A stretch of DNA of 64,000 nucleotides from Natrinema ejinorense. Lineage in GTDB: Archaea > Halobacteriota > Halobacteria > Halobacteriales > Natrialbaceae. The position numbers and the translations under genes are program-made. Within the stretch, counting starts at the first letter, position 1; each line of letters opens with the position of its first letter. The notes below the pieces were generated by a model. The model did not search any database. It was given only the letters and a program-made list of their open reading frames with translations, and was not told the origin of the DNA. This document shows positions 1 to 64,000 of the stretch, in pieces. The stretch covers positions 1,922,001-1,986,000 of the forward strand of contig NZ_NXNI01000001.1 in the NCBI RefSeq assembly GCF_002494345.1. The letters are read 5' to 3'.

Positions 1-18
1 GACCTCGGTCCCGGACAT
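1..18 (-). CDS. Start of an unidentified gene (partial)
   Basis: A reverse-strand ATG at 18-16 opens a reading frame beginning MSGTEV that runs off the left edge. It lies 13 bases past the stop codon of the Trm112-like gene and on the same strand, so it could be the next gene of that transcript. Six codons do not allow any identification, and the start itself is only a suggestion. Confidence 0.3.
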
Positions 19-31
19 GATCGGAGCAGCC

Positions 32-226
32 TCAGGCCGGCGTCTCTTCGCGCATATCCGGCGGCAATAGGTTCGGAATCCCGTCTTCGATCGGGTAGGC
101 CTCTCCGCACTCCGTACAGACGAGTTCGCCGCCGACGACATCGTCGTCGTCGTACTCGGCGTCCTCGAGTTCCAGATCGTGTTTGTCGAGCGGACAGCAG
201 AGGATATCCAGTAACGACTCGTTCAT
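32..226 (-). CDS. Trm112 family zinc protein
   Basis: This 64-residue acidic protein has the Trm112 (PF03966) layout. CC at residues 10-11 precedes P, and a CxxC follows at 37-40, giving the zinc-binding set, with PIxDGIPxLLP near the C-terminus. Trm112 proteins activate methyltransferases that modify tRNA, rRNA and release factor; the partner here is not visible. I chose the ATG at 226 rather than an upstream in-frame codon at 253. Family members begin close to MNESLLDIL, and a TATA-like CTTTTG lies about 27 bases upstream, consistent with a leaderless transcript. The acidic insert between the two cysteine pairs is typical of halophiles. Confidence 0.85.
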   Translation of the reverse strand: MNESLLDILCCPLDKHDLELEDAEYDDDDVVGGELVCTECGEAYPIEDGIPNLLPPDMREETPA

Positions 227-280
227 ACTAGATATGCTTGCCGCCTGGAGCAAAAGGTTTCGGGAACGTTGCTCGTCCCC

Positions 281-307
281 GGTGGGATCGAACCACTCGA
301 TCCCATC
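281..307. other. Strong 11-bp hairpin upstream of the Trm112 gene
   Basis: GGTGGGATCGA at 281-291 pairs with TCGATCCCATC at 297-307 around a 5-base ACCAC loop, with a single wobble pair. It lies between the stop of the DUF2249 gene at 349 and the promoter of the Trm112 gene, both on the reverse strand, so it could act as a terminator for the first. On the reverse strand the sequence resembles a tRNA T-arm (GTGGTTCGATCCCAC), but no tRNA body surrounds it. Confidence 0.6.
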
Positions 308-348
308 GTGGCGACTCGAGCGAGCGGCGTCTCAGTCGCGTTCGTCCG

Positions 349-615
349 TCAATCTTCACGCCAGATGACGGTCACGACGTCGTCGTCGCGCTCGACCGTC
401 TCGTATCGGTAACCGCGGTCGTCCAATTTCGGGAACAGAAACTGGGGAACCCGATCGTTTTGCTGGATCAAGACGGTCTCGTCGGGTAGCTCGACGAGTC
501 GCTCGAGCGTCTGCTGGAGCGGATTCGGCGGGCCGAGCGATCGCACGTCGAGGTGCTCCTGGGGTCGATCGCTCGGTGCGGCGGTCCGGTCGACGACGCT
601 GGTGAGCGATTGCAT
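349..615 (-). CDS. DUF2249 domain protein
   Basis: This 88-residue protein carries a DUF2249 (PF10006) fold. A LDVRSL motif near residue 22 is followed by a helix, then a beta strand with PQFLFPKLDDRGYRYE and a final WRED strand. The family has no firmly assigned biochemical role. In haloarchaea these proteins recur beside nitrate, nitrite and nitric-oxide respiration genes. This is the last of three DUF2249 genes on the reverse strand (the others are at 730 and 1033). I start at the ATG at 615. Upstream ATGs at 660 and 702 would add residues unlike the family N-terminus. Confidence 0.8.
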   Translation of the reverse strand: MQSLTSVVDRTAAPSDRPQEHLDVRSLGPPNPLQQTLERLVELPDETVLIQQNDRVPQFLFPKLDDRGYRYETVERDDDVVTVIWRED

Positions 616-729
616 ACGTGACTGTTCGATCCCTCGCTTGCTATCTTTCGTCCCGTACATGTTCCCCCGAGCAGTGATCGTCGGGGGATCAGCGGAACTC
701 ACTCGACCGGACCGACGGCGTTTCCGGAG

Positions 730-963
730 CTACGCTTCCTGTTTCGGGAACCTGGCGACGAACTCGTCGGGGGCGACCCGTTCGACCTCGTAGCCGTCGG
801 CGTCGAACGCCTCGACCTCCGCTTCGAACTCGTAGAACAGCGGCTTGGGTTCGTGATCGTTGACGATCGTCAACGTCTCGCCCGGCTCGAGGGCGTCGAA
901 CTCGTCGTGGATCTTCGGATGGCGGTTCACCGGCGGGATATCTCTGACATCGAGTCGTGTCAT
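730..963 (-). CDS. DUF2249 domain protein
   Basis: This is a 77-residue single-domain DUF2249 protein. It starts MTRLDVRDIPPVNRHPKI, continues with an LEPGETLTIVNDHEPKPL core and ends in a beta strand (EFVARFPKQ). The H-x-K-I and DHEPKPL segments are the typical conserved positions of the family. A CGAA-N4-TTCG-type palindrome sits 40-53 bases before its start, so it probably has its own regulated promoter within the three-gene group. A role near anaerobic respiration is inferred from its neighbours, not from the protein. Confidence 0.85.
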   Translation of the reverse strand: MTRLDVRDIPPVNRHPKIHDEFDALEPGETLTIVNDHEPKPLFYEFEAEVEAFDADGYEVERVAPDEFVARFPKQEA

Positions 964-1002
964 GTAGTTCTTCCTGGGTCCGAGTCAGCCATCGGCCTTT
1001 GT

Positions 1003-1016
1003 GCGAACATATTCGC
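1003..1016. promoter_or_regulatory. CGAA-N4-TTCG palindrome (site 1)
   Basis: GCGAACATATTCGC, with arms GCGAA/TTCGC, lies upstream of the DUF2249 gene that starts at 963. It belongs to a set of five related palindromes (also 1300, 1346, 1383 and 2261). The core matches the CGAA-N4-TTCG motif I recall for the haloarchaeal denitrification regulator NarO. Binding by a specific protein is inferred. Confidence 0.65.
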
Positions 1017-1032
1017 GCTTCGCCTCGGCCGG

Positions 1033-1260
1033 CTACGCGGATTCGATGAGAACGTGCCAGACGCCGCCGTCGCGTTCCTCGCTCTCGTGGGTGAACCCGC
1101 GCTCGTCGAGTTCCTCGTAGAGCGGTCTGGGTTCGAACGGCGCGATCAACCGCAGTCGTTGGTCGGACTCGAGGTCTCCGAGTGCGGCGATGATGTCGTC
1201 GAACGGCGGGCCATCGATCTCCCTGACGTCCAGCGTTCGTTCGGTCGGTTTGGTTGCCAT
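1033..1260 (-). CDS. DUF2249 domain protein
   Basis: This is the third DUF2249 protein of the group, 75 residues long. The sequence TLDVREIDGPPFDDI is followed by a helix, LRLIAPFEPRPLYEELDERG and a closing WHVLIE strand. The layout matches the proteins at 349 and 730, so the three are paralogues, although sequence identity is modest. The reading frame stays open far upstream, but family length and the ATG at 1260 support the short form. Two palindromes at 1300 and 1346 lie between this gene and the divergent HTH-10 regulator, which suggests shared control. Confidence 0.82.
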   Translation of the reverse strand: MATKPTERTLDVREIDGPPFDDIIAALGDLESDQRLRLIAPFEPRPLYEELDERGFTHESEERDGGVWHVLIESA

Positions 1261-1299
1261 CGGTTCCGCGTTCGGTCCGCGCTCCGTTGGTCGTTCGTC

Positions 1300-1311
1300 C
1301 GAACGTGTTCG
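1300..1311. promoter_or_regulatory. CGAA-N4-TTCG palindrome (site 2)
   Basis: CGAACGTGTTCG, with perfect five-base arms CGAAC/GTTCG, lies in the divergent promoter region between the DUF2249 gene (start 1260) and the HTH-10 gene (start 1396). It is part of the five-site set and a likely regulator-binding site. Confidence 0.65.
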
Positions 1312-1345
1312 ACTACCACAGTCTTCCCGGCGGGTGGGAATTTGC

Positions 1346-1357
1346 CGAACATATTCG
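1346..1357. promoter_or_regulatory. CGAA-N4-TTCG palindrome (site 3)
   Basis: CGAACATATTCG ends 10 bases before the TATATA box at 1368-1373, which serves the leaderless HTH-10 gene. Placement just upstream of the TATA box is typical for an archaeal activator. Confidence 0.7.
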
Positions 1358-1382
1358 TAACCACCCGTATATAGATTCGAAC

Positions 1383-1394
1383 GGAACACGTTCG
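1383..1394. promoter_or_regulatory. CGAA-N4-TTCG-like palindrome (site 4)
   Basis: GGAACACGTTCG, one base short of the CGAA-N4-TTCG palindrome, lies between the TATA box at 1368-1373 and the ATG at 1396. That position suits a repressor site, so the HTH-10 regulator may be controlled both upstream and downstream of its TATA box. Confidence 0.5.
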
Positions 1395-1395
1395 T

Positions 1396-2070
1396 ATGGC
1401 CCAAGCAACCCTTACTCTCACAATGCCCGAGGAGATCTGGATTCAACAGATATCGACGGAGTATCCAGCGGCGACTTTTCGGGTCCTTGCAGCCGTCCCG
1501 GGGACGGAGTCCGGCTTCGCACTCGTCCGGATTTCCGGTCCGGCGGTCCCTGAAGTGATCGAGGCGATGAACGATCACCCACAGCTCACCGAAATCACGC
1601 TCGCCCAGTGGAGCGACAACGAGGCGACGGTTCACTTCGAGACGACGGTGCCCCTCCTGATGTTTTCCTCTCGAGAGTCGGGGATGCCGATCGAGCTCCC
1701 GGTCGAGATTCAGGACGGCGAGGCGTCGATCGAGGTCACTGGCTCCCGAGAACGGTTGGCCGAACTCGCCGAACAGCTCGAACACTTCGGCCTCCAGTAT
1801 CGGATCGAACACGTACGCGAGCGACTCCACGAGAGCCAACTCCTCTCGGAGCGCCAGCTCGAGGTCGTCGCGGCCGCCGTCGACGAGGGGTACTACGACA
1901 CCCCGCGGCGCTGTTCGCTGACCGACCTCGCGGGCCACCTCGACATCGCCAAATCGACCTGTAGCGAAACGCTCCACCGGGCGGAAGAGGCGATCATCAA
2001 GCGGTTCGTCGAGGATCTCCCCAACATCGACCGCGAGGAATCGCTCGAGGAGCAACTCGCGACGAGTTGA
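1396..2070 (+). CDS. HTH-10 (bacterio-opsin activator-like) transcription regulator
   Basis: This is a 224-residue regulator. The N-terminal 140 residues form a beta-rich sensory region. Residues 151-203 form an HTH_10 DNA-binding domain (LSERQLEVV, then a YYDTPRRCSLTDLA turn and an IAKSTCSETLHRAE recognition helix). HTH-10 proteins in haloarchaea include the opsin activator Bat, DmsR and NarO. The only cysteines are 173 and 189, inside the HTH. The cysteine cluster of NarO-type oxygen sensors is therefore absent, and this looks more like DmsR-type regulators. A TATATA box at 1368 implies a leaderless transcript. Its position between the DUF2249 genes and the Fe-S/NrfD module makes both plausible targets, which is an inference. 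Confidence 0.85.
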   Translation: MAQATLTLTMPEEIWIQQISTEYPAATFRVLAAVPGTESGFALVRISGPAVPEVIEAMNDHPQLTEITLAQWSDNEATVHFETTVPLLMFSSRESGMPIELPVEIQDGEASIEVTGSRERLAELAEQLEHFGLQYRIEHVRERLHESQLLSERQLEVVAAAVDEGYYDTPRRCSLTDLAGHLDIAKSTCSETLHRAEEAIIKRFVEDLPNIDREESLEEQLATS

Positions 2071-2260
2071 TTGATCCACTGGGCACACCGGAGCGGGGGC
2101 CGCCGTGTTCGCTCGTGTTTTGGCGTTGCTCTCACCGATCCTGCTGTCCTCCCGGTTTCCTCCTCGAGCGGTATACGGCGTTGGAACGATTTAGACACGC
2201 TGATCGCTTCGAACGGGTTCGAGGGAGGCGGATAGAATACCCGCTACTCACTTAAATACC

Positions 2261-2276
2261 TGCGAACATATTCGCA
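2261..2276. promoter_or_regulatory. CGAA-N4-TTCG palindrome (site 5), Fe-S operon upstream region
   Basis: TGCGAACATATTCGCA has perfect six-base arms and is the best copy of the motif. It lies in the 358-base gap (2071-2428) before the Fe-S/NrfD operon, just after a TATA-like CTTAAATA at 2251-2258. A second possible TATA (CATATTC, about 2404) would give a leaderless Fe-S transcript. The rest of the gap holds only the small hairpin at 2370. Confidence 0.65.
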
Positions 2277-2369
2277 TTGGTTCTCACGTATTGGAAATCG
2301 ACTCGATAGTACATCAAAGTACGGTTGTGAGACGGGGAATGAGGATCCACAAATGAACGATTTCAAGTG

Positions 2370-2394
2370 CATGCCGTCGAGTACCTCCGGCATG
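2370..2394. other. Hairpin just before the Fe-S operon promoter
   Basis: CATGCCG at 2370-2376 and CGGCATG at 2388-2394 form a seven-base inverted repeat with an 11-base spacer. The flanking GTG and ACAC could extend it by a few pairs. It sits immediately upstream of a TATA-like CATATTC, so it is a candidate operator, for example for the adjacent HTH-10 regulator. No known motif is recognised. Confidence 0.4.
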
Positions 2395-2428
2395 ACACCA
2401 GCGTCATATTCAGAGGTGTTCTGATCTA

Positions 2429-4090
2429 ATGAGCACGGACGATGAATCATTCCATCCGCTCGGAAAAGAGTGGGAGGACGACCTCGAGGCGATGCTCGAC
2501 GATACCGAGTACGACAACGAACTCGGTATGGAGATGGCCCAGGACGCGATGCGGGTCACGAAGGGCGAACTCTCCGAAGCCGAATTCCACGAACGCTATC
2601 ACGAGGACGTGATGGAGGAGTTCGGCGAGGACCAGCGCCCGACCAAAGAGGCCTACGAAGCGGCCCAAGAGGAGGCGAGCGGCACCGTCTCCAACATGCT
2701 CGACGCCTTCGACGGCGACGGCGACGAGACCCGTCGCGAAACGATGAAAAAGATGGGCGTCGGCGCGGCGGCCGTCGGGCTCGGTGCCTGGGGGACCGTC
2801 GACGACGGGGAACAACCCCTCGCGGCGGCCGAAGGAGGGCACGGACCCCGACAGGAGACTACCGAGGAATCGGACACCCAGTGGGGGATGACGATCGACC
2901 TCGAGCGCTGTGACGGCTGTCTGACCTGTATGACGGCCTGTACCCAGGAGAACGACCTCGACAAAGGGGTCAACTGGATGTACGTCATGGCCTGGGAGGA
3001 CGAGAACCACGAGGGTCCCGGAGAAGACGGCGGGACCGACGTCTACACCGACTTCAACATGGGGAGCGACTTCAACATGCTCGTGCGCCCGTGCCAGCAC
3101 TGCACGGACGCTCCCTGTGAGAAGGTCTGTCCGACGACGGCCCGTCACACCCGCGACAAGGACGGACTCGTCCTGACCGACTACGACGTTTGTATCGGCT
3201 GCCGGTACTGTCAGGTCGCCTGTCCCTACGGCGTCAACTACTTCCAGTGGGGCGAACCGAGCGTGGACTACGAGGACATCGACGGGAACGAGGATCCGGA
3301 AGATCCCGACCAGATCACTCACGCAAATTACGAATACGGCGAGCGATGGGTCGACAGCCGCGCACCCCGCGGCGTGATGAGCAAGTGTACGATGTGTCCG
3401 TCCATGCAGGACGGCAAGCAGGGCGAGGAGAAAGTGGGAACGAGTGCCTGCGAAGCTGCCTGCCCGCCGGGTGCGATCCAGTTCGGGAACGTGAAAGACG
3501 AGAAGAGCGATCCATCCCAACACCGCGAGCACCCGACCAAGAGTCGCTCGATCATCCACCTGACGAACAGCGTCGAAAGTACCAAAGCCGCTCCGTCGGC
3601 GGACCAGGTCAACGAGGCCCTCAGCGACGGCGACGACCTCGAGACCGCGATCGAGAATATCGACGGCCTCACCTCGGACATCCTCGCGGTTATGAAGGCG
3701 ATCGACATCGTCAGCGAGGGGATGGAACCCGGCGACGCCGAGAACAACTCCATTCTCGAGAACGAACAGCGGATCCTCGCCGCCGTCGAGGCCTTCGAGC
3801 AGTACGTCGACCTCGAGACCGAGGAGGCGTACGCCGAACTGGGACTCGGCGATGGCAGCGAACAGCAGGCCCAGTTCCGACTCGAGCAGTACGCTGGCGA
3901 CCCGAGTTCGTTCCAGTTGCTCGAGGACATCGGGACGAACCCGAACGTCACCTACCTCGGCCAGCAACCCGGACCGGAGGCCCATCAGGTCGAAGGACCG
4001 ACCAAGTACGAGGATCAGGACCTCCTCGACAAGCGCCAGGAGGCTCTCGACGAAGAAACGATCGGTCGCGTTGACGGGGTGTCGCTATGA
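2429..4090 (+). CDS. Four-cluster [4Fe-4S] electron-transfer subunit (DmsB/PsrB-like, Ferredoxin_N type)
   Basis: This 553-residue protein carries 16 cysteines in four groups (161/164/167/171, 222/225/230/234, 255/258/261/265 and 320/323/341/345). That is the pattern of DmsB, PsrB and NrfC subunits, which pass electrons between an NrfD-type membrane subunit and a catalytic subunit. Residues 1-95 form an acidic helical domain like the haloarchaeal Ferredoxin_N domain. A Tat-like TRRETMKKMG (101-110) and a short hydrophobic stretch follow. Residues about 385-495 are an acidic helical insert before the usual NPNVTYLG end. The stop overlaps the next start (ATGA), so translation is probably coupled. 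No molybdopterin subunit is encoded nearby. Confidence 0.88.
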   Translation: MSTDDESFHPLGKEWEDDLEAMLDDTEYDNELGMEMAQDAMRVTKGELSEAEFHERYHEDVMEEFGEDQRPTKEAYEAAQEEASGTVSNMLDAFDGDGDETRRETMKKMGVGAAAVGLGAWGTVDDGEQPLAAAEGGHGPRQETTEESDTQWGMTIDLERCDGCLTCMTACTQENDLDKGVNWMYVMAWEDENHEGPGEDGGTDVYTDFNMGSDFNMLVRPCQHCTDAPCEKVCPTTARHTRDKDGLVLTDYDVCIGCRYCQVACPYGVNYFQWGEPSVDYEDIDGNEDPEDPDQITHANYEYGERWVDSRAPRGVMSKCTMCPSMQDGKQGEEKVGTSACEAACPPGAIQFGNVKDEKSDPSQHREHPTKSRSIIHLTNSVESTKAAPSADQVNEALSDGDDLETAIENIDGLTSDILAVMKAIDIVSEGMEPGDAENNSILENEQRILAAVEAFEQYVDLETEEAYAELGLGDGSEQQAQFRLEQYAGDPSSFQLLEDIGTNPNVTYLGQQPGPEAHQVEGPTKYEDQDLLDKRQEALDEETIGRVDGVSL

Positions 4091-5439
4091 GCACGAAGGA
4101 GCCATCAGAAGCGGACATTCTCCGGCCGATCAATACGCTCACGAAGAAGTACTTCATCCTGTACGGTGTCGCGGCACTGGGCCTCGTTGCCTTCCTCATC
4201 GCCTGGGCGGTCCAGCTCCAGAAGGGGCTGGTCGTCACCGGCCTCGGCGACTGGGGGAGCGGTGGCGGCTCGACCTGGGGCCTGTACATCGGCGCGTTCA
4301 TCTGGTGGGTCGGGGTGGCACACGGCGGGATCATCCTCTCGGCCGCCGTCCGCCTGCTGGGCATGGACCGATACATGCCGGTCGCTCGCCTCGCGGAGAT
4401 GACCACGATCGGTGGCCTCTCGGCCGCCGGCTTCTACATCCTGGTCCACATGGGCCGTCCGGACCGGATGGTGACGAGCGTCATCGGACACTACCACATC
4501 ACGGTCAATAACTCGCCGCTCGTGTGGGACGTGACCGTCATCACGGCCTACTTCGTGCTGTCGGCGACGTATCTCGCCCTGACGCTACGCTATGACATCA
4601 GCCGTCTGCGAGACGATCTGCCGGACATGTTCGAGCCGGTCTACAAGCTGATGACCATCGGCTACACGAAGAAGGAAGACGAGGTCATCGACCGAATGGT
4701 CTGGTGGCTCGCGGCTGCAGTCATCATCATGGCCCCGCTCTTGCTCCACGGCGGCGTGATCCCGTGGCTGTTCGCGCTGCTCCCGGCGATGCCCGGCTGG
4801 ACCGGCGCGATTCAGGGGCCGATGTTCCTCAGTATCGCCCTGATGTCGGCGATCAGCGGCATCACGATCATCTCCTACGCGTTCCGCCGAGCCTACGACT
4901 GGGACCACATCATCACCGACGACATCTTCCGCGGGATGCTCCTCTGGCTCGGGTTCTTCACCCTGTTGTTCCTGTGGTTCCAGCTCCAGACGATCATCAA
5001 CGGCGTCTTCCTCGGTCCGACCAACAAGGCGGTCGCAATCGAGGCGAAGATCGCCCACCCGGTCTACCGAGTTGCGATGGCGATGATGTTCGGTACGCTC
5101 GTCTATATCTTCCTGCAGGGGATCCGTCCAGCCCTGTTCAGTAAGAAGCGAGCGCTTCTCGCCAGTGCGATCATCCTTACCGGGACCCTGACCGAAAAAG
5201 TCCTCTTCGTCGTCGAAGGCTTCCTGCACCCGACCTTCGACATCTACGCCAACACGCCCGGGACCTACTTCCCGAGCGCGATCGAGTGGCTCTCGCTCGT
5301 CGGGACGACTGCGCTGGTAGCACTTTTATTCCTCAACCTCTCGAAGCTCGTCCCGGTGGTCGAACTCCACGCGATCGAACACCTGCGCGGCGACCACGAG
5401 CACAGTGAGGAAGCAACCGAACCGGAGGTGGAAGCATGA
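4087..5439 (+). CDS. nrfD: NrfD/PsrC family quinone-interacting membrane subunit
   Basis: This 450-residue integral membrane protein has about ten hydrophobic segments. It carries NrfD/PsrC hallmarks such as SPLVWDVTVI, a GRPDRM loop after the third segment and FRGMLLWLGFF. These subunits bind quinone or quinol and exchange electrons with the four-cluster Fe-S partner at the membrane surface. It overlaps the Fe-S gene by four bases upstream and a small membrane protein by four bases downstream, so the three genes form one translationally coupled operon. The C-terminal tail (residues 425-450) is acidic and soluble. The direction of electron flow cannot be told from the sequence. Confidence 0.9.
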   Translation: MSTKEPSEADILRPINTLTKKYFILYGVAALGLVAFLIAWAVQLQKGLVVTGLGDWGSGGGSTWGLYIGAFIWWVGVAHGGIILSAAVRLLGMDRYMPVARLAEMTTIGGLSAAGFYILVHMGRPDRMVTSVIGHYHITVNNSPLVWDVTVITAYFVLSATYLALTLRYDISRLRDDLPDMFEPVYKLMTIGYTKKEDEVIDRMVWWLAAAVIIMAPLLLHGGVIPWLFALLPAMPGWTGAIQGPMFLSIALMSAISGITIISYAFRRAYDWDHIITDDIFRGMLLWLGFFTLLFLWFQLQTIINGVFLGPTNKAVAIEAKIAHPVYRVAMAMMFGTLVYIFLQGIRPALFSKKRALLASAIILTGTLTEKVLFVVEGFLHPTFDIYANTPGTYFPSAIEWLSLVGTTALVALLFLNLSKLVPVVELHAIEHLRGDHEHSEEATEPEVEA

Positions 5440-5744
5440 GTTCAGCATTGACAGTGGCGTCGACGCTCCTGTACCACGGCTACGACGGAACGAGCGGCTT
5501 CACCGGCTTCGCCAACGAGGGGACCTGGATCATCTTCGCGGTCATCCTGGTTCCGGTCTACATCATGATCGCGGCGTGGTTCCTCGGTGAACCCCGCGAT
5601 ACGAAGTCCGGACTGCTCGGCGTGAGCTACCTCGTCGGCCTGACGACGTCGATGTGGGTCGGAATGTTCGTCCTGACCATGCTGATCGGCTTCGTCTTCT
5701 ACGGCGGCGTGCCCGAACCGTTCAGCAGCGTCGGTCCGCCGTAA
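5436..5744 (+). CDS. Small membrane subunit of the Fe-S/NrfD operon
   Basis: This 102-residue protein has a hydrophobic segment around residues 31-51 (WIIFAVILVPVYIMIAAWFLG, boundaries approximate). One or two more lie between residues 60 and 92, and a proline-rich tail follows. It starts on an ATGA overlap with the NrfD gene, so it is likely an accessory subunit of the same complex. I do not recognise a named family. Small membrane proteins that stabilise NrfD-type complexes are known, but that role is inferred here. Confidence 0.75.
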   Translation: MSSALTVASTLLYHGYDGTSGFTGFANEGTWIIFAVILVPVYIMIAAWFLGEPRDTKSGLLGVSYLVGLTTSMWVGMFVLTMLIGFVFYGGVPEPFSSVGPP

Positions 5745-5770
5745 CCGTCAGGAACCGCATCCGAACACCG

Positions 5771-5783
5771 CGTTTATTTTTCG
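5771..5783 (+). terminator. T-rich tract after the Fe-S/NrfD operon
   Basis: CGTTTATTTTTCG, 27 bases beyond the last stop of the operon, is a pyrimidine-rich tract of the kind that ends archaeal transcripts. The same sequence could serve as a TATA-like element for a transcript leading into the Mrp gene, so the call is weak. Confidence 0.35.
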
Positions 5784-5886
5784 CGCTCGATCGAGTCGCC
5801 AGCGGGTCGTCTCCGGTGACTCTCGAGTTTCGAACCATCACACGTATCCCGTTCCACACCCTCTAATCGGCTAGCACACAGTCACT

Positions 5887-6978
5887 ATGAGCATCACAGA
5901 ACACGAACTCGAAATCAAACTCGAGGAGGTCGAGGATCCGGACATCGGCGAAGACATCGTCTCGCTGGGACTGGTCAACGACGTTACGATCGACGACGAG
6001 ACGGCCCGGATCTCGCTCGCGTTCAACGCCCCGTATGCCCCCTCCGAACTGGAGCTGGGTAATCGGATCCGCGAGGTCATCGAGGACGCCGGCCTCGAGC
6101 CCGACCTGCGAGCACACGTCGGCGAGGAACACGGGTTCGACGACGAGGTCCTGCCGCGAGTTCGCAACGTCATCGCGGTCTCCTCCGGGAAAGGCGGCGT
6201 CGGCAAGACGACGGTCGCGGCCAACCTCGCGGCCGGACTCGAGAAACGCGGTGCGATGGTGGGGCTGCTCGACGCCGACATTCACGGCCCGAACATCCCG
6301 CAGATCCTCCCCGTCGAGAGCGAACCCGGCGTCACACCCAACGAGGAAATCGTCCCGCCGCGCTCGGACGGCGTCCGCGTCATCAGTATGGGAATCATGA
6401 TGGAGGAAGACGACGACCCCGCGATCTTGCGTGGGCCGATGGTCAACAAGTTCATGATGAAGTTCCTCGAGGGCGTCGAGTGGGGCAAGCTGGACTACCT
6501 CATCGTGGATCTGCCGCCGGGCACCGGCGACGCGACGTTGAACCTGCTGCAGTCGATGCCGGTAGCGGGCTCGGTCGTCGTCACGACGCCCCAGGAGATG
6601 GCACTGGACGACACCCGAAAGGGGATCCAGATGTTCAACAAACACGACACCCCGGTGCTGGGCGTCGTCGAGAACATGAGTTCCTTTATCTGTCCGTCCT
6701 GTGGCGACCAGCACGGGCTGTTCGGGACCAGCGGCGCGGATACCATCGTCGACCAGTACGACGTGCCGTTGCTGGGCCGGATTCCGATTCACCCCGACTT
6801 CGGGGCCGACGGTAGCGAGGGGGCACTCGTCAAGGACGACGACAGCGAAGTTCAGAGCCACCTCGAGGACGTCGTCGGCGAGGTCGCAGACCGGATCGGC
6901 GAGCAGAACCGCCGACGGGTCTCGGAGAACGTCACGCACGAACCTACGAACAAGCTGCCGACCGAGACCGAAGACTGA
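5887..6978 (+). CDS. Mrp/NBP35-family Fe-S cluster carrier ATPase with N-terminal DUF59 domain
   Basis: This 363-residue protein has an N-terminal MIP18/DUF59 domain (residues 1-85). A deviant Walker A, GKGGVGKT, lies at 101-108, with DADIHGPN around 129-136 and DLPPGTGD around 208-215. CPSC at 269-272 is the cysteine pair that holds the bridging Fe-S cluster in ApbC/NBP35 dimers. These ATPases assemble Fe-S clusters and load them onto target proteins, which fits a location next to a four-cluster protein. The MIP18 domain lacks the usual catalytic-loop cysteine (NAPYAPSE). The stop codon TGA is also the first three bases of the palindromic element at 6976. Confidence 0.92.
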   Translation: MSITEHELEIKLEEVEDPDIGEDIVSLGLVNDVTIDDETARISLAFNAPYAPSELELGNRIREVIEDAGLEPDLRAHVGEEHGFDDEVLPRVRNVIAVSSGKGGVGKTTVAANLAAGLEKRGAMVGLLDADIHGPNIPQILPVESEPGVTPNEEIVPPRSDGVRVISMGIMMEEDDDPAILRGPMVNKFMMKFLEGVEWGKLDYLIVDLPPGTGDATLNLLQSMPVAGSVVVTTPQEMALDDTRKGIQMFNKHDTPVLGVVENMSSFICPSCGDQHGLFGTSGADTIVDQYDVPLLGRIPIHPDFGADGSEGALVKDDDSEVQSHLEDVVGEVADRIGEQNRRRVSENVTHEPTNKLPTETED

Positions 6979-7060
6979 GACGGTTTGCTGTCCCGATGTC
7001 CCGGTGGGACCGCAGGGCAGTCCCGGTCCCACCGGCACTGACGGACAGGAGACCGTCTGA
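6976..7060 (+). repeat. Stop-codon palindromic element, copy 1
   Basis: The element starts TGAGACGGT, and its TGA is the Mrp stop codon. It ends ACCGTCTGA, so the ends form an inverted repeat. CTGTCC (6988-6993) pairs with GGACAG (7043-7048). The inner stem CCGGTGGGACCG (7001-7012) pairs perfectly with CGGTCCCACCGG (7024-7035). The layout and many bases (CTGTCCCGA, GGCACTGAC) recur at 7477, 16413, 32216 and 35960. It could be a small non-autonomous mobile element or a conserved mRNA 3'-end structure. Confidence 0.85.
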
Positions 7061-7152
7061 GCGCTCGCTCGCCACAGGTACGTCCGCGCCGGTCTCGCTT
7101 TCCGCTTGGCGCTCCCAGTGCTGTTATAGTGCGCTCGATCGAATCGACCCAC

Positions 7153-7479
7153 ATGCTCGATACCGACGCCGATGCCATCGCCGACCTCGAGCCCGCCGAC
7201 GGCGAGGTCGAAACCGCGGAACTGGTCGTCAGCGACGACGTCCTCGTCAAGGCGTTCGCCCTCGGTCCCGGTGGCGAACTCGAGGCCCACGATCATCCCG
7301 GGAGTACGAACGTCTTCCACGTACTCGAGGGAACGGTGACCGTACTGCAGGACGACGAACGCGAGCGGATCGACGCGCCCGGCGTCGTCCATCACGAGCG
7401 CGGCGTCGCCCACGGCGCGCGAAACGAGACCGACGAGACGGTGATTTTCACTGCGAGCCTCTGTCCGCTGCCGTCCTGA
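7153..7479 (+). CDS. Cupin domain protein
   Basis: This 108-residue single-domain cupin has AHDHPGSTNVFHVLEG at 45-60, giving metal-ligand histidines 46, 48 and 56, and a second motif with His87. Small cupins of this type bind a metal ion and act as dioxygenases, isomerases or sensors, and the substrate here is unknown. I start at the ATG at 7153 rather than a GTG at 7129. A TATA-like TTATAG at about 7123-7128 places the transcript start at that ATG. The gene is bracketed by two copies of the palindromic element, at its upstream and downstream ends. Confidence 0.82.
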   Translation: MLDTDADAIADLEPADGEVETAELVVSDDVLVKAFALGPGGELEAHDHPGSTNVFHVLEGTVTVLQDDERERIDAPGVVHHERGVAHGARNETDETVIFTASLCPLPS

Positions 7480-7565
7480 CGCCGGGTGGACCGCTGTCAG
7501 TCAGTGCCGGCGACCCCACGACCCATCCTGGGGGTCGCGGTCACTCGGGACAGGGGACCGTCTCA
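7477..7565 (-). repeat. Stop-codon palindromic element, copy 2
   Basis: On the reverse strand the element starts TGAGACGGTCCCCTGTCC, and its TGA (7565-7563) is the stop of the asparagine-synthase-like gene. Its other end reaches the TGA stop of the convergent cupin gene (7477-7479), so it fills the whole intergenic space. The inner stem CGACCCC (7511-7517) pairs with GGGGTCG (7531-7537). CTGTC (7494) pairs with GACAG (7549). A stretch of about 25 bases that includes CTGTCAGTCAGTGCCGGCG is identical to copy 4. Confidence 0.85.
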
Positions 7566-8693
7566 CTCGCGTCTCGTCGGGCCGTCCGAGCACAGCGCGG
7601 CGACGTACTTGCTGACGTGATCGTCGATCCGGCGCTTGTAGCCGGCCTGCCGGGCCAGCCGATCGAGTTCGCGCGCGACGAGACTGCCGTACTGGACCGC
7701 TTTCTTGTCCCTGCTGGCGACGTCCGCCGGCAGATACTCGGCCGCAACCCGTCGGAACCCGCGCTTTCGTTCGTCCTCGTCGGCCAGTAGCACGTCCGGG
7801 AGCCGGAGCGCCGCCTCGACCACGGCGTCGTGGAGGAACGGTGCGACCGGCTCGAGACCAGTCGCTTCGATCGTCAGCACGTCCCGTGGAAGTTGATCGG
7901 GCAGGCTCCGAATCTGTTCCCGGACGGCTCCCCGAACCGTCTCGGCGTCGACCCGATGGTCGAGCCGGACGACCTTCTCGTAGCCGCCGAACAGTTCGTC
8001 GGCCCCCTGGCCGACCGCGAGCGCGTCGAACCCGTCCGCGGCCACGCGTTCGCCGACCAGGGACAGCGGGAGCGCGATCTGGACGTCCATCGCGTTCGTC
8101 CGCCCGGTCGCTCGCGCGACCTGGGGAACCGCACGCTCGAGGTCCGCCGGCTCGAGGTCGACGACGGTGAGCTCACGCCCCATCGCGTCGGCGGCCGTCC
8201 GCGCGGCCTCGACATCGTGGCTGTCGGGGAAGCCGACGACGTACAGCGGCGCGTCGAGCAGTTCGGCGACCAGCGCCGAGTCGACGCCGCCCGAGAACGC
8301 GACGGCGATATCGCGATCCGCCGAGTCGACGGCGTCGGCCGCCGTTTCGATCGCCGTCTCGAGTCTCTCGAGTGCGGCCTCGTGGGCGACGGGCTCGGGA
8401 TCGGGCAGCGACCACTGGGATTCCGGCTCGGGGAGTGGACCGTCGACGGCCGTGGCCCCACCGGCCGGAAAGAGCGTCGGCTCCTCGAGTGCGCTCGGCT
8501 CGAACGCCCAGTTCCGGGTCGCGTCCGTATCGGCTCCGTCGTCGACGAACAGCGGCACCCGTCCGAGGACGTCGCGAACGAGCAGGCCGTCGACCATCCC
8601 CGCGAAGCCGGCGGTTCCGGGGAGGGAGTCGCCACGCTCGAGCGCGTCGCGGACGGTCGTCGAGTCGGCACCGCGAAGGTCTGGCTCTGTCAT
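7563..8693 (-). CDS. Asparagine synthase-like ATP pyrophosphatase with degenerate glutaminase half
   Basis: This 376-residue protein has the AsnB synthetase fold. SGGVDS at 134-139 is the PP-loop that binds ATP, and GQGADELFGGYEK is the conserved asparagine synthase motif. Residues 1-100 keep only a remnant of the class-II glutaminase domain (GRVPLFVDDG, WAFEPSALE) and have no N-terminal catalytic cysteine. If active, it would use free ammonia or another amine donor. The start overlaps the stop of the PHP gene (ATGA), so the two are co-translated. True asparagine synthetases are longer (about 500-600 residues), so a modified substrate, such as an RNA or small metabolite, is possible. Confidence 0.83.
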   Translation of the reverse strand: MTEPDLRGADSTTVRDALERGDSLPGTAGFAGMVDGLLVRDVLGRVPLFVDDGADTDATRNWAFEPSALEEPTLFPAGGATAVDGPLPEPESQWSLPDPEPVAHEAALERLETAIETAADAVDSADRDIAVAFSGGVDSALVAELLDAPLYVVGFPDSHDVEAARTAADAMGRELTVVDLEPADLERAVPQVARATGRTNAMDVQIALPLSLVGERVAADGFDALAVGQGADELFGGYEKVVRLDHRVDAETVRGAVREQIRSLPDQLPRDVLTIEATGLEPVAPFLHDAVVEAALRLPDVLLADEDERKRGFRRVAAEYLPADVASRDKKAVQYGSLVARELDRLARQAGYKRRIDDHVSKYVAALCSDGPTRRE

Positions 8694-9373
8694 CGGACGA
8701 GTTTCAAAACGTGACTCAGTCGTCGCGTGACGCCGCCGGCGAACTGTCGGATGCTGATCCGCCAGGGCGTTCGCTTCCCTTCGACGGTCGTTCGCCCGTC
8801 AGCGATCGCTGCGAGGATCGCGTCGGCCGAGCGATCCTCGGCGTCGACGCGGGTGATCGCCTGTCCGACCATCTCGCTGATGTGGGCGTCGCTGCCGGCG
8901 GTCATGGGCAGGTTCCGCGACCGCGCGTAGCGTTCGGCTTGCCGGTTCGCCCGGCCGGTGAACAGCCGGGAGTTGTAGACTTCGATCGCGTCTCCCATGG
9001 CGAGCTGTTCGCGGGAGATCCGGGCCATCACCCCGTGGCGTGACTCCTGAAACGGATGGGGAATCACCGCGAGCCCGTCCTGCTCGTGGATCGCCTCGAG
9101 CGTCGATTCGAACGACAGGCCTGGCGGGATGGCCTCCTCGACCCCCAGTCCCAGGACGTGGCCCGCCTTGCTCGAGATTTCTATCCCGGGAATGCCGACC
9201 AGGCCGTACTCGGGGGCGCGCTCGACGGCCTCGAGGCTGGCGTCGATTTCGTCGTGGTCCGTCACCGCGATCGCGTCGAGTCCGACGGCTTCCGCTTGCT
9301 CCAGGATGAGTTCGATCGGATCGCGGCCGTCGTAGGACAACGACGAGTGCGTGTGAAGTTCGACCGACAGCAC
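8690..9373 (-). CDS. PHP-domain phosphoesterase
   Basis: This 227-residue PHP protein has the expected metal-binding motifs in order. HTH lies at 7-9, TDHDEID near 38-44 and GIEISS near 63. IPHP and GSDAH follow. PHP proteins hydrolyse phosphoesters, including nucleotide 3',5'-bisphosphates, histidinol phosphate and nucleic-acid ends. The open frame continues far upstream, but the fold begins right at VLSVELHTHSSLSYDG, so I start at the GTG at 9373. It is translationally coupled to the asparagine-synthase-like gene that follows, and a shared pathway is inferred from that. Confidence 0.82.
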   Translation of the reverse strand: MLSVELHTHSSLSYDGRDPIELILEQAEAVGLDAIAVTDHDEIDASLEAVERAPEYGLVGIPGIEISSKAGHVLGLGVEEAIPPGLSFESTLEAIHEQDGLAVIPHPFQESRHGVMARISREQLAMGDAIEVYNSRLFTGRANRQAERYARSRNLPMTAGSDAHISEMVGQAITRVDAEDRSADAILAAIADGRTTVEGKRTPWRISIRQFAGGVTRRLSHVLKLVR

Positions 9374-9468
9374 GAACGCACGTTTCGGCGGCCCGATCAA
9401 AAACGACTCGATCCTCCCGTTCGGTGACCGCTCGTCGAGAATCCGATCGGATTCGGCGGAGTGCCACG

Positions 9469-9855
9469 TTACTCCTCGTCGCTCCAGGGGTCCGTCGTGT
9501 GCGTGTCGATCTCGTACGTCGACGTTGCCCGTGCCTGCCGGATCCGTTCGTCGACCAGCTCCGGTGTCGCCGCCGCGTAATCGGCACCGGTTTGCCAGGC
9601 GACGACGAGGACGATGCCGGCACCGATCGTACCCAGAAGCGCGTTTCCCGTCAGGACTCCATAGCCCACCACCACAGCTGCGACGATTCCGAGGACGATC
9701 CGTCGGACCCACTGTTGCTTTCGTACTTCGTCTTCGTGGACGGCCACGATTCGTTTCCCCTCTCCCGCTGGAACCGACCGATAGCTGGCCCCCGCCGTCG
9801 TCTCGTATCGAAGTACGTCGACCAGTTCCGGGTATTCGACGCTCTCGTCGGCCAT
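9469..9855 (-). CDS. Membrane protein with two TM segments, unknown function
   Basis: This 128-residue protein has an N-terminal soluble region of about 50 residues. Two adjacent membrane spans follow (about 52-67 and 72-87), then a polar acidic tail. I recognise no family. It lies between the PHP gene and the divergent purL and has its own start, with a structured region (9890-9943) immediately upstream. The reading frame has haloarchaeal codon use and an acidic tail, supporting a real gene. Confidence 0.65.
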   Translation of the reverse strand: MADESVEYPELVDVLRYETTAGASYRSVPAGEGKRIVAVHEDEVRKQQWVRRIVLGIVAAVVVGYGVLTGNALLGTIGAGIVLVVAWQTGADYAAATPELVDERIRQARATSTYEIDTHTTDPWSDEE

Positions 9856-9889
9856 TCGTCTCCCAGGTGGTCACCGCGTGATAGTAAAC

Positions 9890-9943
9890 GTTGCCGACGG
9901 CATCGTTGCTTCGCCGTCTACTGACGGGGATGTCGTCGGCAAC
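9890..9943. other. Nested inverted repeat upstream of purL
   Basis: GTTGCCGACGGCATC at 9890-9904 and GATGTCGTCGGCAAC at 9929-9943 are inverted repeats matching at 14 of 15 positions. The 24-base spacer holds a second hairpin, CCGTC-TACT-GACGG. The structure lies between two divergent genes (a membrane protein and purL), so it is not a terminator. It may be an operator or the folded leader of a long transcript. I do not recognise a known motif. Confidence 0.6.
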
Positions 9944-10075
9944 TTGGTGCCGTCCTCGTCGGTCGGCGGGGTCAACGCCCGAACGGCGACGAGTTCGTCC
10001 CGGCGGCCTCGTCGATCAATGCACGACCGTGTATATGGAAACCCCTTTACTGTCCGACTTCCACCACCGACATGA

Positions 10076-12247
10076 ATGAGTCTTGCCGATTCGGACCGCG
10101 AACTCGTCGTTTCCGAGCTGGGGCGGGAACCGACTCGAGCGGAGGCGGCGCTGTTCGAGAATCTCTGGAGCGAGCACTGCGCGTACCGCTCCTCGCGACC
10201 GCTGCTGTCGGCGTTCGACAGCGAGGGCGAGCAGGTCGTCGTCGGGCCGGGCGACGACGCGGCGGTCGTCGCACTGCCGTCGCCTGACACCGACGGCGAT
10301 CGCGCCGGCGGGCGCGCAGACGATGAAACCTACATCACGATGGGAATCGAGAGCCACAACCACCCCTCCTACGTGGATCCGTTCGACGGCGCGGCGACGG
10401 GCGTCGGCGGCATCGTCCGGGACACCCTCTCGATGGGGGCCTACCCGATCGCGCTCGCGGACTCGCTGTACTTCGGCGAGTTCGACGACGAACACTCGAA
10501 GTACCTCTTCGAGGGGGTCGTCGAGGGGATCAGCCACTACGGGAACTGCATCGGCGTTCCGACGGTCGCGGGCAGCGTCGACTTCCATTCCGACTACGAG
10601 GGGAATCCGCTAGTTAACGTCGCCTGCGTCGGCCTGACGAACGAGGAGCGCCTCGTCACCGCCGAAGCCCAAGAGCCCGGCAACAAGCTCGTACTCGTCG
10701 GGAACGGGACCGGTCGGGACGGACTCGGCGGTGCGAGCTTCGCCAGCGAGGACTTAGCGGAGGACGCCGAGACCGAGGATCGACCCGCGGTCCAGGTCGG
10801 CGACCCCTACGCCGAAAAGCTGCTCATCGAGGCCAACGAGGTCCTCGTCGACGAGGACCTCATCGAGTCCGCCCGCGACCTCGGTGCCGCCGGCCTCGGC
10901 GGTGCCTCCAGCGAGATGGTCGCCAAGGCCGACCTCGGTGCACACATCGAACTCGAGCGGGTCCACCAGCGCGAGCCGAACATGAACGCGCTGGAGATCC
11001 TCCTCGCGGAATCCCAGGAGCGGATGTGTTACGAGGTCGAACCGGACAACGTCGACCGCGTGCGCGAAATCGCCGAGCGGTTCGATCTGGGCTGCTCGGT
11101 CATCGGCGAGGTCACCGACGGCAACTACGTCTGCACGTTCGATGGAGAGTCCGTCGTCGACGTCGACGCGTACTTCCTCGGCGAGGGCGCGCCGATGAAC
11201 GACCTCTCGACCGAAGACCCGGCGGAACCCGAAACCGATCTGCCCGATGTCGACCTCGAGGATGCGTTCGAAACGGTCGTCTCGAGCCCGAACACCGCCT
11301 CGAAGCGGTGGGTCTACCGACAGTACGACCACGAGGTCGGCGTGCGCACGAGCGTCGGGCCGGGCGACGACGCCGCGATCATCGCGGTCCGAGAGGCCGA
11401 ACAGGGACTTGCCCTCTCCTCCGGTGGCGCACCGAACTGGACCGACGTCGCACCGTACGAGGGTGCCCGCGCGGTGGCCCTCGAGAACGCGACGAACATC
11501 GCGGCCAAGGGGGCGACGCCGCTGGCCGCGGTCGACTGTCTCAACGGCGGCAATCCCGAGAAGCCCGACGTCTACGGCGGCTTCACCGGGATCGTCGACG
11601 GGCTCGCCGAGATGTGCGAAACCCTCTCCACGCCGGTCGTCGGCGGGAACGTCTCGCTGTACAACGACTCCGTCGCGGGACCGATCCCGCCGACCCCGAC
11701 GCTGGCGATGGTCGGCTCCAAGGACGGGTACGACGCACCGCCGCTGGCGGTCGAGCCGGCGGGCGACTTGCTTCTCGTCGGCGACCTCGGCCTCGAGACC
11801 GGTTCCCCACGGCTCGGCGGCTCCGAGTATCTCGCCCGGTTCGACGGCAGCGACGCCTTCCCCGAACTCCCGACCGATCCGGCGGCCGTCGTCGAGACCC
11901 TCGCTGCGGTCGCGAACGACGACGCGACCCTCGCAGTCCACGACGTCAGCCACGGCGGCCTCGCCGTCGCGCTCGCGGAGATGGTCACCGAGGACGCCGG
12001 GCTCGAGGTGGCGATTCCGAGCGACCAGCCGGCAGGGGCGTTGTTCCACGAACAGCCGGGGCGCGCACTCGTCCAAACGGAGTCGCCGGAGTCAGTCCGC
12101 GAGGCGTTCGACGGCGTCGCGCCGGTCGTCGAACTCGGCTCGGCGACCGACGACGGTCGACTCACGGTCGACGCCGGTCGGACGCTGACGGCCGACGCGG
12201 CCGAGATCCGCGACCGTCGCGGGACGATCGAACGGGAACTCGAGTGA
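10076..12247 (+). CDS. purL: Phosphoribosylformylglycinamidine synthase subunit PurL
   Basis: This 723-residue protein matches the short archaeal/Bacillus form of PurL. That form performs the ATP-dependent amidation of FGAR to FGAM in purine synthesis, with PurQ supplying ammonia and PurS bridging. The [19 protein letters not shown] region holds the conserved active-site motif, and GASFASEDL and [11 protein letters not shown] follow in the expected order. The repeat of the two AIRS-like halves (GPGDDAA around residues 60 and 430) is clear. purQ and purS are not nearby, while purM lies 28 kb away. I start at MSLADSD (10076) rather than an out-of-frame ATG four bases earlier. A TATA-like GTATATGG lies about 45 bases upstream. 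Confidence 0.95.
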
Positions 12248-12267
12248 CGGTTCGCAAATCCGAGTAA

Positions 12268-12308
12268 GGGTTCGGGAACCCGGATGCCGATTCAGTCGCT
12301 CGAATTTT
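12268..12308 (+). terminator. Probable purL terminator
   Basis: GGGTTC-GG-GAACCC (12268-12281), flanked by ATCC/GGAT that lengthen the stem, is followed by a T-rich GAATTTTTC at about 12300-12308. It begins 21 bases after the purL stop. Archaeal termination depends mainly on the T tract, so the hairpin may be incidental. Confidence 0.45.
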
Positions 12309-12383
12309 TCACCGACTGTCCGGTATATTGATATGCGGTCGGGACGATTCGTCCAACGAGCCGACACTCCAAGAGGAACGCCG

Positions 12384-12971
12384 ATGACTACTGATACCCC
12401 GTCCGTCCTGATCGTCGAAGACGAGCCCGACCTCGCGAACCTCTATGCCGCCTGGCTCGAGGCCGAGTGCGACGTCGAAACGTCCTACGACGGTACCGAA
12501 GCCCTCGATGCGATCGACGAATCGATCGACGTCGTCCTGCTGGACCGGCGGATGCCGGGCCTCTCGGGCGATACCGTCCTCGATACGATTCGGGAACGGG
12601 GCCTCGACTGCCGGGTCGCGATGGTGACGGCGGTCGAACCCGATTTCGACATCATCGAGATGGGATTCGACGACTACCTCGTCAAGCCGGTTTCGAAGGA
12701 CGAACTGGTCGAGATCATCGATCAACTGCTCCTCCGGACGAGTTACGACGCACAGCTCCAGGAGTTCTTCGCACTGGCCTCGAAGAAAGCGCTGCTAGAC
12801 GATCAGAAAACGGAGGCCGAACGCCGCTCGAGTCAGGAGTACGCCGAACTCAAAGACCGGCTGGCCGTCCGTCGAGTGCAAGTCAACGATACGATGCAGG
12901 AACTGCTCGAGCAAGACGGCTACCGACAGCTCTGTCGGGATATTACGAACGAATCGGTACTGCAGGAGTAA
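12384..12971 (+). CDS. Response regulator with HalX domain
   Basis: This 195-residue protein has a receiver domain (1-112). Asp12/Glu12-type acidic residues lie in VEDEPD, with phospho-acceptor Asp54 in LLDRRMPG, Thr82 and Lys101 in YLVKPVSKDE. A HalX domain follows (about 120-180), a coiled helical module found only in haloarchaeal regulators. There is no DNA-binding domain, so the output is unknown. The start at 12384 fits the receiver fold. It is convergent with a degenerate histidine kinase gene 58 bases away, which may or may not be its partner. Confidence 0.88.
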   Translation: MTTDTPSVLIVEDEPDLANLYAAWLEAECDVETSYDGTEALDAIDESIDVVLLDRRMPGLSGDTVLDTIRERGLDCRVAMVTAVEPDFDIIEMGFDDYLVKPVSKDELVEIIDQLLLRTSYDAQLQEFFALASKKALLDDQKTEAERRSSQEYAELKDRLAVRRVQVNDTMQELLEQDGYRQLCRDITNESVLQE

Positions 12972-13029
12972 TCGCTCGAGTCCCGGAAGCGACCGTCGGC
13001 CCGCCGGACTGGTCGGTCGCATCCGTGAC

Positions 13030-14895
13030 TCACTCGCGGGTCCGTTCGAGGGTCGTTACGTCTCGAATTTCGATCCGCGTTCCGCCGTTGTCCCCGTTGG
13101 TGACGGAACACTCCCAGTCGTGGGCTTTGGCGATGGCCCGGACGAGTGCGAGGCCGAGACCGTCGATCGCGGTTTCGTCGTCGGCGGTCGGATCGAGCAC
13201 GCGGTCGTGTGCGGTCGGCGGAATCTCGGCGGCGTCGTCGAGGAGGAAAAACCCTCGACTGCCGCCGTCGTCGAACCCGACGAGGCCGATCTGGATCGTT
13301 ACGTCGCCCTTGGCCCGCGCGGCGGCACTGTCGAACGCCGTCTCGAGGAGATGGCCGAACCGGTCGGGATCTGCCCGGAGCGTGGCCGAGCCGTCGACGA
13401 CAACGACCGAATCCATCTCGAGTTGCGAGTCGCTGATGGCGTCTTCGATCGCCGCCTCGAGATCGAGTCTGGTGCGGGTCCCGACGGTCGAGGCGTTGCG
13501 GGCGAACTCCCGGATGTCGTCGACGAGTCGTTCGGCCCGATCGAGCGTCGTTTCGACGGTGTCCTCCGCGAGCGGAAACTCCCATTCGTCGGTCGTCTCC
13601 TCTTCCAAGGCGTCGGCGACGGTCTCGAGTTGGTCTTTCAGATCACTCGAGAGGACGTCGGCGATGGACTCGAGGCGGTCGGTCTGGCGCTCGAGTTCGG
13701 CCGTCCGATCCCGCAGGACCTGCTCCCGATCGGCTCGATCGAGGGCAGCTCGCGTGTTCTCGACGAGCGTCGAGATGAGATCGATATCGGTCTCGTCGAA
13801 CCGGTAGGGATCCAGCGAGCCGGTCATGAGAATACCGTGTGTCCCGATCGGTGCGATGATCTCGGATTCGAGGGGCGTATCCGGGTTGTAGAGGTTATCG
13901 ATGGTCCCGAGATCGTCGAACAGCTGGACTTCGCCGGCTTCGAAGACGTCCCAGACGAGGCCTTCGCCGGGGTTGAACCGCGGGAGACCGCCGAATTCGT
14001 CGTGTGCACCGGCGGTCCCGGCGACGGGTTCGAGGTAGCCCCGTTCTTCCTCGAGCAGCCAGACGCCGCTGATGGGCAGATCGAGCAGATCGCTCCCGGC
14101 GTGGACGGCGATCGCACAGATCTCCTCGGGATCGTCGGACTCGAGGAGCCACCGGGTAATCTCGTGGAGCGACGTGACGACGCGGTCGTACTCGTATCGG
14201 TCGGTGATGTCCCGGATGACGGCGGCGACGGTGGCGGTGTTGTCCTCGATCGGGACGAATCTGAACTCGGCCATCCGCGCATCGCCCTCCGGCCCGACAT
14301 AGGCGACCTCGAGCTGGCTGCGGTCGGCGTTTCCGACGTCGACGTCGGTGATCGCCCGGCCGATATCGACCGCGGATTCGCCGTCGATTCCCGCTAACTC
14401 GGTGAGCGTCTCCACGTGTTCGCCGACGAGTTCCGTTCGATCGGCACCGAGGATCGTCTCCGTCGCGCCGTTGACGGTGACGATCTCGCGGTTGCGATCG
14501 AGCGTCACGACGGCGTCGTGGACCGCCTCGACGACCGCAGCGTGTTGGGCCAACGTCGTCTCCTGGGCCTTCCGCTCGGTGACGTCGCGCATGAACACCG
14601 ACAGCCCGGATTCGGAGGGGTAGGCCCGAGCTTCGAACCAGGTCTCGAGGTGCGTGTGGTAGATCTCGAAGGAGACCGACACCTGCTCGTCCATCGCGCG
14701 GTGGAACCCCTCGGGGAACTGCGTCTCGACGGTCTGGGGGAACTCGTCCCACATGACCCGCCCGATCAGGTCCTCGCGGGACCGTTTGAGCAACGTCTCG
14801 GCCCGTTCGTTGAGATAGGTGAATCGAAACCCCGTATCGAGTGCGAAGAACGCGTCGGAGACCCGGTCGACGATCGGTACCGATCGCGTCGTCAC
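13030..14895 (-). CDS. PAS-PAS-GAF histidine kinase-like protein, catalytic residues replaced
   Basis: This 621-residue sensor has PAS domains at about 5-108 and 117-232, a GAF domain at about 238-388, a coiled region and a C-terminal HATPase-like domain (about 475-612). In the dimerisation helix the usual S-H-D-L-R-N-P-L motif reads SSDLKDQL, so the phosphorylated histidine is Ser417. In the N box the asparagine position is Ser523 (ETAFDSAAA). GLGLALV (579-585) remains. It has no membrane span. The start is GTG at 14895, and the next in-frame ATG would cut into the first PAS domain. It is probably a non-phosphorylating sensor or scaffold, and its partner is unknown. Confidence 0.85.
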   Translation of the reverse strand: MTTRSVPIVDRVSDAFFALDTGFRFTYLNERAETLLKRSREDLIGRVMWDEFPQTVETQFPEGFHRAMDEQVSVSFEIYHTHLETWFEARAYPSESGLSVFMRDVTERKAQETTLAQHAAVVEAVHDAVVTLDRNREIVTVNGATETILGADRTELVGEHVETLTELAGIDGESAVDIGRAITDVDVGNADRSQLEVAYVGPEGDARMAEFRFVPIEDNTATVAAVIRDITDRYEYDRVVTSLHEITRWLLESDDPEEICAIAVHAGSDLLDLPISGVWLLEEERGYLEPVAGTAGAHDEFGGLPRFNPGEGLVWDVFEAGEVQLFDDLGTIDNLYNPDTPLESEIIAPIGTHGILMTGSLDPYRFDETDIDLISTLVENTRAALDRADREQVLRDRTAELERQTDRLESIADVLSSDLKDQLETVADALEEETTDEWEFPLAEDTVETTLDRAERLVDDIREFARNASTVGTRTRLDLEAAIEDAISDSQLEMDSVVVVDGSATLRADPDRFGHLLETAFDSAAARAKGDVTIQIGLVGFDDGGSRGFFLLDDAAEIPPTAHDRVLDPTADDETAIDGLGLALVRAIAKAHDWECSVTNGDNGGTRIEIRDVTTLERTRE

Positions 14896-15124
14896 GGCTC
14901 TTCACCCCCGCCCAGCGACGGATTCGTCTCCCCTCCCCGCTCGAGGCTATCGCCTCTCACAGCCGTTGCGATCATCGGCGGACAGTCAGCACATAGTAAG
15001 TGAATCCCCTATTTCAGTGTCGTGGCCGAGCGCCCGAATGGTACTAGATGACATATGCCCCGTCCGCGGCCGGTCCCCGTCCCCTGCCAGTCGGACGGAG
15101 CGTCCGACGCAGCGGCTCGAGGGG

Positions 15125-16357
15125 TCAAAACCGATCGCCGAGATAGACATCGGTTTGCGGAAAGAGCGTCGAAAGCACCGCTCTCGCCTCCGGAGCTGCC
15201 GTCTCGATCCGACCCGTTCGCTCGAGGGCTTCCGCGGACTGGAATCCGACGACGAGCTGTGAGAGCGCACCGATTTCCAGGCGGACATCGGCGTCGGCCG
15301 CCGCGTTCGACCGACCGTCCAGCCGGGTACAGTCCGCCTGGCCGGCCGCGACCGCCAGCTCGAACACGCCCTCGTTCCACTCGACCAGCGGGTCCTCGAC
15401 GGCGATCGTCGTACTGACATCGAGATCCGGATACGAGAGGGCGGAGAGCGTCGCCGCGACGTCGACGATTCGGACCATCGGGCCGTTCTCGACGACGGTC
15501 TCGATCTCGTCGGGGTCGCGAGCGAGATCGCGGAGCGGAACGCCGGCAGGAACGCGAAGCCGCACACGCTCGACCTGCGACTCGTGGTCGTGACAGAACG
15601 ACAGCAACGCCAGGGTGGCCTCGTGATCGATGGACGCGAGTTCGGAGACAGCCATCGTCCGGTCGCCCATCTCGCCGTCGATCGTGTAGACGAGATATCC
15701 CCGTACCCGACCGTCGCGTTCGTACGCGTAGACGAACGGGTCCCGTTCGTGGCCGCCGAACACGCGATAGCGCCACCAGTCTTCCTCACGCTCGAGGGAC
15801 AGCGAGTATCGGTCGGCGTGGGCTTCGTAGGCCGGTGTGAGCGACCCGAACTCGTCGGCCTCGAGTCGGCGGATCGAACCCGCGTCCCGGTCGACGGCGT
15901 CGGTCGCGAACGAAAACACCGACGGCTCGCATTCGTGGGTGACGATCCGGTTGCACGTGTCCCAGCCATATCGGCGGTAGAACCGATAGCTGAACGGCCA
16001 CAGCACGCAAAATCGGATATCACGGTCGCGATACTCCGCGAGCGAGCGGGCGAGTAACTGCCGAACGTACCCCCGACGGCGGTACTCGGGTGGCGTCGCG
16101 ACGGACGCGAGCCCGGCGGTTCGGTGGCCCTCCTCGCGAACACGGGACTCGAGCCAGTAGTGCCGACAGACACAGCGTGGCTCCGCGTCGTCGGCTTCAT
16201 CGGTTTCGTACACGCCGCGACGGGATCCGAGCGTCGCTCGGGGCCGCTCGTGTTCGTCGGGATCGTACGCCGGGACCCCCTCTTCGGGCCTGAACGCGTA
16301 GCTGCGGTATTCGTGAAAGACGTCCCGTTCGTCCGGGATGGGACGATAGTCGACCAT
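15125..16357 (-). CDS. Eis-like GNAT acetyltransferase
   Basis: This 410-residue protein has an N-terminal GNAT domain whose acetyl-CoA loop reads VATPPEYRRRGYVRQL (86-101). FCVLWPFSYRFYRRYGW, typical of the Eis family, comes next. A second GNAT-like domain and an SCP2-like C-terminal part follow, matching the usual Eis length of about 400. Bacterial Eis proteins acetylate amines such as aminoglycosides or lysine side chains. The haloarchaeal substrate is unknown. It stands alone, with the palindromic element and the aminotransferase gene upstream on the same strand. Confidence 0.82.
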   Translation of the reverse strand: MVDYRPIPDERDVFHEYRSYAFRPEEGVPAYDPDEHERPRATLGSRRGVYETDEADDAEPRCVCRHYWLESRVREEGHRTAGLASVATPPEYRRRGYVRQLLARSLAEYRDRDIRFCVLWPFSYRFYRRYGWDTCNRIVTHECEPSVFSFATDAVDRDAGSIRRLEADEFGSLTPAYEAHADRYSLSLEREEDWWRYRVFGGHERDPFVYAYERDGRVRGYLVYTIDGEMGDRTMAVSELASIDHEATLALLSFCHDHESQVERVRLRVPAGVPLRDLARDPDEIETVVENGPMVRIVDVAATLSALSYPDLDVSTTIAVEDPLVEWNEGVFELAVAAGQADCTRLDGRSNAAADADVRLEIGALSQLVVGFQSAEALERTGRIETAAPEARAVLSTLFPQTDVYLGDRF

Positions 16358-16412
16358 GCAAACGAAAGCGGCGGCGACCGGGAAAACTGTTCCCGATCAA
16401 AAGCGATCCGCG

Positions 16413-16490
16413 ACCCGTCTGGGCGATCGTCAGTCAGTCCCACCACACCGACCAGGGGATGGCGTGGCCCCAGTGACGGCCGCCGTCTCA
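16413..16490 (-). repeat. Stop-codon palindromic element, copy 5 (diverged)
   Basis: On the reverse strand it begins TGAGACGG, the TGA being the stop of the aminotransferase gene (16490-16488). It contains the same GACTGACTGAC as copies 2 and 4. The inner stem CCACACC (16442-16448) pairs with GGCGTGG (16461-16467), with one wobble. The far end CCCGTCTGG matches the CCGTCTG end of the other copies. It is less similar than the other four, but structure, ends and stop-codon position agree. Confidence 0.7.
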
Positions 16491-17645
16491 GACGTGCTCG
16501 TCGACGAACGCCTCGATACGGTTGAGCGCTTGCCGGAGGTCACCGAGCCCGGTCGCGTAGGAAACCCGCAGGTGGCCTTCACCGACATCGCCGAAGACGT
16601 CGCCGGGAACGACCGCCACCCCCTGTTCGCGGAGGACCGCCTCGGCGAACTCCTCGGCCGTGAAGCCCTCGGGGACTTCGGGAAAGCAGTAGAACGCGCC
16701 CTTGGCCTCGAAGACGTCCATCCCGATTTCGCGAAAGCGCGAGAGGACGAACTGTCGGCGGCGGTCGTACTGGTCGACCATCTCCTGGACGTCGTTCGCA
16801 CACGAATCCAGGGCCTCGAGGGCGGCGTACTGGGCCGTCGTCGGGGCCGAGAGCATCGTATACTGGTGGATCTTGTTCATCGCGCCGATCGCATCGGCGG
16901 GGCCGAGCGCGTAGCCGAGCCGAAGGCCGGTCATCGCGTGGGCCTTCGAGAAGCCGTTGAAGACGATGGTTCGCTCGCGCATCCCCTCGAAGCTCGCGAT
17001 CGAGGTGTGGTGGCCGTCGTAGGTCAACTCGGCGTAGATCTCGTCGGAGAAGACCATCAAGTCGTGCTCGCGGGCGAAGTCGGCGATCGGCTCGAGGTCC
17101 TCGGCGGGCATGATCGCGCCCGTCGGGTTGTTGGGGTAACAGAGGACGAGCACGTCCGCGTCGGCCGCGCCGGCCTCCTCGAGGCCCTCAACGGTGAGGC
17201 GGAACTCGTCGTCTTTCGTGGTCGGGACCGGCAGGACCTCGCCGCCGGCGAAGATGACGCCGGGCTCGTAGGAGATGTACGACGGCTGGGCGATCGCGAC
17301 CGTGTCGCCGGGATCGACGAACGCCCGGAAGGCGAGATCGACCGCCTCGCTCGCGCCCGCCGTAACGATGATCTCCTCGTCGGGGTCGTAGCCCAGCTCG
17401 AATCGGTCCGCGACGTAGTCGGCGATCGCCTCGCGGAGCTCGCGTTTCCCTCGGTTTGCCGTGTAGGACGTCTTGCCCTGCTCGAGGGAGGTGATCGCGG
17501 CGTCGCGGGCGGCCCACGGCGTCGCGAAGTCGGGCTCGCCCACACCCAGCGAGATGACCTCGTCGCGTTCCTCGGCGATCTCGAAGAAGCGCCGAATGCC
17601 CGACGGCGGGACCGCCTGCACGCGGTCTGACAGTTCGAACGTCAT
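16488..17645 (-). CDS. Class I/II pyridoxal-phosphate aminotransferase
   Basis: This 385-residue fold-type I aminotransferase has the motifs GVGEPDF (34-40), PNNPTG (171-176), SDEIY (200-204) and NGFSKAHAMTGLRLG with Schiff-base Lys234. It resembles archaeal aspartate/aromatic aminotransferases of the AspC family. The exact substrate cannot be read from sequence. It follows an Lrp-type regulator with two bases between them, so the two form an operon in which the regulator probably senses an amino acid related to the aminotransferase reaction. The TGA stop belongs to copy 5 of the palindromic element. Confidence 0.9.
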   Translation of the reverse strand: MTFELSDRVQAVPPSGIRRFFEIAEERDEVISLGVGEPDFATPWAARDAAITSLEQGKTSYTANRGKRELREAIADYVADRFELGYDPDEEIIVTAGASEAVDLAFRAFVDPGDTVAIAQPSYISYEPGVIFAGGEVLPVPTTKDDEFRLTVEGLEEAGAADADVLVLCYPNNPTGAIMPAEDLEPIADFAREHDLMVFSDEIYAELTYDGHHTSIASFEGMRERTIVFNGFSKAHAMTGLRLGYALGPADAIGAMNKIHQYTMLSAPTTAQYAALEALDSCANDVQEMVDQYDRRRQFVLSRFREIGMDVFEAKGAFYCFPEVPEGFTAEEFAEAVLREQGVAVVPGDVFGDVGEGHLRVSYATGLGDLRQALNRIEAFVDEHV

Positions 17646-17647
17646 GG

Positions 17648-18133
17648 TCAGGGTGAGAACGAGAGGCGATCGTCGCCCTCGCCGTCGCCGAGTTCGATGC
17701 CGTTCTCCTTGTAGGAGGTCATCACGTAGTGGGTGACCGTCTGCGTGATCTCGGGGACCGGCGCGACCTTCTCGCTGATGAACTGGGAGACCTCGCGGAT
17801 GGAGTCGCCCTCGACTTCCATATCGAAGTCGTAGTCGCCGCTGATCAGCCGCAGCGCTTTGACCTGCGGGAACCGAGCGAGGCGCTCCGCGATGTCGTCG
17901 TAGCCCGTCTCGCGGTCGAGCGTGACGTTCAACTCCACCTCGGCCCGGACGCGTTCGTCCTCCAGTTTGTCCCAGTCGACGACCGCCTGGTAGCCCCGGA
18001 CGACGCCCGCTGCCTCGAGCTCCTCGATGGTTGCCTCGACCTCGCTCTCCTCGAGGTCGGTCATTCGCGCGATATCCGCCGTGGAGTAGCGCGCGTTCTC
18101 ACGGAGCAACTCGAGCACCTCGCGTTCGCTCAT
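17648..18133 (-). CDS. Lrp/AsnC family transcription regulator
   Basis: This 161-residue regulator has a winged helix-turn-helix at residues 1-55 (LLRENARYSTADIARMTDLEE, boundaries approximate). A RAM/AsnC-like ligand domain follows (about 65-145), with VKALRLISGDYDF as the conserved effector loop. Lrp proteins bind amino acids and form octamers on DNA. The start at 18133 gives the family N-terminus MSEREVLELL. The sequence upstream carries CTTTACT as a TATA-like box and a palindrome around AACGTT, which may be an autoregulatory site. It is the first gene of a two-gene operon with the aminotransferase. Confidence 0.9.
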   Translation of the reverse strand: MSEREVLELLRENARYSTADIARMTDLEESEVEATIEELEAAGVVRGYQAVVDWDKLEDERVRAEVELNVTLDRETGYDDIAERLARFPQVKALRLISGDYDFDMEVEGDSIREVSQFISEKVAPVPEITQTVTHYVMTSYKENGIELGDGEGDDRLSFSP

Positions 18134-18331
18134 ACCGCTTGGAAGCGCGAGCGCGAGTAAAGGTTTAACGTTGTTCGGCCGGCGGCCTGCGGGGACGGTC
18201 GTCGAGTGCGGGACCACGACGAGGTACTCGCGATGGACGGTCCGTACGCGACGCTGTAGGGTGTCAAGCCGGTGAAACCGGTGCGATGCCCAGTCTCCTC
18301 AAGACGCCCCGCGGTTCCGTCGGCGGTAATT

Positions 18332-18345
18332 TTAGGCTTGCCTAA
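18332..18345. promoter_or_regulatory. Iron box 1, siderophore-binding gene
   Basis: TTAGGCTTGCCTAA has perfect six-base arms and matches the TTAGG(C/T)-N-GCCTAA operators bound by DtxR-type iron repressors, such as the Idr proteins of Halobacterium. It sits upstream of the TATA-like GTTTATC at about 18356-18362. Confidence 0.8.
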
Positions 18346-18367
18346 TAACCGGAGCGTTTATCGTGAT

Positions 18368-18381
18368 TTAGGTCAGCCTAA
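18368..18381. promoter_or_regulatory. Iron box 2, siderophore-binding gene
   Basis: TTAGGTCAGCCTAA ends four bases before the ATG at 18386 and covers the expected transcript start. Together with the box at 18332 it brackets the TATA element, so an iron-loaded repressor could block both the promoter and the start site. Confidence 0.8.
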
Positions 18382-18385
18382 AACC

Positions 18386-19540
18386 ATGGGAATAGATGAG
18401 ACAACACACGATGTACCGACACGCAGAGACACGCTAAAATACGGCGCAACGCTCGCGACCGGCGTTGCCCTCGCCGGCTGTTCAGAGTTGGCCGACCAGA
18501 GCAAGCAGGGCGAGACGAGTGGGAACGACTCGTACTCGGTGTCGATGGAACCGATGGGAAGCGTCACCTTCGAGACGGTACCCGAGCGCTGGGTCGCGTA
18601 CGACGGCGGATACGCCGATATGGCCGTCACACTGGGGCAAGCTGATGGATTAGCGGGGCTCGGCGGAGCGAACCGGTACTACACCGACGTGTACGACGAA
18701 CTCCCCGGAGTCACAGTCGATCGAGATGTCCTCGAGTCCTATCCGGAGGTCCGGACCAAAGAGGAGTTCTACGAACTCGACAGCGACGTGCACCTGTACG
18801 ACCCACAGATGCTCATCAACTGGTTCGGGTGGGACGATGCGGATATCGACGAAATCACGTCGATGGTCGCGCCGTTCGTCGGCAACCTGATCTTCCGTCG
18901 ATCGGACGAATGGCACGATTACCGCTACTACACGTTATACGAGGCCTTCGAGAAAGTAGCGGCAGTGTTCCAACAGCGTGATCGCTACGAGGCGTTTCGC
19001 GAACTCCACACCGCGTTCATCGCGTCGGTGCAGGAGCGGCTCCCACCGGCCGACGACCGTCCGTCCGTCTTCCTCACGTTCGAGGGTGCCGAAGAGCCGG
19101 AGGCGTTCTCGCCGTACCGGCTCGACGACGAGGGGACGAGCAAGAAACAGTGGCGGGACCTCGGTATCCACGACGCGCTGGCGGGGACGGGAACCGAGAA
19201 TCTCAGCACCACGAACAGGGGAAAACTCGATTACGAGAACCTGCTCGAAATCGACCCTGATGTGATCCTCATCCGCGGCCACGAGCGGAAGTCCGCGACG
19301 GAATTCCGTGACACGGTTCTCGACTATATGCAGCGCCATCCCGTCGGGAGTGAACTCACTGCCGTACAGAACGGGCGCGTGTATCGCGGCGGTTACCTCA
19401 ACCAGGGCCCGATTCACAACCTCTTCCTGACGGAACGGGCAGCGAAGCAACTGTTCCCAGAAGAGTTCGGCGATGTGACCGGCGACGAACACCTCTTCGA
19501 TCGGCAGGAAGTCGCGGACATCATCAACGGAGCGATCTGA
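18386..19540 (+). CDS. Iron-siderophore ABC transporter substrate-binding lipoprotein (Tat-exported)
   Basis: This 384-residue protein has a Tat lipoprotein signal. TRRDTLKYG has its twin arginines at 13-14, and the LAGC lipobox has Cys32. The mature part is of the FepB/FhuD periplasmic-binding type, with VAYDGGYADMAVTLGQADGLAG near the start and a LEIDPDVILIRGHE segment typical of the family. It would bind ferric siderophore outside the cell for an ABC importer. No permease or ATPase gene lies nearby, so it works with components encoded elsewhere. The iron boxes at 18332 and 18368 indicate induction under iron limitation. I start at 18386 because the operators and TATA box lie just upstream. 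Confidence 0.9.
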   Translation: MGIDETTHDVPTRRDTLKYGATLATGVALAGCSELADQSKQGETSGNDSYSVSMEPMGSVTFETVPERWVAYDGGYADMAVTLGQADGLAGLGGANRYYTDVYDELPGVTVDRDVLESYPEVRTKEEFYELDSDVHLYDPQMLINWFGWDDADIDEITSMVAPFVGNLIFRRSDEWHDYRYYTLYEAFEKVAAVFQQRDRYEAFRELHTAFIASVQERLPPADDRPSVFLTFEGAEEPEAFSPYRLDDEGTSKKQWRDLGIHDALAGTGTENLSTTNRGKLDYENLLEIDPDVILIRGHERKSATEFRDTVLDYMQRHPVGSELTAVQNGRVYRGGYLNQGPIHNLFLTERAAKQLFPEEFGDVTGDEHLFDRQEVADIINGAI

Positions 19541-19657
19541 CCGAACGCACCCACGAACGACGGCAGTCCCGCAAGCGAGATCGGTTCTCGGAACGCGATA
19601 CGAGGGCGCTCCGTCGCAGGCCCACACTCGAGCGGCCGCTCACCTGACTCGCGTCAC

Positions 19658-19723
19658 GATACCGACGGTCCCGTCGGCTGCGGCGACGGAACCCGGCGAG
19701 ACGGCGCTGTCCCGGCTGTATCA
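19658..19723 (-). other. Nested hairpin ending in a stop codon
   Basis: GGTCCCGTCG (19667-19676) pairs with CGACGGAACC (19684-19693). GATAC (19658-19662) pairs with GTATC (19718-19722). On the reverse strand it begins TGATAC, the TGA being the stop of the gene at 19721. This recalls the five-copy element, especially copy 3, but the internal sequence is not clearly related. It may be a terminator. Confidence 0.4.
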
Positions 19724-20368
19724 GCGATAATTCTTGAACAGCAGCGCACGCACGTCGTCTTTCGTCTGTACCTGTTCCGACGAGCCGTCGGGGAGTTCGA
19801 CCGTGTACCGGTAGTCCGCCGAGTCCGATTCCCCCCACTTGTCGTCGTGAGTCTCGAGCAGGCTCATCATCTCGTCGAGCATATCGTCGTCGTCGGCCGA
19901 GCCGTCACCGTCGTCGGCCACATCGCCCTCGTCGGCCGAATCGTCACCGTCGTCGGCACCGTCCGCACCCGCGTCGGTATCGGCGTCCGTCTCGGCCGCC
20001 GCTTCGTCGCCGCCACTCGAGTCGGCCGCGTCCGACCCGTCGGGCTCTCCGTCGAAATCGGCGGCTTCACCGTCCCGAGCGTCGTCCGGTGCCGGCGTCT
20101 CGTCTTCGACGTAGGAGACCTCCTCGAGTTCGTGGGGATCGTCGTCGCCCTCGATTGCGGCCCCGACGGACGCGGTGACGTCGTCCGTTGCCGAGGAGTC
20201 GAACTCGCCGGCGTCGATGTCGACCTCCTCGTCGAGGTTGTCGATCAGGAACTGGACGGCGTCGCGCTCGCGGACGAAGCCGTACTTGCCGACGACCGAT
20301 TCGGAAATCTCCTCGCGGAGGTGCTGGATGAACGCGTACTGTTCGTCGGTGACCTCGAGCGTCTTCAT
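19721..20368 (-). CDS. Acidic low-complexity protein, unknown function
   Basis: This 215-residue protein has three parts. A folded N-terminal helix pair lies at about 1-45 (TLEVTDEQYAFIQHLREEI, then ERDAVQFLIDNLD), of a type seen in haloarchaeal DNA- or protein-binding modules. The middle tract, at about 75-165, is extremely rich in Asp, Ala, Gly and Glu. The C-terminal domain is conserved-looking (YRYTVELPDGSSEQVQTKDD, boundaries approximate). The acidic linker is unstructured by composition. I recognise no family. The gene stands alone with its own promoter, and the stop lies within a nested hairpin. Confidence 0.75.
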   Translation of the reverse strand: MKTLEVTDEQYAFIQHLREEISESVVGKYGFVRERDAVQFLIDNLDEEVDIDAGEFDSSATDDVTASVGAAIEGDDDPHELEEVSYVEDETPAPDDARDGEAADFDGEPDGSDAADSSGGDEAAAETDADTDAGADGADDGDDSADEGDVADDGDGSADDDDMLDEMMSLLETHDDKWGESDSADYRYTVELPDGSSEQVQTKDDVRALLFKNYR

Positions 20369-20487
20369 ATCCTACTCGATGCGGCCGGGGCTACTAATAT
20401 GTAAGTCGTCACGATCCGAGAACGGGAGTCGATCTCGTCTCGAAACCACTAGAATTAACCGACTGATATAGTTAGATTCAGGCCCCG

Positions 20488-20715
20488 ATGGACGATGCAC
20501 TCGAAGTCGTAGACATCATCGCCGAGTCGGAACTCGAGGGGCTGTTCGTGTGGATCCTTCGACTCGTCGGGCTGGTTGCGGTCCTGTCCGGGCTGGGACT
20601 CTGGTTGTTGACCGACATGGGGTTGCTCGTCCTGCCGCTGGTTCTGATGGTCGGCGGGCTCGTGTTGCTCGTCGTGCCCGGTATACTCCTGTCGGTCGCA
20701 GAACTGTTCGGCTAG
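20488..20715 (+). CDS. Small membrane protein
   Basis: This 75-residue protein has a short acidic N-terminus and two membrane spans (about 20-42 and 45-70) rich in Leu, Val and Gly. It is a typical haloarchaeal orphan membrane protein and carries no recognisable motif. The ATG at 20488 lies about 20 bases after AT-rich promoter-like sequence (GATATAGTTAG), which supports the start. Confidence 0.65.
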   Translation: MDDALEVVDIIAESELEGLFVWILRLVGLVAVLSGLGLWLLTDMGLLVLPLVLMVGGLVLLVVPGILLSVAELFG

Positions 20716-20954
20716 GCTCGATCCCGCCGAACTGCGCGCCGGTTCGCAGTCAGGGACGAGACGGACGTACAGCGCTCGTATCGCGCCGATTCCTCGTCCG
20801 GGGCCAGCACAATCCGTACGTCTGTCCTCGGACGATCCGGGAATCGAACCCGTGCGATCACGATCGCCGAGACGGTTCGAGGGACGACTCCCAGCCCGAA
20901 CGACACGACTGCTGTGAACGTGACGATTAAGAACGAACAAGCACAACCATTCGT

Positions 20955-21518
20955 ATGGTCCTGAAAGAGTCGGAGTCCGAACTCGAGGCCGGCGATACCG
21001 CTCCCGCGTTCGAACTCGAGGGCGTCGACGGCGAGACGTACACGCTCGAGTCCTTCGCCGACGACGAGGCGCTGTTGGTCGTGTTCACGTGTAATCACTG
21101 TCCGTACGCGCAGGCGAAGTTCGAGTTGCTGAACGAACTGGCCGCCGAGTACGAGGACGTCTCGGTCGTCGGGATCAATCCCAACGACGCCGAGGAGTAC
21201 CCCGACGACTCGTTCGAGAAGATGCGGGAGGTCGTCGCGGACGGGACGGTCGACTACGACGCCTATCTCCGGGACGAGAGTCAGGACGTCGCCCGCGCCT
21301 ACGGCGCAGTGTGCACCCCCGATCCGTTCCTCTTCGAAAACGAGGACGGGGAGTTCCGACTGGTCTACCACGGCCGACTCGACGATGCCCCCAACCCCGA
21401 CGACGAACCGAGCCGGTTCCAGATCCGCGAAGCGATCGACGCCGTGCTGGCGGGCGAGGCCGTCGACCTCGAGTGGCAGCCCTCCCAGGGTTGTTCGATC
21501 AAGTGGACGGACGACTGA
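20955..21518 (+). CDS. Thioredoxin-fold redoxin (AhpC/TSA-like)
   Basis: This 187-residue redoxin has GDTAPAFELEGVDG near the N-terminus and CNHCPYAQAKFELL with Cys46 and Cys49. A VNGINPND-like turn (VVGINPNDAEEY) and a GAVCTPDPFLF cis-proline region follow. This pattern belongs to the thioredoxin/alkyl-hydroperoxide-reductase-like group often annotated as thioredoxin family protein. The two cysteines could act as a redox pair, but the substrate is unknown. It stands alone, with a pyrimidine tract after the stop. Confidence 0.88.
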   Translation: MVLKESESELEAGDTAPAFELEGVDGETYTLESFADDEALLVVFTCNHCPYAQAKFELLNELAAEYEDVSVVGINPNDAEEYPDDSFEKMREVVADGTVDYDAYLRDESQDVARAYGAVCTPDPFLFENEDGEFRLVYHGRLDDAPNPDDEPSRFQIREAIDAVLAGEAVDLEWQPSQGCSIKWTDD

Positions 21519-21534
21519 CGTGCCCGTCCGCGGT

Positions 21535-21542
21535 TGTTTTTC
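21535..21542 (+). terminator. T tract after the redoxin gene
   Basis: TTGTTTTT lies 16 bases beyond the redoxin stop and just after a GC-rich CCGTCCGCGG. This fits an archaeal T-run terminator. Confidence 0.5.
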
Positions 21543-21634
21543 GAACCCTTCGACGGTGTTTCGACCCTTCGGTTCAGGCCGGGAACGCCGGTGGCCCCAG
21601 ACTTTAGTCGCGGGCGAGCGTGACGTTCGGCCGT

Positions 21635-22423
21635 ATGAGTCAGGCACCGCGTGGCAACGCGCTCCGCGAGACGCTCGAGGCCGGCGAGGTCGCACTCGGC
21701 GTCCTCGAGAACACGTACAGCCCAACGGTCGTCGAACTCTACGCGGCGCTGGGTGCGGATTTCGTCTGGATCGACCTCGAACACGGCGGCCCGAGTCCCC
21801 GGGACGCCGGCAAACTGGAGGCACTACTCCGCGCAGTGGACGGAACCGACACGGAGCTGCTGGTACGGCTTCCCGATACCGATCCCTCACTGGTTCGGAA
21901 AGCCCTCGACGCCGGCGTTCGAAACGTCTTCCTCCCGCGGGTCGGCAGCGCCGAGGAGCTCGAGGCGGCGGTACGAGCCAGTCGGTTCGAGTACGACGAC
22001 GAACCCGGCCGGCGGGGAATGGCGAATCCGCGAGCGGGCCGTTGGGGATTGACCGACGACTACGTGTCCACCGAAGACGAGTCCGTCGTCGTCGGCGTCA
22101 CGGTCGAAACCCGGTCCGCGCTCGACGACCTCGACGACATCCTCGCGGTGCCCGAACTCGGCTTCGTCTTCATCGGCCCGCTGGATCTCTCGGTGTCGCT
22201 GGGACAGCCGGGCGAGTTCGACCATCCCGACATCGAGGAGGCCGTCGAGACGATTCGATCGGCTGCCGTCGAAGCGGACGTTCCGGTCGGCGGCCTCGGC
22301 TTCGGCATGGACGACGTCAACGAAAAGGCGCGGAACGGCTACCAACTCCTGAACATCGGGACGACGACCGGTGCGTTGCGCTCCTCGGTCAGTGGCTGGC
22401 TGGACGACTACGACGGCGCGTGA
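21635..22423 (+). CDS. HpcH/HpaI family aldolase
   Basis: This 262-residue protein is of the class II pyruvate aldolase (HpcH/HpaI) type. It has FVWIDLEHGGPS (His near the base position), a metal-binding Glu in VGVTVETRSALDD and Asp in FIGPLDLSVSLG. Family members split 4-hydroxy-2-oxo acids into pyruvate or a related keto acid and an aldehyde. The substrate is not predictable. The ATG at 21635 lies about 30 bases after a TATA-like CTTTAG, which supports this start over one 15 bases upstream. It is convergent with the old-yellow-enzyme gene, with 33 bases between stops. Confidence 0.9.
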   Translation: MSQAPRGNALRETLEAGEVALGVLENTYSPTVVELYAALGADFVWIDLEHGGPSPRDAGKLEALLRAVDGTDTELLVRLPDTDPSLVRKALDAGVRNVFLPRVGSAEELEAAVRASRFEYDDEPGRRGMANPRAGRWGLTDDYVSTEDESVVVGVTVETRSALDDLDDILAVPELGFVFIGPLDLSVSLGQPGEFDHPDIEEAVETIRSAAVEADVPVGGLGFGMDDVNEKARNGYQLLNIGTTTGALRSSVSGWLDDYDGA

Positions 22424-22456
22424 TCGGCGCCTCGAGTCGCGGTCGAACCCGCCGCG

Positions 22457-23575
22457 TTACCGCTGGACGGAACGCCGGTACTGGGCCGGCCACTGGTCCC
22501 TGACTGCCTCGGAATCGCGCTCGAGGTCGCCGACGGCGCGCAGTCCAAAGTAGGGATCACGCAGAAACTCACGGCCGACGAACACGAGATCGGCCCGGCC
22601 GTTTCGGATCAGGGCGTCGGCCTGTTCGGGCTCGGTGACGCCCCCGACGGTACCGACCGCCACGTCGGCTCCATCCCGAACTCGCTCGGCCAGCGGCACC
22701 TGGAAGTTCGGCCCGCCCGGGACCGTCTGCTCGGGGTGGAGCCCGCCCGAGCTGACGTCGATCAGGTCGACGCCCAGAGCCGCGAGGTTGTCGGCCAGCC
22801 GGACCGTCTGGTCGATATCCCACGATTCGCGGTCGTCGAGCCAGTCCGTGCCGGAGAGGCGGACGAAAAGCGGCTTGTCGTCGGGCCAGACCTCGCGGAC
22901 CGCCTGGACGACCTCCCGGAGCAACCGGGTGCGGTTCTCGAAGCTCCCGCCGTAATCGTCCTCGCGGTGGTTCGTGACCGGCGAGAGGAACTCGTGGAAC
23001 AGGTAGCCGTGGGCCGCGTGGATTTCGACAATCTCGAAGCCGGCCTCGAGCGAGCGCTCGGCCGCCCCGCGGTAGGCGTCGATGACGCCCTCGATGTCGT
23101 CCTGGTCGGCCTTCCTCATCGCGGGGCGATCGCCGTCGAACGGCGGATAGGCCTCGGGTGACGGCGTGAGGACTTCCCACCCCGATGCCCCGCTGGGACC
23201 GGTCCCGTCGGGTTGAATCGGGACGTGGCCCTCCCAGGGGCGTTCCTTGCTCGCTTTGTGGCCCGCGTGGGCGAGCTGGATCCCCGGCACCCCGCCCTGG
23301 TCGCGGACGAACTCGGTGATCGGCTCGAGCGCGGCCGCGTGCTCGTCGCTCCAGATCCCGAGGTCGTGGGGCGTGATTCGGCCGATCGGATCGACGGCGG
23401 TCGCTTCGGTCATGACGATCCCGGCACCGCCGACGGCTCGACTCCCGAGGTGGACGCGGTGCCACTCGGTCGCGATCCCGTCCGGTTCACAGGAGTACTG
23501 GCACATCGGTGAAACGACGATTCGGTTTGGGAGTTCTACGTCCCGCAACGATACCGAAGAAAGCAGATCAGTCAT
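22457..23575 (-). CDS. NADH:flavin oxidoreductase (old yellow enzyme family, YqjM-like)
   Basis: This 372-residue FMN-binding TIM barrel carries VVSPMCQYS near residue 20, which includes the cysteine that tunes the flavin in YqjM-type enzymes. It also has QLAHAGHKAS, HAAHGYLFHEFLSP and the DDYGGSFENR motif. Enzymes of this class reduce activated C=C bonds with NAD(P)H. The ATG at 23575 gives the family N-terminus. The longer open frame upstream is not conserved-looking. It is divergent from the BtpA gene, sharing a 137-base promoter region. Confidence 0.92.
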   Translation of the reverse strand: MTDLLSSVSLRDVELPNRIVVSPMCQYSCEPDGIATEWHRVHLGSRAVGGAGIVMTEATAVDPIGRITPHDLGIWSDEHAAALEPITEFVRDQGGVPGIQLAHAGHKASKERPWEGHVPIQPDGTGPSGASGWEVLTPSPEAYPPFDGDRPAMRKADQDDIEGVIDAYRGAAERSLEAGFEIVEIHAAHGYLFHEFLSPVTNHREDDYGGSFENRTRLLREVVQAVREVWPDDKPLFVRLSGTDWLDDRESWDIDQTVRLADNLAALGVDLIDVSSGGLHPEQTVPGGPNFQVPLAERVRDGADVAVGTVGGVTEPEQADALIRNGRADLVFVGREFLRDPYFGLRAVGDLERDSEAVRDQWPAQYRRSVQR

Positions 23576-23712
23576 CGAGCGGACGTAACGACGGCGCGGG
23601 CAAAACACCCTTGGAGGGAGCGGGGCTTGCCGCCTCGTACGGACTCGCCCCGCTCGTCGCGCCCCCGAAGCGTACCACGACCACTTATCTCCCGTCCGAC
23701 CCCAGCGCCGAT

Positions 23713-24552
23713 ATGACCGCGACACGGGCCGTTCTCGAACGCTTCGACAGCGATCGTCCCGTCATCGGGATGGTCCATCTCCCGCCTCTGCCCGGCGCAC
23801 CCGCGTTCGAGGGCGACCGCCAGGCGCTCCGCGCCCGCGCGCTCGAGGACGCACGCCGCCTCGAGGCGGGCGGGGTCGACGGGATCGTCCTCGAGAACTT
23901 CGGCGACTCGCCGTTCTACCCGGACAACGTCCCCACCCACGTCGTCGCAGAGGTGACCGCGATCGCGACGGCTCTGACCGACGCCGTCGATCTCCCGGTC
24001 GGGATCAACGTACTTCGAAACGACGCCGGAGCGGCGGTGTCGATCGCCGCAGCTACCGGGGCCGAGTTCGTTCGCGTCAACGTCCACGTGGGGACCGCCG
24101 CCACCGATCAGGGACTCATCGAGGGTCGCGCTCACGAGACGCTCCGGCTTCGTGACCGACTCGAGACCGACGTCTCGATTCTCGCCGACGTCCACGTCAA
24201 ACACGCGACGCCGGTCGGCGACGACGATATCGAACGCGCGGCGATCGAAACCGTCGAGCGCGGCAAGGCCGACGGCGTCATCGTCTCCGGTCCCGGAACG
24301 GGTGCCGACACCGCCCTCGAGGACATCGAACGGGTCGTCGACGCGCTCGACGAACGGGACAGCGAGGAGACGCCGGTGTTCGTCGGCAGCGGGGTAACCG
24401 CCGAGACGGTCGGCGACTGCCTCGAGGCTGGTGCGGTCGGCGTCATCGTCGGCACCGCGCTGAAACGGGGGTGTGAGACGACCGCTCCCGTTTCGGACGA
24501 ACGCGTCGCGGCCCTCGTCGGGGCTGCTCGAGAGTGGCGCTCGGACGAGTAG
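23713..24552 (+). CDS. BtpA/SgcQ family TIM-barrel protein
   Basis: This 279-residue protein of the BtpA family starts with IGMVHLPPLPGAP. DGIVLENFGDSPF, LPVGINVLRNDA and the VGSGVTAETVG / GVIVGTALK phosphate-binding end follow. In cyanobacteria BtpA is needed for photosystem I stability. In archaea its role is unknown and is probably metabolic. The ATG at 23713 lies about 28 bases after a TATA-like CTTATCT, which implies a leaderless transcript. It is convergent with the TctA-like gene with only 14 bases between stops. Confidence 0.85.
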   Translation: MTATRAVLERFDSDRPVIGMVHLPPLPGAPAFEGDRQALRARALEDARRLEAGGVDGIVLENFGDSPFYPDNVPTHVVAEVTAIATALTDAVDLPVGINVLRNDAGAAVSIAAATGAEFVRVNVHVGTAATDQGLIEGRAHETLRLRDRLETDVSILADVHVKHATPVGDDDIERAAIETVERGKADGVIVSGPGTGADTALEDIERVVDALDERDSEETPVFVGSGVTAETVGDCLEAGAVGVIVGTALKRGCETTAPVSDERVAALVGAAREWRSDE

Positions 24553-24566
24553 TTGATCAACCCGGC

Positions 24567-25805
24567 TCAGAGGCCCAGCATGAGCGGCCCGATCAGGACA
24601 CCCATCAGGTGGACGCGACGGCACCGTAAGCGAACCGGAACCAGTCCGATCGCGGCCGCGATGGCGAAGATCCCGATACCCAGCGGGCCGGTGAACAGAA
24701 ACGAAAGCACGCACAACAACGTGAGAACTGCAGCCGAAATCTTCCAGTAGGTCAGTCGACCGATCAACTCGAGGTAGGCGTCTCCGGCGACGATCACCAG
24801 CACGAAGCCGATCAGGCCGGCGATGACGACCCCCGCGAGCAGTATCGGGAGCTCGAGGGGTGCGGCCGTCCCGTCGAAGGCGACCAGCACGCCGGTTCGG
24901 GGCTGGCCGATGGCGACCAGCGCGAAGAGCGCGAAGATCGTATTCGCCGTATCGACGCCGCTGGTTGCGACGATGTATCCGCGATCGCTCGCCCCGTTTG
25001 GCACGGCGGCCAACACCGCGACGGCGGCGATAGCCGCCGAGATGCCGGGGATGTACCCGACGACGGCACCGGCGAGTGCGCCCGCAACGGCGGTCGTCCC
25101 GACGAACCGGCGAGACGTCGTTATTTCCTCGCCGTCCTGTCTCGGAATGCCACTGCCCCGGATCGCATCGATCAACACCGGCGCACCGAACAGCCCGGCG
25201 AAGAGTGGAGCGAGCGTCCCTCCCGCCTCGAGGGGAGCGTTCGTGGAGAGATCCAGCGTCAGTGTCCCGAGCGCAGCGGCCAGGCAAAACGACAGGAGAC
25301 CACCGAACCGCCCCCGCCACGTGTGCTCCGACGCGATCAGCGCGACGACGACCATCGCCAGGACGAGCGAGAGGTGTGCCCGAACCGTCGGGTAAACGGC
25401 CATCACGGCCCAGGTCACGGGGACGGCAAGCGGGACCGCCGCGAGCACGGCGAGGATACTCCCGACTGCGGAGAGTCGGATCGCCTCGTACCCCCGCCCC
25501 TCGAGAACCATCCGATGTCCGGGGAGGGCGGTAACGGCCATCTCCGCGTCGGGGACGCCAAGCGCCATCGCGGGGACGGCGTTCAGAAACGTGTGGACGA
25601 CACCGGCCGCCAGCATCGCACAGCCGACGAACAGCGGTGGGCCGGGAACCGACGGCGCGATCCCCGCCAGAAGGAACGCGAAGTTGTTGGCGTGCAGCCC
25701 CGGTACGAGTCCGCTACAGCACCCCAGCAGCGAACCGGCGACCACCCACGCGAGGAGCTGTCCCGTCAGGGCCGGCTGGAATCCGATCTCGACTGGGGCG
25801 ACCAT
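24567..25805 (-). CDS. TctA/DUF112-type membrane transporter
   Basis: This 412-residue membrane protein has about ten to twelve hydrophobic spans. It carries the TctA signature GLVPGLHANNFAFLLA near residue 33 and its internal repeat GYIPGISAAIAAVAVLA near residue 245. TctA is the large permease of tripartite tricarboxylate transporters, but archaeal single-gene forms lack the other subunits. No TctB or TctC partner is encoded here, so this is a stand-alone archaeal type of unknown substrate. Confidence 0.85.
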   Translation of the reverse strand: MVAPVEIGFQPALTGQLLAWVVAGSLLGCCSGLVPGLHANNFAFLLAGIAPSVPGPPLFVGCAMLAAGVVHTFLNAVPAMALGVPDAEMAVTALPGHRMVLEGRGYEAIRLSAVGSILAVLAAVPLAVPVTWAVMAVYPTVRAHLSLVLAMVVVALIASEHTWRGRFGGLLSFCLAAALGTLTLDLSTNAPLEAGGTLAPLFAGLFGAPVLIDAIRGSGIPRQDGEEITTSRRFVGTTAVAGALAGAVVGYIPGISAAIAAVAVLAAVPNGASDRGYIVATSGVDTANTIFALFALVAIGQPRTGVLVAFDGTAAPLELPILLAGVVIAGLIGFVLVIVAGDAYLELIGRLTYWKISAAVLTLLCVLSFLFTGPLGIGIFAIAAAIGLVPVRLRCRRVHLMGVLIGPLMLGL

Positions 25806-25995
25806 CGCCGACTCTGGCCGCCCCCTCGGTTATATACTCTCGGATCGTCGATCCCGGCCGTCGAGTGCGGGAATCCGGCCCGGCTCTCGCGTGGGCGACC
25901 TGCCGTCGGCTCAGGGACGTCGGCGTCGCCACTCACCCTCGAGCGTCGATAAAAAGTCGGGATTGCAACTCGTCGGAACCGGATCGACGGGACCG

Positions 25996-26346
25996 TTATC
26001 CGAAGAGTTCGCCGAGACCCTCGCCGTCGGCCTCGTCGTCCTCGTCGTCGTCCTCGTCCGTCGTGTCCGGCACGTCGCTGGTCTCTTCGGCTTCGTCGGC
26101 CTCGTCGGCCTCGTCGGCAGCTGCCTCGCCACCTGCGGCACCGCCTGCGGCGGCTCCGCCAGCGGGGACGGCAGCGGCCTCGGAGACTGCCTCGTCGATG
26201 TCGACGTCCTCGAGTGCGGCGACGAGCGCCTTGACTCGGGACTCTTCGACGTCGACGCCGGCAGCGTCGAGGACGTTCGTCAGGTTGTCTTCGTTGATCT
26301 CTTCGCCCGATTCGTTCAGGATGAGTGCAGCGTATACGTATTCCAT
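25996..26346 (-). CDS. rpl12: 50S ribosomal protein L12 (P1), archaeal type
   Basis: This 116-residue stalk protein has the dimerisation helices [17 protein letters not shown] (boundaries approximate), an Ala/Gly/Glu hinge and an acidic tail ending EGLGELFG. The tail recruits translation factors and is shared with L10. It is the last gene of the L1-L10-L12 operon, 15 bases after L10, with a ribosome-binding site GGAGG before it. The ATG at 26346 is the conserved start. Confidence 0.95.
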
Positions 26347-26361
26347 TGTTGGATCCTCCAA

Positions 26362-27405
26362 TTAACCGAACATCTCGCCGAGACCGGCCGCGCCGTCGCC
26401 GTCGTCTTCGTCGTCATCGTCGTCGGTATCGGCGTCTTCGGTCTCGGTCTGATCGTCAGTCTGGTCGTCTGCCGATTCGTCTTCGTCGTCGGCCGCCGCC
26501 GGTTCGGCGGGGGCCTCGACGTCCTGAAGCTCGTCAGGAAGCGCCTCCTCGTCGTCGATCTGGCCGGCGAGCGCACGCAGCTGTGCGTCGGCCTTGCTGA
26601 CGAGGTCGGGCATCAGGTCTTCGTCCTCGATCGCGGCCTGCAGGCCGAGGCTCTTGGCCTCGCCCGTGGCCTTGGCGATGAGCGTCGGGGCCGTCGACGC
26701 GGTCGGGAAGCTCGCGTTGAGCGCGAGGTTCCGAGCGCGGGCGGCAGCCGTCGACACGTCGCTTTCGTAGGCCTCGACGTCGATGTCGAGGTCCTCGGGG
26801 TCGAAGAGCACGCCGTCGGCGATGACGGCTCGAAGGTCGAGACCGACCTCCTTTGGTTCGATGCCGAGTTCGTTGAGGACGTTCGCCAGATCGGCGGAGA
26901 CTTCCTCGCCGGCCTCGAGGACCGTCGAATCTTCCATGACCTGGATCGAACCCTCTTCGATGCGTGCGTTCGCACCGATGCCCTGGAGTTCGCCGACGAA
27001 CGGCCCCGGATCGACACCGGTGTCCCCTTCGGGGATGACGATGTCGTTCGGGGCGACTTCGCCCTCGTTGATCGGCGCGGGCGTCTTCGACGCCTCGAGC
27101 TCCTTGTACAGCGAGAACGGGTTCTCGTCGGTCGCGATGACGCCGACCTGTCCCCCGATGTGTTCGACGAGGTCGCCGAGCCCGGCGTCCTCGAGCGCAC
27201 GCGTCTGCAAGGTGTTGCGGCTGACGCGTAACACGGCGGTGCCGTGGAGGTCACGACGCATATCCTGGAGCTGCTTCGAGGGAATGCCGGCGATGCCGAC
27301 GACGCCGACGCTCTCGTACTCGTCGATGATCTGTGCGAGGTCGTCGACTTCCTCTTTCTTCCACTGGGGAAGGTTCTCGGTTTTGCGTTCGGCCTGTGCG
27401 CTCAT
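26362..27405 (-). CDS. rpl10: 50S ribosomal protein L10 (P0), archaeal type
   Basis: This 347-residue stalk base protein binds 23S rRNA through its N-terminal domain (1-110, [17 protein letters not shown] region) and anchors several L12 dimers by its C-terminal helices. It ends in the same acidic tail as L12 (GLGEMFG). Gly- and Asp-rich linkers near the end are normal for halophiles. It starts one base after the L1 stop, with GGAGGTGG as ribosome-binding site, so it is co-transcribed with L1. Confidence 0.96.
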
Positions 27406-27406
27406 G

Positions 27407-28039
27407 TTAGGCCACCTCCACGGACGGCCCCATCGTCGTCTTCACGTAGACGGTATCGATGTTCTGGGGGCCTTTCTCGAGGTCGGCGTGGAGTCGACGC
27501 AGGATGACGTCGATGTTGTCGCCGATCTCCTCGGCGTCCATGTCTTCGGCACCGACGAGCGTGTGAAAGGTTCGTCGGTCGCCGGAGCGAAGCTGGACGG
27601 TGTTCTTGAGTCGGTTGACGGTTTCGACGACGTCGTCGTCGGGCGCGAGCGGGTCCGGCATCTTCCCTCGGGGACCGAGAATGGTACCCAGGTGCCGGGC
27701 GATGTCTTGCATCATCGCCTCTTCGGCGATAAAGAAGTCCGTCTCGTCGGCCATGTCCTTGGCGTCGTCGTCGTCCAGGTCGGCCACGTCGTCCACCGAA
27801 AGGACCTCGTCCGCTGCCTCCTCGGCGCGGACTGCGGTTTCTCCCTCGGCGATGACGACGATACGGGTCTCCTGGCCGGTTCCGGACGGCAGGACGATCG
27901 ACTCGTCAACGCGGTTCGACGGTTCGTTCAGGTCTAAGTCGCGCAGATTAATCGCGAGGTCTACCGTCTCGGTAAAGTTCCGGTCCGGCGAATCCTCGAG
28001 TGCGCGGGCTACTGCTGTTTCAATATCCGAATCTGCCAT
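27407..28039 (-). CDS. rpl1: 50S ribosomal protein L1
   Basis: This 210-residue protein matches archaeal L1, with the RNA-binding start ([22 protein letters not shown], boundaries approximate), GPRGKMPDP and the [10 protein letters not shown] end. L1 binds the mobile stalk of 23S rRNA and in many archaea represses its own operon by binding the mRNA. It is the first gene of L1-L10-L12. A strong site GGAGGTGAAC lies just before the ATG, so this transcript has a leader. Confidence 0.96.
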
Positions 28040-28043
28040 TGTT

Positions 28044-28132
28044 CACCTCCGTAGTGCGCAGGACTGCTCCTACGGGTCAGTGAAACAGGCGATGCCTGTC
28101 TCCCTTGGACCAAGTGCCATGCCGAACTTAAA
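28044..28132 (-). promoter_or_regulatory. L1 operon leader and promoter
   Basis: On the reverse strand a TATA-like TTTAAGTT (28125-28132) is followed by two small hairpins. They are CTTGG-A-CCAAG (28104-28114) and ACAGGC-GAT-GCCTGT (28085-28099). The ribosome-binding site GGAGGTGAAC (28041-28050) follows. The predicted transcript start near 28101 puts the second hairpin at the very 5' end. This could be the L1 autoregulation site, which is not proven. The rest of the gap up to 28442 holds only the AT-rich promoter of the divergent membrane-protein gene (TTATATA at 28401). Confidence 0.55.
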
Positions 28133-28442
28133 CCCGTCGAACTGCCAGCACGCTCGCCTCCCGGCGTCCGCTCCGACTGGCTGACCACGACGCTGTCGGG
28201 AACCGGTCGTGCCGTGAGTACGTCGTCGATGTGTCCCTTCGACGGTCGTCCAGCCGAGCCCGGCGTCGGCTGTCGTTGGCAATCGGTCAAAGCTATTGGA
28301 CAGTCTACCTTTCGTGTTAATCAGGCCGTAGATACTAGTATACTAACCAAAAACACTATTATCCGTGGTGATGTATCGTGTATCCATGTGGCCATTAGAC
28401 TTATATACTATGATTGGGTCGCCGGTCGTCGATCCGATCGTA

Positions 28443-28994
28443 ATGCTGGCAGCGCCCGGCGGCGAACTCGAGGCGTATCGGTCCCTCGAGCCGGTCGTGC
28501 GGATGGGTGTCCAGTTTGCGGGATCCCTCCTCGTCGTGATGATCGTGCTCGGATTGCTTCAGAACTACGGCACACGGGCAGTGACGAAATCACGCCACAG
28601 CCCGATCATCTCGCTCTGTATCGGGCTGCCGGGCCTACTCGTGATCGGCGGGCTCGCGAGTACGGGATATCTCATCGTCGATACGGGGATCGGGACGTTC
28701 TTCGGCATCCCACTGGTGATCGTCGGTGCAGCGGTGCTTCCGACTGCAACGGCGATCGGTCTCGTCGCGATCGGTCGCACGCTCGTCTCGAAAGTCGCCG
28801 CTGATCGGCCCTGGACCGGCGTCCTCGTGGGGGCACTGCTCACCGGGATCGCCGGTTGGTCGCTTCCGGCGACGCTGGCTCTCGCTGGACTCGCCGCTGC
28901 GCTCGGCGTCGGTGCGAGCATTCGCGTCCTCTTCGGTGCGTCCGGGGCGGCGCGCCCGGACGATCGGACCGTCCCACCCGCAAACAAGATCTGA
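28443..28994 (+). CDS. Membrane protein of unknown function between L1 and L11
   Basis: This protein of about 183 residues has four or five membrane spans (GSLLVVMIVLGLL, IGLPGLLVIGGLA, GIPLVIVGAAVLP, VGALLTGIAGW and LALAGLAAALGVG) and a polar tail. I recognise no family, though the pattern resembles membrane-bound haloarchaeal orphans. I chose the ATG at 28443 because a TATA-like TTATATA sits about 40 bases upstream. Starts at 28386 and 28410 are possible but lie too close to that box. The gene separates L11 from the L1-L10-L12 genes and runs opposite to both. Confidence 0.7.
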   Translation: MLAAPGGELEAYRSLEPVVRMGVQFAGSLLVVMIVLGLLQNYGTRAVTKSRHSPIISLCIGLPGLLVIGGLASTGYLIVDTGIGTFFGIPLVIVGAAVLPTATAIGLVAIGRTLVSKVAADRPWTGVLVGALLTGIAGWSLPATLALAGLAAALGVGASIRVLFGASGAARPDDRTVPPANKI

Positions 28995-29126
28995 GCTGCG
29001 TTCTCAGTCGTCCGTGGCACTGGGACGGTTCCGACTTCGAGTTCGGGGACGGATGCCGTCGATCACGGATCGAGACACGTGGAAAACAGCGAAACGCTCC
29101 ATGCGCTCGTGGTCGAGACCGGCGAT

Positions 29127-29615
29127 CTACGCGTTCGCTTCGCCAGCGAGCACGTCGTCGTACTCGCCGTCGTCGACGCGTTGCTTGAACTCGCGGGCGT
29201 CGTTGCCTTCGATGGTTACGCCCATCGAGGCGCAGGTACCCACGACTTCCTTCGCGGCGTTGATCGTGTCGTAGGCGAGCAGATCCGGATGTTTCTGCTC
29301 CGCGATCGTCTTGACTTGATCGACGGAGAGGTCCGCGACGAAATCCTTCTGGGGCTCGCCGCTGCCGGTTTCGAAACCGGCCTCGTCTTTGATCAGTGCC
29401 GCCGTCGGCGGGACACCGACATCGATCTCGAAGGAGCCGTCCTCCTCGTAGTCGACGGTGACGGGGACTTCGGTGCCGTCGAACGCTTCGGTTTGATCGT
29501 TGATCTCCTGTACGACAGCCTGCACGTCGACGGGGGTCGGTCCGAGCTCGGGACCGAGCGGTGGGCCAGGGTTGGCCTGGCCACCCGGAACGAGCACTTC
29601 GATGGTTCCAGCCAT
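29127..29615 (-). CDS. rpl11: 50S ribosomal protein L11
   Basis: This 162-residue L11 has the conserved VPGGQANPGPPLGPELGP N-terminus, which binds the GTPase-associated region of 23S rRNA. The C-terminal domain contains GTCASMGVTIEG. It is transcribed alone. In many archaea L11 precedes L1, but here a divergent membrane-protein gene lies between, as in other haloarchaea. The ATG at 29615 is the conserved start. Confidence 0.96.
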   Translation of the reverse strand: MAGTIEVLVPGGQANPGPPLGPELGPTPVDVQAVVQEINDQTEAFDGTEVPVTVDYEEDGSFEIDVGVPPTAALIKDEAGFETGSGEPQKDFVADLSVDQVKTIAEQKHPDLLAYDTINAAKEVVGTCASMGVTIEGNDAREFKQRVDDGEYDDVLAGEANA

Positions 29616-29708
29616 ACCCGTCACAACCCGTGCGCGAGTTTTAAGGGTTGCTAATTCGGGCAGTCATCGCCTGTGAGCGGTTGGCGCACGCCTCCGTCTC
29701 CCACGCTG

Positions 29709-30011
29709 CTACTCGACGACGTCCGCTCTCCACGCGGCGAACGACTCGAGGACGTCGCTCTCGTCGAATCGCTCGAGGCAGGGGATGTCGTAGGGATGGG
29801 ACTCCCGGACGCGTTCGACGAGGTCGTCGTACGCGTCGTCGGTCGTCTTCGCGAGCAACACCGCCTCCTCGTCGTGGTGAACCTCGCCGTCCCAACGGTA
29901 GGTCGAAGTCGTCGAGAGTCGATTGACGCAGGCGGCGAGTCGCTCTTCGACCAGCGTCTCCGCGAGTTCGTCGGCCGCATCCGGCGGGGCCGTGATGTAT
30001 ACCGTCGGCAT
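29709..30011 (-). CDS. cutA: Divalent cation tolerance protein CutA
   Basis: This 100-residue protein is of the CutA1 type. It starts MPTVYITAP and continues with LAACVNRL, STYRWDGEVHHDEEAVLLAKT and SHPYDIPCLE, in the order typical of the trimeric family. CutA1 is implicated in copper and divalent-metal tolerance, although its biochemical role is still unclear. The start at 30011 matches the family N-terminus. It is transcribed alone, downstream of HEWD on the same strand. Confidence 0.93.
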   Translation of the reverse strand: MPTVYITAPPDAADELAETLVEERLAACVNRLSTTSTYRWDGEVHHDEEAVLLAKTTDDAYDDLVERVRESHPYDIPCLERFDESDVLESFAAWRADVVE

Positions 30012-30083
30012 GATCGCGGCTACGCTCGAGCCGGGGAAAAGAGCACTGTCGCGATCCCGGATCAGTCCCGACAGGAAGACCCG

Positions 30084-30275
30084 TTAGCTGTCGCTCGCGC
30101 CGACCGGTGTGAACGTGCCGGTGATGTCCCACTCGTGAATGCAGTGTGGATTGCCGACCTGTTTTTCGCCGTCCTCGCGGGCGATCTGCCAGGCCTCGAG
30201 CTCTTCGTCCCACTGTTCGCCGCGACCGCACGCTTCGCAGATTCTCGCGGTCGGTTTTCGTACCTGTGCACTCAT
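30084..30275 (-). CDS. HEWD family small zinc-finger-like protein
   Basis: This 63-residue protein has a CEACG motif (residues 14-18) and a GNPHCIHEWDITGTF sequence that gives the haloarchaeal HEWD family its name. Three cysteines and two histidines suggest one bound zinc, which is an inference. The function is unknown. The ATG at 30275 is chosen because the longer frame upstream is not acidic or conserved-looking, and a TATA-like ATATAAC lies about 25 bases upstream. Confidence 0.8.
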   Translation of the reverse strand: MSAQVRKPTARICEACGRGEQWDEELEAWQIAREDGEKQVGNPHCIHEWDITGTFTPVGASDS

Positions 30276-30410
30276 TATCGAACCGTGCGAACTCGACACA
30301 TATAACGGTATCCGTGTGCGGCAACTACTGCCTCTCAATTCGGGTGTCGTGGGCCGATCCGGACTCGGATCGTCCGCGACCGACGCGACCACCGAACGCC
30401 GAGCGGTCGG

Positions 30411-31919
30411 TCAATAAACGGCGTCCGTGAGTTCCTCGCGGAGGTCGTCGAATCGCTCGAGATAGTCACGACGATCGGCACGCAGTTCCGCGAGCGCGGC
30501 GTCGTAGTCGTCGACGTGGTCGGGCACGTAGTAGTCGTCGACGTCGAGTCCCGGGACCGATCGGGGGATCGTCAGCCCCATTCGCTCGTCGTCGGTCCAC
30601 TCGACGGTACCACGGGCGACCTCGGTGAGAATCGTGACGGATTCGGCGACGCCGATGTCTTTCGATTCCTCGCCGAGATACCCGGTATTGATGACGTAAC
30701 AGTCGACCTCGAGGGCGTCGACGAGGTCGTGAAACGCGTTCCCTTCCTCGCCCTCGGAGCCGATGATGAACGGGTTCGTCCCGACGACGCGAATCGACTC
30801 GCCGGCTCGCGACGGGTCGCCCGCGCTGGTCTCGATCGACTCGCCGAGCATGAACGCGACGGCGGCTTGGGCCGCGTCGAGTTTGGCGATCGGCGGCATC
30901 AGTGGGTTCCGAGTGATGAAAAACACCTGATCCAGTCGGTCGAGATCGATCTCCGACGCCGCGCTCTCGAGGTCGTCGCGTCGGATGATCGCCCGCGAGT
31001 TCGAGGTATAGCGGTCCTCGTCGAAGTTGACGGTGCCGTCGTCGTCGACGGCGACGTTCTCGAGGATCGCGGACTCGTCGGTCGCGGCCTCGTAGAGTTC
31101 GGGTTGCTCGTCGTCGAGACCGATCGTCTTGATGAACAGCCCCCCGCCCTCGCTGCCGGCGACGGAGCCGTCCGGGAGAAGACCGCAAACGTCGTCCTGC
31201 ACCATGGTGGCGTCCTCGGGCTCCTCGAGCCAGCAGCCGTGGGACGTCAGCGTGGATTTGCCGGTCGCGGAGAGGCCCATGAACACCTGACCGACGGTCC
31301 GGAGTTCGCCGTCGTCGTCGCGGACGCGAACTCGCTTGCTGCCCGCGTGAAGTCCGAGCCCGCCCTGTTGCTTGATGCGATACATGAACAACCGCAGGAA
31401 CGACTTCTTGGCCTCGCCGATGTAGTCGCTGCCCAGCACGGCGGTGAACCCGTCGTCGGGGAGGACGCGGATCGCGGTCTCGTCGTGGTCTGGCAGCTGG
31501 ACGGTGTAGAGATCGGGGTCCTGTCCGTCTGCCGGCTCGAAGAGCGTCGCCCACGCGTAGGCGATTCGGGCGTGTTCGACGGGAACGAAGAGCCGACAGC
31601 AGAAACTCGCCTCCGGATGGCGCCCCATCCGACGGTCGACGCAGAGTAACTCCGTGTCGTCCGTGCTGTCGACTGCGACGTCGATCAACTCGTGATCGCG
31701 GTCGTCGAACTCGTCATCGACGGCGTTTTTCGTCCGGTCGGCGCTCCGCGAGCGAACTTCGCTGACGTAGGAGGCCGACCCGAACTCGGTCGTCGTCTCC
31801 TCGGGCGCGGCGAATTCGCGCAATTCCGCGAGCGACGGATCGTACCGGACGTTCGACGCTGTAGTCGGATCGGGAAGTCGTCGGACCAGTGGACGGGACT
31901 CCGCCCCGGTTTCGGACAT
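30411..31919 (-). CDS. pckA: ATP-dependent phosphoenolpyruvate carboxykinase
   Basis: This 502-residue enzyme converts oxaloacetate and ATP to phosphoenolpyruvate, CO2 and ADP, the first step of gluconeogenesis. The P-loop GLSATGKST lies at 215-223. RMGRHPEASFCCRLFVP is close to the substrate-binding region, and FITRNPLMPPIAKL follows. The family range is about 500-540 residues. The start at 31919 is supported by a TATA-like TATAAATAT around 31945, giving a leaderless transcript. It stands alone, consistent with control by carbon source. Confidence 0.94.
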   Translation of the reverse strand: MSETGAESRPLVRRLPDPTTASNVRYDPSLAELREFAAPEETTTEFGSASYVSEVRSRSADRTKNAVDDEFDDRDHELIDVAVDSTDDTELLCVDRRMGRHPEASFCCRLFVPVEHARIAYAWATLFEPADGQDPDLYTVQLPDHDETAIRVLPDDGFTAVLGSDYIGEAKKSFLRLFMYRIKQQGGLGLHAGSKRVRVRDDDGELRTVGQVFMGLSATGKSTLTSHGCWLEEPEDATMVQDDVCGLLPDGSVAGSEGGGLFIKTIGLDDEQPELYEAATDESAILENVAVDDDGTVNFDEDRYTSNSRAIIRRDDLESAASEIDLDRLDQVFFITRNPLMPPIAKLDAAQAAVAFMLGESIETSAGDPSRAGESIRVVGTNPFIIGSEGEEGNAFHDLVDALEVDCYVINTGYLGEESKDIGVAESVTILTEVARGTVEWTDDERMGLTIPRSVPGLDVDDYYVPDHVDDYDAALAELRADRRDYLERFDDLREELTDAVY

Positions 31920-32215
31920 ATACGTACGCTACTACTACCCCCATGTATAAATATGAAGGATTGGTCTCGTCGTGTGTCAGACCCTATCCAACGACGCGGC
32001 GGCGTATGGCAGTTCGTACCGCTGGAATGGCGGTGCGTAGGAGCTTCTTACGCTGCGAAGCGGGTGTGTACTTCGCACGATGGCCGTATCTTCTCGAGTG
32101 ATACTGGTCACGAGGACACGCGAAGCGGCGTTGGGAACCAATTCGCACTGATTCGACTGTATCCGTTCGACAGTTGGCTGCGGCGGGAGCGGGGACGTCC
32201 GACGGGTGGGGCCGA
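31920..32215. other. Intergenic region before pckA
   Basis: The stretch to the palindromic element at 32216 contains the pckA promoter (TATA-like element at 31945-31956) and no convincing coding frame, RNA gene or further repeat. Short forward frames here lack promoter and codon support. Confidence 0.6.
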
Positions 32216-32296
32216 TCAGACGTATTACTGACAGTGCCGGCGCACCCACACAGGGGCCGCGGGCGCGCCGGCACTGACGGACAGGAGACCGTATCA
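32216..32296 (-). repeat. Stop-codon palindromic element, copy 3
   Basis: On the reverse strand it begins TGATACGGTCTCCTGTCC, the TGA being the stop of the 43-residue zinc-ribbon gene (32296-32294). The inner stem is a perfect ten-base pair, GTGCCGGCGC (32234-32243) with GCGCCGGCAC (32265-32274). The far end reads TCAGACGTAT. The inner stem differs from all the other copies yet stays paired. Confidence 0.85.
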
Positions 32297-32425
32297 GTCG
32301 TGGATCAACTCGACGTTTCGCATTTCGCCCCCACACTGTGAACAGGTGCTTACGAGTGCGTCGCCGACCGTCTCTCGTCGACCACACTGGAGACACTCGT
32401 ACTCGCGTTGTTCTTCGAGTGTCAT
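32294..32425 (-). CDS. 43-residue double-CxxC zinc-ribbon protein (rubrerythrin-like, DUF7129 type)
   Basis: Reading the reverse strand from the ATG at 32425 gives a 43-residue protein with CLQC at 11-14 and CSQC at 28-31, ending VELIHD. Two CxxC pairs 13 residues apart form a rubredoxin-like zinc ribbon. It is closely similar in layout to the 46-residue protein at 33235. Haloarchaeal proteins of this size are called rubrerythrin-like domain proteins, and the function is unknown. The TGA stop is the first codon of element copy 3. Confidence 0.8.
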   Translation of the reverse strand: MTLEEQREYECLQCGRRETVGDALVSTCSQCGGEMRNVELIHD

Positions 32426-32647
32426 GTTGTAACGTACGCCTCGAACCATGTTAACTCTTTACACAGTAATTCTCCCGGCCTCTCGGTCCAGCCAGTGACC
32501 GAGATCCCGTATGCGCCGTCGCTGGCGAACCGTCCGCCAGTCCGGGAATCGCCGCTGTCGTAATTAATGTCATTATATGCCATTCAAATTATAATGAATC
32601 CTAACGGACGAGACTTATATGATAGTTCCTGATAGATTTCGGTACGA

Positions 32648-32830
32648 ATGGCAACAAATACGACGACCGACTGGACCGATCCGGTCACGTGCCCGTTCTG
32701 TGGAGACGAACTCGCGTCGCCTGGTGCTGGATTCGTCGATCACATCGACGACAACGCCGCCTGTGAGGACGGCTTCGACCTGTGGCGAGAGAACATCGCC
32801 GGTGATCTCGCCGGCGAATGGTCAGGGTAG
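32648..32830 (+). CDS. Small zinc-finger protein (DUF7501-like)
   Basis: This 60-residue acidic protein has CPFCGDEL at 15-22, followed by FVDHIDDNAACEDGFDLW. CxxC plus His and Cys give a C2HC-like zinc site. This is the haloarchaeal small zinc-finger type often called DUF7501 (name from memory). It has its own promoter (TTATAT at about 32615) and an upstream inverted repeat CATTATA/TATAATG (32571 and 32590). The function is unknown. Such proteins are thought to bind nucleic acid or protein partners. Confidence 0.82.
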   Translation: MATNTTTDWTDPVTCPFCGDELASPGAGFVDHIDDNAACEDGFDLWRENIAGDLAGEWSG

Positions 32831-33234
32831 ACTGCTGGTGTGTTTTGGCGCTCGAGACGCTGCGATTCTCGGGACCGAGTGAGACAGTACCGACCACGAA
32901 GTAGTCCGCGATCAGTGACACGTCCGTGTCTCCGTTCCAGTAGTTCAGTTTTGCGGAAATAGGCCCCTCGGCCAGTATGCTGTCGGTCGGACCACGGAAA
33001 CGGTAGTGTGACGGACCAGTATTCGCTCGAGGCGATCCGAAGTCGATCGCAACCCTCGGTGTGTCTCCGCGCTCTCCTCAAGCACAGACGTTTGCAATCG
33101 TCTCAACGCGGAGTTGGGACCTCGTTGTAAGCATATGTCCAATAATAAGACGTATATGGTGGCACTCGATTGTATATATTCGTGCGCTACTGATTCAACA
33201 CAACACTTTTTCGTGTTACTCGGTGTCACCGTTC
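32831..33234. other. 404-base non-coding gap
   Basis: This gap is more AT-rich than its surroundings. Near its right end a TATA-like TGTATATATTC (33172) is the probable promoter of the zinc ribbon at 33235, leaving a leader of about 35 bases. I see no supported gene, tRNA or repeat in the rest. Confidence 0.5.
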
Positions 33235-33375
33235 ATGGTCTACACGGACCCGTACACGCCGGAGCGATCGTACTACGAATGCCGGACCTGTGGCCACCGA
33301 GAAGCGACCGATTCCCTGGGCACCTGCCCGGAATGTGGCGGACGAACCCGAAACCTCGCGGTTCCACGCGACTGA
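33235..33375 (+). CDS. 46-residue double-CxxC zinc-ribbon protein
   Basis: This 46-residue protein starts MVYTDPYTPERSYYEC and has CRTC at 16-19 and CPEC at 31-34, ending in NLAVPRD. It is a paralogue of the 43-residue protein at 32294, with the same spacing of cysteine pairs, and both carry C-G-G/C-G-x-R near the second pair. The family is the haloarchaeal rubrerythrin-like DUF7129 type. The function is unknown. The start at 33235 is preceded by a TATA box about 60 bases upstream. Confidence 0.8.
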   Translation: MVYTDPYTPERSYYECRTCGHREATDSLGTCPECGGRTRNLAVPRD

Positions 33376-33437
33376 TTCAGCCGATTTGTGGCTCGGCTGT
33401 ACCGATCGCCCTCGTCTCGAGGGCCGGGCACTCGCGA

Positions 33438-33908
33438 TCAGTCGAAGTCCGGCAGGTCCTCGGGCGGTTCGTACTCGGCCTCCCAGTCGACGTACTCCGC
33501 TTTGAGGGTGACCGAGACGATCTGACCGAACTCGGTGAGTTCGGCGTTGATCGAGGACACCGTCCCCCAGGTATCGAGTTCGGGGTGGTACTCCCGAGCC
33601 TGCCAATCCTCGGGGATTCCGGGCGCGTGGTACCCCACGCGATCGGCGAAATCGTCCCAGAAGAAATCGAATCCCGCGAAGAGATCCAGATCACGAGCGA
33701 TACCGTACTCGCGCTCCTCGAGGTCCGTCCCCTCGCGCCACTCGTCGAACGCTTCCGTCCAGGCGCCCTCCTCGAGGAACCCCTGGAGTTCCTCGCGCCG
33801 GTAGTCGATCTCCTCGGCACCGTCGGCGCTGATGGTCGCGTCCTCGTACTCGTTTGGATCGACGAACTCCAGTTCCGGCGGCTCGGGGGGCTCGACCTCG
33901 AGTGTCAT
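33438..33908 (-). CDS. Acidic protein, paralogue of the next gene
   Basis: This 156-residue acidic protein shares a design with the gene at 34029. A Pro-rich N-terminus (EVEPPEPPELEFV) is followed by GFLEEGAWTEAFDEW, a Trp/Phe-rich segment ending in GYHAPGIPEDW, and a C-terminal beta strand region. The pair FLEEGAWTEAFDEWREG and FLEAGAWEDAFDEWARD is clearly homologous. I recognise no domain. The ATG at 33908 is chosen over an upstream ATG whose extension is not conserved in the paralogue. Confidence 0.75.
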   Translation of the reverse strand: MTLEVEPPEPPELEFVDPNEYEDATISADGAEEIDYRREELQGFLEEGAWTEAFDEWREGTDLEEREYGIARDLDLFAGFDFFWDDFADRVGYHAPGIPEDWQAREYHPELDTWGTVSSINAELTEFGQIVSVTLKAEYVDWEAEYEPPEDLPDFD

Positions 33909-34028
33909 AGCCGGTCGTAGGTCGGGTTCCCGGATAAGAATTCCCACCGCTGGATCGGACAGGGGCTGTCGATCACCGACGGAGTGGTCGCGGGATCGGT
34001 TGAGGACGAGTGGACATCCACGCCCCCG

Positions 34029-34478
34029 TTACTCCCAGGTGTAGCCGAACTCCTCCCCGTCGCGGTGGATGTAATCGGTTTCCAGCACTTCGCTTACCGT
34101 CAGGCCGAGCGTGTCGAGTTCTTCCTCGATGTCTTCGATATCGGCTTCGTCGAGTTCCTCGTGACCGGCTACCGACGCTTCCGGCACCGCCGGCGCACGG
34201 TAGCCGACGTCCTCTGCGGACTGATTCCAGTAAAAGTCGAACTCGTCGATCAACCCGAACTCGAGGACGGCCCGAAACTCCGTTTCGGTCAGATAGGTGT
34301 CCCTGGCCCATTCGTCGAACGCGTCTTCCCAGGCCCCCGCCTCCAGAAAGTCGGCCAGATCTTCGCGGCGAGCAGTGTCGCCCGTCCGCTCGTCGGGTTC
34401 GACGACGGCGTCGTAGTCGCCCGGATCCTGTGGGCCGCTGAGGGTCGGCGGCTCGGGTCTCTCGACGTCGAGTGCCAT
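34029..34478 (-). CDS. Acidic protein, paralogue of the previous gene
   Basis: This 149-residue protein begins MALDVERPEPPTL and contains FLEAGAWEDAFDEWARD, LIDEFDFYWNQSAEDVGYRAP and an acidic helix near the C-terminus. It is a tandem duplicate of the gene at 33438, with 120 bases between them. Both share the W-x-x-AFDEW helix and the VGYxAPxxPE segment. The function is unknown. Because both are soluble, acidic and of similar length, they may form a heteromer, but this is speculation. Confidence 0.75.
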   Translation of the reverse strand: MALDVERPEPPTLSGPQDPGDYDAVVEPDERTGDTARREDLADFLEAGAWEDAFDEWARDTYLTETEFRAVLEFGLIDEFDFYWNQSAEDVGYRAPAVPEASVAGHEELDEADIEDIEEELDTLGLTVSEVLETDYIHRDGEEFGYTWE

Positions 34479-34697
34479 ATACCCGCTTCGGCTGGCAGCC
34501 GTATGGGGTTTTCCCGTCGGTCAGCAAGTCAGCGATCGAACTGGGCCGATTCGGCAGGTCTCGAGACCGACGAGCTGTCCCTGGAGTGCGAGCGGTGATC
34601 GCCACAGTCCGCGGGCGTTTCCGTCGATCCCGATCACGCTCGTCGTCGGCGACCGGCATCCAAACACTCAATCGCCGGCCGTCCCTAGCGACGAGCG

Positions 34698-35477
34698 ATG
34701 ACGGACTACGAGGCGGTGATTCTCGATGTCGACGGGACGATCGTCCGCGGCGAGGAGTTGCTGCCCGGTGCGACCGACGGCCTGCGCGCGCTCGAGGCGG
34801 CGGGCTGTTCCCGGCTGCTCTTTTCGAACAACCCGACGCGGGGGGCCGACCACTACGGGACGAAGCTCGCACCCCACGGGATCGACATCGACCCGGACGC
34901 CGTTCTCACGTCCGCAACCGTTTCGGCGGCGTACCTCGCGACGACCCATCCGGGCGAGGCGGTTTACCTCGTCGGCGAGGAGCGACTCGAGACGATCCTC
35001 GACGACGCGGCCGTCGAGCTGACGGCGGACCCGGATGCGGCCGAGGTCGTCCTCGGGTCGTTCGACAGCGAGTTCTCGTTTGGCACGCTCTGGGAGTCCC
35101 TGCGGGCGCTCGAGGGAGAGGTGGCCTTCTATGGAACCGACCCGGACGTGACGATCCCGGTCGACGGCGGAGAGATTCCGGGATCGGGTGCGATCCTCGC
35201 GGCAATGGAGGCCGTCGCCGGCCGGGAGGCGGACGCGATCCTCGGCAAACCGTCCTCGATCGCAGCGACAGCGGCGATGGATCGGCTCGATGCCGACCCC
35301 TCGAACACGCTGGTCGTCGGTGATCGTCTCAATACCGACATCGCACTCGGGAGCAACGCCGGCATGGATACGGCACTCGTTCTCACCGGAGTCACTGACC
35401 GTGCCGACCTCGCGGCGGCCGAGGTCGAACCCGACCACGTCCTCGACTCCCTCGCCGCGGTCGAAACGGTTCTTTGA
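34698..35477 (+). CDS. HAD superfamily hydrolase, NagD-like
   Basis: This 259-residue phosphatase has the HAD motif I ILDVDGTIV with nucleophile Asp10 and acid/base Asp12. Motif II is FSNNPTRG, and motif IV is VVGDRLNTDIALG. The size and cap type match the NagD/4-nitrophenylphosphatase group, which hydrolyses small sugar phosphates or nucleotides. The exact substrate is unknown. The start MTDYEAVILD fits the fold well. Confidence 0.9.
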   Translation: MTDYEAVILDVDGTIVRGEELLPGATDGLRALEAAGCSRLLFSNNPTRGADHYGTKLAPHGIDIDPDAVLTSATVSAAYLATTHPGEAVYLVGEERLETILDDAAVELTADPDAAEVVLGSFDSEFSFGTLWESLRALEGEVAFYGTDPDVTIPVDGGEIPGSGAILAAMEAVAGREADAILGKPSSIAATAAMDRLDADPSNTLVVGDRLNTDIALGSNAGMDTALVLTGVTDRADLAAAEVEPDHVLDSLAAVETVL

Positions 35478-35580
35478 GCGAGGTCCCACCACCGATTCTG
35501 TCGCTCCGACTCGGCGAGTCGGAGGCGACGTGCAACACTCGAGAGGTATATTTATCCGTACCAGTCACCAAGGACGATAT

Positions 35581-35808
35581 ATGAGAGAACGTATAACTGC
35601 CGTGTTGTTGCGTGCCCGGTATGCAGCGATCGGCGCTGCCGTCGGTGCGGCCATCGGCGGACTGTTCAGCCGTAACGCCGCGAGCACCGGCGGTGCGATC
35701 GGTGGTCTCGTCGGCGCGACCGTCGCCGATACGCGCGGGACCGTCGATACCCTCCTTGAAGACATCAGAGAGCGCGACCCCCGATCGGACGACCTCGACG
35801 CCGAGTAA
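35581..35808 (+). CDS. Glycine-zipper membrane-associated protein
   Basis: This 75-residue protein has a Gly-rich hydrophobic segment at about 15-50 (AAIGAAVGAAIGGLFSR, GGAIGGLVGATVAD) with repeating GxxxG spacing, and a charged C-terminus. Such glycine zippers pack helices together in membranes or oligomers. The ATG at 35581 lies about 30 bases after TATA-like GTATATTTA, giving a near-leaderless transcript. No named family is recognised. Confidence 0.68.
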   Translation: MRERITAVLLRARYAAIGAAVGAAIGGLFSRNAASTGGAIGGLVGATVADTRGTVDTLLEDIRERDPRSDDLDAE

Positions 35809-35959
35809 TCGTTCCACCATCCCGCGCCCGCGGTCACCGTATGAACGGTATTGGTCCGTCCCCGATCGGGTGGGCCGGACCGGTCCGACCGCCGATTCGA
35901 TTTTTCGATCCGGATACGCTCGTGGATCGACGTTCCCGGTCGCGATCACTCCCCCTCCC

Positions 35960-36041
35960 CAGACGGATCGCTGTCAGTCAGTGCCGGCGACCCACACCGG
36001 GTCGTGAGGTCGCCGGTTGCTCGGGACGGCGGACCGTCTCA
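35960..36041 (-). repeat. Stop-codon palindromic element, copy 4
   Basis: On the reverse strand it begins TGAGACGGTCCGCCGTCC, the TGA being the thioesterase stop (36041-36039). The inner stem CCGGCGACC (35984-35992) pairs with GGTCGCCGG (36008-36016). The far end reads CAGACGG (35960-35966). It lies between the convergent glycine-zipper and thioesterase genes. Confidence 0.85.
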
Positions 36042-36476
36042 GAGTTCGTCCTCGAGCGCGGCCTGTCGGAGTCGGTTACCTTCCTCGGTGCTGACCGTTA
36101 GTTCCGGAACCGTCGTCGGCGTATTGTCCTCGTCGATCGCGACGTAGACGAAGTGTGATTCGGTGGTCCGTTCGCGCTCGCGGGTCCGGAGGTCCTCGCG
36201 CTCGGTGAGCAAGCGGACCTTCACGCTCGAGGTGCCGGCATCGTAGACGTACGCGGTGATGTAGGCCGTATCGCCGACTGGAATGGGTTGTTCGAAGTTC
36301 ATCTGATTGACCCGTGCGGTGACACACATCTCACCGGAAAACCGCATCGCGCTCATCGCGCCGACTTCGTCCATCCACTTCATGACGTTGCCGCCGTGAG
36401 CGACGTCGAGCGTGTTGGCGTGGTTTGGCTGTACCATCTCCCGGTTCTCGACGACCGTTTCCATGAGGTCAGTCAT
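36039..36476 (-). CDS. Acyl-CoA thioesterase (hotdog fold)
   Basis: This 145-residue protein has the BFIT/YciA type of hotdog motifs. HANTLDVAHGGNVMKWMDEVGAM is near the catalytic Asp, and NFEQPIPVGDTAYITAY is in the sheet (boundaries approximate). These enzymes hydrolyse medium- or long-chain acyl-CoA. The start at 36476 gives the family N-terminus MTDLMETV. It is divergent from the TraB gene, with a 165-base shared promoter region. The TGA stop is part of element copy 4. Confidence 0.9.
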   Translation of the reverse strand: MTDLMETVVENREMVQPNHANTLDVAHGGNVMKWMDEVGAMSAMRFSGEMCVTARVNQMNFEQPIPVGDTAYITAYVYDAGTSSVKVRLLTEREDLRTRERERTTESHFVYVAIDEDNTPTTVPELTVSTEEGNRLRQAALEDEL

Positions 36477-36641
36477 TGGGCGAGGTTCTTCCAGGGCGGT
36501 ACTCAGTCTTGTGATCACCGGCTCATCGGACCTGAGCCCGCTCGACTGACAGCGTCGGGAGATCGAGGGGGCGAACGTATCGGTATCGTTCCCCTTCGCG
36601 GTCCGATACTGGTAAAAGTCGCCGCCCAGTTGGGGCCAGTA

Positions 36642-38402
36642 ATGAGCGATGCAGGCGAGGCCGACGTGCCGGAGCCCCCAGCGCCACCAGACCGAGAGCG
36701 AGGCTCCGTCGAGGTCCTCGGGACGGCACACGTCTCGCAAGCGAGTGTCGACGAGGTTCGGGAAACGATCGACCGGGAGGACCCCGACGTCGTCGCCGTC
36801 GAACTCGACGAAGGGCGGTATCGCCAGATGCAAGGCGGGACGCCCGACGACATCGAAGCCGGCGACCTCCTTTCGGGCAACACCGTCTTCCAGTTCCTGG
36901 CCTACTGGATGCTGTCGTACGTCCAGTCGCGGCTGGGCGACCAGTTCGACATCGAGCCCGGTTCCGATATGCGGGCCGGCATCGAGGCCGCCGAAGCCAA
37001 CGGGAGCGGCGTCGCCCTGGTTGATCGGGACATTCAGGTCACGATCCAGCGGTTCTGGAGCCGCCTCTCCGTGACCGAGAAGCTGAAAATGGTCGGGGGG
37101 CTCGCGCTCGGGATCACCGATCCTCGAACGATCGGGCTCACCTTCGGTGCCGTCAGCGGGGCGGTCCTCGGGTTCGTTTTCGCGGCGTTTCTCGCCCCAC
37201 TGTTCGGACTCGGCGATCTCCTTTTGATCGGCATCACCGATACCACGACGCTACAGTACGTCGGCGGCGGCGCGATCGGCGCGTTCGTCGGGGCGTTCGT
37301 GGGCCTCCTCTTTCTGCCACCGGTCGACGCCGCCGGCGGCTCCCTTTCGGGACTCTCGATACGAGTGGCCGGCGGACTGGTCCTCGGCGTTGCGGGCTGT
37401 CTCGCACTGGTCGCAACCGGGACGTTCATCGGCCCGTTCTCGGCCTCGACGGTCGAAGGGACCGGTATCTACGCCGTTCGTGGGACGGCCGGGATGCTCG
37501 CCGGGCTCGGCGTCGGCGTCACGATCGGTGCCATCCTCGGACTCGTCCTCGACGCGGTCGGCGCGGACGTCGAGGATATCGACGAGGTCGACATCGAGGA
37601 GATGACCGACGGCGACGTCGTCGCCGCCATGATGGAGGAGTTCCGCCGGTTCAGCCCCCGTGGCGCAAACGCCCTGATCGACGAGCGCGACGCCTACATC
37701 GCACACAACCTCCACGACCTCCGCGAACAGGGATACGACGTCCTCGCCGTCGTCGGTGCCGGCCACAAGGCCGGCATCGAACGCCACCTCCGGAACCCCG
37801 AGGACATTCCCTCGCTCGAGTCGCTGTCGGGAACCGCCTCGAGTCGCCGGTTCTCGCCGCTGAAGATCGTCGGCTACCTCGTCATGCTCGGCTTCTTCGG
37901 GTTCTTTTTCCTGCTGATCATGGCCGGGGTCAGGGACACGTTCCTGTTGAAGTTGTTCGCCGCCTGGTTCTTGTTCAACGGGCTCTTCGCGTTCACGCTG
38001 GCGCGGCTGGCCGGCGCGCGCTGGACCAGTGCGGGCGTCGGCGGCGCGGTCGCCTGGCTGACGAGCATCAATCCGTTGCTCGCACCCGGCTGGTTCGCCG
38101 GGTACGTCGAACTCAAGCACCGCCCGGTCAACGTCCGGGACATCCAGACGCTCAACGAGATCGTCGACGATACGGAGCGACCGATCGGCGAGGCGATCAC
38201 GGCGATGTTCAACGTGCCCCTGTTCCGGCTGATCATGATCGTCGCGCTGACGAACATCGGCAGCATCATCGCGACGGGGCTCTTTCCGTTCGTGGTGCTC
38301 CCGTGGCTGGCTGGTCCCGAGTTCGGCGGCGTTGACGCCCTGATGAGCGAACTCTTCGAGGGCGCCAGGAACAGCGTCGAGCTGATTCGGGGGCTGCTAT
38401 GA
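36642..38402 (+). CDS. TraB/PrgY family membrane protein
   Basis: This 586-residue protein has an N-terminal TraB/PrgY-TIKI domain with GTAHVS (27-32) and VVAVELDEGRY (50-60). A GAGHKAGIERHL motif follows a long loop, and the second half has seven or eight membrane spans. Related bacterial proteins (PrgY, TraB) shut down peptide pheromones, and animal TIKI proteins are metalloproteases that cut Wnt. The archaeal substrate is unknown. It overlaps the start of an M50 metalloprotease gene by four bases. The ATG at 36642 follows a TATA-like region about 30 bases upstream. Confidence 0.9.
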   Translation: MSDAGEADVPEPPAPPDRERGSVEVLGTAHVSQASVDEVRETIDREDPDVVAVELDEGRYRQMQGGTPDDIEAGDLLSGNTVFQFLAYWMLSYVQSRLGDQFDIEPGSDMRAGIEAAEANGSGVALVDRDIQVTIQRFWSRLSVTEKLKMVGGLALGITDPRTIGLTFGAVSGAVLGFVFAAFLAPLFGLGDLLLIGITDTTTLQYVGGGAIGAFVGAFVGLLFLPPVDAAGGSLSGLSIRVAGGLVLGVAGCLALVATGTFIGPFSASTVEGTGIYAVRGTAGMLAGLGVGVTIGAILGLVLDAVGADVEDIDEVDIEEMTDGDVVAAMMEEFRRFSPRGANALIDERDAYIAHNLHDLREQGYDVLAVVGAGHKAGIERHLRNPEDIPSLESLSGTASSRRFSPLKIVGYLVMLGFFGFFFLLIMAGVRDTFLLKLFAAWFLFNGLFAFTLARLAGARWTSAGVGGAVAWLTSINPLLAPGWFAGYVELKHRPVNVRDIQTLNEIVDDTERPIGEAITAMFNVPLFRLIMIVALTNIGSIIATGLFPFVVLPWLAGPEFGGVDALMSELFEGARNSVELIRGLL

Positions 38403-39046
38403 GCTATCCCACGAAGCGCCGTCCCGATCGCGAACTGACCTTCAGCGACACGGAGCTGCGGGACCTCGCGGTGGCGTGGACCGTACTGAGTGTCGCGTTC
38501 GCGTTACTACTCGCGCCGGTACATCTGGGCGAGGCGAGTCTCGGCTACTTCGTGACGCGAGTCGGCCTGAGTTTCGTAACCGTCGGCGTCGGCTTCCTCC
38601 TCCACGAGCTCGCACACAAAGTCGTCGCGGTCGAGTTCGGCCAGGTTGCGGAGTTCAGGGCGGACTACCAGATGCTCTTCCTGGCGATTATGGGCGGGCT
38701 GGTCGGCTTTCTCTTTGCCGCCCCCGGCGCGGTCTACCACCGAGGACGGACCACCCAACGGGAGAACGGACTGATCGCACTGGCAGGCCCAGTGACGAAC
38801 CTCCTGCTCGCCGTGCTCTTTGCGCCGTTGCTGATGTTCGCTGCAACACCCGGCTTTCTACCCGGAATGCTCGCAACGATCGGCCAGATGGGGATCTGGA
38901 TCAACCTCTTCCTGGCCGCGTTCAACATGATCCCCTTCGGCCCGCTGGACGGCAAGTCCGTCTTCGAGTGGCACAAGGGGGTCTTCGCGATCGTCTTCGT
39001 CCCGAGCGTTCTGCTCGCGGCGTTCGTCGTTTTCGGGCTGTTCTGA
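38399..39046 (+). CDS. M50-type membrane metalloprotease
   Basis: This 215-residue membrane protein has the zinc-binding HELAHK motif (69-74) and a second motif NMIPFGPLDGKSVFEW near residues 176-191, which supplies the third ligand Asp. It has about five membrane spans, typical of the site-2 protease fold. S2P proteases cut substrates inside the membrane. Its start overlaps the TraB stop (ATGA), so the two are co-translated and may act on the same substrate, an inference worth testing. Confidence 0.9.
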   Translation: MSYPTKRRPDRELTFSDTELRDLAVAWTVLSVAFALLLAPVHLGEASLGYFVTRVGLSFVTVGVGFLLHELAHKVVAVEFGQVAEFRADYQMLFLAIMGGLVGFLFAAPGAVYHRGRTTQRENGLIALAGPVTNLLLAVLFAPLLMFAATPGFLPGMLATIGQMGIWINLFLAAFNMIPFGPLDGKSVFEWHKGVFAIVFVPSVLLAAFVVFGLF

Positions 39047-39251
39047 GAACGTCACGCTGGGCACCGTCTTTCAGCCCCGAGCGACAGCGGCTCACGAGGT
39101 CCGAAGGCGACGGGACGACGCGGCCACTCCGTGGCCGGGCTATCGACCGTAACAGGCTCCTCGAGTGGGGCCGCCCTGGCGCGTGGTCTCTCACGCGATG
39201 CTCGATCGTTTCCACCAGTGGTATTTTGTGTGATTCGGTCGACGTATCCAT

Positions 39252-39686
39252 ATGGCGATCGACGTCGAGGAGTTCGTGGCCGACGATCTCTGGCTCCTGA
39301 TCGGGCTCGTGACGTTCGTCCTCATCAGCCTCACCGGTCTGGTCGGCGGTGACGAACTCGCCGGCGCGATTGCGCTCGTGGGATGGTTCCTGCTGGCCCC
39401 GATATTCCTGTTCTGGGGCGAGGAAATCGCCGCGCTGCTGGTTGCGGGACGGAACGACACGGCGACGACCGAACACGCCGCCGGAGACGACGCGCTTGCC
39501 GAACTCAAACGCCGCTACGCCGAGGGGGAGATCGACGACGCGGAGTTCGAACACCGACTCGAGCGACTCGTCGGTGTCGAGGAATCGTTCGCGGACGTGT
39601 TTTCCGACGGCTCGAGGAGTGGCGACGAACCGAATCCGGGGGGAGTCGACGGCGAGTACGAGCGGGAACCAGCGTTCGAACGGTAG
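39252..39686 (+). CDS. SHOCT-domain membrane protein
   Basis: This 144-residue protein has two adjacent membrane spans (about 14-32 and 38-63). A C-terminal SHOCT motif (LAELKRRYAEGEIDDAEFEHRL, about 83-104, boundaries approximate) and an acidic tail follow. SHOCT is a short oligomerisation motif found at the ends of many bacterial and archaeal membrane proteins. The function is unknown. The start fits a TATA-like region about 25 bases upstream (TTTTGTGTG). Confidence 0.82.
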   Translation: MAIDVEEFVADDLWLLIGLVTFVLISLTGLVGGDELAGAIALVGWFLLAPIFLFWGEEIAALLVAGRNDTATTEHAAGDDALAELKRRYAEGEIDDAEFEHRLERLVGVEESFADVFSDGSRSGDEPNPGGVDGEYEREPAFER

Positions 39687-39861
39687 CGTGTCGGCTCGGA
39701 CGGAGCCGTGACCGCGCTGGGATGAGTCGTTCGCACCCTGCTTCTGGGTTTCGAAGCCGTCGCCTATGGCATCGGGATCGTCGACAGTCGGCACTCGCGG
39801 CCCACACGGGACCCTCTGGAGGACCGGTGACCTTTTGCTCGCCCCACGCAGTCGTTCGCAC

Positions 39862-40857
39862 ATGACCGGACCAGCGGACGACGAGAGCCAGGCGGACCGA
39901 CTCACCTACGCCGACACTGGCGTCGACATCGATGCCAGCGAGGACGCGACGGCGGCGCTCCTCGAGGCCTTCGGCAGCGATCTGCGAACCGAATACGCAG
40001 GCCTGCTCGACATCGGCGACAGGTATCTCGCGCTGGCGACCGACGGCGTCGGGACCAAGCTGCTCGTCGCCGAAGCGATCGCGGACTTCTCGACGATCGG
40101 GATCGACTGTATCGCGATGAACGTCAACGACCTCGTCGCGGCCGGCGTCGAACCCGTCGCGTTCGTCGACTACCTCGCCATCGACGAGCCCGACGAAACG
40201 CTGACGAATCAGATCGGTGAAGGCCTCGCGGTGGGGCTCGAGGAGGCCGATCTGACGATGCTGGGCGGCGAGACGGCGGTCATGCCCGAGGTCGTGAAGG
40301 GGTTCGATCTGGCGGGTACCTGTGTGGGTCTCGCCGGGAAAGACGACATTCTCGAGGGCGAGGCCCAGGTTGGCGACGTCCTCGTGGGCTTCCCCTCGAA
40401 CGGGATTCACTCGAACGGGCTGACGCTCGCCCGCGAAGCGGTGACCCGCGAGCACGACTATACGGAGCCGTTCCCACTGGACCCGGAACGGTCGATCGGC
40501 GAGGAACTGCTGGAGCCGACCCGGATCTACACGGCCCTGCTCGAGCCGATGCGCGACCACGAAGTCCGTGCGGCGGCCCACATCACCGGCGGCGGCTGGA
40601 CGAACCTGCTGCGGATGGGCGAACACGAGTACGTCATCGACGACCCGCTGCCGGCCCAGCCGATCTTCGAGTTCGTCCAGGAGGAGGGGAACGTGACCGA
40701 CGCGGAGATGCACCGCACGTTCAACATGGGCACCGGCTTCGTCGTCGCGGTTCCCGAGGACCGGGCCGACGAGCTGGTCGCCGAGACTGAAGGGCAGATC
40801 ATCGGACACGTCGAGGACGGGGATTCGGTCGAGATTCGCGGGCTCTCGCTGTCCTGA
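39862..40857 (+). CDS. purM: Phosphoribosylformylglycinamidine cyclo-ligase (AIR synthetase)
   Basis: This 331-residue enzyme converts FGAM and ATP to AIR in purine synthesis, the step after PurL. Motifs include YLALATDGVGTKLLVA, MNVNDLVAAGVEPVAFVDY, LGGETAVMPEV and AAAHITGGGWTNLLR. The length and motifs match the family. The start at 39862 follows the TATA-like CCTTTTGC about 27 bases upstream. It stands alone and is not in an operon with purL. Confidence 0.95.
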   Translation: MTGPADDESQADRLTYADTGVDIDASEDATAALLEAFGSDLRTEYAGLLDIGDRYLALATDGVGTKLLVAEAIADFSTIGIDCIAMNVNDLVAAGVEPVAFVDYLAIDEPDETLTNQIGEGLAVGLEEADLTMLGGETAVMPEVVKGFDLAGTCVGLAGKDDILEGEAQVGDVLVGFPSNGIHSNGLTLAREAVTREHDYTEPFPLDPERSIGEELLEPTRIYTALLEPMRDHEVRAAAHITGGGWTNLLRMGEHEYVIDDPLPAQPIFEFVQEEGNVTDAEMHRTFNMGTGFVVAVPEDRADELVAETEGQIIGHVEDGDSVEIRGLSLS

Positions 40858-40956
40858 AACCCGGAACGGACCGTTCGAAAAACAGGGTGGTGTCTCCCGG
40901 CGGACGGACGCGGCTCGGACGACACGGATCGGTGGCCGACGGGGCGAACTGTACTG

Positions 40957-41379
40957 TCAGACGGCCTGAACGGGGATGTCAGTGTGTCTCATCACCCGGT
41001 CGGCGACGCTCCCGAGTGCCGTTCGTCGGTCGTCAGTCGCTCCTCGTCGTCCCATCACGATCAGATCGGTGTCCCGCTGTTCCGCGAGGGACGTGATCTC
41101 CTCCCAGGGGAGTCCCCGGTGACACTCGCAGTCGACGTCGAGGCCCTGATCTGTGGCCCGGTCCGCGATCTCCTCGAGCATTTCGATGGCATCGTCCTCT
41201 ATTTTCGCGTGTTCGACCGCGGTACTGCCAAGCGCCGGCGTCCGTCCGTGCCGGCGTTCGTCGACGACGTAGAGAAGCACGACCTCCGCGTCGTAGTTGG
41301 CAGCGAGACTCAACCCCTGCTCGACCCCGCGGTCCGCCTGTTCGCTGCCGTCGGTCGGGATGAGGATCGTGTCGTACAT
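40957..41379 (-). CDS. Universal stress protein UspA
   Basis: This 140-residue single USP domain starts MYDTILIPTDGSEQADRGVEQGL and ends with the ATP-binding motif GRRGATDDRRTALGSVADRVM. USP proteins bind ATP and act in stress responses, with no single defined reaction. It is transcribed alone and is convergent with purM. A close homologue with a different tail lies at 59868. Confidence 0.9.
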   Translation of the reverse strand: MYDTILIPTDGSEQADRGVEQGLSLAANYDAEVVLLYVVDERRHGRTPALGSTAVEHAKIEDDAIEMLEEIADRATDQGLDVDCECHRGLPWEEITSLAEQRDTDLIVMGRRGATDDRRTALGSVADRVMRHTDIPVQAV

Positions 41380-41540
41380 CAGTTATCACCCGTGTGATGG
41401 TTCGACGGCGGTGGTGGTAAAACTAGCAACCGTTCTCAGTGCGTAGAAACCAACCCCCGACGGTCGTCCCTCGCTGCGTGGCAACCTGACCGTGCGGTAC
41501 TCCACGGGGCTCGGCATCCCCGGCCGGTCGATCGTGCCCG

Positions 41541-42056
41541 TCACCGATCCACGTCGCTACCCTCGGCCGTCACCGAACGAACCGTCTCGTACTCCGCGTC
41601 GCTGTAGGCGATGAACCGAACCTCCTCGAGCGTATCTGGCTCGTAGCGGTCGAGTTCCTCGCCGATGAGTTCGGCACCTTCGGCAGTCTCGAAGCCGGCC
41701 ACGCCACAGCCCAGCGCCGGCAACGCGAGCGAGCGACAGCCGAGGTCGTCGGCTTTCTCCAGGGCGTTTCGCGTGGCGTCGCGAATACTTTCCGCCGTCG
41801 CCTGGCCGTCCCCGTAGTGGGGCATGGCGGCGGCGTGAATCACGTACTCGGCGTTCAGGTCGTAGGCGTCGGTGACGGCGACCTCGCCGAGGTCGACGGG
41901 TCCCTTCTCCGTGGCCTCCTCGTTGATCGCCTCGCCTGCACCCCGACGGAGCGCCCCGGCGACGCCCGACCCCATCTCGAGGCTCGTCCCGGCGGCGTTG
42001 ACGAGCGCGTCGGCGGACTGTGCAGCGATGTCTCCCTGAACGACATCGTACTCCAT
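41541..42056 (-). CDS. Macro-domain ADP-ribose-binding protein
   Basis: This 171-residue macro domain has VQGDIAAQSADALVNAAG (5-22), GSGVAGAL and the phosphate-loop LPALGCGVAGFE near residues 114-125. Macro domains bind ADP-ribose and often hydrolyse it from proteins, nucleic acids or O-acetyl-ADP-ribose. The start at 42056 is chosen because an upstream ATG adds 15 residues outside the fold. Confidence 0.92.
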   Translation of the reverse strand: MEYDVVQGDIAAQSADALVNAAGTSLEMGSGVAGALRRGAGEAINEEATEKGPVDLGEVAVTDAYDLNAEYVIHAAAMPHYGDGQATAESIRDATRNALEKADDLGCRSLALPALGCGVAGFETAEGAELIGEELDRYEPDTLEEVRFIAYSDAEYETVRSVTAEGSDVDR

Positions 42057-42125
42057 ACGGACGGATACCCGATCGAACCCAATGAAACTGATCGTGGTCA
42101 CCGAACGGTCCCGCGCGGGCGACGC

Positions 42126-42449
42126 TCAGTCGGTTCGAATCCAACCGTTCCGAACCGGTTGGGGCATGAGGTCGGCGGCTGCGACCCCGTAAAATTTCTC
42201 CCGGCCGACGGGCGTCCGGAGCCGCAGGACACAGGTCGCGTCGGTCACCTCGAACGCAGTTACCGTTCGAGTGGACTGCTGGTGGGCCAACCGAAAGCGG
42301 CGGTCCGCGTCCGCTTCGACTGTAACGCGGTTACCGAGCGACCAACTCAGCGACTCCACGCGTTCGATATCGATGTCGAAGAGGTCCGCGATCAGGGGTC
42401 GACCGTGCCGACCGGTTGTTCCCTGTGATCGACTCTCGTGTGAACTCAT
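42126..42449 (-). CDS. Hypothetical haloarchaeal protein
   Basis: This 107-residue basic-acidic protein has LIADLFDIDIERVESLSWSL followed by a strand region and FYGVAAADLMPQPVRNG near the C-terminus. I recognise no domain or cysteine motif. It lies next to the macro-domain gene on the same strand, 69 bases apart. The length of the frame and the codon use support a real gene, but no role can be proposed. Confidence 0.6.
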   Translation of the reverse strand: MSSHESRSQGTTGRHGRPLIADLFDIDIERVESLSWSLGNRVTVEADADRRFRLAHQQSTRTVTAFEVTDATCVLRLRTPVGREKFYGVAAADLMPQPVRNGWIRTD

Positions 42450-42617
42450 GTGATGACTATTTCACTGAATCCCGAAAAATGATACTATATTGGTCTGGCC
42501 TTCACTACCACGATCGTGTGGACCACGAACTCGATCGTAGAGGACGCGACGGGACCGAGATCGTCCCGCCGAACGTGTCAGTCTCAGGATCTTAGGCCGA
42601 CCAAAACCTTTTTAGAT

Positions 42618-42631
42618 TTAGGCTCGCCTAA
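42618..42631. promoter_or_regulatory. Iron box 3
   Basis: TTAGGCTCGCCTAA, a perfect six-base inverted repeat, ends nine bases before the ATG at 42641. A degenerate second site, TTAGGCCGACCAAA, lies at 42592-42605, so the TATA-like TTTTTAG (about 42609-42614) is again bracketed by two iron-box-like sequences, as at the gene at 18386. Confidence 0.75.
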
Positions 42632-42640
42632 CTCAACCTG

Positions 42641-42808
42641 ATGGACGTACCCGCCCGCAGGCAGGATCCCGACACCGACGCCGAACGCGAGGAGCCGGCG
42701 GCGGTCGTGACGAGTCACGAAACCCGCCCCGGCAAGATCGTCTTTACCGAACGAGACAACACCGACGGCTGGATCGCAACGGATCTCGCCGTCGAACTCG
42801 AGCCCTGA
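42641..42808 (+). CDS. 55-residue DUF7331-like protein under an iron box
   Basis: This 55-residue acidic protein has a charged N-terminal half and a conserved-looking end, RPGKIVFTERDNTDGWIATD. The TDGWIA motif matches the haloarchaeal DUF7331 small proteins (name from memory). Its promoter carries one perfect and one weak iron box, and the ATG is preceded by a TATA-like element, implying iron-controlled expression. The gene is divergent from dpsA, the iron-storage protein. Its function is unknown, but a role in iron homeostasis is a reasonable inference. Confidence 0.75.
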   Translation: MDVPARRQDPDTDAEREEPAAVVTSHETRPGKIVFTERDNTDGWIATDLAVELEP

Positions 42809-42937
42809 CGTGTCGCGGGGGCAACGATCGGTTGCATGGCTAGTATCGACCCTGAACTATCTCTTTTGACTCGTCGATAAAAAGCGGTCTGCGCTGTCGG
42901 TACCGTTTTTCGGTCGTCGACGCGATTTCGGGGGGTA

Positions 42938-43483
42938 CTAGTGGGTCGCTTCCTCGAGCACCAGCGTATCGTCCTCGAGGTAGTGTTCGAAGTGGTGCCC
43001 GTCTTCCTCGAGCGTCACGAGGATCTCCCGCAGGATCTGGGCGGTGGCGTGGTCCCCGAGGTTCTCGGCGAGTTCGATGCTGTCGCGCATCGATTCGATG
43101 ATGTCCCCGTAGATTTCGAGGTCGTTTTCGAACATCGTACGGACGTCGTAGACGTCTTCGCCCTCGAACTCGACGGTGGCACGCTCTTCCTGGTTCGATG
43201 GGCCCGAGACGGGGACGCCACCGAGCGCCTGTGCGCGCTCGGCGATCATGTCCGCGCCTTCTTCGACGTGCGTGTAGGCCTCCTCGAGGAACTCGTGGAG
43301 CGGCAGGAACTCGGCACCCTCGACCACCCAGTGGTGTTTCTTCAACTGGTGGTAGAGCACGTACGAGTTGGCCAACTCCGTGTTCAGCGCGTCGACGATC
43401 TGTTCGGCCTTCTCCTGCTCGAGGCGGAGCTCGTTCCCCTCGACGTTGTCAGCCGATTGACGGACGGTTTTCTGAGTGCTCAT
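42938..43483 (-). CDS. dpsA: DpsA, DNA-protecting ferritin
   Basis: This 181-residue protein has the Dps/ferritin fold, with LANSYVLYHQLKKHHWVVEG (ferroxidase-site His) and HEFLEEAYTHVEEGADMIAER supplying iron ligands. Dps proteins form dodecamers that oxidise and store iron and shield DNA. The start at 43483 gives the family N-terminus MSTQKTV. The promoter contains repeated TTTCTT/AAGAAA elements, and it is divergent from the iron-box gene at 42641. Regulation by iron or oxidative stress is likely. Confidence 0.94.
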   Translation of the reverse strand: MSTQKTVRQSADNVEGNELRLEQEKAEQIVDALNTELANSYVLYHQLKKHHWVVEGAEFLPLHEFLEEAYTHVEEGADMIAERAQALGGVPVSGPSNQEERATVEFEGEDVYDVRTMFENDLEIYGDIIESMRDSIELAENLGDHATAQILREILVTLEEDGHHFEHYLEDDTLVLEEATH

Positions 43484-43536
43484 CGTACGACGTACGTACG
43501 CTCGCTTAGCACTTAAAGATTTCCCAGTAATAAATA

Positions 43537-43568
43537 TTTCTTCCAAAATAAGAAAGACTTCTTTCGCC
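43537..43568. promoter_or_regulatory. Repeated TTTCTT/AAGAAA elements in the dpsA promoter
   Basis: TTTCTT (43537-43542), AAGAAA (43550-43555) and TTCTTTC (about 43561-43567) form alternating inverted repeats. They lie about 55-85 bases upstream of the dpsA ATG. A TATA-like ATATTTATT (reverse strand, 43529-43537) overlaps the first. They may bind a regulator of the gene, which is inferred. Confidence 0.4.
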
Positions 43569-43688
43569 TTCAAGCGTTTTATTTGTGTATGGGGTGGCTG
43601 TTCGTGTTACCAAACGACACCGTCACTCTGTTCTTCGTTTTTTCGAGGCTGAGTAAACATTTTCAGTGCGCGGTTCCAAGAAGGGGAT

Positions 43689-45158
43689 ATGGCAACCAGA
43701 GTCGCACAGCGTCGAGAGCGGATTTACGTCGACGGCGAATGGCTCGAGACCGAGAACGTACTATCAGTGTCCGATCTCGCAGAGGGGGGGACCTTCGCAC
43801 AGGTCGCCGCTGCAGGGCCAGCAGCGGCTCGAACTGCGCTTGGCGCGGCCCACGAAATAAAACCGGAGCTCCGGGAGACGACGGTCGTCGAACGCGCGAC
43901 GTGGTGTGAGACGATCGCCGAGGGACTGCGCGAGCGCGAGGAGGAACTCGCCGAGGTCATCGTTCGCGAGGCCGGCAAACCGATCTCGTCGGCCCGCGGA
44001 GAAGTCGAGCAGGCCGCCGAGCGTTTCGACCGCGCGGCCGAGGAGGCGCGCAACATCGTCAGCAAGGGCGAGTACCGCGAGGGGTCGACCGAGGGTCACG
44101 AGGGGTGGCAGGCGATCGTCAAGCACGAACCGATCGGTGCCGTCCTCTGTATCACGCCGTACAACTACCCGCTCGCGACGACGGCACTGCAGGTCGCGCC
44201 CGCGCTCGCGGCCGGCAACAGCGTGCTGCTCAAGCCCGCCAGCAAGACGCCCATCTCGGCTGCGATCCTCGCCGACGTCATCGCCGACGTCGACGGGATT
44301 CCCGACGGCGCGTTCAACTTCGTTCCCGGCGAAGCCAGCGAGATCGGCGACGTCCTCGCGGGCGACGACCGCGTCAACGCAATCGCGATGACCGGCTCCT
44401 CGGGTGCGGGTAAACACGTCGCCCGCGAGAGCGGGATGGTCAACCTGCACATGGAACTTGGCGGCAACGCCCCGGCGATCGTCTTCGACGACGCCGACCT
44501 CACCGACGTCGCGGGCAACTGCGCCAAGGGATCGTTCAAGTACGCCGGCCAGCGCTGCTCGGCGATTTCGCGCGTCCTCGCCCACGAGTCGGTCCACGAC
44601 GACCTCGTCGACCTGATCGACGGGCAGATGGACGCCTGGCAGGCCGGCGATCTCTTCGAAGAAGACACCGCCTTCGGCCCGCTCATCAGCGAGGAGCAGG
44701 CCGACTGGGTCGAAACGCTCGTCGAGGACGCCGTCGAGAAGGGCGCGGAGATCGTCCGCGGCGGGGAGCGACGTGCCCCCGAGGGCGTCCCCGACGAACT
44801 CGCCGACCAGTTCTTCGAGCCGACGCTACTCGCGAACGTCCCCCAGGACGCCCGCATCGTCGACGAAGAGCAGTTCGGCCCCATCGCCGCCATCACCACG
44901 TTCGAAGACGAGGCCGAGGCCCTCGAGATCGCGAACGGTTCCGACCTCGCGCTCGACGCGGCGGTCTTTACGGCCGACTACAAGCGTGCAATGGGGATGG
45001 CCGAGCGCATCGACGCCGGCGCGGTCCGGATCAACGGCGCACCGAGTCACGGCCTGGGCGACGTTCCCTTCGGCGGCAACAAAGATTCCGGTATCGGCCG
45101 CGAGGGCCTCGACGCCTCGATCCACGAGATGATGCGCAAGAAGAGTATCATCCTCTAA
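43689..45158 (+). CDS. Aldehyde dehydrogenase family protein
   Basis: This 489-residue NAD(P)-dependent aldehyde dehydrogenase has catalytic Cys290 in GQRCSAISR and general-base Glu256 in MELGGNAPAIV. The cofactor motif MTGSSGAGKHVA lies near 235-245. TPYNYPLATTALQVAPALAAGNSVLLKP (about 156-183) is typical of glyceraldehyde-3-phosphate/lactaldehyde-type enzymes such as GapN. The substrate is uncertain. The start at 43689 is preceded by a weak promoter. It is convergent with a lipoprotein gene, with a long palindrome between them. Confidence 0.92.
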   Translation: MATRVAQRRERIYVDGEWLETENVLSVSDLAEGGTFAQVAAAGPAAARTALGAAHEIKPELRETTVVERATWCETIAEGLREREEELAEVIVREAGKPISSARGEVEQAAERFDRAAEEARNIVSKGEYREGSTEGHEGWQAIVKHEPIGAVLCITPYNYPLATTALQVAPALAAGNSVLLKPASKTPISAAILADVIADVDGIPDGAFNFVPGEASEIGDVLAGDDRVNAIAMTGSSGAGKHVARESGMVNLHMELGGNAPAIVFDDADLTDVAGNCAKGSFKYAGQRCSAISRVLAHESVHDDLVDLIDGQMDAWQAGDLFEEDTAFGPLISEEQADWVETLVEDAVEKGAEIVRGGERRAPEGVPDELADQFFEPTLLANVPQDARIVDEEQFGPIAAITTFEDEAEALEIANGSDLALDAAVFTADYKRAMGMAERIDAGAVRINGAPSHGLGDVPFGGNKDSGIGREGLDASIHEMMRKKSIIL

Positions 45159-45173
45159 GTCGGCGTCACCGTC

Positions 45174-45200
45174 GGACTCGGAGCGAATTCACTCGAGTCC
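45174..45200. terminator. Long palindrome between convergent genes
   Basis: GGACTC (45174-45179) and GAGTCC (45195-45200) enclose GAGCGAATTCACTC, whose GAATTC core is itself a palindrome. The result is a near-perfect 27-base inverted repeat between the ends of the aldehyde dehydrogenase and lipoprotein genes. Position suggests a two-way terminator. Confidence 0.55.
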
Positions 45201-45210
45201 CCGCCCGCAC

Positions 45211-46380
45211 TCAGAACGAATACGAGTGCGCAGCGACGACTGCCTTCGTCTCGCCCCTGACGCCGACGACGGTAAGTTCTCCCGACGCCCCCGCTTCGTA
45301 CTCGAACGTCGTCGTCTCCCCGACCTCGGTCATTTCGTCGCTGTTCCCGCTCTCGTCGCGTATCTCGAGTCGATCCGCTCCGCTCCTCGAGACGTAGGTC
45401 ACGGTAACCGTCCGGCTTGACGCGTCGGATTCGATCGTCACGCCCGCCTGCGGTGGGGCCGGCTGGGTCCCGCGGTCAGCGAACCGATTCCGATACTCGT
45501 AGTCGTCGGTCGGAACGGTTCTCGTCGCCACGCCGACGGTACCGTCGATTTCTATCGCCTCGTCGTCGAACGTCGCTGGGATCTGCGTCTCGAATTCGGA
45601 CACGGTATCGGCGTCGTCATACACGGCAACTATCGAGTGAGTTGTCGTTTCGGAGCCGATCGACCACGCGTTCGCGACCCCAACCCAGCTCGCGTCGGTC
45701 TCGTCACGCCGGTCGTGTTCTCCTTGGACGAACGTGGCTTGGGCGACCTGGTCGGCCGTCGTGGCGAACGTCACGTCCGCGTCGACCCGACGGTCGGTTC
45801 CCTCGACGCCCGCCGCGAGGATCGCGTCGATATCCGCACCGTCGGCGTCGCTCACGACGACCGTCTCCTCGGAGACGGCAACCGATGTGCCATCGCGCTC
45901 GAAGACCCCGAACTCGCCCGCTGCCGACTCGAGGTCAACGTCGACCGAATCGGAATCGAACGAGCCGGAGACGACCACGTTTCCGACGGCGTCCGCGGAC
46001 CCGAACCGAAGGACGGAGTCGACCGCCGACTCGCCGTCCACCAGCTGTTCGACGATCTCGCCGCGCTCTCCCCGGGGGAGCGACGGAATAGCCGCGACCA
46101 CGTCCGACTGGAGGTGTTCCTCGTACGCACGGACTGTCGCGAGGTCCCGATACTGAAACCCGAGTTCGGCACTCCCCGACGCGGGAACCCACCGCTCGAG
46201 GGGCGGCCGATCGCTCGCACTGGTCTCGTCCGGTTCGTCCGCCCCGTCGGGTTCGTCGGTGTCGGTGGCCTCGTCGGGACCGGTCTCGGCCGACTGGTCG
46301 AGACACCCCGCGCCGAGGGCAGTAAGACCCGTCCCGGTCCCTGCGGTCGCGAGTAGTCTGCGGCGTGAAATGTGTTCCAT
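45211..46380 (-). CDS. Tat-exported lipoprotein, unknown function
   Basis: This 389-residue protein has SRRRLLATAG (5-14) as Tat motif and a lipobox ending in Cys26. An acidic Thr/Asp/Glu linker follows. The mature part is mainly beta-rich with repeated Asp and Ser-Thr. A C-terminal Ig-like region holds TVTVTYVSRSGADRLEI (boundaries approximate). I recognise no enzyme family. It is probably a surface protein anchored to the membrane, which is an inference from the signal only. Confidence 0.78.
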   Translation of the reverse strand: MEHISRRRLLATAGTGTGLTALGAGCLDQSAETGPDEATDTDEPDGADEPDETSASDRPPLERWVPASGSAELGFQYRDLATVRAYEEHLQSDVVAAIPSLPRGERGEIVEQLVDGESAVDSVLRFGSADAVGNVVVSGSFDSDSVDVDLESAAGEFGVFERDGTSVAVSEETVVVSDADGADIDAILAAGVEGTDRRVDADVTFATTADQVAQATFVQGEHDRRDETDASWVGVANAWSIGSETTTHSIVAVYDDADTVSEFETQIPATFDDEAIEIDGTVGVATRTVPTDDYEYRNRFADRGTQPAPPQAGVTIESDASSRTVTVTYVSRSGADRLEIRDESGNSDEMTEVGETTTFEYEAGASGELTVVGVRGETKAVVAAHSYSF

Positions 46381-46503
46381 ACGAATACTAACACGTCGTA
46401 ACCGGCGGTATTTATGGATTCTCGTCTCGACTACTCGCGCCGGACGCGAGTATCACGCCACGTCGACGACAGAACTACCGCCGTCGACGAGGGAGTCTCG
46501 CGT

Positions 46504-47457
46504 ATGTCCCAGGACGTGCTCGTCGCGGGCGAAACACTGATCGACTGCATTCCCGAGCGACCCGGCCCCCTCGAGGACGTCGCGGGGTTCGAACGCCGGC
46601 CCGGCGGCGCGCCGGCGAACGTCGCAGTCGCGCTCGCGCGACTCGCAGCGCCGCCGCTGTTCTGGACCCGTGTCGGCGCGGACCCGTTCGGCCGGTACCT
46701 CGAGGGGGTGCTCGCCGAGTACGGCCTTCCCGACCGATTCGTCGAACGCGATGGGGCTGCAAAGACCACGCTCGCGTTCGTCACCCACGACGAGAGCGGC
46801 GATCGCGAGTTTACCTTCTACCGGGACGGAACGGCCGACACCCGCCTCGAGCCCGGCCGAATCCCCGATAGGACGCTGGCGGACTGCGAGTGGGTCCACG
46901 CCGGCGGCGTCACCCTCTCCAGTGGCTCGTCCCGCGGAGCGACGATGGACCTGCTCGAGCGCGCGGCAGCGGCGGGTTGTTCGGTCTCGTTCGATCCGAA
47001 CCTGCGACCCGAACTCTGGCCCGACGCGGAAACGTTCGCGAGCGTCGTCCGCGATGGGCTTGCCCACGTCGACGTCTGCTTCGCGACGGCCGCGGAACTC
47101 GAGGCCCTCGGGTTCAGCGGCGGGACGCCGACGGAACTCGCGAGCGCGGCGGTCGATCGGGGAACGGTCGACACCGTCTTCCTGACGCGGGGTGGCGAGG
47201 GTGCCGTTGCCGTCGCTGGCGACGACGCGCCCTGGCCCGGACGCGTCGAGCACGCCGGCTACGAGGTCGAGACCGTGGATACGACGGGTGCCGGTGACGC
47301 CTTCGTCGCCGGAGCGATCGCCGCCCTCCGGGAGGGACAGGCCCTCGAGGAGACGGTCGCGTTCGCGAACGCGGTCGCGGCGACGGCGACGACCGGCTCC
47401 GGGGCGATGTCGGCATTGCCGACTCGCGACGCGGTGGCTCCGTTGCTCGAGGGGTAG
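46504..47457 (+). CDS. PfkB family carbohydrate kinase
   Basis: This 317-residue ribokinase-fold enzyme has GGAPANVAVALARL (about 34-47), an AHVGADPFGR-like loop and the second signature DTTGAGDAFVAGA near residue 258, which holds the catalytic base. PfkB kinases phosphorylate sugars such as fructose, ribose or 2-keto-3-deoxygluconate. The substrate is not readable. I start at MSQDVLVAGETLID (46504) since the sequence before it is not conserved-looking. Confidence 0.9.
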   Translation: MSQDVLVAGETLIDCIPERPGPLEDVAGFERRPGGAPANVAVALARLAAPPLFWTRVGADPFGRYLEGVLAEYGLPDRFVERDGAAKTTLAFVTHDESGDREFTFYRDGTADTRLEPGRIPDRTLADCEWVHAGGVTLSSGSSRGATMDLLERAAAAGCSVSFDPNLRPELWPDAETFASVVRDGLAHVDVCFATAAELEALGFSGGTPTELASAAVDRGTVDTVFLTRGGEGAVAVAGDDAPWPGRVEHAGYEVETVDTTGAGDAFVAGAIAALREGQALEETVAFANAVAATATTGSGAMSALPTRDAVAPLLEG

Positions 47458-47555
47458 GTGTCGAACCGACCTCAACCGAATCGAGCGAGTCGCCGCGGGA
47501 TCGCTACGTGGGTGCAAGCCGGGGCGCTATCCGGTCCCCTCACGAACGAACCCGT

Positions 47556-48695
47556 ATGGGGTTTACCGCTCGTGGAACGATTCCCTTCGCGAAGTCCGTC
47601 GCCACGGGAATCCAGGAGAAGAACGTGACGTTCATGGCCGCCAGTATCGCCTATCAGGCGTTCATTTCGTTGATTCCGCTCCTCGTGTTGGTCTTCTTTC
47701 TCGTCTCGTTCGTCGGCGACGAGGGACTCGCCACGCAGGTCTCATCGGCGACCGAAGGGTTCCTCCCCGAGAGCGGACAGATCGTTCTCGAGGACGGGAT
47801 CGAGGGGACGACCGGGAGCGCGGGAACGTCGATCATCGGCCTACTCGTCCTCCTGTGGGGGTCGTTGAAGATATTTCGGGGGCTGGACACCGCGTTCTCG
47901 GAGATCTACGCGTCGACCGAGGACAACTCGCTGGTCGACCAGTTGCGCGACGGGATCGTCGTCTTCGGGGCCATCGGGGTCGCGCTCGTGGCAGCGGGGG
48001 TGACCAGCATCGTCTTCGCGTTCTTCCCCGACAGTCTCTTCATCGGCTTGGTGAACCCGCTGTTGCTCGTGATCGGACTGACGATCGCCTTCCTCCCGAT
48101 GTACTACTTCTTCCCCGACGTCGACGTCTCCGTCCGCGAGGTCGTTCCCGGGGTCGTCGTCGCCGCCGTCGGCTGGGCGCTCCTCCAGTCGCTGTTTCAG
48201 GTCTACGTCGCCGTCTCGAGTAGCTCCGAGTCGGCGGGACCGATCGGCGCGATCCTCCTCCTGTTGACCTGGCTGTACTTCGGCGGGCTCGTGTTGCTCG
48301 TCGGTGCCGTCGTCAACGCCACCCACTCGGGGCACATCGACGTCGCCCGCGAGGAGACGGCGTCGGGAGCCGGAATCCCCGAGGACTCGGATCGAGGTCC
48401 CGTCGTCGAGACGGGCCAGCGCGAACGCGAGCGCCTCGAGCGTCGACTCACGGCGCTCCGGCGGGAACGCGACCAGTTACAACACGATCGCCGGGCCCAG
48501 CGAACCCGCCGGTACCGGCTCGAGGACCGCGTCGACGAACTCGAGGCGCGGATCGACGGGCTCGAGGCGGAGAACGAACGGCTCCGCCACGAACTCGCGG
48601 CTCGGCAGGGGTCGTCGTGGCGACGGCGGCTACGCGGCGTGTTGAGGCGGGTACGGACGCTGAACGTCGGTGTCGTCGAAAATCGCAACGAGTAG
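47556..48695 (+). CDS. YihY/BrkB family membrane protein with C-terminal coiled coil
   Basis: This 379-residue protein has a YihY/virulence-factor-BrkB core (about 10-260) with five or six membrane spans. It includes FMAASIAYQAFISLIPLLVL and the LLTWLYFGGLVLLVGAVVNA end. An acidic linker follows. Residues about 288-355 form a long coiled coil rich in Arg and Glu (REREHLERRLTALRRERDQ-like). BrkB proteins are of unknown function, despite an old link to RNase BN and serum resistance. The coiled tail is additional to the basic family. Start at 47556. Confidence 0.85.
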   Translation: MGFTARGTIPFAKSVATGIQEKNVTFMAASIAYQAFISLIPLLVLVFFLVSFVGDEGLATQVSSATEGFLPESGQIVLEDGIEGTTGSAGTSIIGLLVLLWGSLKIFRGLDTAFSEIYASTEDNSLVDQLRDGIVVFGAIGVALVAAGVTSIVFAFFPDSLFIGLVNPLLLVIGLTIAFLPMYYFFPDVDVSVREVVPGVVVAAVGWALLQSLFQVYVAVSSSSESAGPIGAILLLLTWLYFGGLVLLVGAVVNATHSGHIDVAREETASGAGIPEDSDRGPVVETGQRERERLERRLTALRRERDQLQHDRRAQRTRRYRLEDRVDELEARIDGLEAENERLRHELAARQGSSWRRRLRGVLRRVRTLNVGVVENRNE

Positions 48696-48770
48696 GACAG
48701 GGCAACTCGGCGACGATATGTCACGATCCGAGTCGAGACTTCTTAGTGTGCCCCCGTCCCACCGACGACC

Positions 48771-49193
48771 GTGTCCCATCCAGTCCGGGCCGCTCGGCGT
48801 CGAATACGGACCGACCACGCGTCGGTCATCGAGGGGATCGACGCCTGTGCCGACGCGATCGCCGAGCCCTGGGATACCGCCCGAACGACCGACCGCGACG
48901 CGGTCGTCGACGGCCTGCAGCGATCCCTCACGGAGACCGGGCTACACGAGGTGCTCCCGCGCGTGCTCGCCGACGCGGTCGACGCGACGGGATGCGACCT
49001 CCAGGCCCGTCCCGTTGCGGGGCCGCCCTACGTCGTCGTGACCAGCCGCGGACCCGTTCTCCGGGCGACGATCGAGCCCGGCCGCCTCGTGATTCGGTTC
49101 GACGTGTTCGAGGTCGTTCGCGACGACGGTCCCGAACTGCCACCGACCTACCGTCGCCTCGAGGGGACCAGACTCGAGATCGCACTCGAATAG
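48771..49193 (+). CDS. Hypothetical haloarchaeal protein
   Basis: This 140-residue acidic protein begins SHPVRAARRRIRTDHASVIEG. A helical N-terminal part (1-75) precedes a beta region with YVVVTSRGPVLRATIEPGRLVIRFDVF (boundaries approximate). I recognise no family. The start is GTG at 48771, chosen because a TATA-like TTCTTAG about 30 bases upstream would give a leaderless GTG-initiated transcript. It lies between the BrkB gene and the zinc transporter. Confidence 0.65.
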   Translation: MSHPVRAARRRIRTDHASVIEGIDACADAIAEPWDTARTTDRDAVVDGLQRSLTETGLHEVLPRVLADAVDATGCDLQARPVAGPPYVVVTSRGPVLRATIEPGRLVIRFDVFEVVRDDGPELPPTYRRLEGTRLEIALE

Positions 49194-49290
49194 CGTTCGT
49201 CTCGAACCAGCGCGCGTCCGAGATTTCCGCCGGAGCGCGCCCCCCGGCCCAGCGACCGATAACAATTCGGCGCGCTATATCGTCAGTTCT

Positions 49291-49335
49291 TGTTAACAGC
49301 GCAGATATCGCGGGCGGTGTTTTAATAAAATACAC
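49291..49335. promoter_or_regulatory. Inverted repeats upstream of the zinc transporter operon
   Basis: TGTTAACA (49291-49298) is a perfect palindrome. GTGT-TTTAATAAAAT-ACAC (49317-49335) is an AT-rich inverted repeat with four-base arms. Both lie upstream of a TATA-like CTTATAC (49352-49358) and the znuA ATG at 49381, so they may be the site for a zinc-sensing repressor. No repressor gene is encoded next to it. Confidence 0.45.
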
Positions 49336-49380
49336 CTCTAAGATAATAACTCTTATACACGGGAGGAACTAGTCACAGAT

Positions 49381-50451
49381 ATGAACCTGACACGGCGCGC
49401 GCTGGTGAAAACGGGGGCCGGCGCGCTCGCGACCGGCACTGTTGCGGGCTGCCTCGACGACGTCGGCAACGCGACCGCGACGATGGATTCGGGCTACGCC
49501 GCCTTCTTTACCCTCTGGGACTGGACCGAGCAGATCAGCGGCGACGCCATGGAGTTCGAAAACCCGGTCGGCACGGGCGAGGCCGGCCACGGCTGGTCGC
49601 CGAGTGGCGATCTCACCCGGGACATCGCCGACTCCGGTGCCTTCGTCTATCTGGATACCGCCGAATTCTCGTGGGCACAGGACATCGCAGCGACCCTCGA
49701 GAGCGATTACGACACCGTCGCCGTGATCGACGGCTTCGAGGGACTCGACGATCAGTTACTCGGCTGGGACCACGAGGTGGAGACCGGCGGTCACGAACAC
49801 GACGACGGTGGCCACGAGAGCGATGGACACGACGACCATGACGGTGACGGACACGACGAGGAACTCGAAAACGCGCACGATGGCCACGACCACGACCCGT
49901 CGTCGGTCGACCCACACGCCTGGCTCGATCCCGTACTCGCAGGGGAGATGGTCACCGCCATCGCCGACGGACTCGCCGACGCCGACCCGGACAACGCCGA
50001 GACCTACGAAGAAAACGCCGCCGAGTACGCCGCCGAACTCGAGTCCCTCGACCAGCAGTTCGAGGACCTGATCGACGCGGCGAATCGGCGAGTCGCCGTC
50101 TTCGCCGGCCACGACTCGTTTACCTACCTCCAGGAGCGATACGGGTTCGAAATCCACACGCCAGTTGGCGTCTCCGCGCAGGCGCAGGTTACCACCGACG
50201 CGATGGCAGCGACGATCGACCTCGTCGACGAGGAGGGAATCGAGACCATCCTCTACAACCCGTTCAAAGCGACCGACGGGTCGTATCAGATGGTAGAGAA
50301 CATCCTCGAGGGGAGCAACGCCACTGACGCGATGCCGATTACGCACTTGTCCGGGACCCTCGCGAAGTGGCACGAGGAGGGATTGGGCTACCGGGAGCAA
50401 ATGGAAGAAATAAACCTGCCCGCGTTCAGGGAGGTACTAGACGCACAGTGA
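49381..50451 (+). CDS. znuA: Zinc ABC transporter substrate-binding lipoprotein
   Basis: This 356-residue protein of the ZnuA/TroA type has a Tat motif LTRRALVKTG and lipobox AGC with Cys24. A His/Asp-rich loop (about 130-180, HEHDDGGHESDGHDDHDGDG) may gather zinc. Metal-binding His residues lie in DPHAWLDP and VFAGHDSFTYL. It would deliver zinc (or manganese) to the permease. It overlaps the ATPase gene by four bases (GTGA), so the three genes form an operon. Confidence 0.93.
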   Translation: MNLTRRALVKTGAGALATGTVAGCLDDVGNATATMDSGYAAFFTLWDWTEQISGDAMEFENPVGTGEAGHGWSPSGDLTRDIADSGAFVYLDTAEFSWAQDIAATLESDYDTVAVIDGFEGLDDQLLGWDHEVETGGHEHDDGGHESDGHDDHDGDGHDEELENAHDGHDHDPSSVDPHAWLDPVLAGEMVTAIADGLADADPDNAETYEENAAEYAAELESLDQQFEDLIDAANRRVAVFAGHDSFTYLQERYGFEIHTPVGVSAQAQVTTDAMAATIDLVDEEGIETILYNPFKATDGSYQMVENILEGSNATDAMPITHLSGTLAKWHEEGLGYREQMEEINLPAFREVLDAQ

Positions 50452-51185
50452 CCGTCGTCGATCTCGACAACGTGACGTTCGCCTACGGCGAGCAGCCGGC
50501 GGTCAAGGAGGTCTCGCTGACGGTCGAGGAGGGCGACTTTTTGGGACTGATCGGTCCCAACGGCTCGGGCAAGACGACCCTCTTGCATCTCATGCTCGGA
50601 TTGCGCAGTCCCGATCGCGGCTCGATCGAGCTATTCGGTGACCCCGTCTCCCAGTTCGACGACGGCGAACGGATCGGCTACGTCTCCCAGCAGGCAACCA
50701 GCGCCGGCGGTTCGATGCCGGTGACCGTCCGCGAGGCCGTCACCATGGGCCGGTTCGCCCACGCGGGACACGGGCGACTGACCGACGAGGACCGCGCGAC
50801 GGTCGACGACGCCCTCGAGACGGTCGGCATCACCGAACTGGCCGACCGGCAGGTCAACCAGCTCTCGGGCGGCCAGCGCCAGCGAGCCTACATCGCCCGG
50901 GCGCTGGCTTCCGAGGCCGACCTCCTGGCGCTCGACGAGCCGACCGTCGGGGTCGACGCCGAGTCCCGCGACGCGTTCTATCAACTGCTCGAGTCGCTCA
51001 ACGCGTCGGGAATCACGATCATCCTGATCGAACACGATATCGGCGTCGTCACGGACCGCGCGAGCCGGATCGCCTGCATCAATACGGAGCTGTACCACCA
51101 CGGTGACACGGAATCGTTCGTCGAAAGCGAGGCGTTGACCGAGGCCTACGGCGCGACGGGCCAGGTCGTCCATCACCACCACTGA
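50448..51185 (+). CDS. znuC: Zinc ABC transporter ATPase
   Basis: This 245-residue ABC ATPase has Walker A GPNGSGKT (36-43), signature LSGGQRQR near residue 140 and Walker B LLALDEPTVG. The C-terminus ends VVHHHH, a histidine tail. The start is GTG at 50448, overlapping the znuA stop by four bases. The upstream in-frame ATG lies inside znuA and would add unrelated residues. It powers the import of zinc bound by ZnuA. Confidence 0.93.
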   Translation: MTVVDLDNVTFAYGEQPAVKEVSLTVEEGDFLGLIGPNGSGKTTLLHLMLGLRSPDRGSIELFGDPVSQFDDGERIGYVSQQATSAGGSMPVTVREAVTMGRFAHAGHGRLTDEDRATVDDALETVGITELADRQVNQLSGGQRQRAYIARALASEADLLALDEPTVGVDAESRDAFYQLLESLNASGITIILIEHDIGVVTDRASRIACINTELYHHGDTESFVESEALTEAYGATGQVVHHHH

Positions 51186-51190
51186 AACCG

Positions 51191-52207
51191 ATGAGTCACG
51201 GCTCTTCCCTCCGTCGACGGCTCGAGCACGTCGGGATCGGTCTGACCGCGGTCCTCGCGGTCGCGATGGTCGGCTTGCTCGCCGTCGACGCACTGCGGTC
51301 GGTCCCCGTCGCAGGCGGGATGTACGATCAGGCGCGGCTCGCGGGCCAGTTACTGGATCACGCGCTCGGAACGAACGTCTTTGCGCATCCGTTTATGTGG
51401 CGGTCGATCGCGACGGGGATCCTGATCGGCATCGTCGCACCGCTGGTCGGCACCTATCTCGTCCACCGAGAGATGGCACTGATCGGCGAGACGTTGGCCC
51501 ATACCGCCTTCGCTGGGGTCGCAGTCGGTCTCCTCGTAAACGCGATGACCGGCTGGGATGGCCCGCTGATGGTCGTCGCGTTGGTCGTGGGGATCCTCGG
51601 TGCCCTCGGCGTTCAGTGGCTGATCGAGCGGACCGACACCTACGGCGACGTGCCGATCGCGATCATGCTAACCGGCAGTTTCGCCGTCGGGACGCTCATC
51701 ATCAGTTTAGACCGAACGAGCGGGATCAACGTGAGAGACTACCTCTTCGGCAATATCTCCGTCGTCACCCCCTCCGGGGCGCGACTGATGGCCGTCCTCA
51801 GCGTCCTCGTCGTCCTCGTCGTCGTCGCGACCTACAAGCAACTGTTGTTCATCACGTTCGACGAGCAGGCCGCCCGGGTCGCTCGCCTCAACGTCACCTG
51901 GTACAACACCCTGCTGATCGTGATGACGGCCGTCGTCGTCGTCGGCGCGCTCCAGATCCTGGGCGTGATCCTCGTCGCCGCGATGCTCGTCGTTCCCGTC
52001 GCGGCCGCCACCCAGATCGCCCACAGCTTCCGAGAGACGTTGTTTCTCTCGATTCTCTTCGGACAGGTAGCGGTCATCGGCGGCTTCGTCGTCTCGATCT
52101 CTCAGAGCCTTCCCACCGGCGGCTCGATCGTCGTCGTCGCAATCGCCTGTTACCTGCTCGCGATCCTCGCCTCGAGTCGCTCCACGGCCGCTATTTCGAC
52201 CCGCTGA
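51191..52207 (+). CDS. znuB: Zinc ABC transporter permease
   Basis: This 338-residue ABC-3 permease has about eight or nine membrane spans. It carries MALIGETLAHTAFAGVAVG, the coupling-helix signature of the ZnuB/MntB group, and LLIVMTAVVVVGALQILGVILVAAML. It starts five bases after the znuC stop. The N-terminus carries an extra span (residues 14-38) typical of haloarchaeal members. With ZnuA and ZnuC it forms a complete zinc (or manganese) importer. Confidence 0.92.
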   Translation: MSHGSSLRRRLEHVGIGLTAVLAVAMVGLLAVDALRSVPVAGGMYDQARLAGQLLDHALGTNVFAHPFMWRSIATGILIGIVAPLVGTYLVHREMALIGETLAHTAFAGVAVGLLVNAMTGWDGPLMVVALVVGILGALGVQWLIERTDTYGDVPIAIMLTGSFAVGTLIISLDRTSGINVRDYLFGNISVVTPSGARLMAVLSVLVVLVVVATYKQLLFITFDEQAARVARLNVTWYNTLLIVMTAVVVVGALQILGVILVAAMLVVPVAAATQIAHSFRETLFLSILFGQVAVIGGFVVSISQSLPTGGSIVVVAIACYLLAILASSRSTAAISTR

Positions 52208-52367
52208 CCGTCGGGGCGGGAGTCACACGCACGATTCGACGGCGACATGATCCACCCGGAAGGGATCGTCTCACGGCCTCCGCTCGGCCGAAAGCCCCGA
52301 TCGTCTCCCGGTTCCGTCTCCGAATACGATCGCTGCCGCTTACGTGTCTGGGATTCAACAGCCAGGT

Positions 52368-52766
52368 ATGAGTCGACGATCGACCGGCGTCCTCGTGTGC
52401 AGCCTCCTCGCGTTCGTCGTCGGATACGCCCTCTGGCCGCCCAGACACGTCTACTGGGAGGGGGTCGCACGCGTCATCGGCGAACCGCTTACCCTCGCGC
52501 TCGTCGGACTGCTAGCCGTGGGTGTCGGTCTCGTAGCTGGTGGTCTCCTCGAGTTCTCGATCGTGGAGTTCGTCGCGGGCGGGGTGATCGCCTACGCGGC
52601 CGGAATGGCGCTCATCGAGTACGTCCTCACGACGGACAGTCCGGTCCACTTCCTCCTGTACGGCGTGCTATTGCTCTGTTTCAGTCTCGGTGTGTCGATC
52701 GGTGCGTTCCGGCGACGAGGGTCCGGTGACCGTGCCTCCCGGTCGGAACGTCCGTCCACCGAGTGA
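52368..52766 (+). CDS. Membrane protein with four TM segments, unknown function
   Basis: This 132-residue protein has four membrane spans (about 8-25, 41-60, 63-84 and 90-112) and a basic tail. It has no recognisable motif. It lies just after the zinc operon on the same strand, with a 160-base gap and its own start at 52368. A longer form from 52344 adds eight residues of no clear value. Confidence 0.65.
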   Translation: MSRRSTGVLVCSLLAFVVGYALWPPRHVYWEGVARVIGEPLTLALVGLLAVGVGLVAGGLLEFSIVEFVAGGVIAYAAGMALIEYVLTTDSPVHFLLYGVLLLCFSLGVSIGAFRRRGSGDRASRSERPSTE

Positions 52767-52867
52767 GGGCCGTCTCTAGCAGCTGAATCCGGTGTGTCCC
52801 CATCCACGATGTCGGACGGCGGGAACACGCCCTACGCTTAACTCGCTTCCCGAGTAACGATCGACCG

Positions 52868-54979
52868 ATGGGACGGTTATCCGCACTCTTCGATCCCGAC
52901 ACCGTCGCCGTGGTCGGCGCGACCGACCGCGAGGGCGCAGTCGGTCGGGCGATCCTCGAGAACCTGCGAGACGGGTTCGCCGGCGAGGTCGTCCCGATCA
53001 ACCCCTCCCGCGAGGAGGTACTCGGGCTCGAGTGTTATCAGGACGCGCAGAGCGCACCGCCGATCGATCTGGCGGTGGTCGTCGTACCGCCCGATATCGT
53101 CATCGAGTCGATTCGCGACCTCGCGGGCGCGGGCACCGAGAACGTGGTCGTGATTACGGCTGGGTTTGCCGAGACCGGGAGCGAGGGGGCCGAACGCGAA
53201 CGGCAGCTCCGCGCACTCGCCGACGAGCACGACCTCAACGTCGTCGGGCCGAACAGCCTCGGCATCATGGCCACGCCCAACGGCATGAACGCAACCTTCG
53301 GCCCCGAGGACGCACTCGAGGGATCGATCTCCTTCATGAGTCAGTCGGGGGCGTTCATCACCGCCGTGCTCGACTGGGCCAACGAACAGGGGATCGGCTT
53401 TCAGGACGTCGTTTCGCTGGGCAACAAGACGGTGCTCGACGAGACGGATTTCGTCCGCGAGTGGGGTGGGGATCCCGAAACCGACGTCATCATCGGCTAT
53501 CTCGAGGACATCGACGACGGGCAGGGGTTCATCGAGGCCGCTCGCGAGGTCACTGCGGATACCCCGATCGTCCTCGTCAAATCCGGCCGAACGGACGCCG
53601 GCGCGCAGGCGGCCTCCTCGCACACCGGCGCGATCGCCGGCAGCGAACGGGCCTACGAGGCCGGCCTCGACCAGGCCGGCGTGCTCCGCGCCCGCTCGGT
53701 CCAGGAACTGTTCGATTACGCGCGGGCGCTTGCGGGCTTGCCCCAACCCGAGTCCGACGGAGTCGCCGTCGTCACGAACGCGGGCGGTCCCGGCGTGCTC
53801 ACGACCGACGCCGTCGGCGACTCGAGGCTCGAGATGGCCTCGTTCGCCGACGAGACGATCGAGACGCTCGCCGAGGCACTGCCCGAGGAAGCCAACGTCT
53901 ACAACCCGATCGACGCGATCGGCGACGCCGACGTCGAGCGATTCGGCGAGGCCCTCGAAATCGCACTCGCGGACCCGAACGTGGGCAGCGCAGTGGTCGT
54001 CGCCGCGCCGACGGCAGTCCTCTCCTACGACGCCCTCGCCGAGACGGTCATCGAGAAGCTCGAGGAACACGAGACCCCGGTCGTCACGTGCCTGATGGGC
54101 GGCAAACGAGCCCGCGAGGCCGAGGCGACGCTGCGCGAGTCGGGGATTCCGAACTACTTCGATCCCTCGCGGGCGGTCTCGGGACTCGACGCGCTCGCTC
54201 GCTTCCGGGATATCCGCGAGCTGCGGACCGACGAGCCGGAGCGCTTCGACGTCGACCGCGAGCGTGCTCGCGACATCCTGGCGCGTGCCACGCGACGCGA
54301 CGACAACCGGCTCGGCGTCGAGTCGATGGACCTCCTCGAGGCCTACGGGATTCCGACCCCCCAGGGGGAGATCGTCGACGACCCCGACCGCGCTCGCGAG
54401 GTCGCCGAGGGGATCGAGGGCGACGTCGTCATGAAGATCGTCAGCCCCGATATCTCCCACAAGTCCGACATCGGCGGCGTCACGGTCGGCGTCGCCGACG
54501 AAGACGTCTACGACGCCTACGAGGATCTCGTCGCGAGAGCGCGAAACTACCAACCCGACGCGACGATACTCGGCGTCCAGGTCCAGGAGATGCTCGACCT
54601 CGAGACCGCGACCGAGACCATCGTCGGGATGAACCGCGATCCGCAGTTCGGCCCGCTGTTGCTGTTCGGACTCGGCGGCATCTTCGTCGAGATCCTCGAG
54701 GATACGGCCGTCCGCGTGGCTCCGATCGGGGAGGGCGAGGCCCGAGAGATGGTCGACGAAATCAAGGCAGCACCGCTGTTGCGGGGCGCTCGCGGCCGCG
54801 AACCGGCTGACGTCGAGCGCGTCGTCGAGACGATACAGCGACTCTCCCAGCTGGTGACGGACTTCCCGTCGATCCTCGAACTCGACGTCAACCCGCTCGT
54901 AGCGGGCCCCGACGGCGTACAGGCGATCGATCTGCGACTGACCGTCGATCCGAACGAACTCGACACGGAGGAACCATGA
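52868..54979 (+). CDS. ADP-forming acyl-CoA (acetate-CoA) synthetase, fused alpha-beta
   Basis: This 703-residue protein joins both subunits of the ADP-forming acetyl-CoA synthetase. The alpha part has a CoA-binding domain (VAVVGATDREGAVG) and succinyl-CoA-ligase-like domains. The phospho-histidine is in SSHTGAIAG (His252). The beta part (about 480-695) is an ATP-grasp domain with VVMKIVSPDISHKSDIGGV. It makes acetate and ATP from acetyl-CoA, ADP and phosphate, or the reverse. It is translationally coupled (ATGA) to the DRTGG gene. The exact acyl group is uncertain. Confidence 0.93.
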   Translation: MGRLSALFDPDTVAVVGATDREGAVGRAILENLRDGFAGEVVPINPSREEVLGLECYQDAQSAPPIDLAVVVVPPDIVIESIRDLAGAGTENVVVITAGFAETGSEGAERERQLRALADEHDLNVVGPNSLGIMATPNGMNATFGPEDALEGSISFMSQSGAFITAVLDWANEQGIGFQDVVSLGNKTVLDETDFVREWGGDPETDVIIGYLEDIDDGQGFIEAAREVTADTPIVLVKSGRTDAGAQAASSHTGAIAGSERAYEAGLDQAGVLRARSVQELFDYARALAGLPQPESDGVAVVTNAGGPGVLTTDAVGDSRLEMASFADETIETLAEALPEEANVYNPIDAIGDADVERFGEALEIALADPNVGSAVVVAAPTAVLSYDALAETVIEKLEEHETPVVTCLMGGKRAREAEATLRESGIPNYFDPSRAVSGLDALARFRDIRELRTDEPERFDVDRERARDILARATRRDDNRLGVESMDLLEAYGIPTPQGEIVDDPDRAREVAEGIEGDVVMKIVSPDISHKSDIGGVTVGVADEDVYDAYEDLVARARNYQPDATILGVQVQEMLDLETATETIVGMNRDPQFGPLLLFGLGGIFVEILEDTAVRVAPIGEGEAREMVDEIKAAPLLRGARGREPADVERVVETIQRLSQLVTDFPSILELDVNPLVAGPDGVQAIDLRLTVDPNELDTEEP

Positions 54980-56112
54980 CCGACACCGATTCAACACCCG
55001 ACTCTACGACGACCGAGACCGACGAGGAGGCCAACACCCACACCACCGACGGCGAAACCGAGACGCTGCTCGTCAGCTCGCTCGAGGAGAGCACCGGAAA
55101 GACGGCGATCACGCTGGCGCTCGCCCGGCTCGCCGCCGCCGACGGGGACAGCGTCGGCTACATGAAACCGAAGGGCACCCGGCTCCAGAGCAACGTCGGG
55201 AAGACCCTCGACGAGGATCCGCTGCTCGCCCGCGACCTGCTCGAGCTGGACGCGGAGATACACGACCTCGAGCCGGTGGTCTACTCGCCGACGTTCATCG
55301 AACAGGCGATCCGCGGCCGCGAGGACCCCGCAGCGCTCCGCGAGCGCGTCCAGGAAGCGTTCGCGACGCTCGCGGCGGCTCACGATCGGATGTTCGTCGA
55401 GGGCGGCGGCCGGTACGACATCGGCGGGATCGTCGATCTCACGGACGCCGATATCGCCGAGTTGCTCGATGCGCGCGTCCTGCTGGTCGCACCATACGAG
55501 ATCCCGGCGGACGTCGACGACCTGCTCGCCGCGGCCGAGACGTTCGGGGATCGCCTCGCCGGCGTCGTCTTCAACGACGTCTCCGACGCGGCATACGACG
55601 GCCTCGAGACGGACGTGATCCCGTTCCTCGAGGCGCGGGACGTTCCGGTTCACGGAGTCCTCCCGAGCGAACGCGACCTCGCGGGCGTGACCGTCGCCGA
55701 CCTTGCAGCCGAACTCGGTGCGTCGATGCTCGTCGAGGAAGGCCAGGACGCCTACGTCGAGCGCTTTACCGTCGGTGCGATGGGGTCCGACAGCGCCCTC
55801 CGACACTTCCGGCGGACGAAAGACGCCGCCGTCATCACTGGCGGCGACCGCGCCGAGATCCATACCGCCGCCCTCGAGGCCCCCGGCGTCCGCTGTCTCA
55901 TCCTCACCGGCGGCCACCGACCATCGGGAGCGATCCTCGGTCAGGCCAGCGAGAAAGGGGTCCCGATCCTTTCAGTCCAGACGGACACGCTCACCACCGT
56001 CGAGCGCGCGGAGGATATCGTCCACAGCGGGCGGACTCGAGACGTCGAGACCGTCGATCGATTGGAACAGCTGTTGTCCGATCACGCGGCCGTCGACTCG
56101 ATTCTGGGGTAG
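54976..56112 (+). CDS. P-loop/DRTGG protein (phosphotransacetylase-related)
   Basis: This 378-residue protein has an N-terminal dethiobiotin-synthetase-like P-loop domain (SSLEESTGKTAITLALARL near residues 32-50) and a central DRTGG-like domain (about 215-330). This is the N-terminal part of long phosphotransacetylases, but the catalytic Pta domain is missing. It overlaps the acyl-CoA synthetase gene by four bases, suggesting a regulatory role for it. Neither ligand nor reaction is known. Confidence 0.85.
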   Translation: MTDTDSTPDSTTTETDEEANTHTTDGETETLLVSSLEESTGKTAITLALARLAAADGDSVGYMKPKGTRLQSNVGKTLDEDPLLARDLLELDAEIHDLEPVVYSPTFIEQAIRGREDPAALRERVQEAFATLAAAHDRMFVEGGGRYDIGGIVDLTDADIAELLDARVLLVAPYEIPADVDDLLAAAETFGDRLAGVVFNDVSDAAYDGLETDVIPFLEARDVPVHGVLPSERDLAGVTVADLAAELGASMLVEEGQDAYVERFTVGAMGSDSALRHFRRTKDAAVITGGDRAEIHTAALEAPGVRCLILTGGHRPSGAILGQASEKGVPILSVQTDTLTTVERAEDIVHSGRTRDVETVDRLEQLLSDHAAVDSILG

Positions 56113-56237
56113 GGACGGCGATCGAACTCGTTAGCGTGGCTCGAGAACGCGTCCGCCGATGGTCGACCGAGCAGGCCGCTCTCGACGACTGTCACGTCTG
56201 ACTAAGATTAAAGAGTCCGCCACGCATGAGGCCAGTT

Positions 56238-56531
56238 ATGGACGACATTCCCCAAGAGATCACGTCTCTCGTCGGCCGCGAGGTGTACTCGAACAACGGC
56301 GTCTTCGTCGGCGAAGTCGAAGACCTCCGATTGAACATCGACGGCGAAGCCGTCACCGGGTTGGCGCTGGCGAACCTGAACGGCGAACTGTTCGCGGACG
56401 AAGCCCGCAGCGGCCAGGGGATCATCGTTCCCTACCGCTGGGTCCGTGCGGTCGGTGACGTGATCCTCATCAACGATGTCGTCGAACGCGTTCGCGAGCC
56501 GGACGAGGAACAGGACGAGCTACTGGCCTGA
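56238..56531 (+). CDS. PRC-barrel domain protein
   Basis: This 97-residue protein has a PRC-barrel fold, with SLVGREVYSNNGVFVGEVEDLRL (boundaries approximate), VTGLALANLNGELF and a VGDVILINDVVERV end. PRC-barrels occur in RimM and photosynthetic reaction centres and bind partner proteins. Haloarchaeal stand-alone members have been linked to CdpB cell-division proteins. It is convergent with the DHH gene, with one base between the stops. I start at 56238 rather than 56226. Confidence 0.9.
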   Translation: MDDIPQEITSLVGREVYSNNGVFVGEVEDLRLNIDGEAVTGLALANLNGELFADEARSGQGIIVPYRWVRAVGDVILINDVVERVREPDEEQDELLA

Positions 56532-56532
56532 G

Positions 56533-57987
56533 TTAGCCGCCGTTGGACCCTTCATTGCTACTTCCCTCGACGCCCATCGCGTCGAACAGCGTCCGTTTGA
56601 CCGCCTCTTCGGTCAATTCGAGCAGCGTGTCCCGCGTGTCCTCCGAGATTTCGATCCCGGTGAAAATACCCAGCGGGATCTCCGCGCTGGCCTGCGTGGA
56701 GTGACCGGCCGTCTCGCCGATCTCGCCGTAGGCGTCCGCGAGCACTTTCCCGATGTTGATACGGATGTCCTTCGAGCGGCCCGCGAGGAAGATCGTCTCG
56801 TCGGCGATCCCGAAGACCGCGGTCGTGGTAACCCCCTCGAGGTTCAGCAGGTGACTTGCCGCCTGCGTGAGGGCTTCGCGGTCGCGGACGAAGCCGGCGT
56901 TGGAGACGAGGTGACTGCCCTGGACGTCGCGGTTCGTAATCGCCTCCGCGAGCACGTCCAGGGTCTCGGGGGACATCGACGGGGACTCCACTTGCTCTAG
57001 GGTATCGTGGTTGGCAAAGGGGTAGAGGTAGGCGGCGGCGGTCAGGTCGGCGGGAGTCGTATCGCGTTTGAAATCCAGGGTCTCCGCACGGATGCCATAG
57101 AGGAGGGCCGTGGCGACCTCCTCGGAGACGTTCATATCGAACTCCTGGATGTACTTCGTCATGATCGTCGACGTCGAGGACATGTTGGGCCGGATGTCGA
57201 CGAACTCGGGCTCGGACTCGGATTCGGACTCGTTGTGGTCGATGACGATATCGACGGGCAGTTCCATCTCGCCCGCGGTGCCGTGATCGACGAGGGCGAC
57301 GGTGTCGTAGATCGAGTGATCCTCGATCTCGTCCCACTGGACCAGATCGATGCCGAGCAGGTTGACGAACGCGCGGTTCTCCTGGTGGCCGACGTCGCCC
57401 AGATAGATGATGTCGGATTCGACCCCGAGGTGGTCGGCGATCGCCTGTAAGGCCGCCGCGCTGGCGATCGAGTCCGGATCCGGGCTGTCCTGGGTGATGA
57501 TCGCGAGCCGCGTCGACGTCTCCTCGACCAGGTCGGCGAGCTTGCCCGCGTTGTACTCGAGTTCGCCCGACTCGAGCGCCCGCAGGGCGGACTCGGCGAT
57601 GACCGAAGACGGATTGATGACGATGTCGGCTCCGAGTTCGGAGAGTTCGTCGCCGGAGACTGGATCGCTCGCGCGGGCGACGATGAACTGATCGTCGTCG
57701 CCGTTGCGGATGTGTTCGACGGCGCGTTTGTTCGATTCGACGTCCGATGCAAGGATGAGGACGACGTCGCGGTCGGCGACCAGTTCGGCGACCTCGGGTT
57801 CCCGAATGTCGGCCCGTCGGGCGTCCAGATCCTGATCGCGGAGCGATTCGACCCGACTGTCGTCCTGATCGACGATGAAGACGTCCTTGCCCTGTTCGAC
57901 GAGTTCCTCCGCGACGGCGTACCCCACGCTCCCACAGCCCAAGATAGCGTAGTCAGAGATCGACGAAATCGTAACCCCCGTACTCAT
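56533..57987 (-). CDS. TrkA-N/DHH phosphoesterase
   Basis: This 484-residue protein joins three parts. A TrkA-N NAD-binding domain (GCGSVG at 17-22) is followed by a DHH domain (QDSPDPDSIASAAALQ, VALVDHGT, VIDHNE). A DHHA1-like C-terminal domain holds GHSTQASAEIPLG. DHH enzymes hydrolyse phosphodiesters such as cyclic di-AMP, nanoRNA or pApA. A TrkA-N fused to DHH is common in archaea, and its substrate is not established. It could link redox or ion sensing to nucleotide turnover. Start at 57987. Confidence 0.9.
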   Translation of the reverse strand: MSTGVTISSISDYAILGCGSVGYAVAEELVEQGKDVFIVDQDDSRVESLRDQDLDARRADIREPEVAELVADRDVVLILASDVESNKRAVEHIRNGDDDQFIVARASDPVSGDELSELGADIVINPSSVIAESALRALESGELEYNAGKLADLVEETSTRLAIITQDSPDPDSIASAAALQAIADHLGVESDIIYLGDVGHQENRAFVNLLGIDLVQWDEIEDHSIYDTVALVDHGTAGEMELPVDIVIDHNESESESEPEFVDIRPNMSSTSTIMTKYIQEFDMNVSEEVATALLYGIRAETLDFKRDTTPADLTAAAYLYPFANHDTLEQVESPSMSPETLDVLAEAITNRDVQGSHLVSNAGFVRDREALTQAASHLLNLEGVTTTAVFGIADETIFLAGRSKDIRINIGKVLADAYGEIGETAGHSTQASAEIPLGIFTGIEISEDTRDTLLELTEEAVKRTLFDAMGVEGSSNEGSNGG

Positions 57988-58150
57988 ATGCCCGAGTGGT
58001 CGGACCGACCGTACTTAACGCTCCCGGAGATTGGTACAGGCTGATGGGTCGAATCGAGCGCCTCGAAGGGAGCGATTCGCGCGTGGATCGCTGTCACGGA
58101 GCCCGCCAAGGGAAACGTATTTGAACGACCGAGGGAAAGTCGGAAGCACA

Positions 58151-58224
58151 GGGCCGGTAGCTCAGTCCGGCAGAGCGTCTGACTCTTAATCAGACGGTCG
58201 CGTGTTCAAATCGCGCCCGGCCCG
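58151..58224 (+). tRNA. tRNA-Lys (CTT)
   Basis: A 74-base cloverleaf. Acceptor GGGCCGG (58151-58157) pairs with CCGGCCC (58217-58223), followed by discriminator G. D-arm GCTC/GAGC and anticodon stem TCTGA/TCAGA (58178-58182, 58190-58194) enclose loop CTCTTAA with anticodon CTT (58185-58187). T-arm GCGTG/CGCGC surrounds TTCAAAT. No CCA is encoded, as usual for archaea. There is no intron. Confidence 0.96.
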
Positions 58225-58316
58225 CTTCTGCGAGGAACAGTTCGTGACGAGCAGAGGGGCGACCGCGATTTGAATCGCAGGGCGGTCGTGTGAAACGGAG
58301 TGAGCACGTCCGACTG

Positions 58317-58340
58317 TGTGTTCGAATCGCGCCCGGTCCG
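58317..58340 (+). repeat. Duplicate of the tRNA-Lys 3' end
   Basis: TGTGTTCGAATCGCGCCCGG plus TCCG matches the last 24 bases of tRNA-Lys (58201-58224) at 21 of 24 positions, 116 bases downstream. Such duplications mark integration sites or remnants of tRNA-targeting elements. The rest of the 58225-58621 gap has a hairpin, CGACCG/CGGTCG around GCGATTTGAATCGC, and no supported gene. Confidence 0.7.
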
Positions 58341-58621
58341 ATCTTGTGACACCCATGACCATCCTACGACTCGCTTTCGTATGGGAAGGTACTCAGTTCG
58401 CAGATCTACTGAACGGCTGGTTCATTGGTCTCAGGATGAAACAAACAAAGCCGTCATACTGACCAGATCCTCCGTAATCGGCACACCGGTTTTGACGATT
58501 TTCACACAGAACGAACAGTCCGGAGAGAACACGCGTATGCGCCACGCGTTCACAGAAATTGCACATCTCGAGGTCGTACTTCGACCCAAGGTATTCACCA
58601 CTGTGTCACGATGTAACACGT

Positions 58622-59506
58622 ATGGGAAACAACCCGGAACCTCGACCGATACTGGTCGCAGTTGGTAACCCTGACCACGTAGAGCAGTTGGTCCGGACAG
58701 CTGGCGACCTCGCCCGGGTGACCGATGGCCTCGTACAGATCGTTTCTGTGGTTTCCAAGCCCCACAACTCACCGTTTTCCCTGTACACTGATGAGACGAT
58801 CCTCGAGCAGTATTCGGGAACCAGTCGGAAAATACTCGACAAAGCAACGAGAGTCGCCCCCGACGATGTCACGGTAACAAGTGAGCAGATCGTCGGCCGA
58901 TCGATTGCCGATGGCGTGCTCACAGCAGTCGGACAGACCGAGGCGCACGCACTCGTAGTGGGGTGGCAAGAGCGAAAACGCCGAACGGACGCTGTCCTCG
59001 GTACCACCGTCGATCGACTTATCCAGCGTGCACCGTGTGACCTCTACGTCGAACGGATCGGTCAAGAGGCGAACAGCGTCGATTCCATCCTCTTGCCCGT
59101 GGCTGGCGGCCCTCACGTTCGTCCAGCAGCGTCCGTCGCGAAAGCGATTGCTGCTCGCAACGACGCCACCGTACACGTCTTCGCAGTCGACGCTTCCCAT
59201 ACGGCTCCCGAGACAGCACGCGAGTACATCGCAGATGCAGAACTGAGTCTCGAAGAAGCGCCCGGTCCTCGTCTTCAGGTGGAATCAGAGATCGGCGATG
59301 GTGACGATATAGCCGAGTCGATTATCGAGGTCGCTCTCGACCACGATGTGATCGTTTTCGGAGCAACACGCCAGGGGGTCTTACACCGTCGTCTCGTTGG
59401 TTCGGTTCCTCGGACGGTCGTCCATCGGACTGACCGAACGGTACTTCTCGCTCGCGCTGGTGATGTCGTTGACACCCCTCTCAAAAAACGCTTGCCGTGG
59501 GTCTGA
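58622..59506 (+). CDS. Tandem-domain universal stress protein
   Basis: This 294-residue protein has two USP domains in tandem. The first starts PRPILVAVGNPDHVEQL and ends HALVVGWQERKRRTDAVLGTTVDRLIQ. The second starts SILLPVAGGPHVRP and ends VIVFGATRQGVLHRRLVGSVPRTV. The ATP-loop glycines are only partly kept in both. Codon use is less GC-biased than in neighbouring genes, as it is at 59868, which suggests possible transfer. It lies just beyond the tRNA-Lys 3' duplication. Confidence 0.87.
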   Translation: MGNNPEPRPILVAVGNPDHVEQLVRTAGDLARVTDGLVQIVSVVSKPHNSPFSLYTDETILEQYSGTSRKILDKATRVAPDDVTVTSEQIVGRSIADGVLTAVGQTEAHALVVGWQERKRRTDAVLGTTVDRLIQRAPCDLYVERIGQEANSVDSILLPVAGGPHVRPAASVAKAIAARNDATVHVFAVDASHTAPETAREYIADAELSLEEAPGPRLQVESEIGDGDDIAESIIEVALDHDVIVFGATRQGVLHRRLVGSVPRTVVHRTDRTVLLARAGDVVDTPLKKRLPWV

Positions 59507-59530
59507 TTTGTTCGTGATCGACGCCCGATC

Positions 59531-59656
59531 GTGACTACCGAACCCGCAGTACAAACGGCTGCCCGAGAGGAGGGTGAAAAAGCACCGTCGATCGGCGAAG
59601 AAGAGACTGAGGAAGCGCTTCAGGCGAGCGGTCTCTTCGACCCGCGGGCCGTATAA
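59531..59656 (+). CDS. Possible 41-residue fragment or microprotein
   Basis: A GTG at 59531 opens a frame of 41 codons ending TAA at 59656. Its product is acidic (EEGEKAPSIGEEETEEALQA) and ends GLFDPRAV. It lies in the 361-base gap between two stress-protein genes (59507-59867). Composition is protein-like, but no promoter or homology is visible to me. It may be the remnant of a longer gene. I see nothing else in the gap. Confidence 0.3.
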   Translation: MTTEPAVQTAAREEGEKAPSIGEEETEEALQASGLFDPRAV

Positions 59657-59867
59657 CGTCTGCTCGATGTGGCGTATCGGGCCGACGTTGGCCACCGTTT
59701 TGGCGTCCGTGTTCTTCGTGGCAATCCCCGACGTTACGTGAACGAAACGGGTGTACTGGTCGTCTCGACCTGACGCAGGGCTTGCCCGTCTCTTGCGTTC
59801 AGCTCTCGAGTCGTGATCGTAGCCGAGCGTACACGACCTTATATGCCCGGAGGATGAAACCTCACCT

Positions 59868-60296
59868 ATGCTCTCGCGGATTCTCGTTCCGATGGACGAC
59901 TCTGAGCCGGCCGAACGTGCGCTCGCGTACGCGCTCGATAATCATCCCGACGCCGACGTCACCGTTCTACACATCGTCGGAGTCCCCTCCATGATGATGG
60001 GAAGTGCGGTGGGACTGAGCCTCGAGGACGACTTGGAGGAGGCGGCTGCCGAACGTGCTGAACCTGTCTTCGAACGCGCACACGAAGTCGCGGCTGAACG
60101 GGACCGGGAGATTAACACGGACGTGGGGGTCGGACATCCCGCCCGAGCGATCATCGATCGTGCTGACGACTACGACACGATCGTACTCGGGAGTCACGGC
60201 GAGGACTGGCATCGCACGGCACGCCAGTTCCTCGTCGGAAACGTTGCCGAAACGGTGGTTAAGCGGGCACCGGTGCCGGTAATAGTGGTCCGATGA
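59868..60296 (+). CDS. Universal stress protein UspA
   Basis: This 142-residue single USP domain starts MLSRILVPMDDSEPAERALAYAL and ends YDTIVLGSHGEDWHRTARQFLVGNVAETVVKRAPVPVIVV, with the ATP-loop glycines (GSHG, GN) present. It has its own promoter (CTTATATG at about 59839) upstream of the ATG at 59868. With 58622 it forms a small stress-protein group after the tRNA-Lys gene. Confidence 0.9.
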   Translation: MLSRILVPMDDSEPAERALAYALDNHPDADVTVLHIVGVPSMMMGSAVGLSLEDDLEEAAAERAEPVFERAHEVAAERDREINTDVGVGHPARAIIDRADDYDTIVLGSHGEDWHRTARQFLVGNVAETVVKRAPVPVIVVR

Positions 60297-60594
60297 CGGG
60301 TCGCTCACGCTCTTTACTGTCTAGTCGGGCCAGTTTGGGCAACGAACAGGTCGGCGCGTGAATCGCTTGGATGCTCACAAACCCGTTCGGCGAGAGCGAT
60401 AGCCCGGATTTGGAAGACTCGTGGGAGAACGAGCGGGCTCGTGTTCACTTCGTAGCATCGTGCTGGCCGGCGAAGCGTAGATCGAACTTGTGAACCCCTG
60501 CCACGAGTAGGGATCACGAAACCGACGGGAATCGACTCCTTCCGCGAGTCGACGACCGGGCCGGCGGCACGGAGAACCCACAAAGCGATCGGAT

Positions 60595-61773
60595 TCAGGG
60601 GTCGACCAGTTCGGCGTCCTTGGCGGCCGCCTCGGCGCGCTCGAGCAGGTCGTCCGGTTCGGCCGCCAGCAGCGGCTCGAGGCGGGCGTTGGTCTCGACC
60701 TGGTCGGGGGTGACGCGGTTGCAGCCGGCGTCGATGGTCGAGTCGGTGAAGGTGCCGATCTCGCGGGCCTGTGCGACGATGTACTGTTTGTCCCGGCTCA
60801 ACAGCGGCCGGTGGATGGGGAGCGTGGCTGCGCGGCTGGTGACGCCGAGGTTCCGGATCGTCTGACTCGACTTCTGGCCGGCGGCTTCGCCGGTGACGAT
60901 GCCGTCCGCGTTGACGCGTTCGGCGAGCGTCTCGGCGGCGCGATAGAAGAACCGCCGCAGGGAGAGCATTCGTCCCTGTTCCATTTCCCGGACCAGCAGG
61001 TCGACCGTCTCGCCGCCCGGAACCCGGTAGACCTGCATGTCGAAGTTGGGTGCGTACGCCGAGAGGAGCCGAACCGTCTCCATCGCGCGTGCCTCGTGAT
61101 CGATCCCGCCGTAGTCGCCGAGGTCGACGTACGCCGGGACGATCGGGCTGCCGCGTTTCATCATCTCGTAGGCCGCGACGGGGGAGTCGATGCCGCCGCT
61201 GACCAACGCGACCACCGCCTCCTGTGAACCAAGCGGGAGCCCGCCCGGGCCGTCGACCGTCTCGAGGTAGACGAACGCCACGTCCTCGCGGACTTCGACG
61301 CCGAAGGTGAGGTCGGGCTCGTCGAGGTCGACTTCGGGTTCGAACTCGTCTTCGACGGCCTCCCAGATTACGGTCCCGGCCTCGCGGGCGAGGTCCTCGC
61401 TATCGTAGGGGAGGGTCTTGTCGGCCCGGCGGGCGTCGACCGCGAACGTCCCGCCGTCGTAGTGCTCGCGGGCGGTCGCCGCCAGCGCCTCGAGGATCCG
61501 TGCTTTCTCGGTGCTGACGGTCAGCACCGGGCTCGCGGAGACGACCCCGAAGGTGTCCGTCGCGGCCGCGGTCGCGGCCTCGACGGCTGCCTCGTTCGTG
61601 TGGATCAGCGGCCGGTTCCACCGGCGCTCGATCGTGCCGGGAATCGCGCGGTCGGCCAGTACGGCCTCGAGGTTCTCCGCGAGAAGACCCTCCATATACC
61701 GCTTGACGGTGTTGCTCTTGGTGTTGAGGTCCCCGTGGCGGACGAGGACGGTGTCGGCTCCCGGAGGGTGCAT
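60595..61773 (-). CDS. thiI: tRNA 4-thiouridine synthase ThiI
   Basis: This 392-residue protein has an N-terminal NFLD/THUMP region (about 20-165), the PP-loop VSGGIDSPVAAYEMMKRG (near 191-208) and a C-terminal part with DAGCNRVTPDQ. ThiI adenylates tRNA U8 and inserts sulfur. The archaeal form lacks the rhodanese domain present in Escherichia coli. The start at 61773 (MHPPGADTVLVRHGDL) is the family N-terminus. It stands alone, with a TATA-like element (TTATAGCC) about 24 bases upstream. Confidence 0.93.
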   Translation of the reverse strand: MHPPGADTVLVRHGDLNTKSNTVKRYMEGLLAENLEAVLADRAIPGTIERRWNRPLIHTNEAAVEAATAAATDTFGVVSASPVLTVSTEKARILEALAATAREHYDGGTFAVDARRADKTLPYDSEDLAREAGTVIWEAVEDEFEPEVDLDEPDLTFGVEVREDVAFVYLETVDGPGGLPLGSQEAVVALVSGGIDSPVAAYEMMKRGSPIVPAYVDLGDYGGIDHEARAMETVRLLSAYAPNFDMQVYRVPGGETVDLLVREMEQGRMLSLRRFFYRAAETLAERVNADGIVTGEAAGQKSSQTIRNLGVTSRAATLPIHRPLLSRDKQYIVAQAREIGTFTDSTIDAGCNRVTPDQVETNARLEPLLAAEPDDLLERAEAAAKDAELVDP

Positions 61774-61840
61774 GGGCTGTGATAGATGGTTGCGGCTATA
61801 AGGGGGTTACGAGGTCGGCCTCGAGGGGTTCGTACGTCGG

Positions 61841-63100
61841 TCACGCGATCGATTCCTCGACCGTTGGGCTCAGACTGCCGGTATAGGAGTAGATCCCGAC
61901 GACGAGAACGGCACCGGCGATCAATGGGATGATCGCGCTGAGGGCGTACAGCACGTTGTAGCCGACTGCGTTGGCGAAGGGGAGCGATATCAATGGTCCG
62001 AGACCGCCGCCGACGTCGCCGAAGATGTTGTTGGTGCCCATCGCCCTGCCCATCCGATCCTCGGGCGTGAGGTCGGCGAGCAGTGCCGTCAGCGGACCGC
62101 CGACCCCGCCCTGTCCCGCACCGATCAGGATACACCCGAGCACGACGGCCCCCAACGACGGCGCGACCGTGAGTACGACGAACCCGGCACAGCTCGTCGC
62201 GAGGAAGACGATCAGGACGGGAATGCGTGCGCCGACGCCGTCGCTGATCTTGCCACTAGAGATCGTAAAGACCGCGCCCGAGAGCGTGGAGACCGCCATC
62301 AGCAGTCCGGAGGTCCCCTGTTCCCCGTAGTCAATGCCGTAGCCCGCAACCTCGAGCGAGAGCGTCAACGACTCGATTTGCAGGTACAGAACCAGCGTCG
62401 AGAAGAGGACGCCGATGTACGCGAAGTAGAGCCCGAAGTTGACGAGGCCGACGGTCAGTGCGGGGAGGGTCGTCTCGAAGTCCAGCGGGTTGATCGACGA
62501 GTCGGTCGACTCGACGTGGGTTTCGGGGACGATGAAGTAGGCGATGACGCTCGCCAGGCCGGCGAAGGAGGCCGCGATGGCGAACGCCGTGGCGTTGTTG
62601 TACACTTCGCTGACGATGCCGCCGAGCACCATGCCCGCGGGGAACCCGAACGTGATCCCGGCTCGGACGATGCCCATGCTCGTCCCGCGCGAGTTGGCCT
62701 CGCTGACGTCGGCGGTGATCGTGTACGCCGTCGCGAACACGAGCGCGCTGCCGATGCCCCACATGATTCGCGCGAGAACGAACCAGAGTTCGGGCATCGA
62801 AGACCGGATGGCGATCACGTAGCCGACGGTCGCGAGCCCCTCGATCGCCAGGCCGACGACGAACGGTTTCCGGGTCCCGATCCGGTCGACGAGCACGCCC
62901 GCCGGCCCGTTTGCCACCAGTCGCGTCCAGCGATTCGCCGAGAGGATGACGCCGACCATGAACCCCGAGATCCCCAGTACCTCGCCGAGGTTCGGCAGAA
63001 TCGGGAAGACGACGCCGCCGCCGAAGCCGACGAAGAAGGTACTCGCGACGACGGCGTAGACGACGGATCTGGCAGTCGATTCGGAACTCGAGTCGGACAC
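61841..63100 (-). CDS. MFS transporter
   Basis: This 419-residue membrane protein has about twelve membrane spans in two halves, with the MFS loop motif VLVDRIGTRKPF after the second span (near 70-81) and TPEDRMGRAMG later. The family includes drug and sugar exporters. The substrate is unknown. The start is GTG at 63100, which gives a typical soluble N-terminus (SDSSSESTARS) before the first span. It lies 67 bases from the ThiI gene on the same strand. Confidence 0.9.
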   Translation of the reverse strand: MSDSSSESTARSVVYAVVASTFFVGFGGGVVFPILPNLGEVLGISGFMVGVILSANRWTRLVANGPAGVLVDRIGTRKPFVVGLAIEGLATVGYVIAIRSSMPELWFVLARIMWGIGSALVFATAYTITADVSEANSRGTSMGIVRAGITFGFPAGMVLGGIVSEVYNNATAFAIAASFAGLASVIAYFIVPETHVESTDSSINPLDFETTLPALTVGLVNFGLYFAYIGVLFSTLVLYLQIESLTLSLEVAGYGIDYGEQGTSGLLMAVSTLSGAVFTISSGKISDGVGARIPVLIVFLATSCAGFVVLTVAPSLGAVVLGCILIGAGQGGVGGPLTALLADLTPEDRMGRAMGTNNIFGDVGGGLGPLISLPFANAVGYNVLYALSAIIPLIAGAVLVVGIYSYTGSLSPTVEESIA

Positions 63101-63178
63101 GTGCAGTCACTCGCTGGTTCGATTCGCACTGGCGTACATCGCGGCTCACGCTGGTCGAAGAAAACGCGGCGTGTTCGT

Positions 63179-64000
63179 TCAGAACGTCGAGAGTTCGCCC
63201 TCGATCACGCTGCGGGTGATCCCGGTCACGTCCGCGAGTTCCCGGTCGACGATGGCTTCGACGTCGGCCTCGACATCCGAGACCGCGACCCCGTCGTCGG
63301 TGACGACGTGGACGTCGGCGACGTGGGGCTGATCGATCGGGCGACCGATCTGGGAGAGGAGGCGCACACGCAGATCGCGGATGCCGTCGACCTCGTCGAC
63401 GACGGACTCCGCGATCTCCGTCGAGAGCAGGTTGTAGATCTTTCCGATGTGATTGACCGGGTTCTTCCCGCTGGTCGCCTCCATCGACATCGACCGGTTG
63501 GGCGTGATGAGACCGTTCGCGCGGTTACCGCGCCCCACGGAGCCGTCGTCGCCCTGTTCGGCGGAGGTTCCGGTCACCGTGAGATAGATCGAACCCTCGT
63601 CGTAGTCGTCGGCCGTGTTGACGTGGACCTCGACCGCGCGGTCGGTGTACTCGCGTGCGACGCCGTCGACGAACTCCCGGACGGACTCGACGGCCTCGAC
63701 GTACTCGTCAAGATCCGCGACGTACTCGTCGACCATCGCCGCCGCGACGGTGACGTCGATCTCGTCGCCCTCGCGCTTGCCCATGATCTTCACGTCGGGG
63801 CCGAGTTCCGGGTTCTCGTCGGCGTACTCCCCGTTCAGCCGACGTTCGGCCTCGAGGACGATCTGCTCGGTCTCGGTCAGCGGCGCGTGACCGACGCCGA
63901 AGCTCGTGTCGTTGGCCATCGGGACGCTGACTTCGTCTTCGCCGAAGACCTCCTGGAGGTCGCCGCTACCCTCGCCGAGTTTGACATCGACGACGATGTC
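63179..64000 (-). CDS. mat: Methionine adenosyltransferase (archaeal type), truncated by the window edge
   Basis: 273 residues of the archaeal AdoMet synthetase are present. The N-terminal part runs off the right edge. Visible motifs include [49 protein letters not shown] and [20 protein letters not shown] with [16 protein letters not shown]. The enzyme makes S-adenosylmethionine from methionine and ATP. An internal ATG at 63919 is not the true start, because the frame continues with family-like sequence ([20 protein letters not shown]) to 64000. Confidence 0.94.

Follow-up and report, generated by a model that had tools for sequence, protein, structure and literature searches.

The window, by which we mean the whole 64-kb stretch of DNA that was analysed, contains a gene for a putative pseudo-histidine kinase of 621 residues, starting with GTG and lying tail-to-tail with the gene of a HalX-containing response regulator at a distance of 58 bases. 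Both genes belong to one syntenic block that also comprises purL, a GNAT acetyltransferase, an aminotransferase and an Lrp-type regulator. The features are as follows:

10076..12247, plus strand: PurL-like gene (AIRS, AIRS_C, FGAR-AT linker), at which the block ends on one side
12384..12971, plus strand: REC-HalX response regulator, convergent with the pseudo-kinase gene; D54, T82 and K101 kept
13030..14895, minus strand: pseudo-histidine kinase gene, 621 aa (PAS-PAS-GAF-degenerate DHp-degenerate CA)
14569..14871, minus strand: PAS1 (PAS_4, aa 9-109; Pfam), the best conserved part within the genus (mean identity 0.916)
14200..14517, minus strand: PAS2 (PAS_9, aa 127-232; Pfam)
13738..14136, minus strand: GAF (GAF_2, aa 254-386; Pfam)
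14116..14118, minus strand: codon of C260 in the GAF domain, Cys in 89/89 orthologues and in 1/7 His-bearing outgroup kinases
13486..13737, minus strand: DHp-like two-helix segment (aa 387-470; model and Pfam scan)
13645..13647, minus strand: codon of S417, the site of the phospho-accepting His (His in 0/89)
13066..13371, minus strand: CA/HATPase_c-like domain (aa 509-610; Pfam HATPase_c and fold match)
13327..13329, minus strand: codon of S523, the N-box Asn site (Asn in 3/89)
15125..16357, minus strand: GNAT-SCP2 acetyltransferase, syntenic neighbour
16488..17645, minus strand: class I/II aminotransferase, syntenic neighbour
17648..18217, minus strand: Lrp/AsnC-type regulator, syntenic neighbour

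The two PAS domains and the GAF domain that the earlier note had read in the protein are recognised by Pfam as PAS_4, PAS_9 and GAF_2. HATPase_c homology is present but weak (31.7 bits against a cut-off of 26.4) and HisKA falls below acceptance (11.1 bits against 26.9); among the 39 family members scanned, HATPase_c is matched at E <= 0.01 by 32 and HisKA by none. An AF2 model (mean pLDDT 81.4, pTM 0.51) predicts the order PAS-PAS-GAF-two-helix-CA and matches kinase cores, including HK853-RR468 complexes and NifL-NifA (9qq6_A, rank 7 in the fold search, E 7.6e-15), with query-normalised TM-scores of only 0.2-0.3. Most VIA-align rows cover PAS2 and GAF (residues 125-397) and carry little information on DHp and CA.

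The neighbouring regulator is a REC-HalX protein, with Response_reg and HalX domains and the phosphorylation residues. Its model consists of a receiver and long helices with PorX and receiver domains as best matches, and neither the model nor its fold matches show a DNA-binding fold. Of the 76 rows compared, 76 retain D54, 75 T82 and 74 K101; one row (L018) is partly unreliable, its receiver being truncated or out of frame in the N-terminal half and its D54 entry not trustworthy. In Haloterrigena sp. H1 (L041/L018), from which that row comes, the receiver half of HalX looks truncated or frameshifted and the pseudo-kinase is intact.

The block was followed in 62 loci that span 9 kb or more, with purL in 59, the full order in 17 and parts of it in the others; many of these partial loci stop before the block does or contain a gene under the 40% identity cut. 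HalX homologues of another family, 56-61% identical, were found in L170-L174. The one in L170 adjoins an IMP dehydrogenase and a TrmB-type regulator (by Pfam; the other loci of this group were judged by reading partly cut ORFs), and is convergent with a 717-aa protein (L170:2094-4244) that has no Pfam match at E <= 1e-5 and which ORFs in L172 and L174 resemble by eye. A HalX gene stands beside purine genes in both settings (purL here, IMP dehydrogenase in L170-L174), perhaps by chance.

Loss of the catalytic motifs

The H box of the protein reads LSSDLKDQL, with S417 at the site of the phospho-accepting His and Q422 in place of the Pro, and the N box reads LLETAFDSAAAR, in which T519 and S523 replace both Asn residues. 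At the site of the G1 motif DDGxGI the protein has DDAAEIP when aligned with intact kinases. When the C-terminal 237 residues were compared with the sequences of solved structures, two weak bacteriophytochrome matches were obtained (E 0.0087), and in this weak phmmer alignment the second Ser of the H box stands opposite the His of VLGHDLRNPL and S523 opposite the Asn of ANLLSNA; a MAFFT alignment with seven intact kinases places S417 and S523 in the same way. The motifs SSDLKDQL and ETAFDSAAA given in the earlier note, the latter lying within the N box above, are exact, and both alignments confirm its assignment of Ser to the His and Asn sites.

Orthologues were collected from whole genomes and named GTDB contigs, giving 125 distinct proteins after merging those with identical last 500 residues, which were divided by score and a hand list into 90 orthologue candidates and 35 others; the 89 orthologues counted here are these 90 minus a split gene represented by its N-terminal half only (L035), and one set of loci fetched later stands outside the 89. 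Residue 417 is never His and never Tyr, and is S in 25, N in 23, T in 18, E or G in 8 each, R in 4, D in 2 and A in 1. The N-box Asn is found at 523 in 3/89 (L038, L058, L092) and at 519 in none, the H-box Pro at 422 in none, the G1 glycines in 5 and 3, and an N or T at the HisKA phosphatase position in 5. The G2 glycines are retained in 83 and 81 orthologues and the D-box Asp in 82. All seven outgroup kinases have the His, both N-box Asn, the Pro and the G1 glycines.

The replacement by serine therefore stands for this protein and does not extend to the family, in which eight different residues occur at position 417; the orthologue alignment proposed in the earlier note for the conservation of the serines gives S at 417 in 25/89. 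As judged from the alignment, the conserved feature across the family is the loss of His and not the serine. A conserved serine as a new phosphosite was rejected, since position 417 varies so widely among the 89 orthologues that a Ser/Thr phosphosite there is not conserved. Recent decay was likewise rejected. The loss of the phospho-accepting His is, on the evidence of the orthologue sequences, ancestral, and thus the close orthologues with His and Asn that the earlier note had named as the mark of recent decay were not found (0/89 with His, 3/89 with the N-box Asn).

By sequence the protein is related to canonical PAS/GAF-HisKA-HATPase kinases, and it very probably has no histidine-kinase activity. 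Since the G2 glycines and the D-box Asp are kept, some nucleotide binding may persist, and together with the three orthologues that have the N-box Asn this retention is what would speak for autophosphorylation at another residue, or for a different reaction with ATP. Such an activity is very improbable given that the DHp segment is devoid of any His in 61/89 orthologues, with His at scattered positions in the rest, that nearly all orthologues lack the N-box Asn and the G1 glycines, and that residue 417 varies.

Distribution and selection

In a tree of 53 rows, hand-picked as 37 of the 89 orthologues and 16 His-bearing kinases and built on the C-terminal 369-424 residues, the pseudo-kinases and the His-bearing kinases lie on opposite sides of a branch with an SH-aLRT of 100. 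The family thus appears as one clade, consistent with a single ancestral loss of the His. Of the 292 genomes sampled from the class 79 carry it, in three families (f1, f7 and f10), among them 73 of the 74 sampled genomes of the family to which the window belongs (f1); another genome search found it in a fourth family (f3) as well. The sets of the class sample were typed by hand, with cut-offs of about 580 bits for the kinase and 285 bits for the regulator.

Within the genus, 26 of 28 genomes have a full-length match. The gene is split into two frames in one genome (G018:C1:113058-114913, L035), with the break near residue 300, and absent from another (G023), from which it follows that the gene is dispensable there, or misassembled. 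These two genomes and the lost catalytic motifs are what a decaying pseudogene would predict, a reading that we regard as negligible against the full-length copies in the genus, the presence of the gene in 73/74 family genomes and substitution rates that are well below neutrality in every domain: dN/dS is less than 0.43 in all 65 domain-by-pair estimates (13 close pairs, five domains). The pseudo-kinase is kept under purifying selection in every domain.

The mean identity among 25 orthologues of the genus is 0.916 in PAS1, 0.890 in GAF, 0.806 in CA, 0.802 in DHp and 0.799 in PAS2. As control we took the canonical kinase that accompanies the genome's second HalX gene and has the His in 18/18; it gave 0.837 in DHp, 0.775 in PAS, 0.733 in CA, 0.670 in GAF and 0.544 in the N-terminal part (15 orthologues). 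The order in the pseudo-kinase, with PAS1 and GAF on top, is the reverse of that in the control. CA changes more quickly than PAS1 and GAF, so that the protein may depend on this domain only in part. Furthermore, 23 positions are fixed in the clade (at least 93%) and common to at most 1/7 outgroups, 12 of them located at aa 240-385, in the GAF domain, including C260, which is invariant in the clade; in this comparison with seven outgroup kinases the GAF domains are possibly not one-to-one counterparts.

HalX as a candidate partner

The earlier note had proposed that the HalX regulator may lack a local phosphodonor, and this is borne out in the window: the receiver keeps D54, T82 and K101, the window has no HATPase_c match other than that of the pseudo-kinase, and since this sole match is degenerate no intact local phosphodonor was found. 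In two Natrinema genomes HalX and the pseudo-kinase are separated by an intact REC-PAS-PAS-HisKA-HATPase kinase on the strand of HalX (L182:6298-8244 in G010 and L046:7926-9848 in Natrinema salsiterrestre, with Pfam run on the G010 copy only); this kinase could be one route by which HalX obtains a local phosphodonor.

The strictest form of a partnership would make the pseudo-kinase solely a phosphorylation-independent regulator, or phospho-reader, of the adjacent HalX protein. It draws on the convergent HalX gene that adjoins the pseudo-kinase in 76 of 90 orthologue rows, on the gene counts in the 292 class genomes (60 with both, 19 with the kinase only, 4 with the regulator only, 209 with neither), and on the only other HalX match of the genome (G000:C1:1720883-1723473; L219:2384-4974), whose gene likewise converges on a kinase gene, there of the canonical type, in 18/18 loci. 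Among the 19 genomes with the kinase only, four (G029, G080, G193, G286) have a lower-scoring regulator match beside it, and one (G265) has a 42%-identical regulator-like ORF there, in an inspection that leaves aside G165 and G271; one genome with the regulator only (G208) has a shortened kinase. Six of the 14 rows without a convergent HalX had at most 1.5 kb of 3' flank, and in the genomes of two of these HalX lies further on (L022, G010) or about 22 kb away (L029, G032); the other eight had 4.4-6 kb (L012, L015, L023, L036, L065, L069, L090, L164).

Tail-to-tail adjacency was downgraded as proof of a pair: it is part of a wider syntenic block, so that position does not establish the pseudo-kinase and HalX as a dedicated pair. 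Seven genomes, all from a single genus (G032, G090, G204, G274, G277, G301, G306), retain both genes at a distance of about 17 kb or more, or on different contigs. No HalX gene stands between purL and the pseudo-kinase in G078, G028, G036, G196, G211 and G169, and in two of twelve genomes searched (G036 and G196) there is no HalX domain match anywhere in the genome, yet both keep the pseudo-kinase. The dedicated pair implied in the earlier note is not supported by these observations.

Correlation of evolutionary distances was also examined. The mirror-tree partial correlation given PurL is 0.33 for the pseudo-kinase and HalX (50 genomes), a value that by itself would favour the pair, and 0.36 with Lrp (30 genomes) and 0.27 with GNAT (31 genomes). 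The signal is, however, not specific to HalX: on 19 common genomes the correlations are 0.62 with HalX, 0.58 with GNAT and 0.34 with the aminotransferase. When the Natronococcus-type rows are left out (five of 50), the value for the whole protein drops to 0.13, and CA is the one domain that stands out, unlike DHp, with 0.36 (0/300 permutations, in a set of 18 tests of which two of three row sets are the same 45 genomes). In several loci, mostly of Natronococcus (L032/L079, L073, L074, L075, L083), HalX (48-52% identity) and the G1/G2 part of the pseudo-kinase have diverged together. Faster evolution of the pseudo-kinase was not seen where no HalX adjoins it (11 against 54 others, two-sided p 0.053); these proteins tend to evolve slower, by ratios that are rough and for which some PurL rows are possibly partial.

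We therefore consider the strict pair unlikely. From the genome comparisons the adjoining HalX protein appears to be the best candidate for a partner in those genomes that have it. It cannot serve alone in every species, and the wider block and the two HalX-free genomes make it a likely rather than an obligatory partner. For this species in particular, a direct partnership with HalX is a plausible proposal to which we give somewhat less than an even chance.

A partner of another kind would be one or more active kinases, tuned by heterodimer formation. The prediction retains the helices for dimerisation, such a role would do without a matching regulator, and heterodimers are reported for RetS-GacS (PMC6944256) and for the ChrS pseudokinase with HrrS (PMC9491836). 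The genome has 36 HATPase_c matches, 30 of them with an H-box-like His (motifs read by eye; L201 is atypical), which leaves about 30 His-bearing kinases as possible partners; the six without are the pseudo-kinase, a protein that we call CheA-like from its sequence (L196) and four that are not classed as histidine kinases. The sole candidate examined, the canonical HalX-linked kinase, is however patchy, with a match in 18/41 genomes at E <= 1e-100. This heterodimer, a special case of the explanation favoured below, is rather unlikely as the specific answer, less so than the strict pair.

Proposed mode of action and comparison with known systems

Signalling without phosphotransfer is the best reading of the kinase-like protein itself. 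We propose that it is probably a sensory pseudo-histidine kinase, whose presumably inactive but maintained core would signal by protein contact. PAS1 and the altered GAF domain with its invariant C260 would take up the signal, the helical DHp/CA body would change its shape in response, and this body would bind another two-component protein, either a response regulator or, as a heterodimer, an active kinase. Where HalX is the partner, its phosphate would come from another kinase or from a small donor. A more specific possibility, in our opinion quite unlikely, is that the whole haloarchaeal family has become a non-enzymatic switch centred on the GAF domain, in which C260, through a thiol, a metal or a ligand, would set the shape of the dead core, and the core would read or gate the phosphorylation of HalX regulators fed by other kinases, with a flow of information opposite to the textbook one, as in DivL; if true, it would be the first archaeal case among the open-access literature matches listed.

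Judged by sequence, the gene would be annotated as a kinase of the histidine type, and thus kinase counts and predicted kinase-regulator pairs in this group likely include a non-working kinase. A dead kinase that is maintained by selection and nearly family-wide offers a clean case for a role of the kinase core without phosphotransfer, and also an approach to the HalX domain.

Bacteria are known to have pseudo-histidine kinases. No archaeal family of this kind is described among the open-access literature matches listed. The function of the HalX domain was undocumented in the 2018 census (PMC5847659), and a HalX-containing protein, HVO_1357, is reported to affect motility in Haloferax volcanii (PMC7824242). 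The same census describes archaeal proteins of a 'HisKA, no HATPase' type, with PAS/GAF sensors and no kinase activity (Galperin et al. 2018, PMC5847659); their lesion is the opposite one, as they keep the His in the absence of HATPase, whereas the pseudo-kinase lacks the His and keeps a degenerate HATPase.

Several bacterial systems are comparable. CCNA_03265, a hybrid kinase of Caulobacter, is reported to lack the conserved histidine and to keep the aspartate of a receiver (PMC11481889), but it is a hybrid protein of one bacterium, and its authors allow a nearby His to serve. The ChrS pseudokinase variant of Corynebacterium is a kinase-dead sensor acting through the paralogous active kinase HrrS (PMC9491836), yet it arose from a laboratory-evolved frameshift in CA and is not an ancient family. 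NifL of Azotobacter has no kinase activity and controls NifA by direct binding, and resembles the pseudo-kinase in its tandem PAS domains and kinase-like core with a GHKL domain (PMC8063818); it differs in that NifL of A. vinelandii retains an H motif and has the activator NifA as its target, with no GAF domain described there and no HalX. The fold match between NifL and our model is a general PAS/kinase match with a low TM-score.

DivL of Caulobacter and other Alphaproteobacteria is reported to be neither a kinase nor a phosphatase and to bind and read DivK~P, and it shares with the present family the PAS domains on a kinase core and the replacement of the accepting His throughout (PMC4211667). 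DivL has a conserved Tyr at this position (Ala in one species) and weak binding of an ATP analogue, whereas here the position is variable; the present family, in an archaeal host, has in addition lost the N and G1 boxes and carries a GAF domain. The proposed likeness is one of working only, and we claim no orthology between both proteins.
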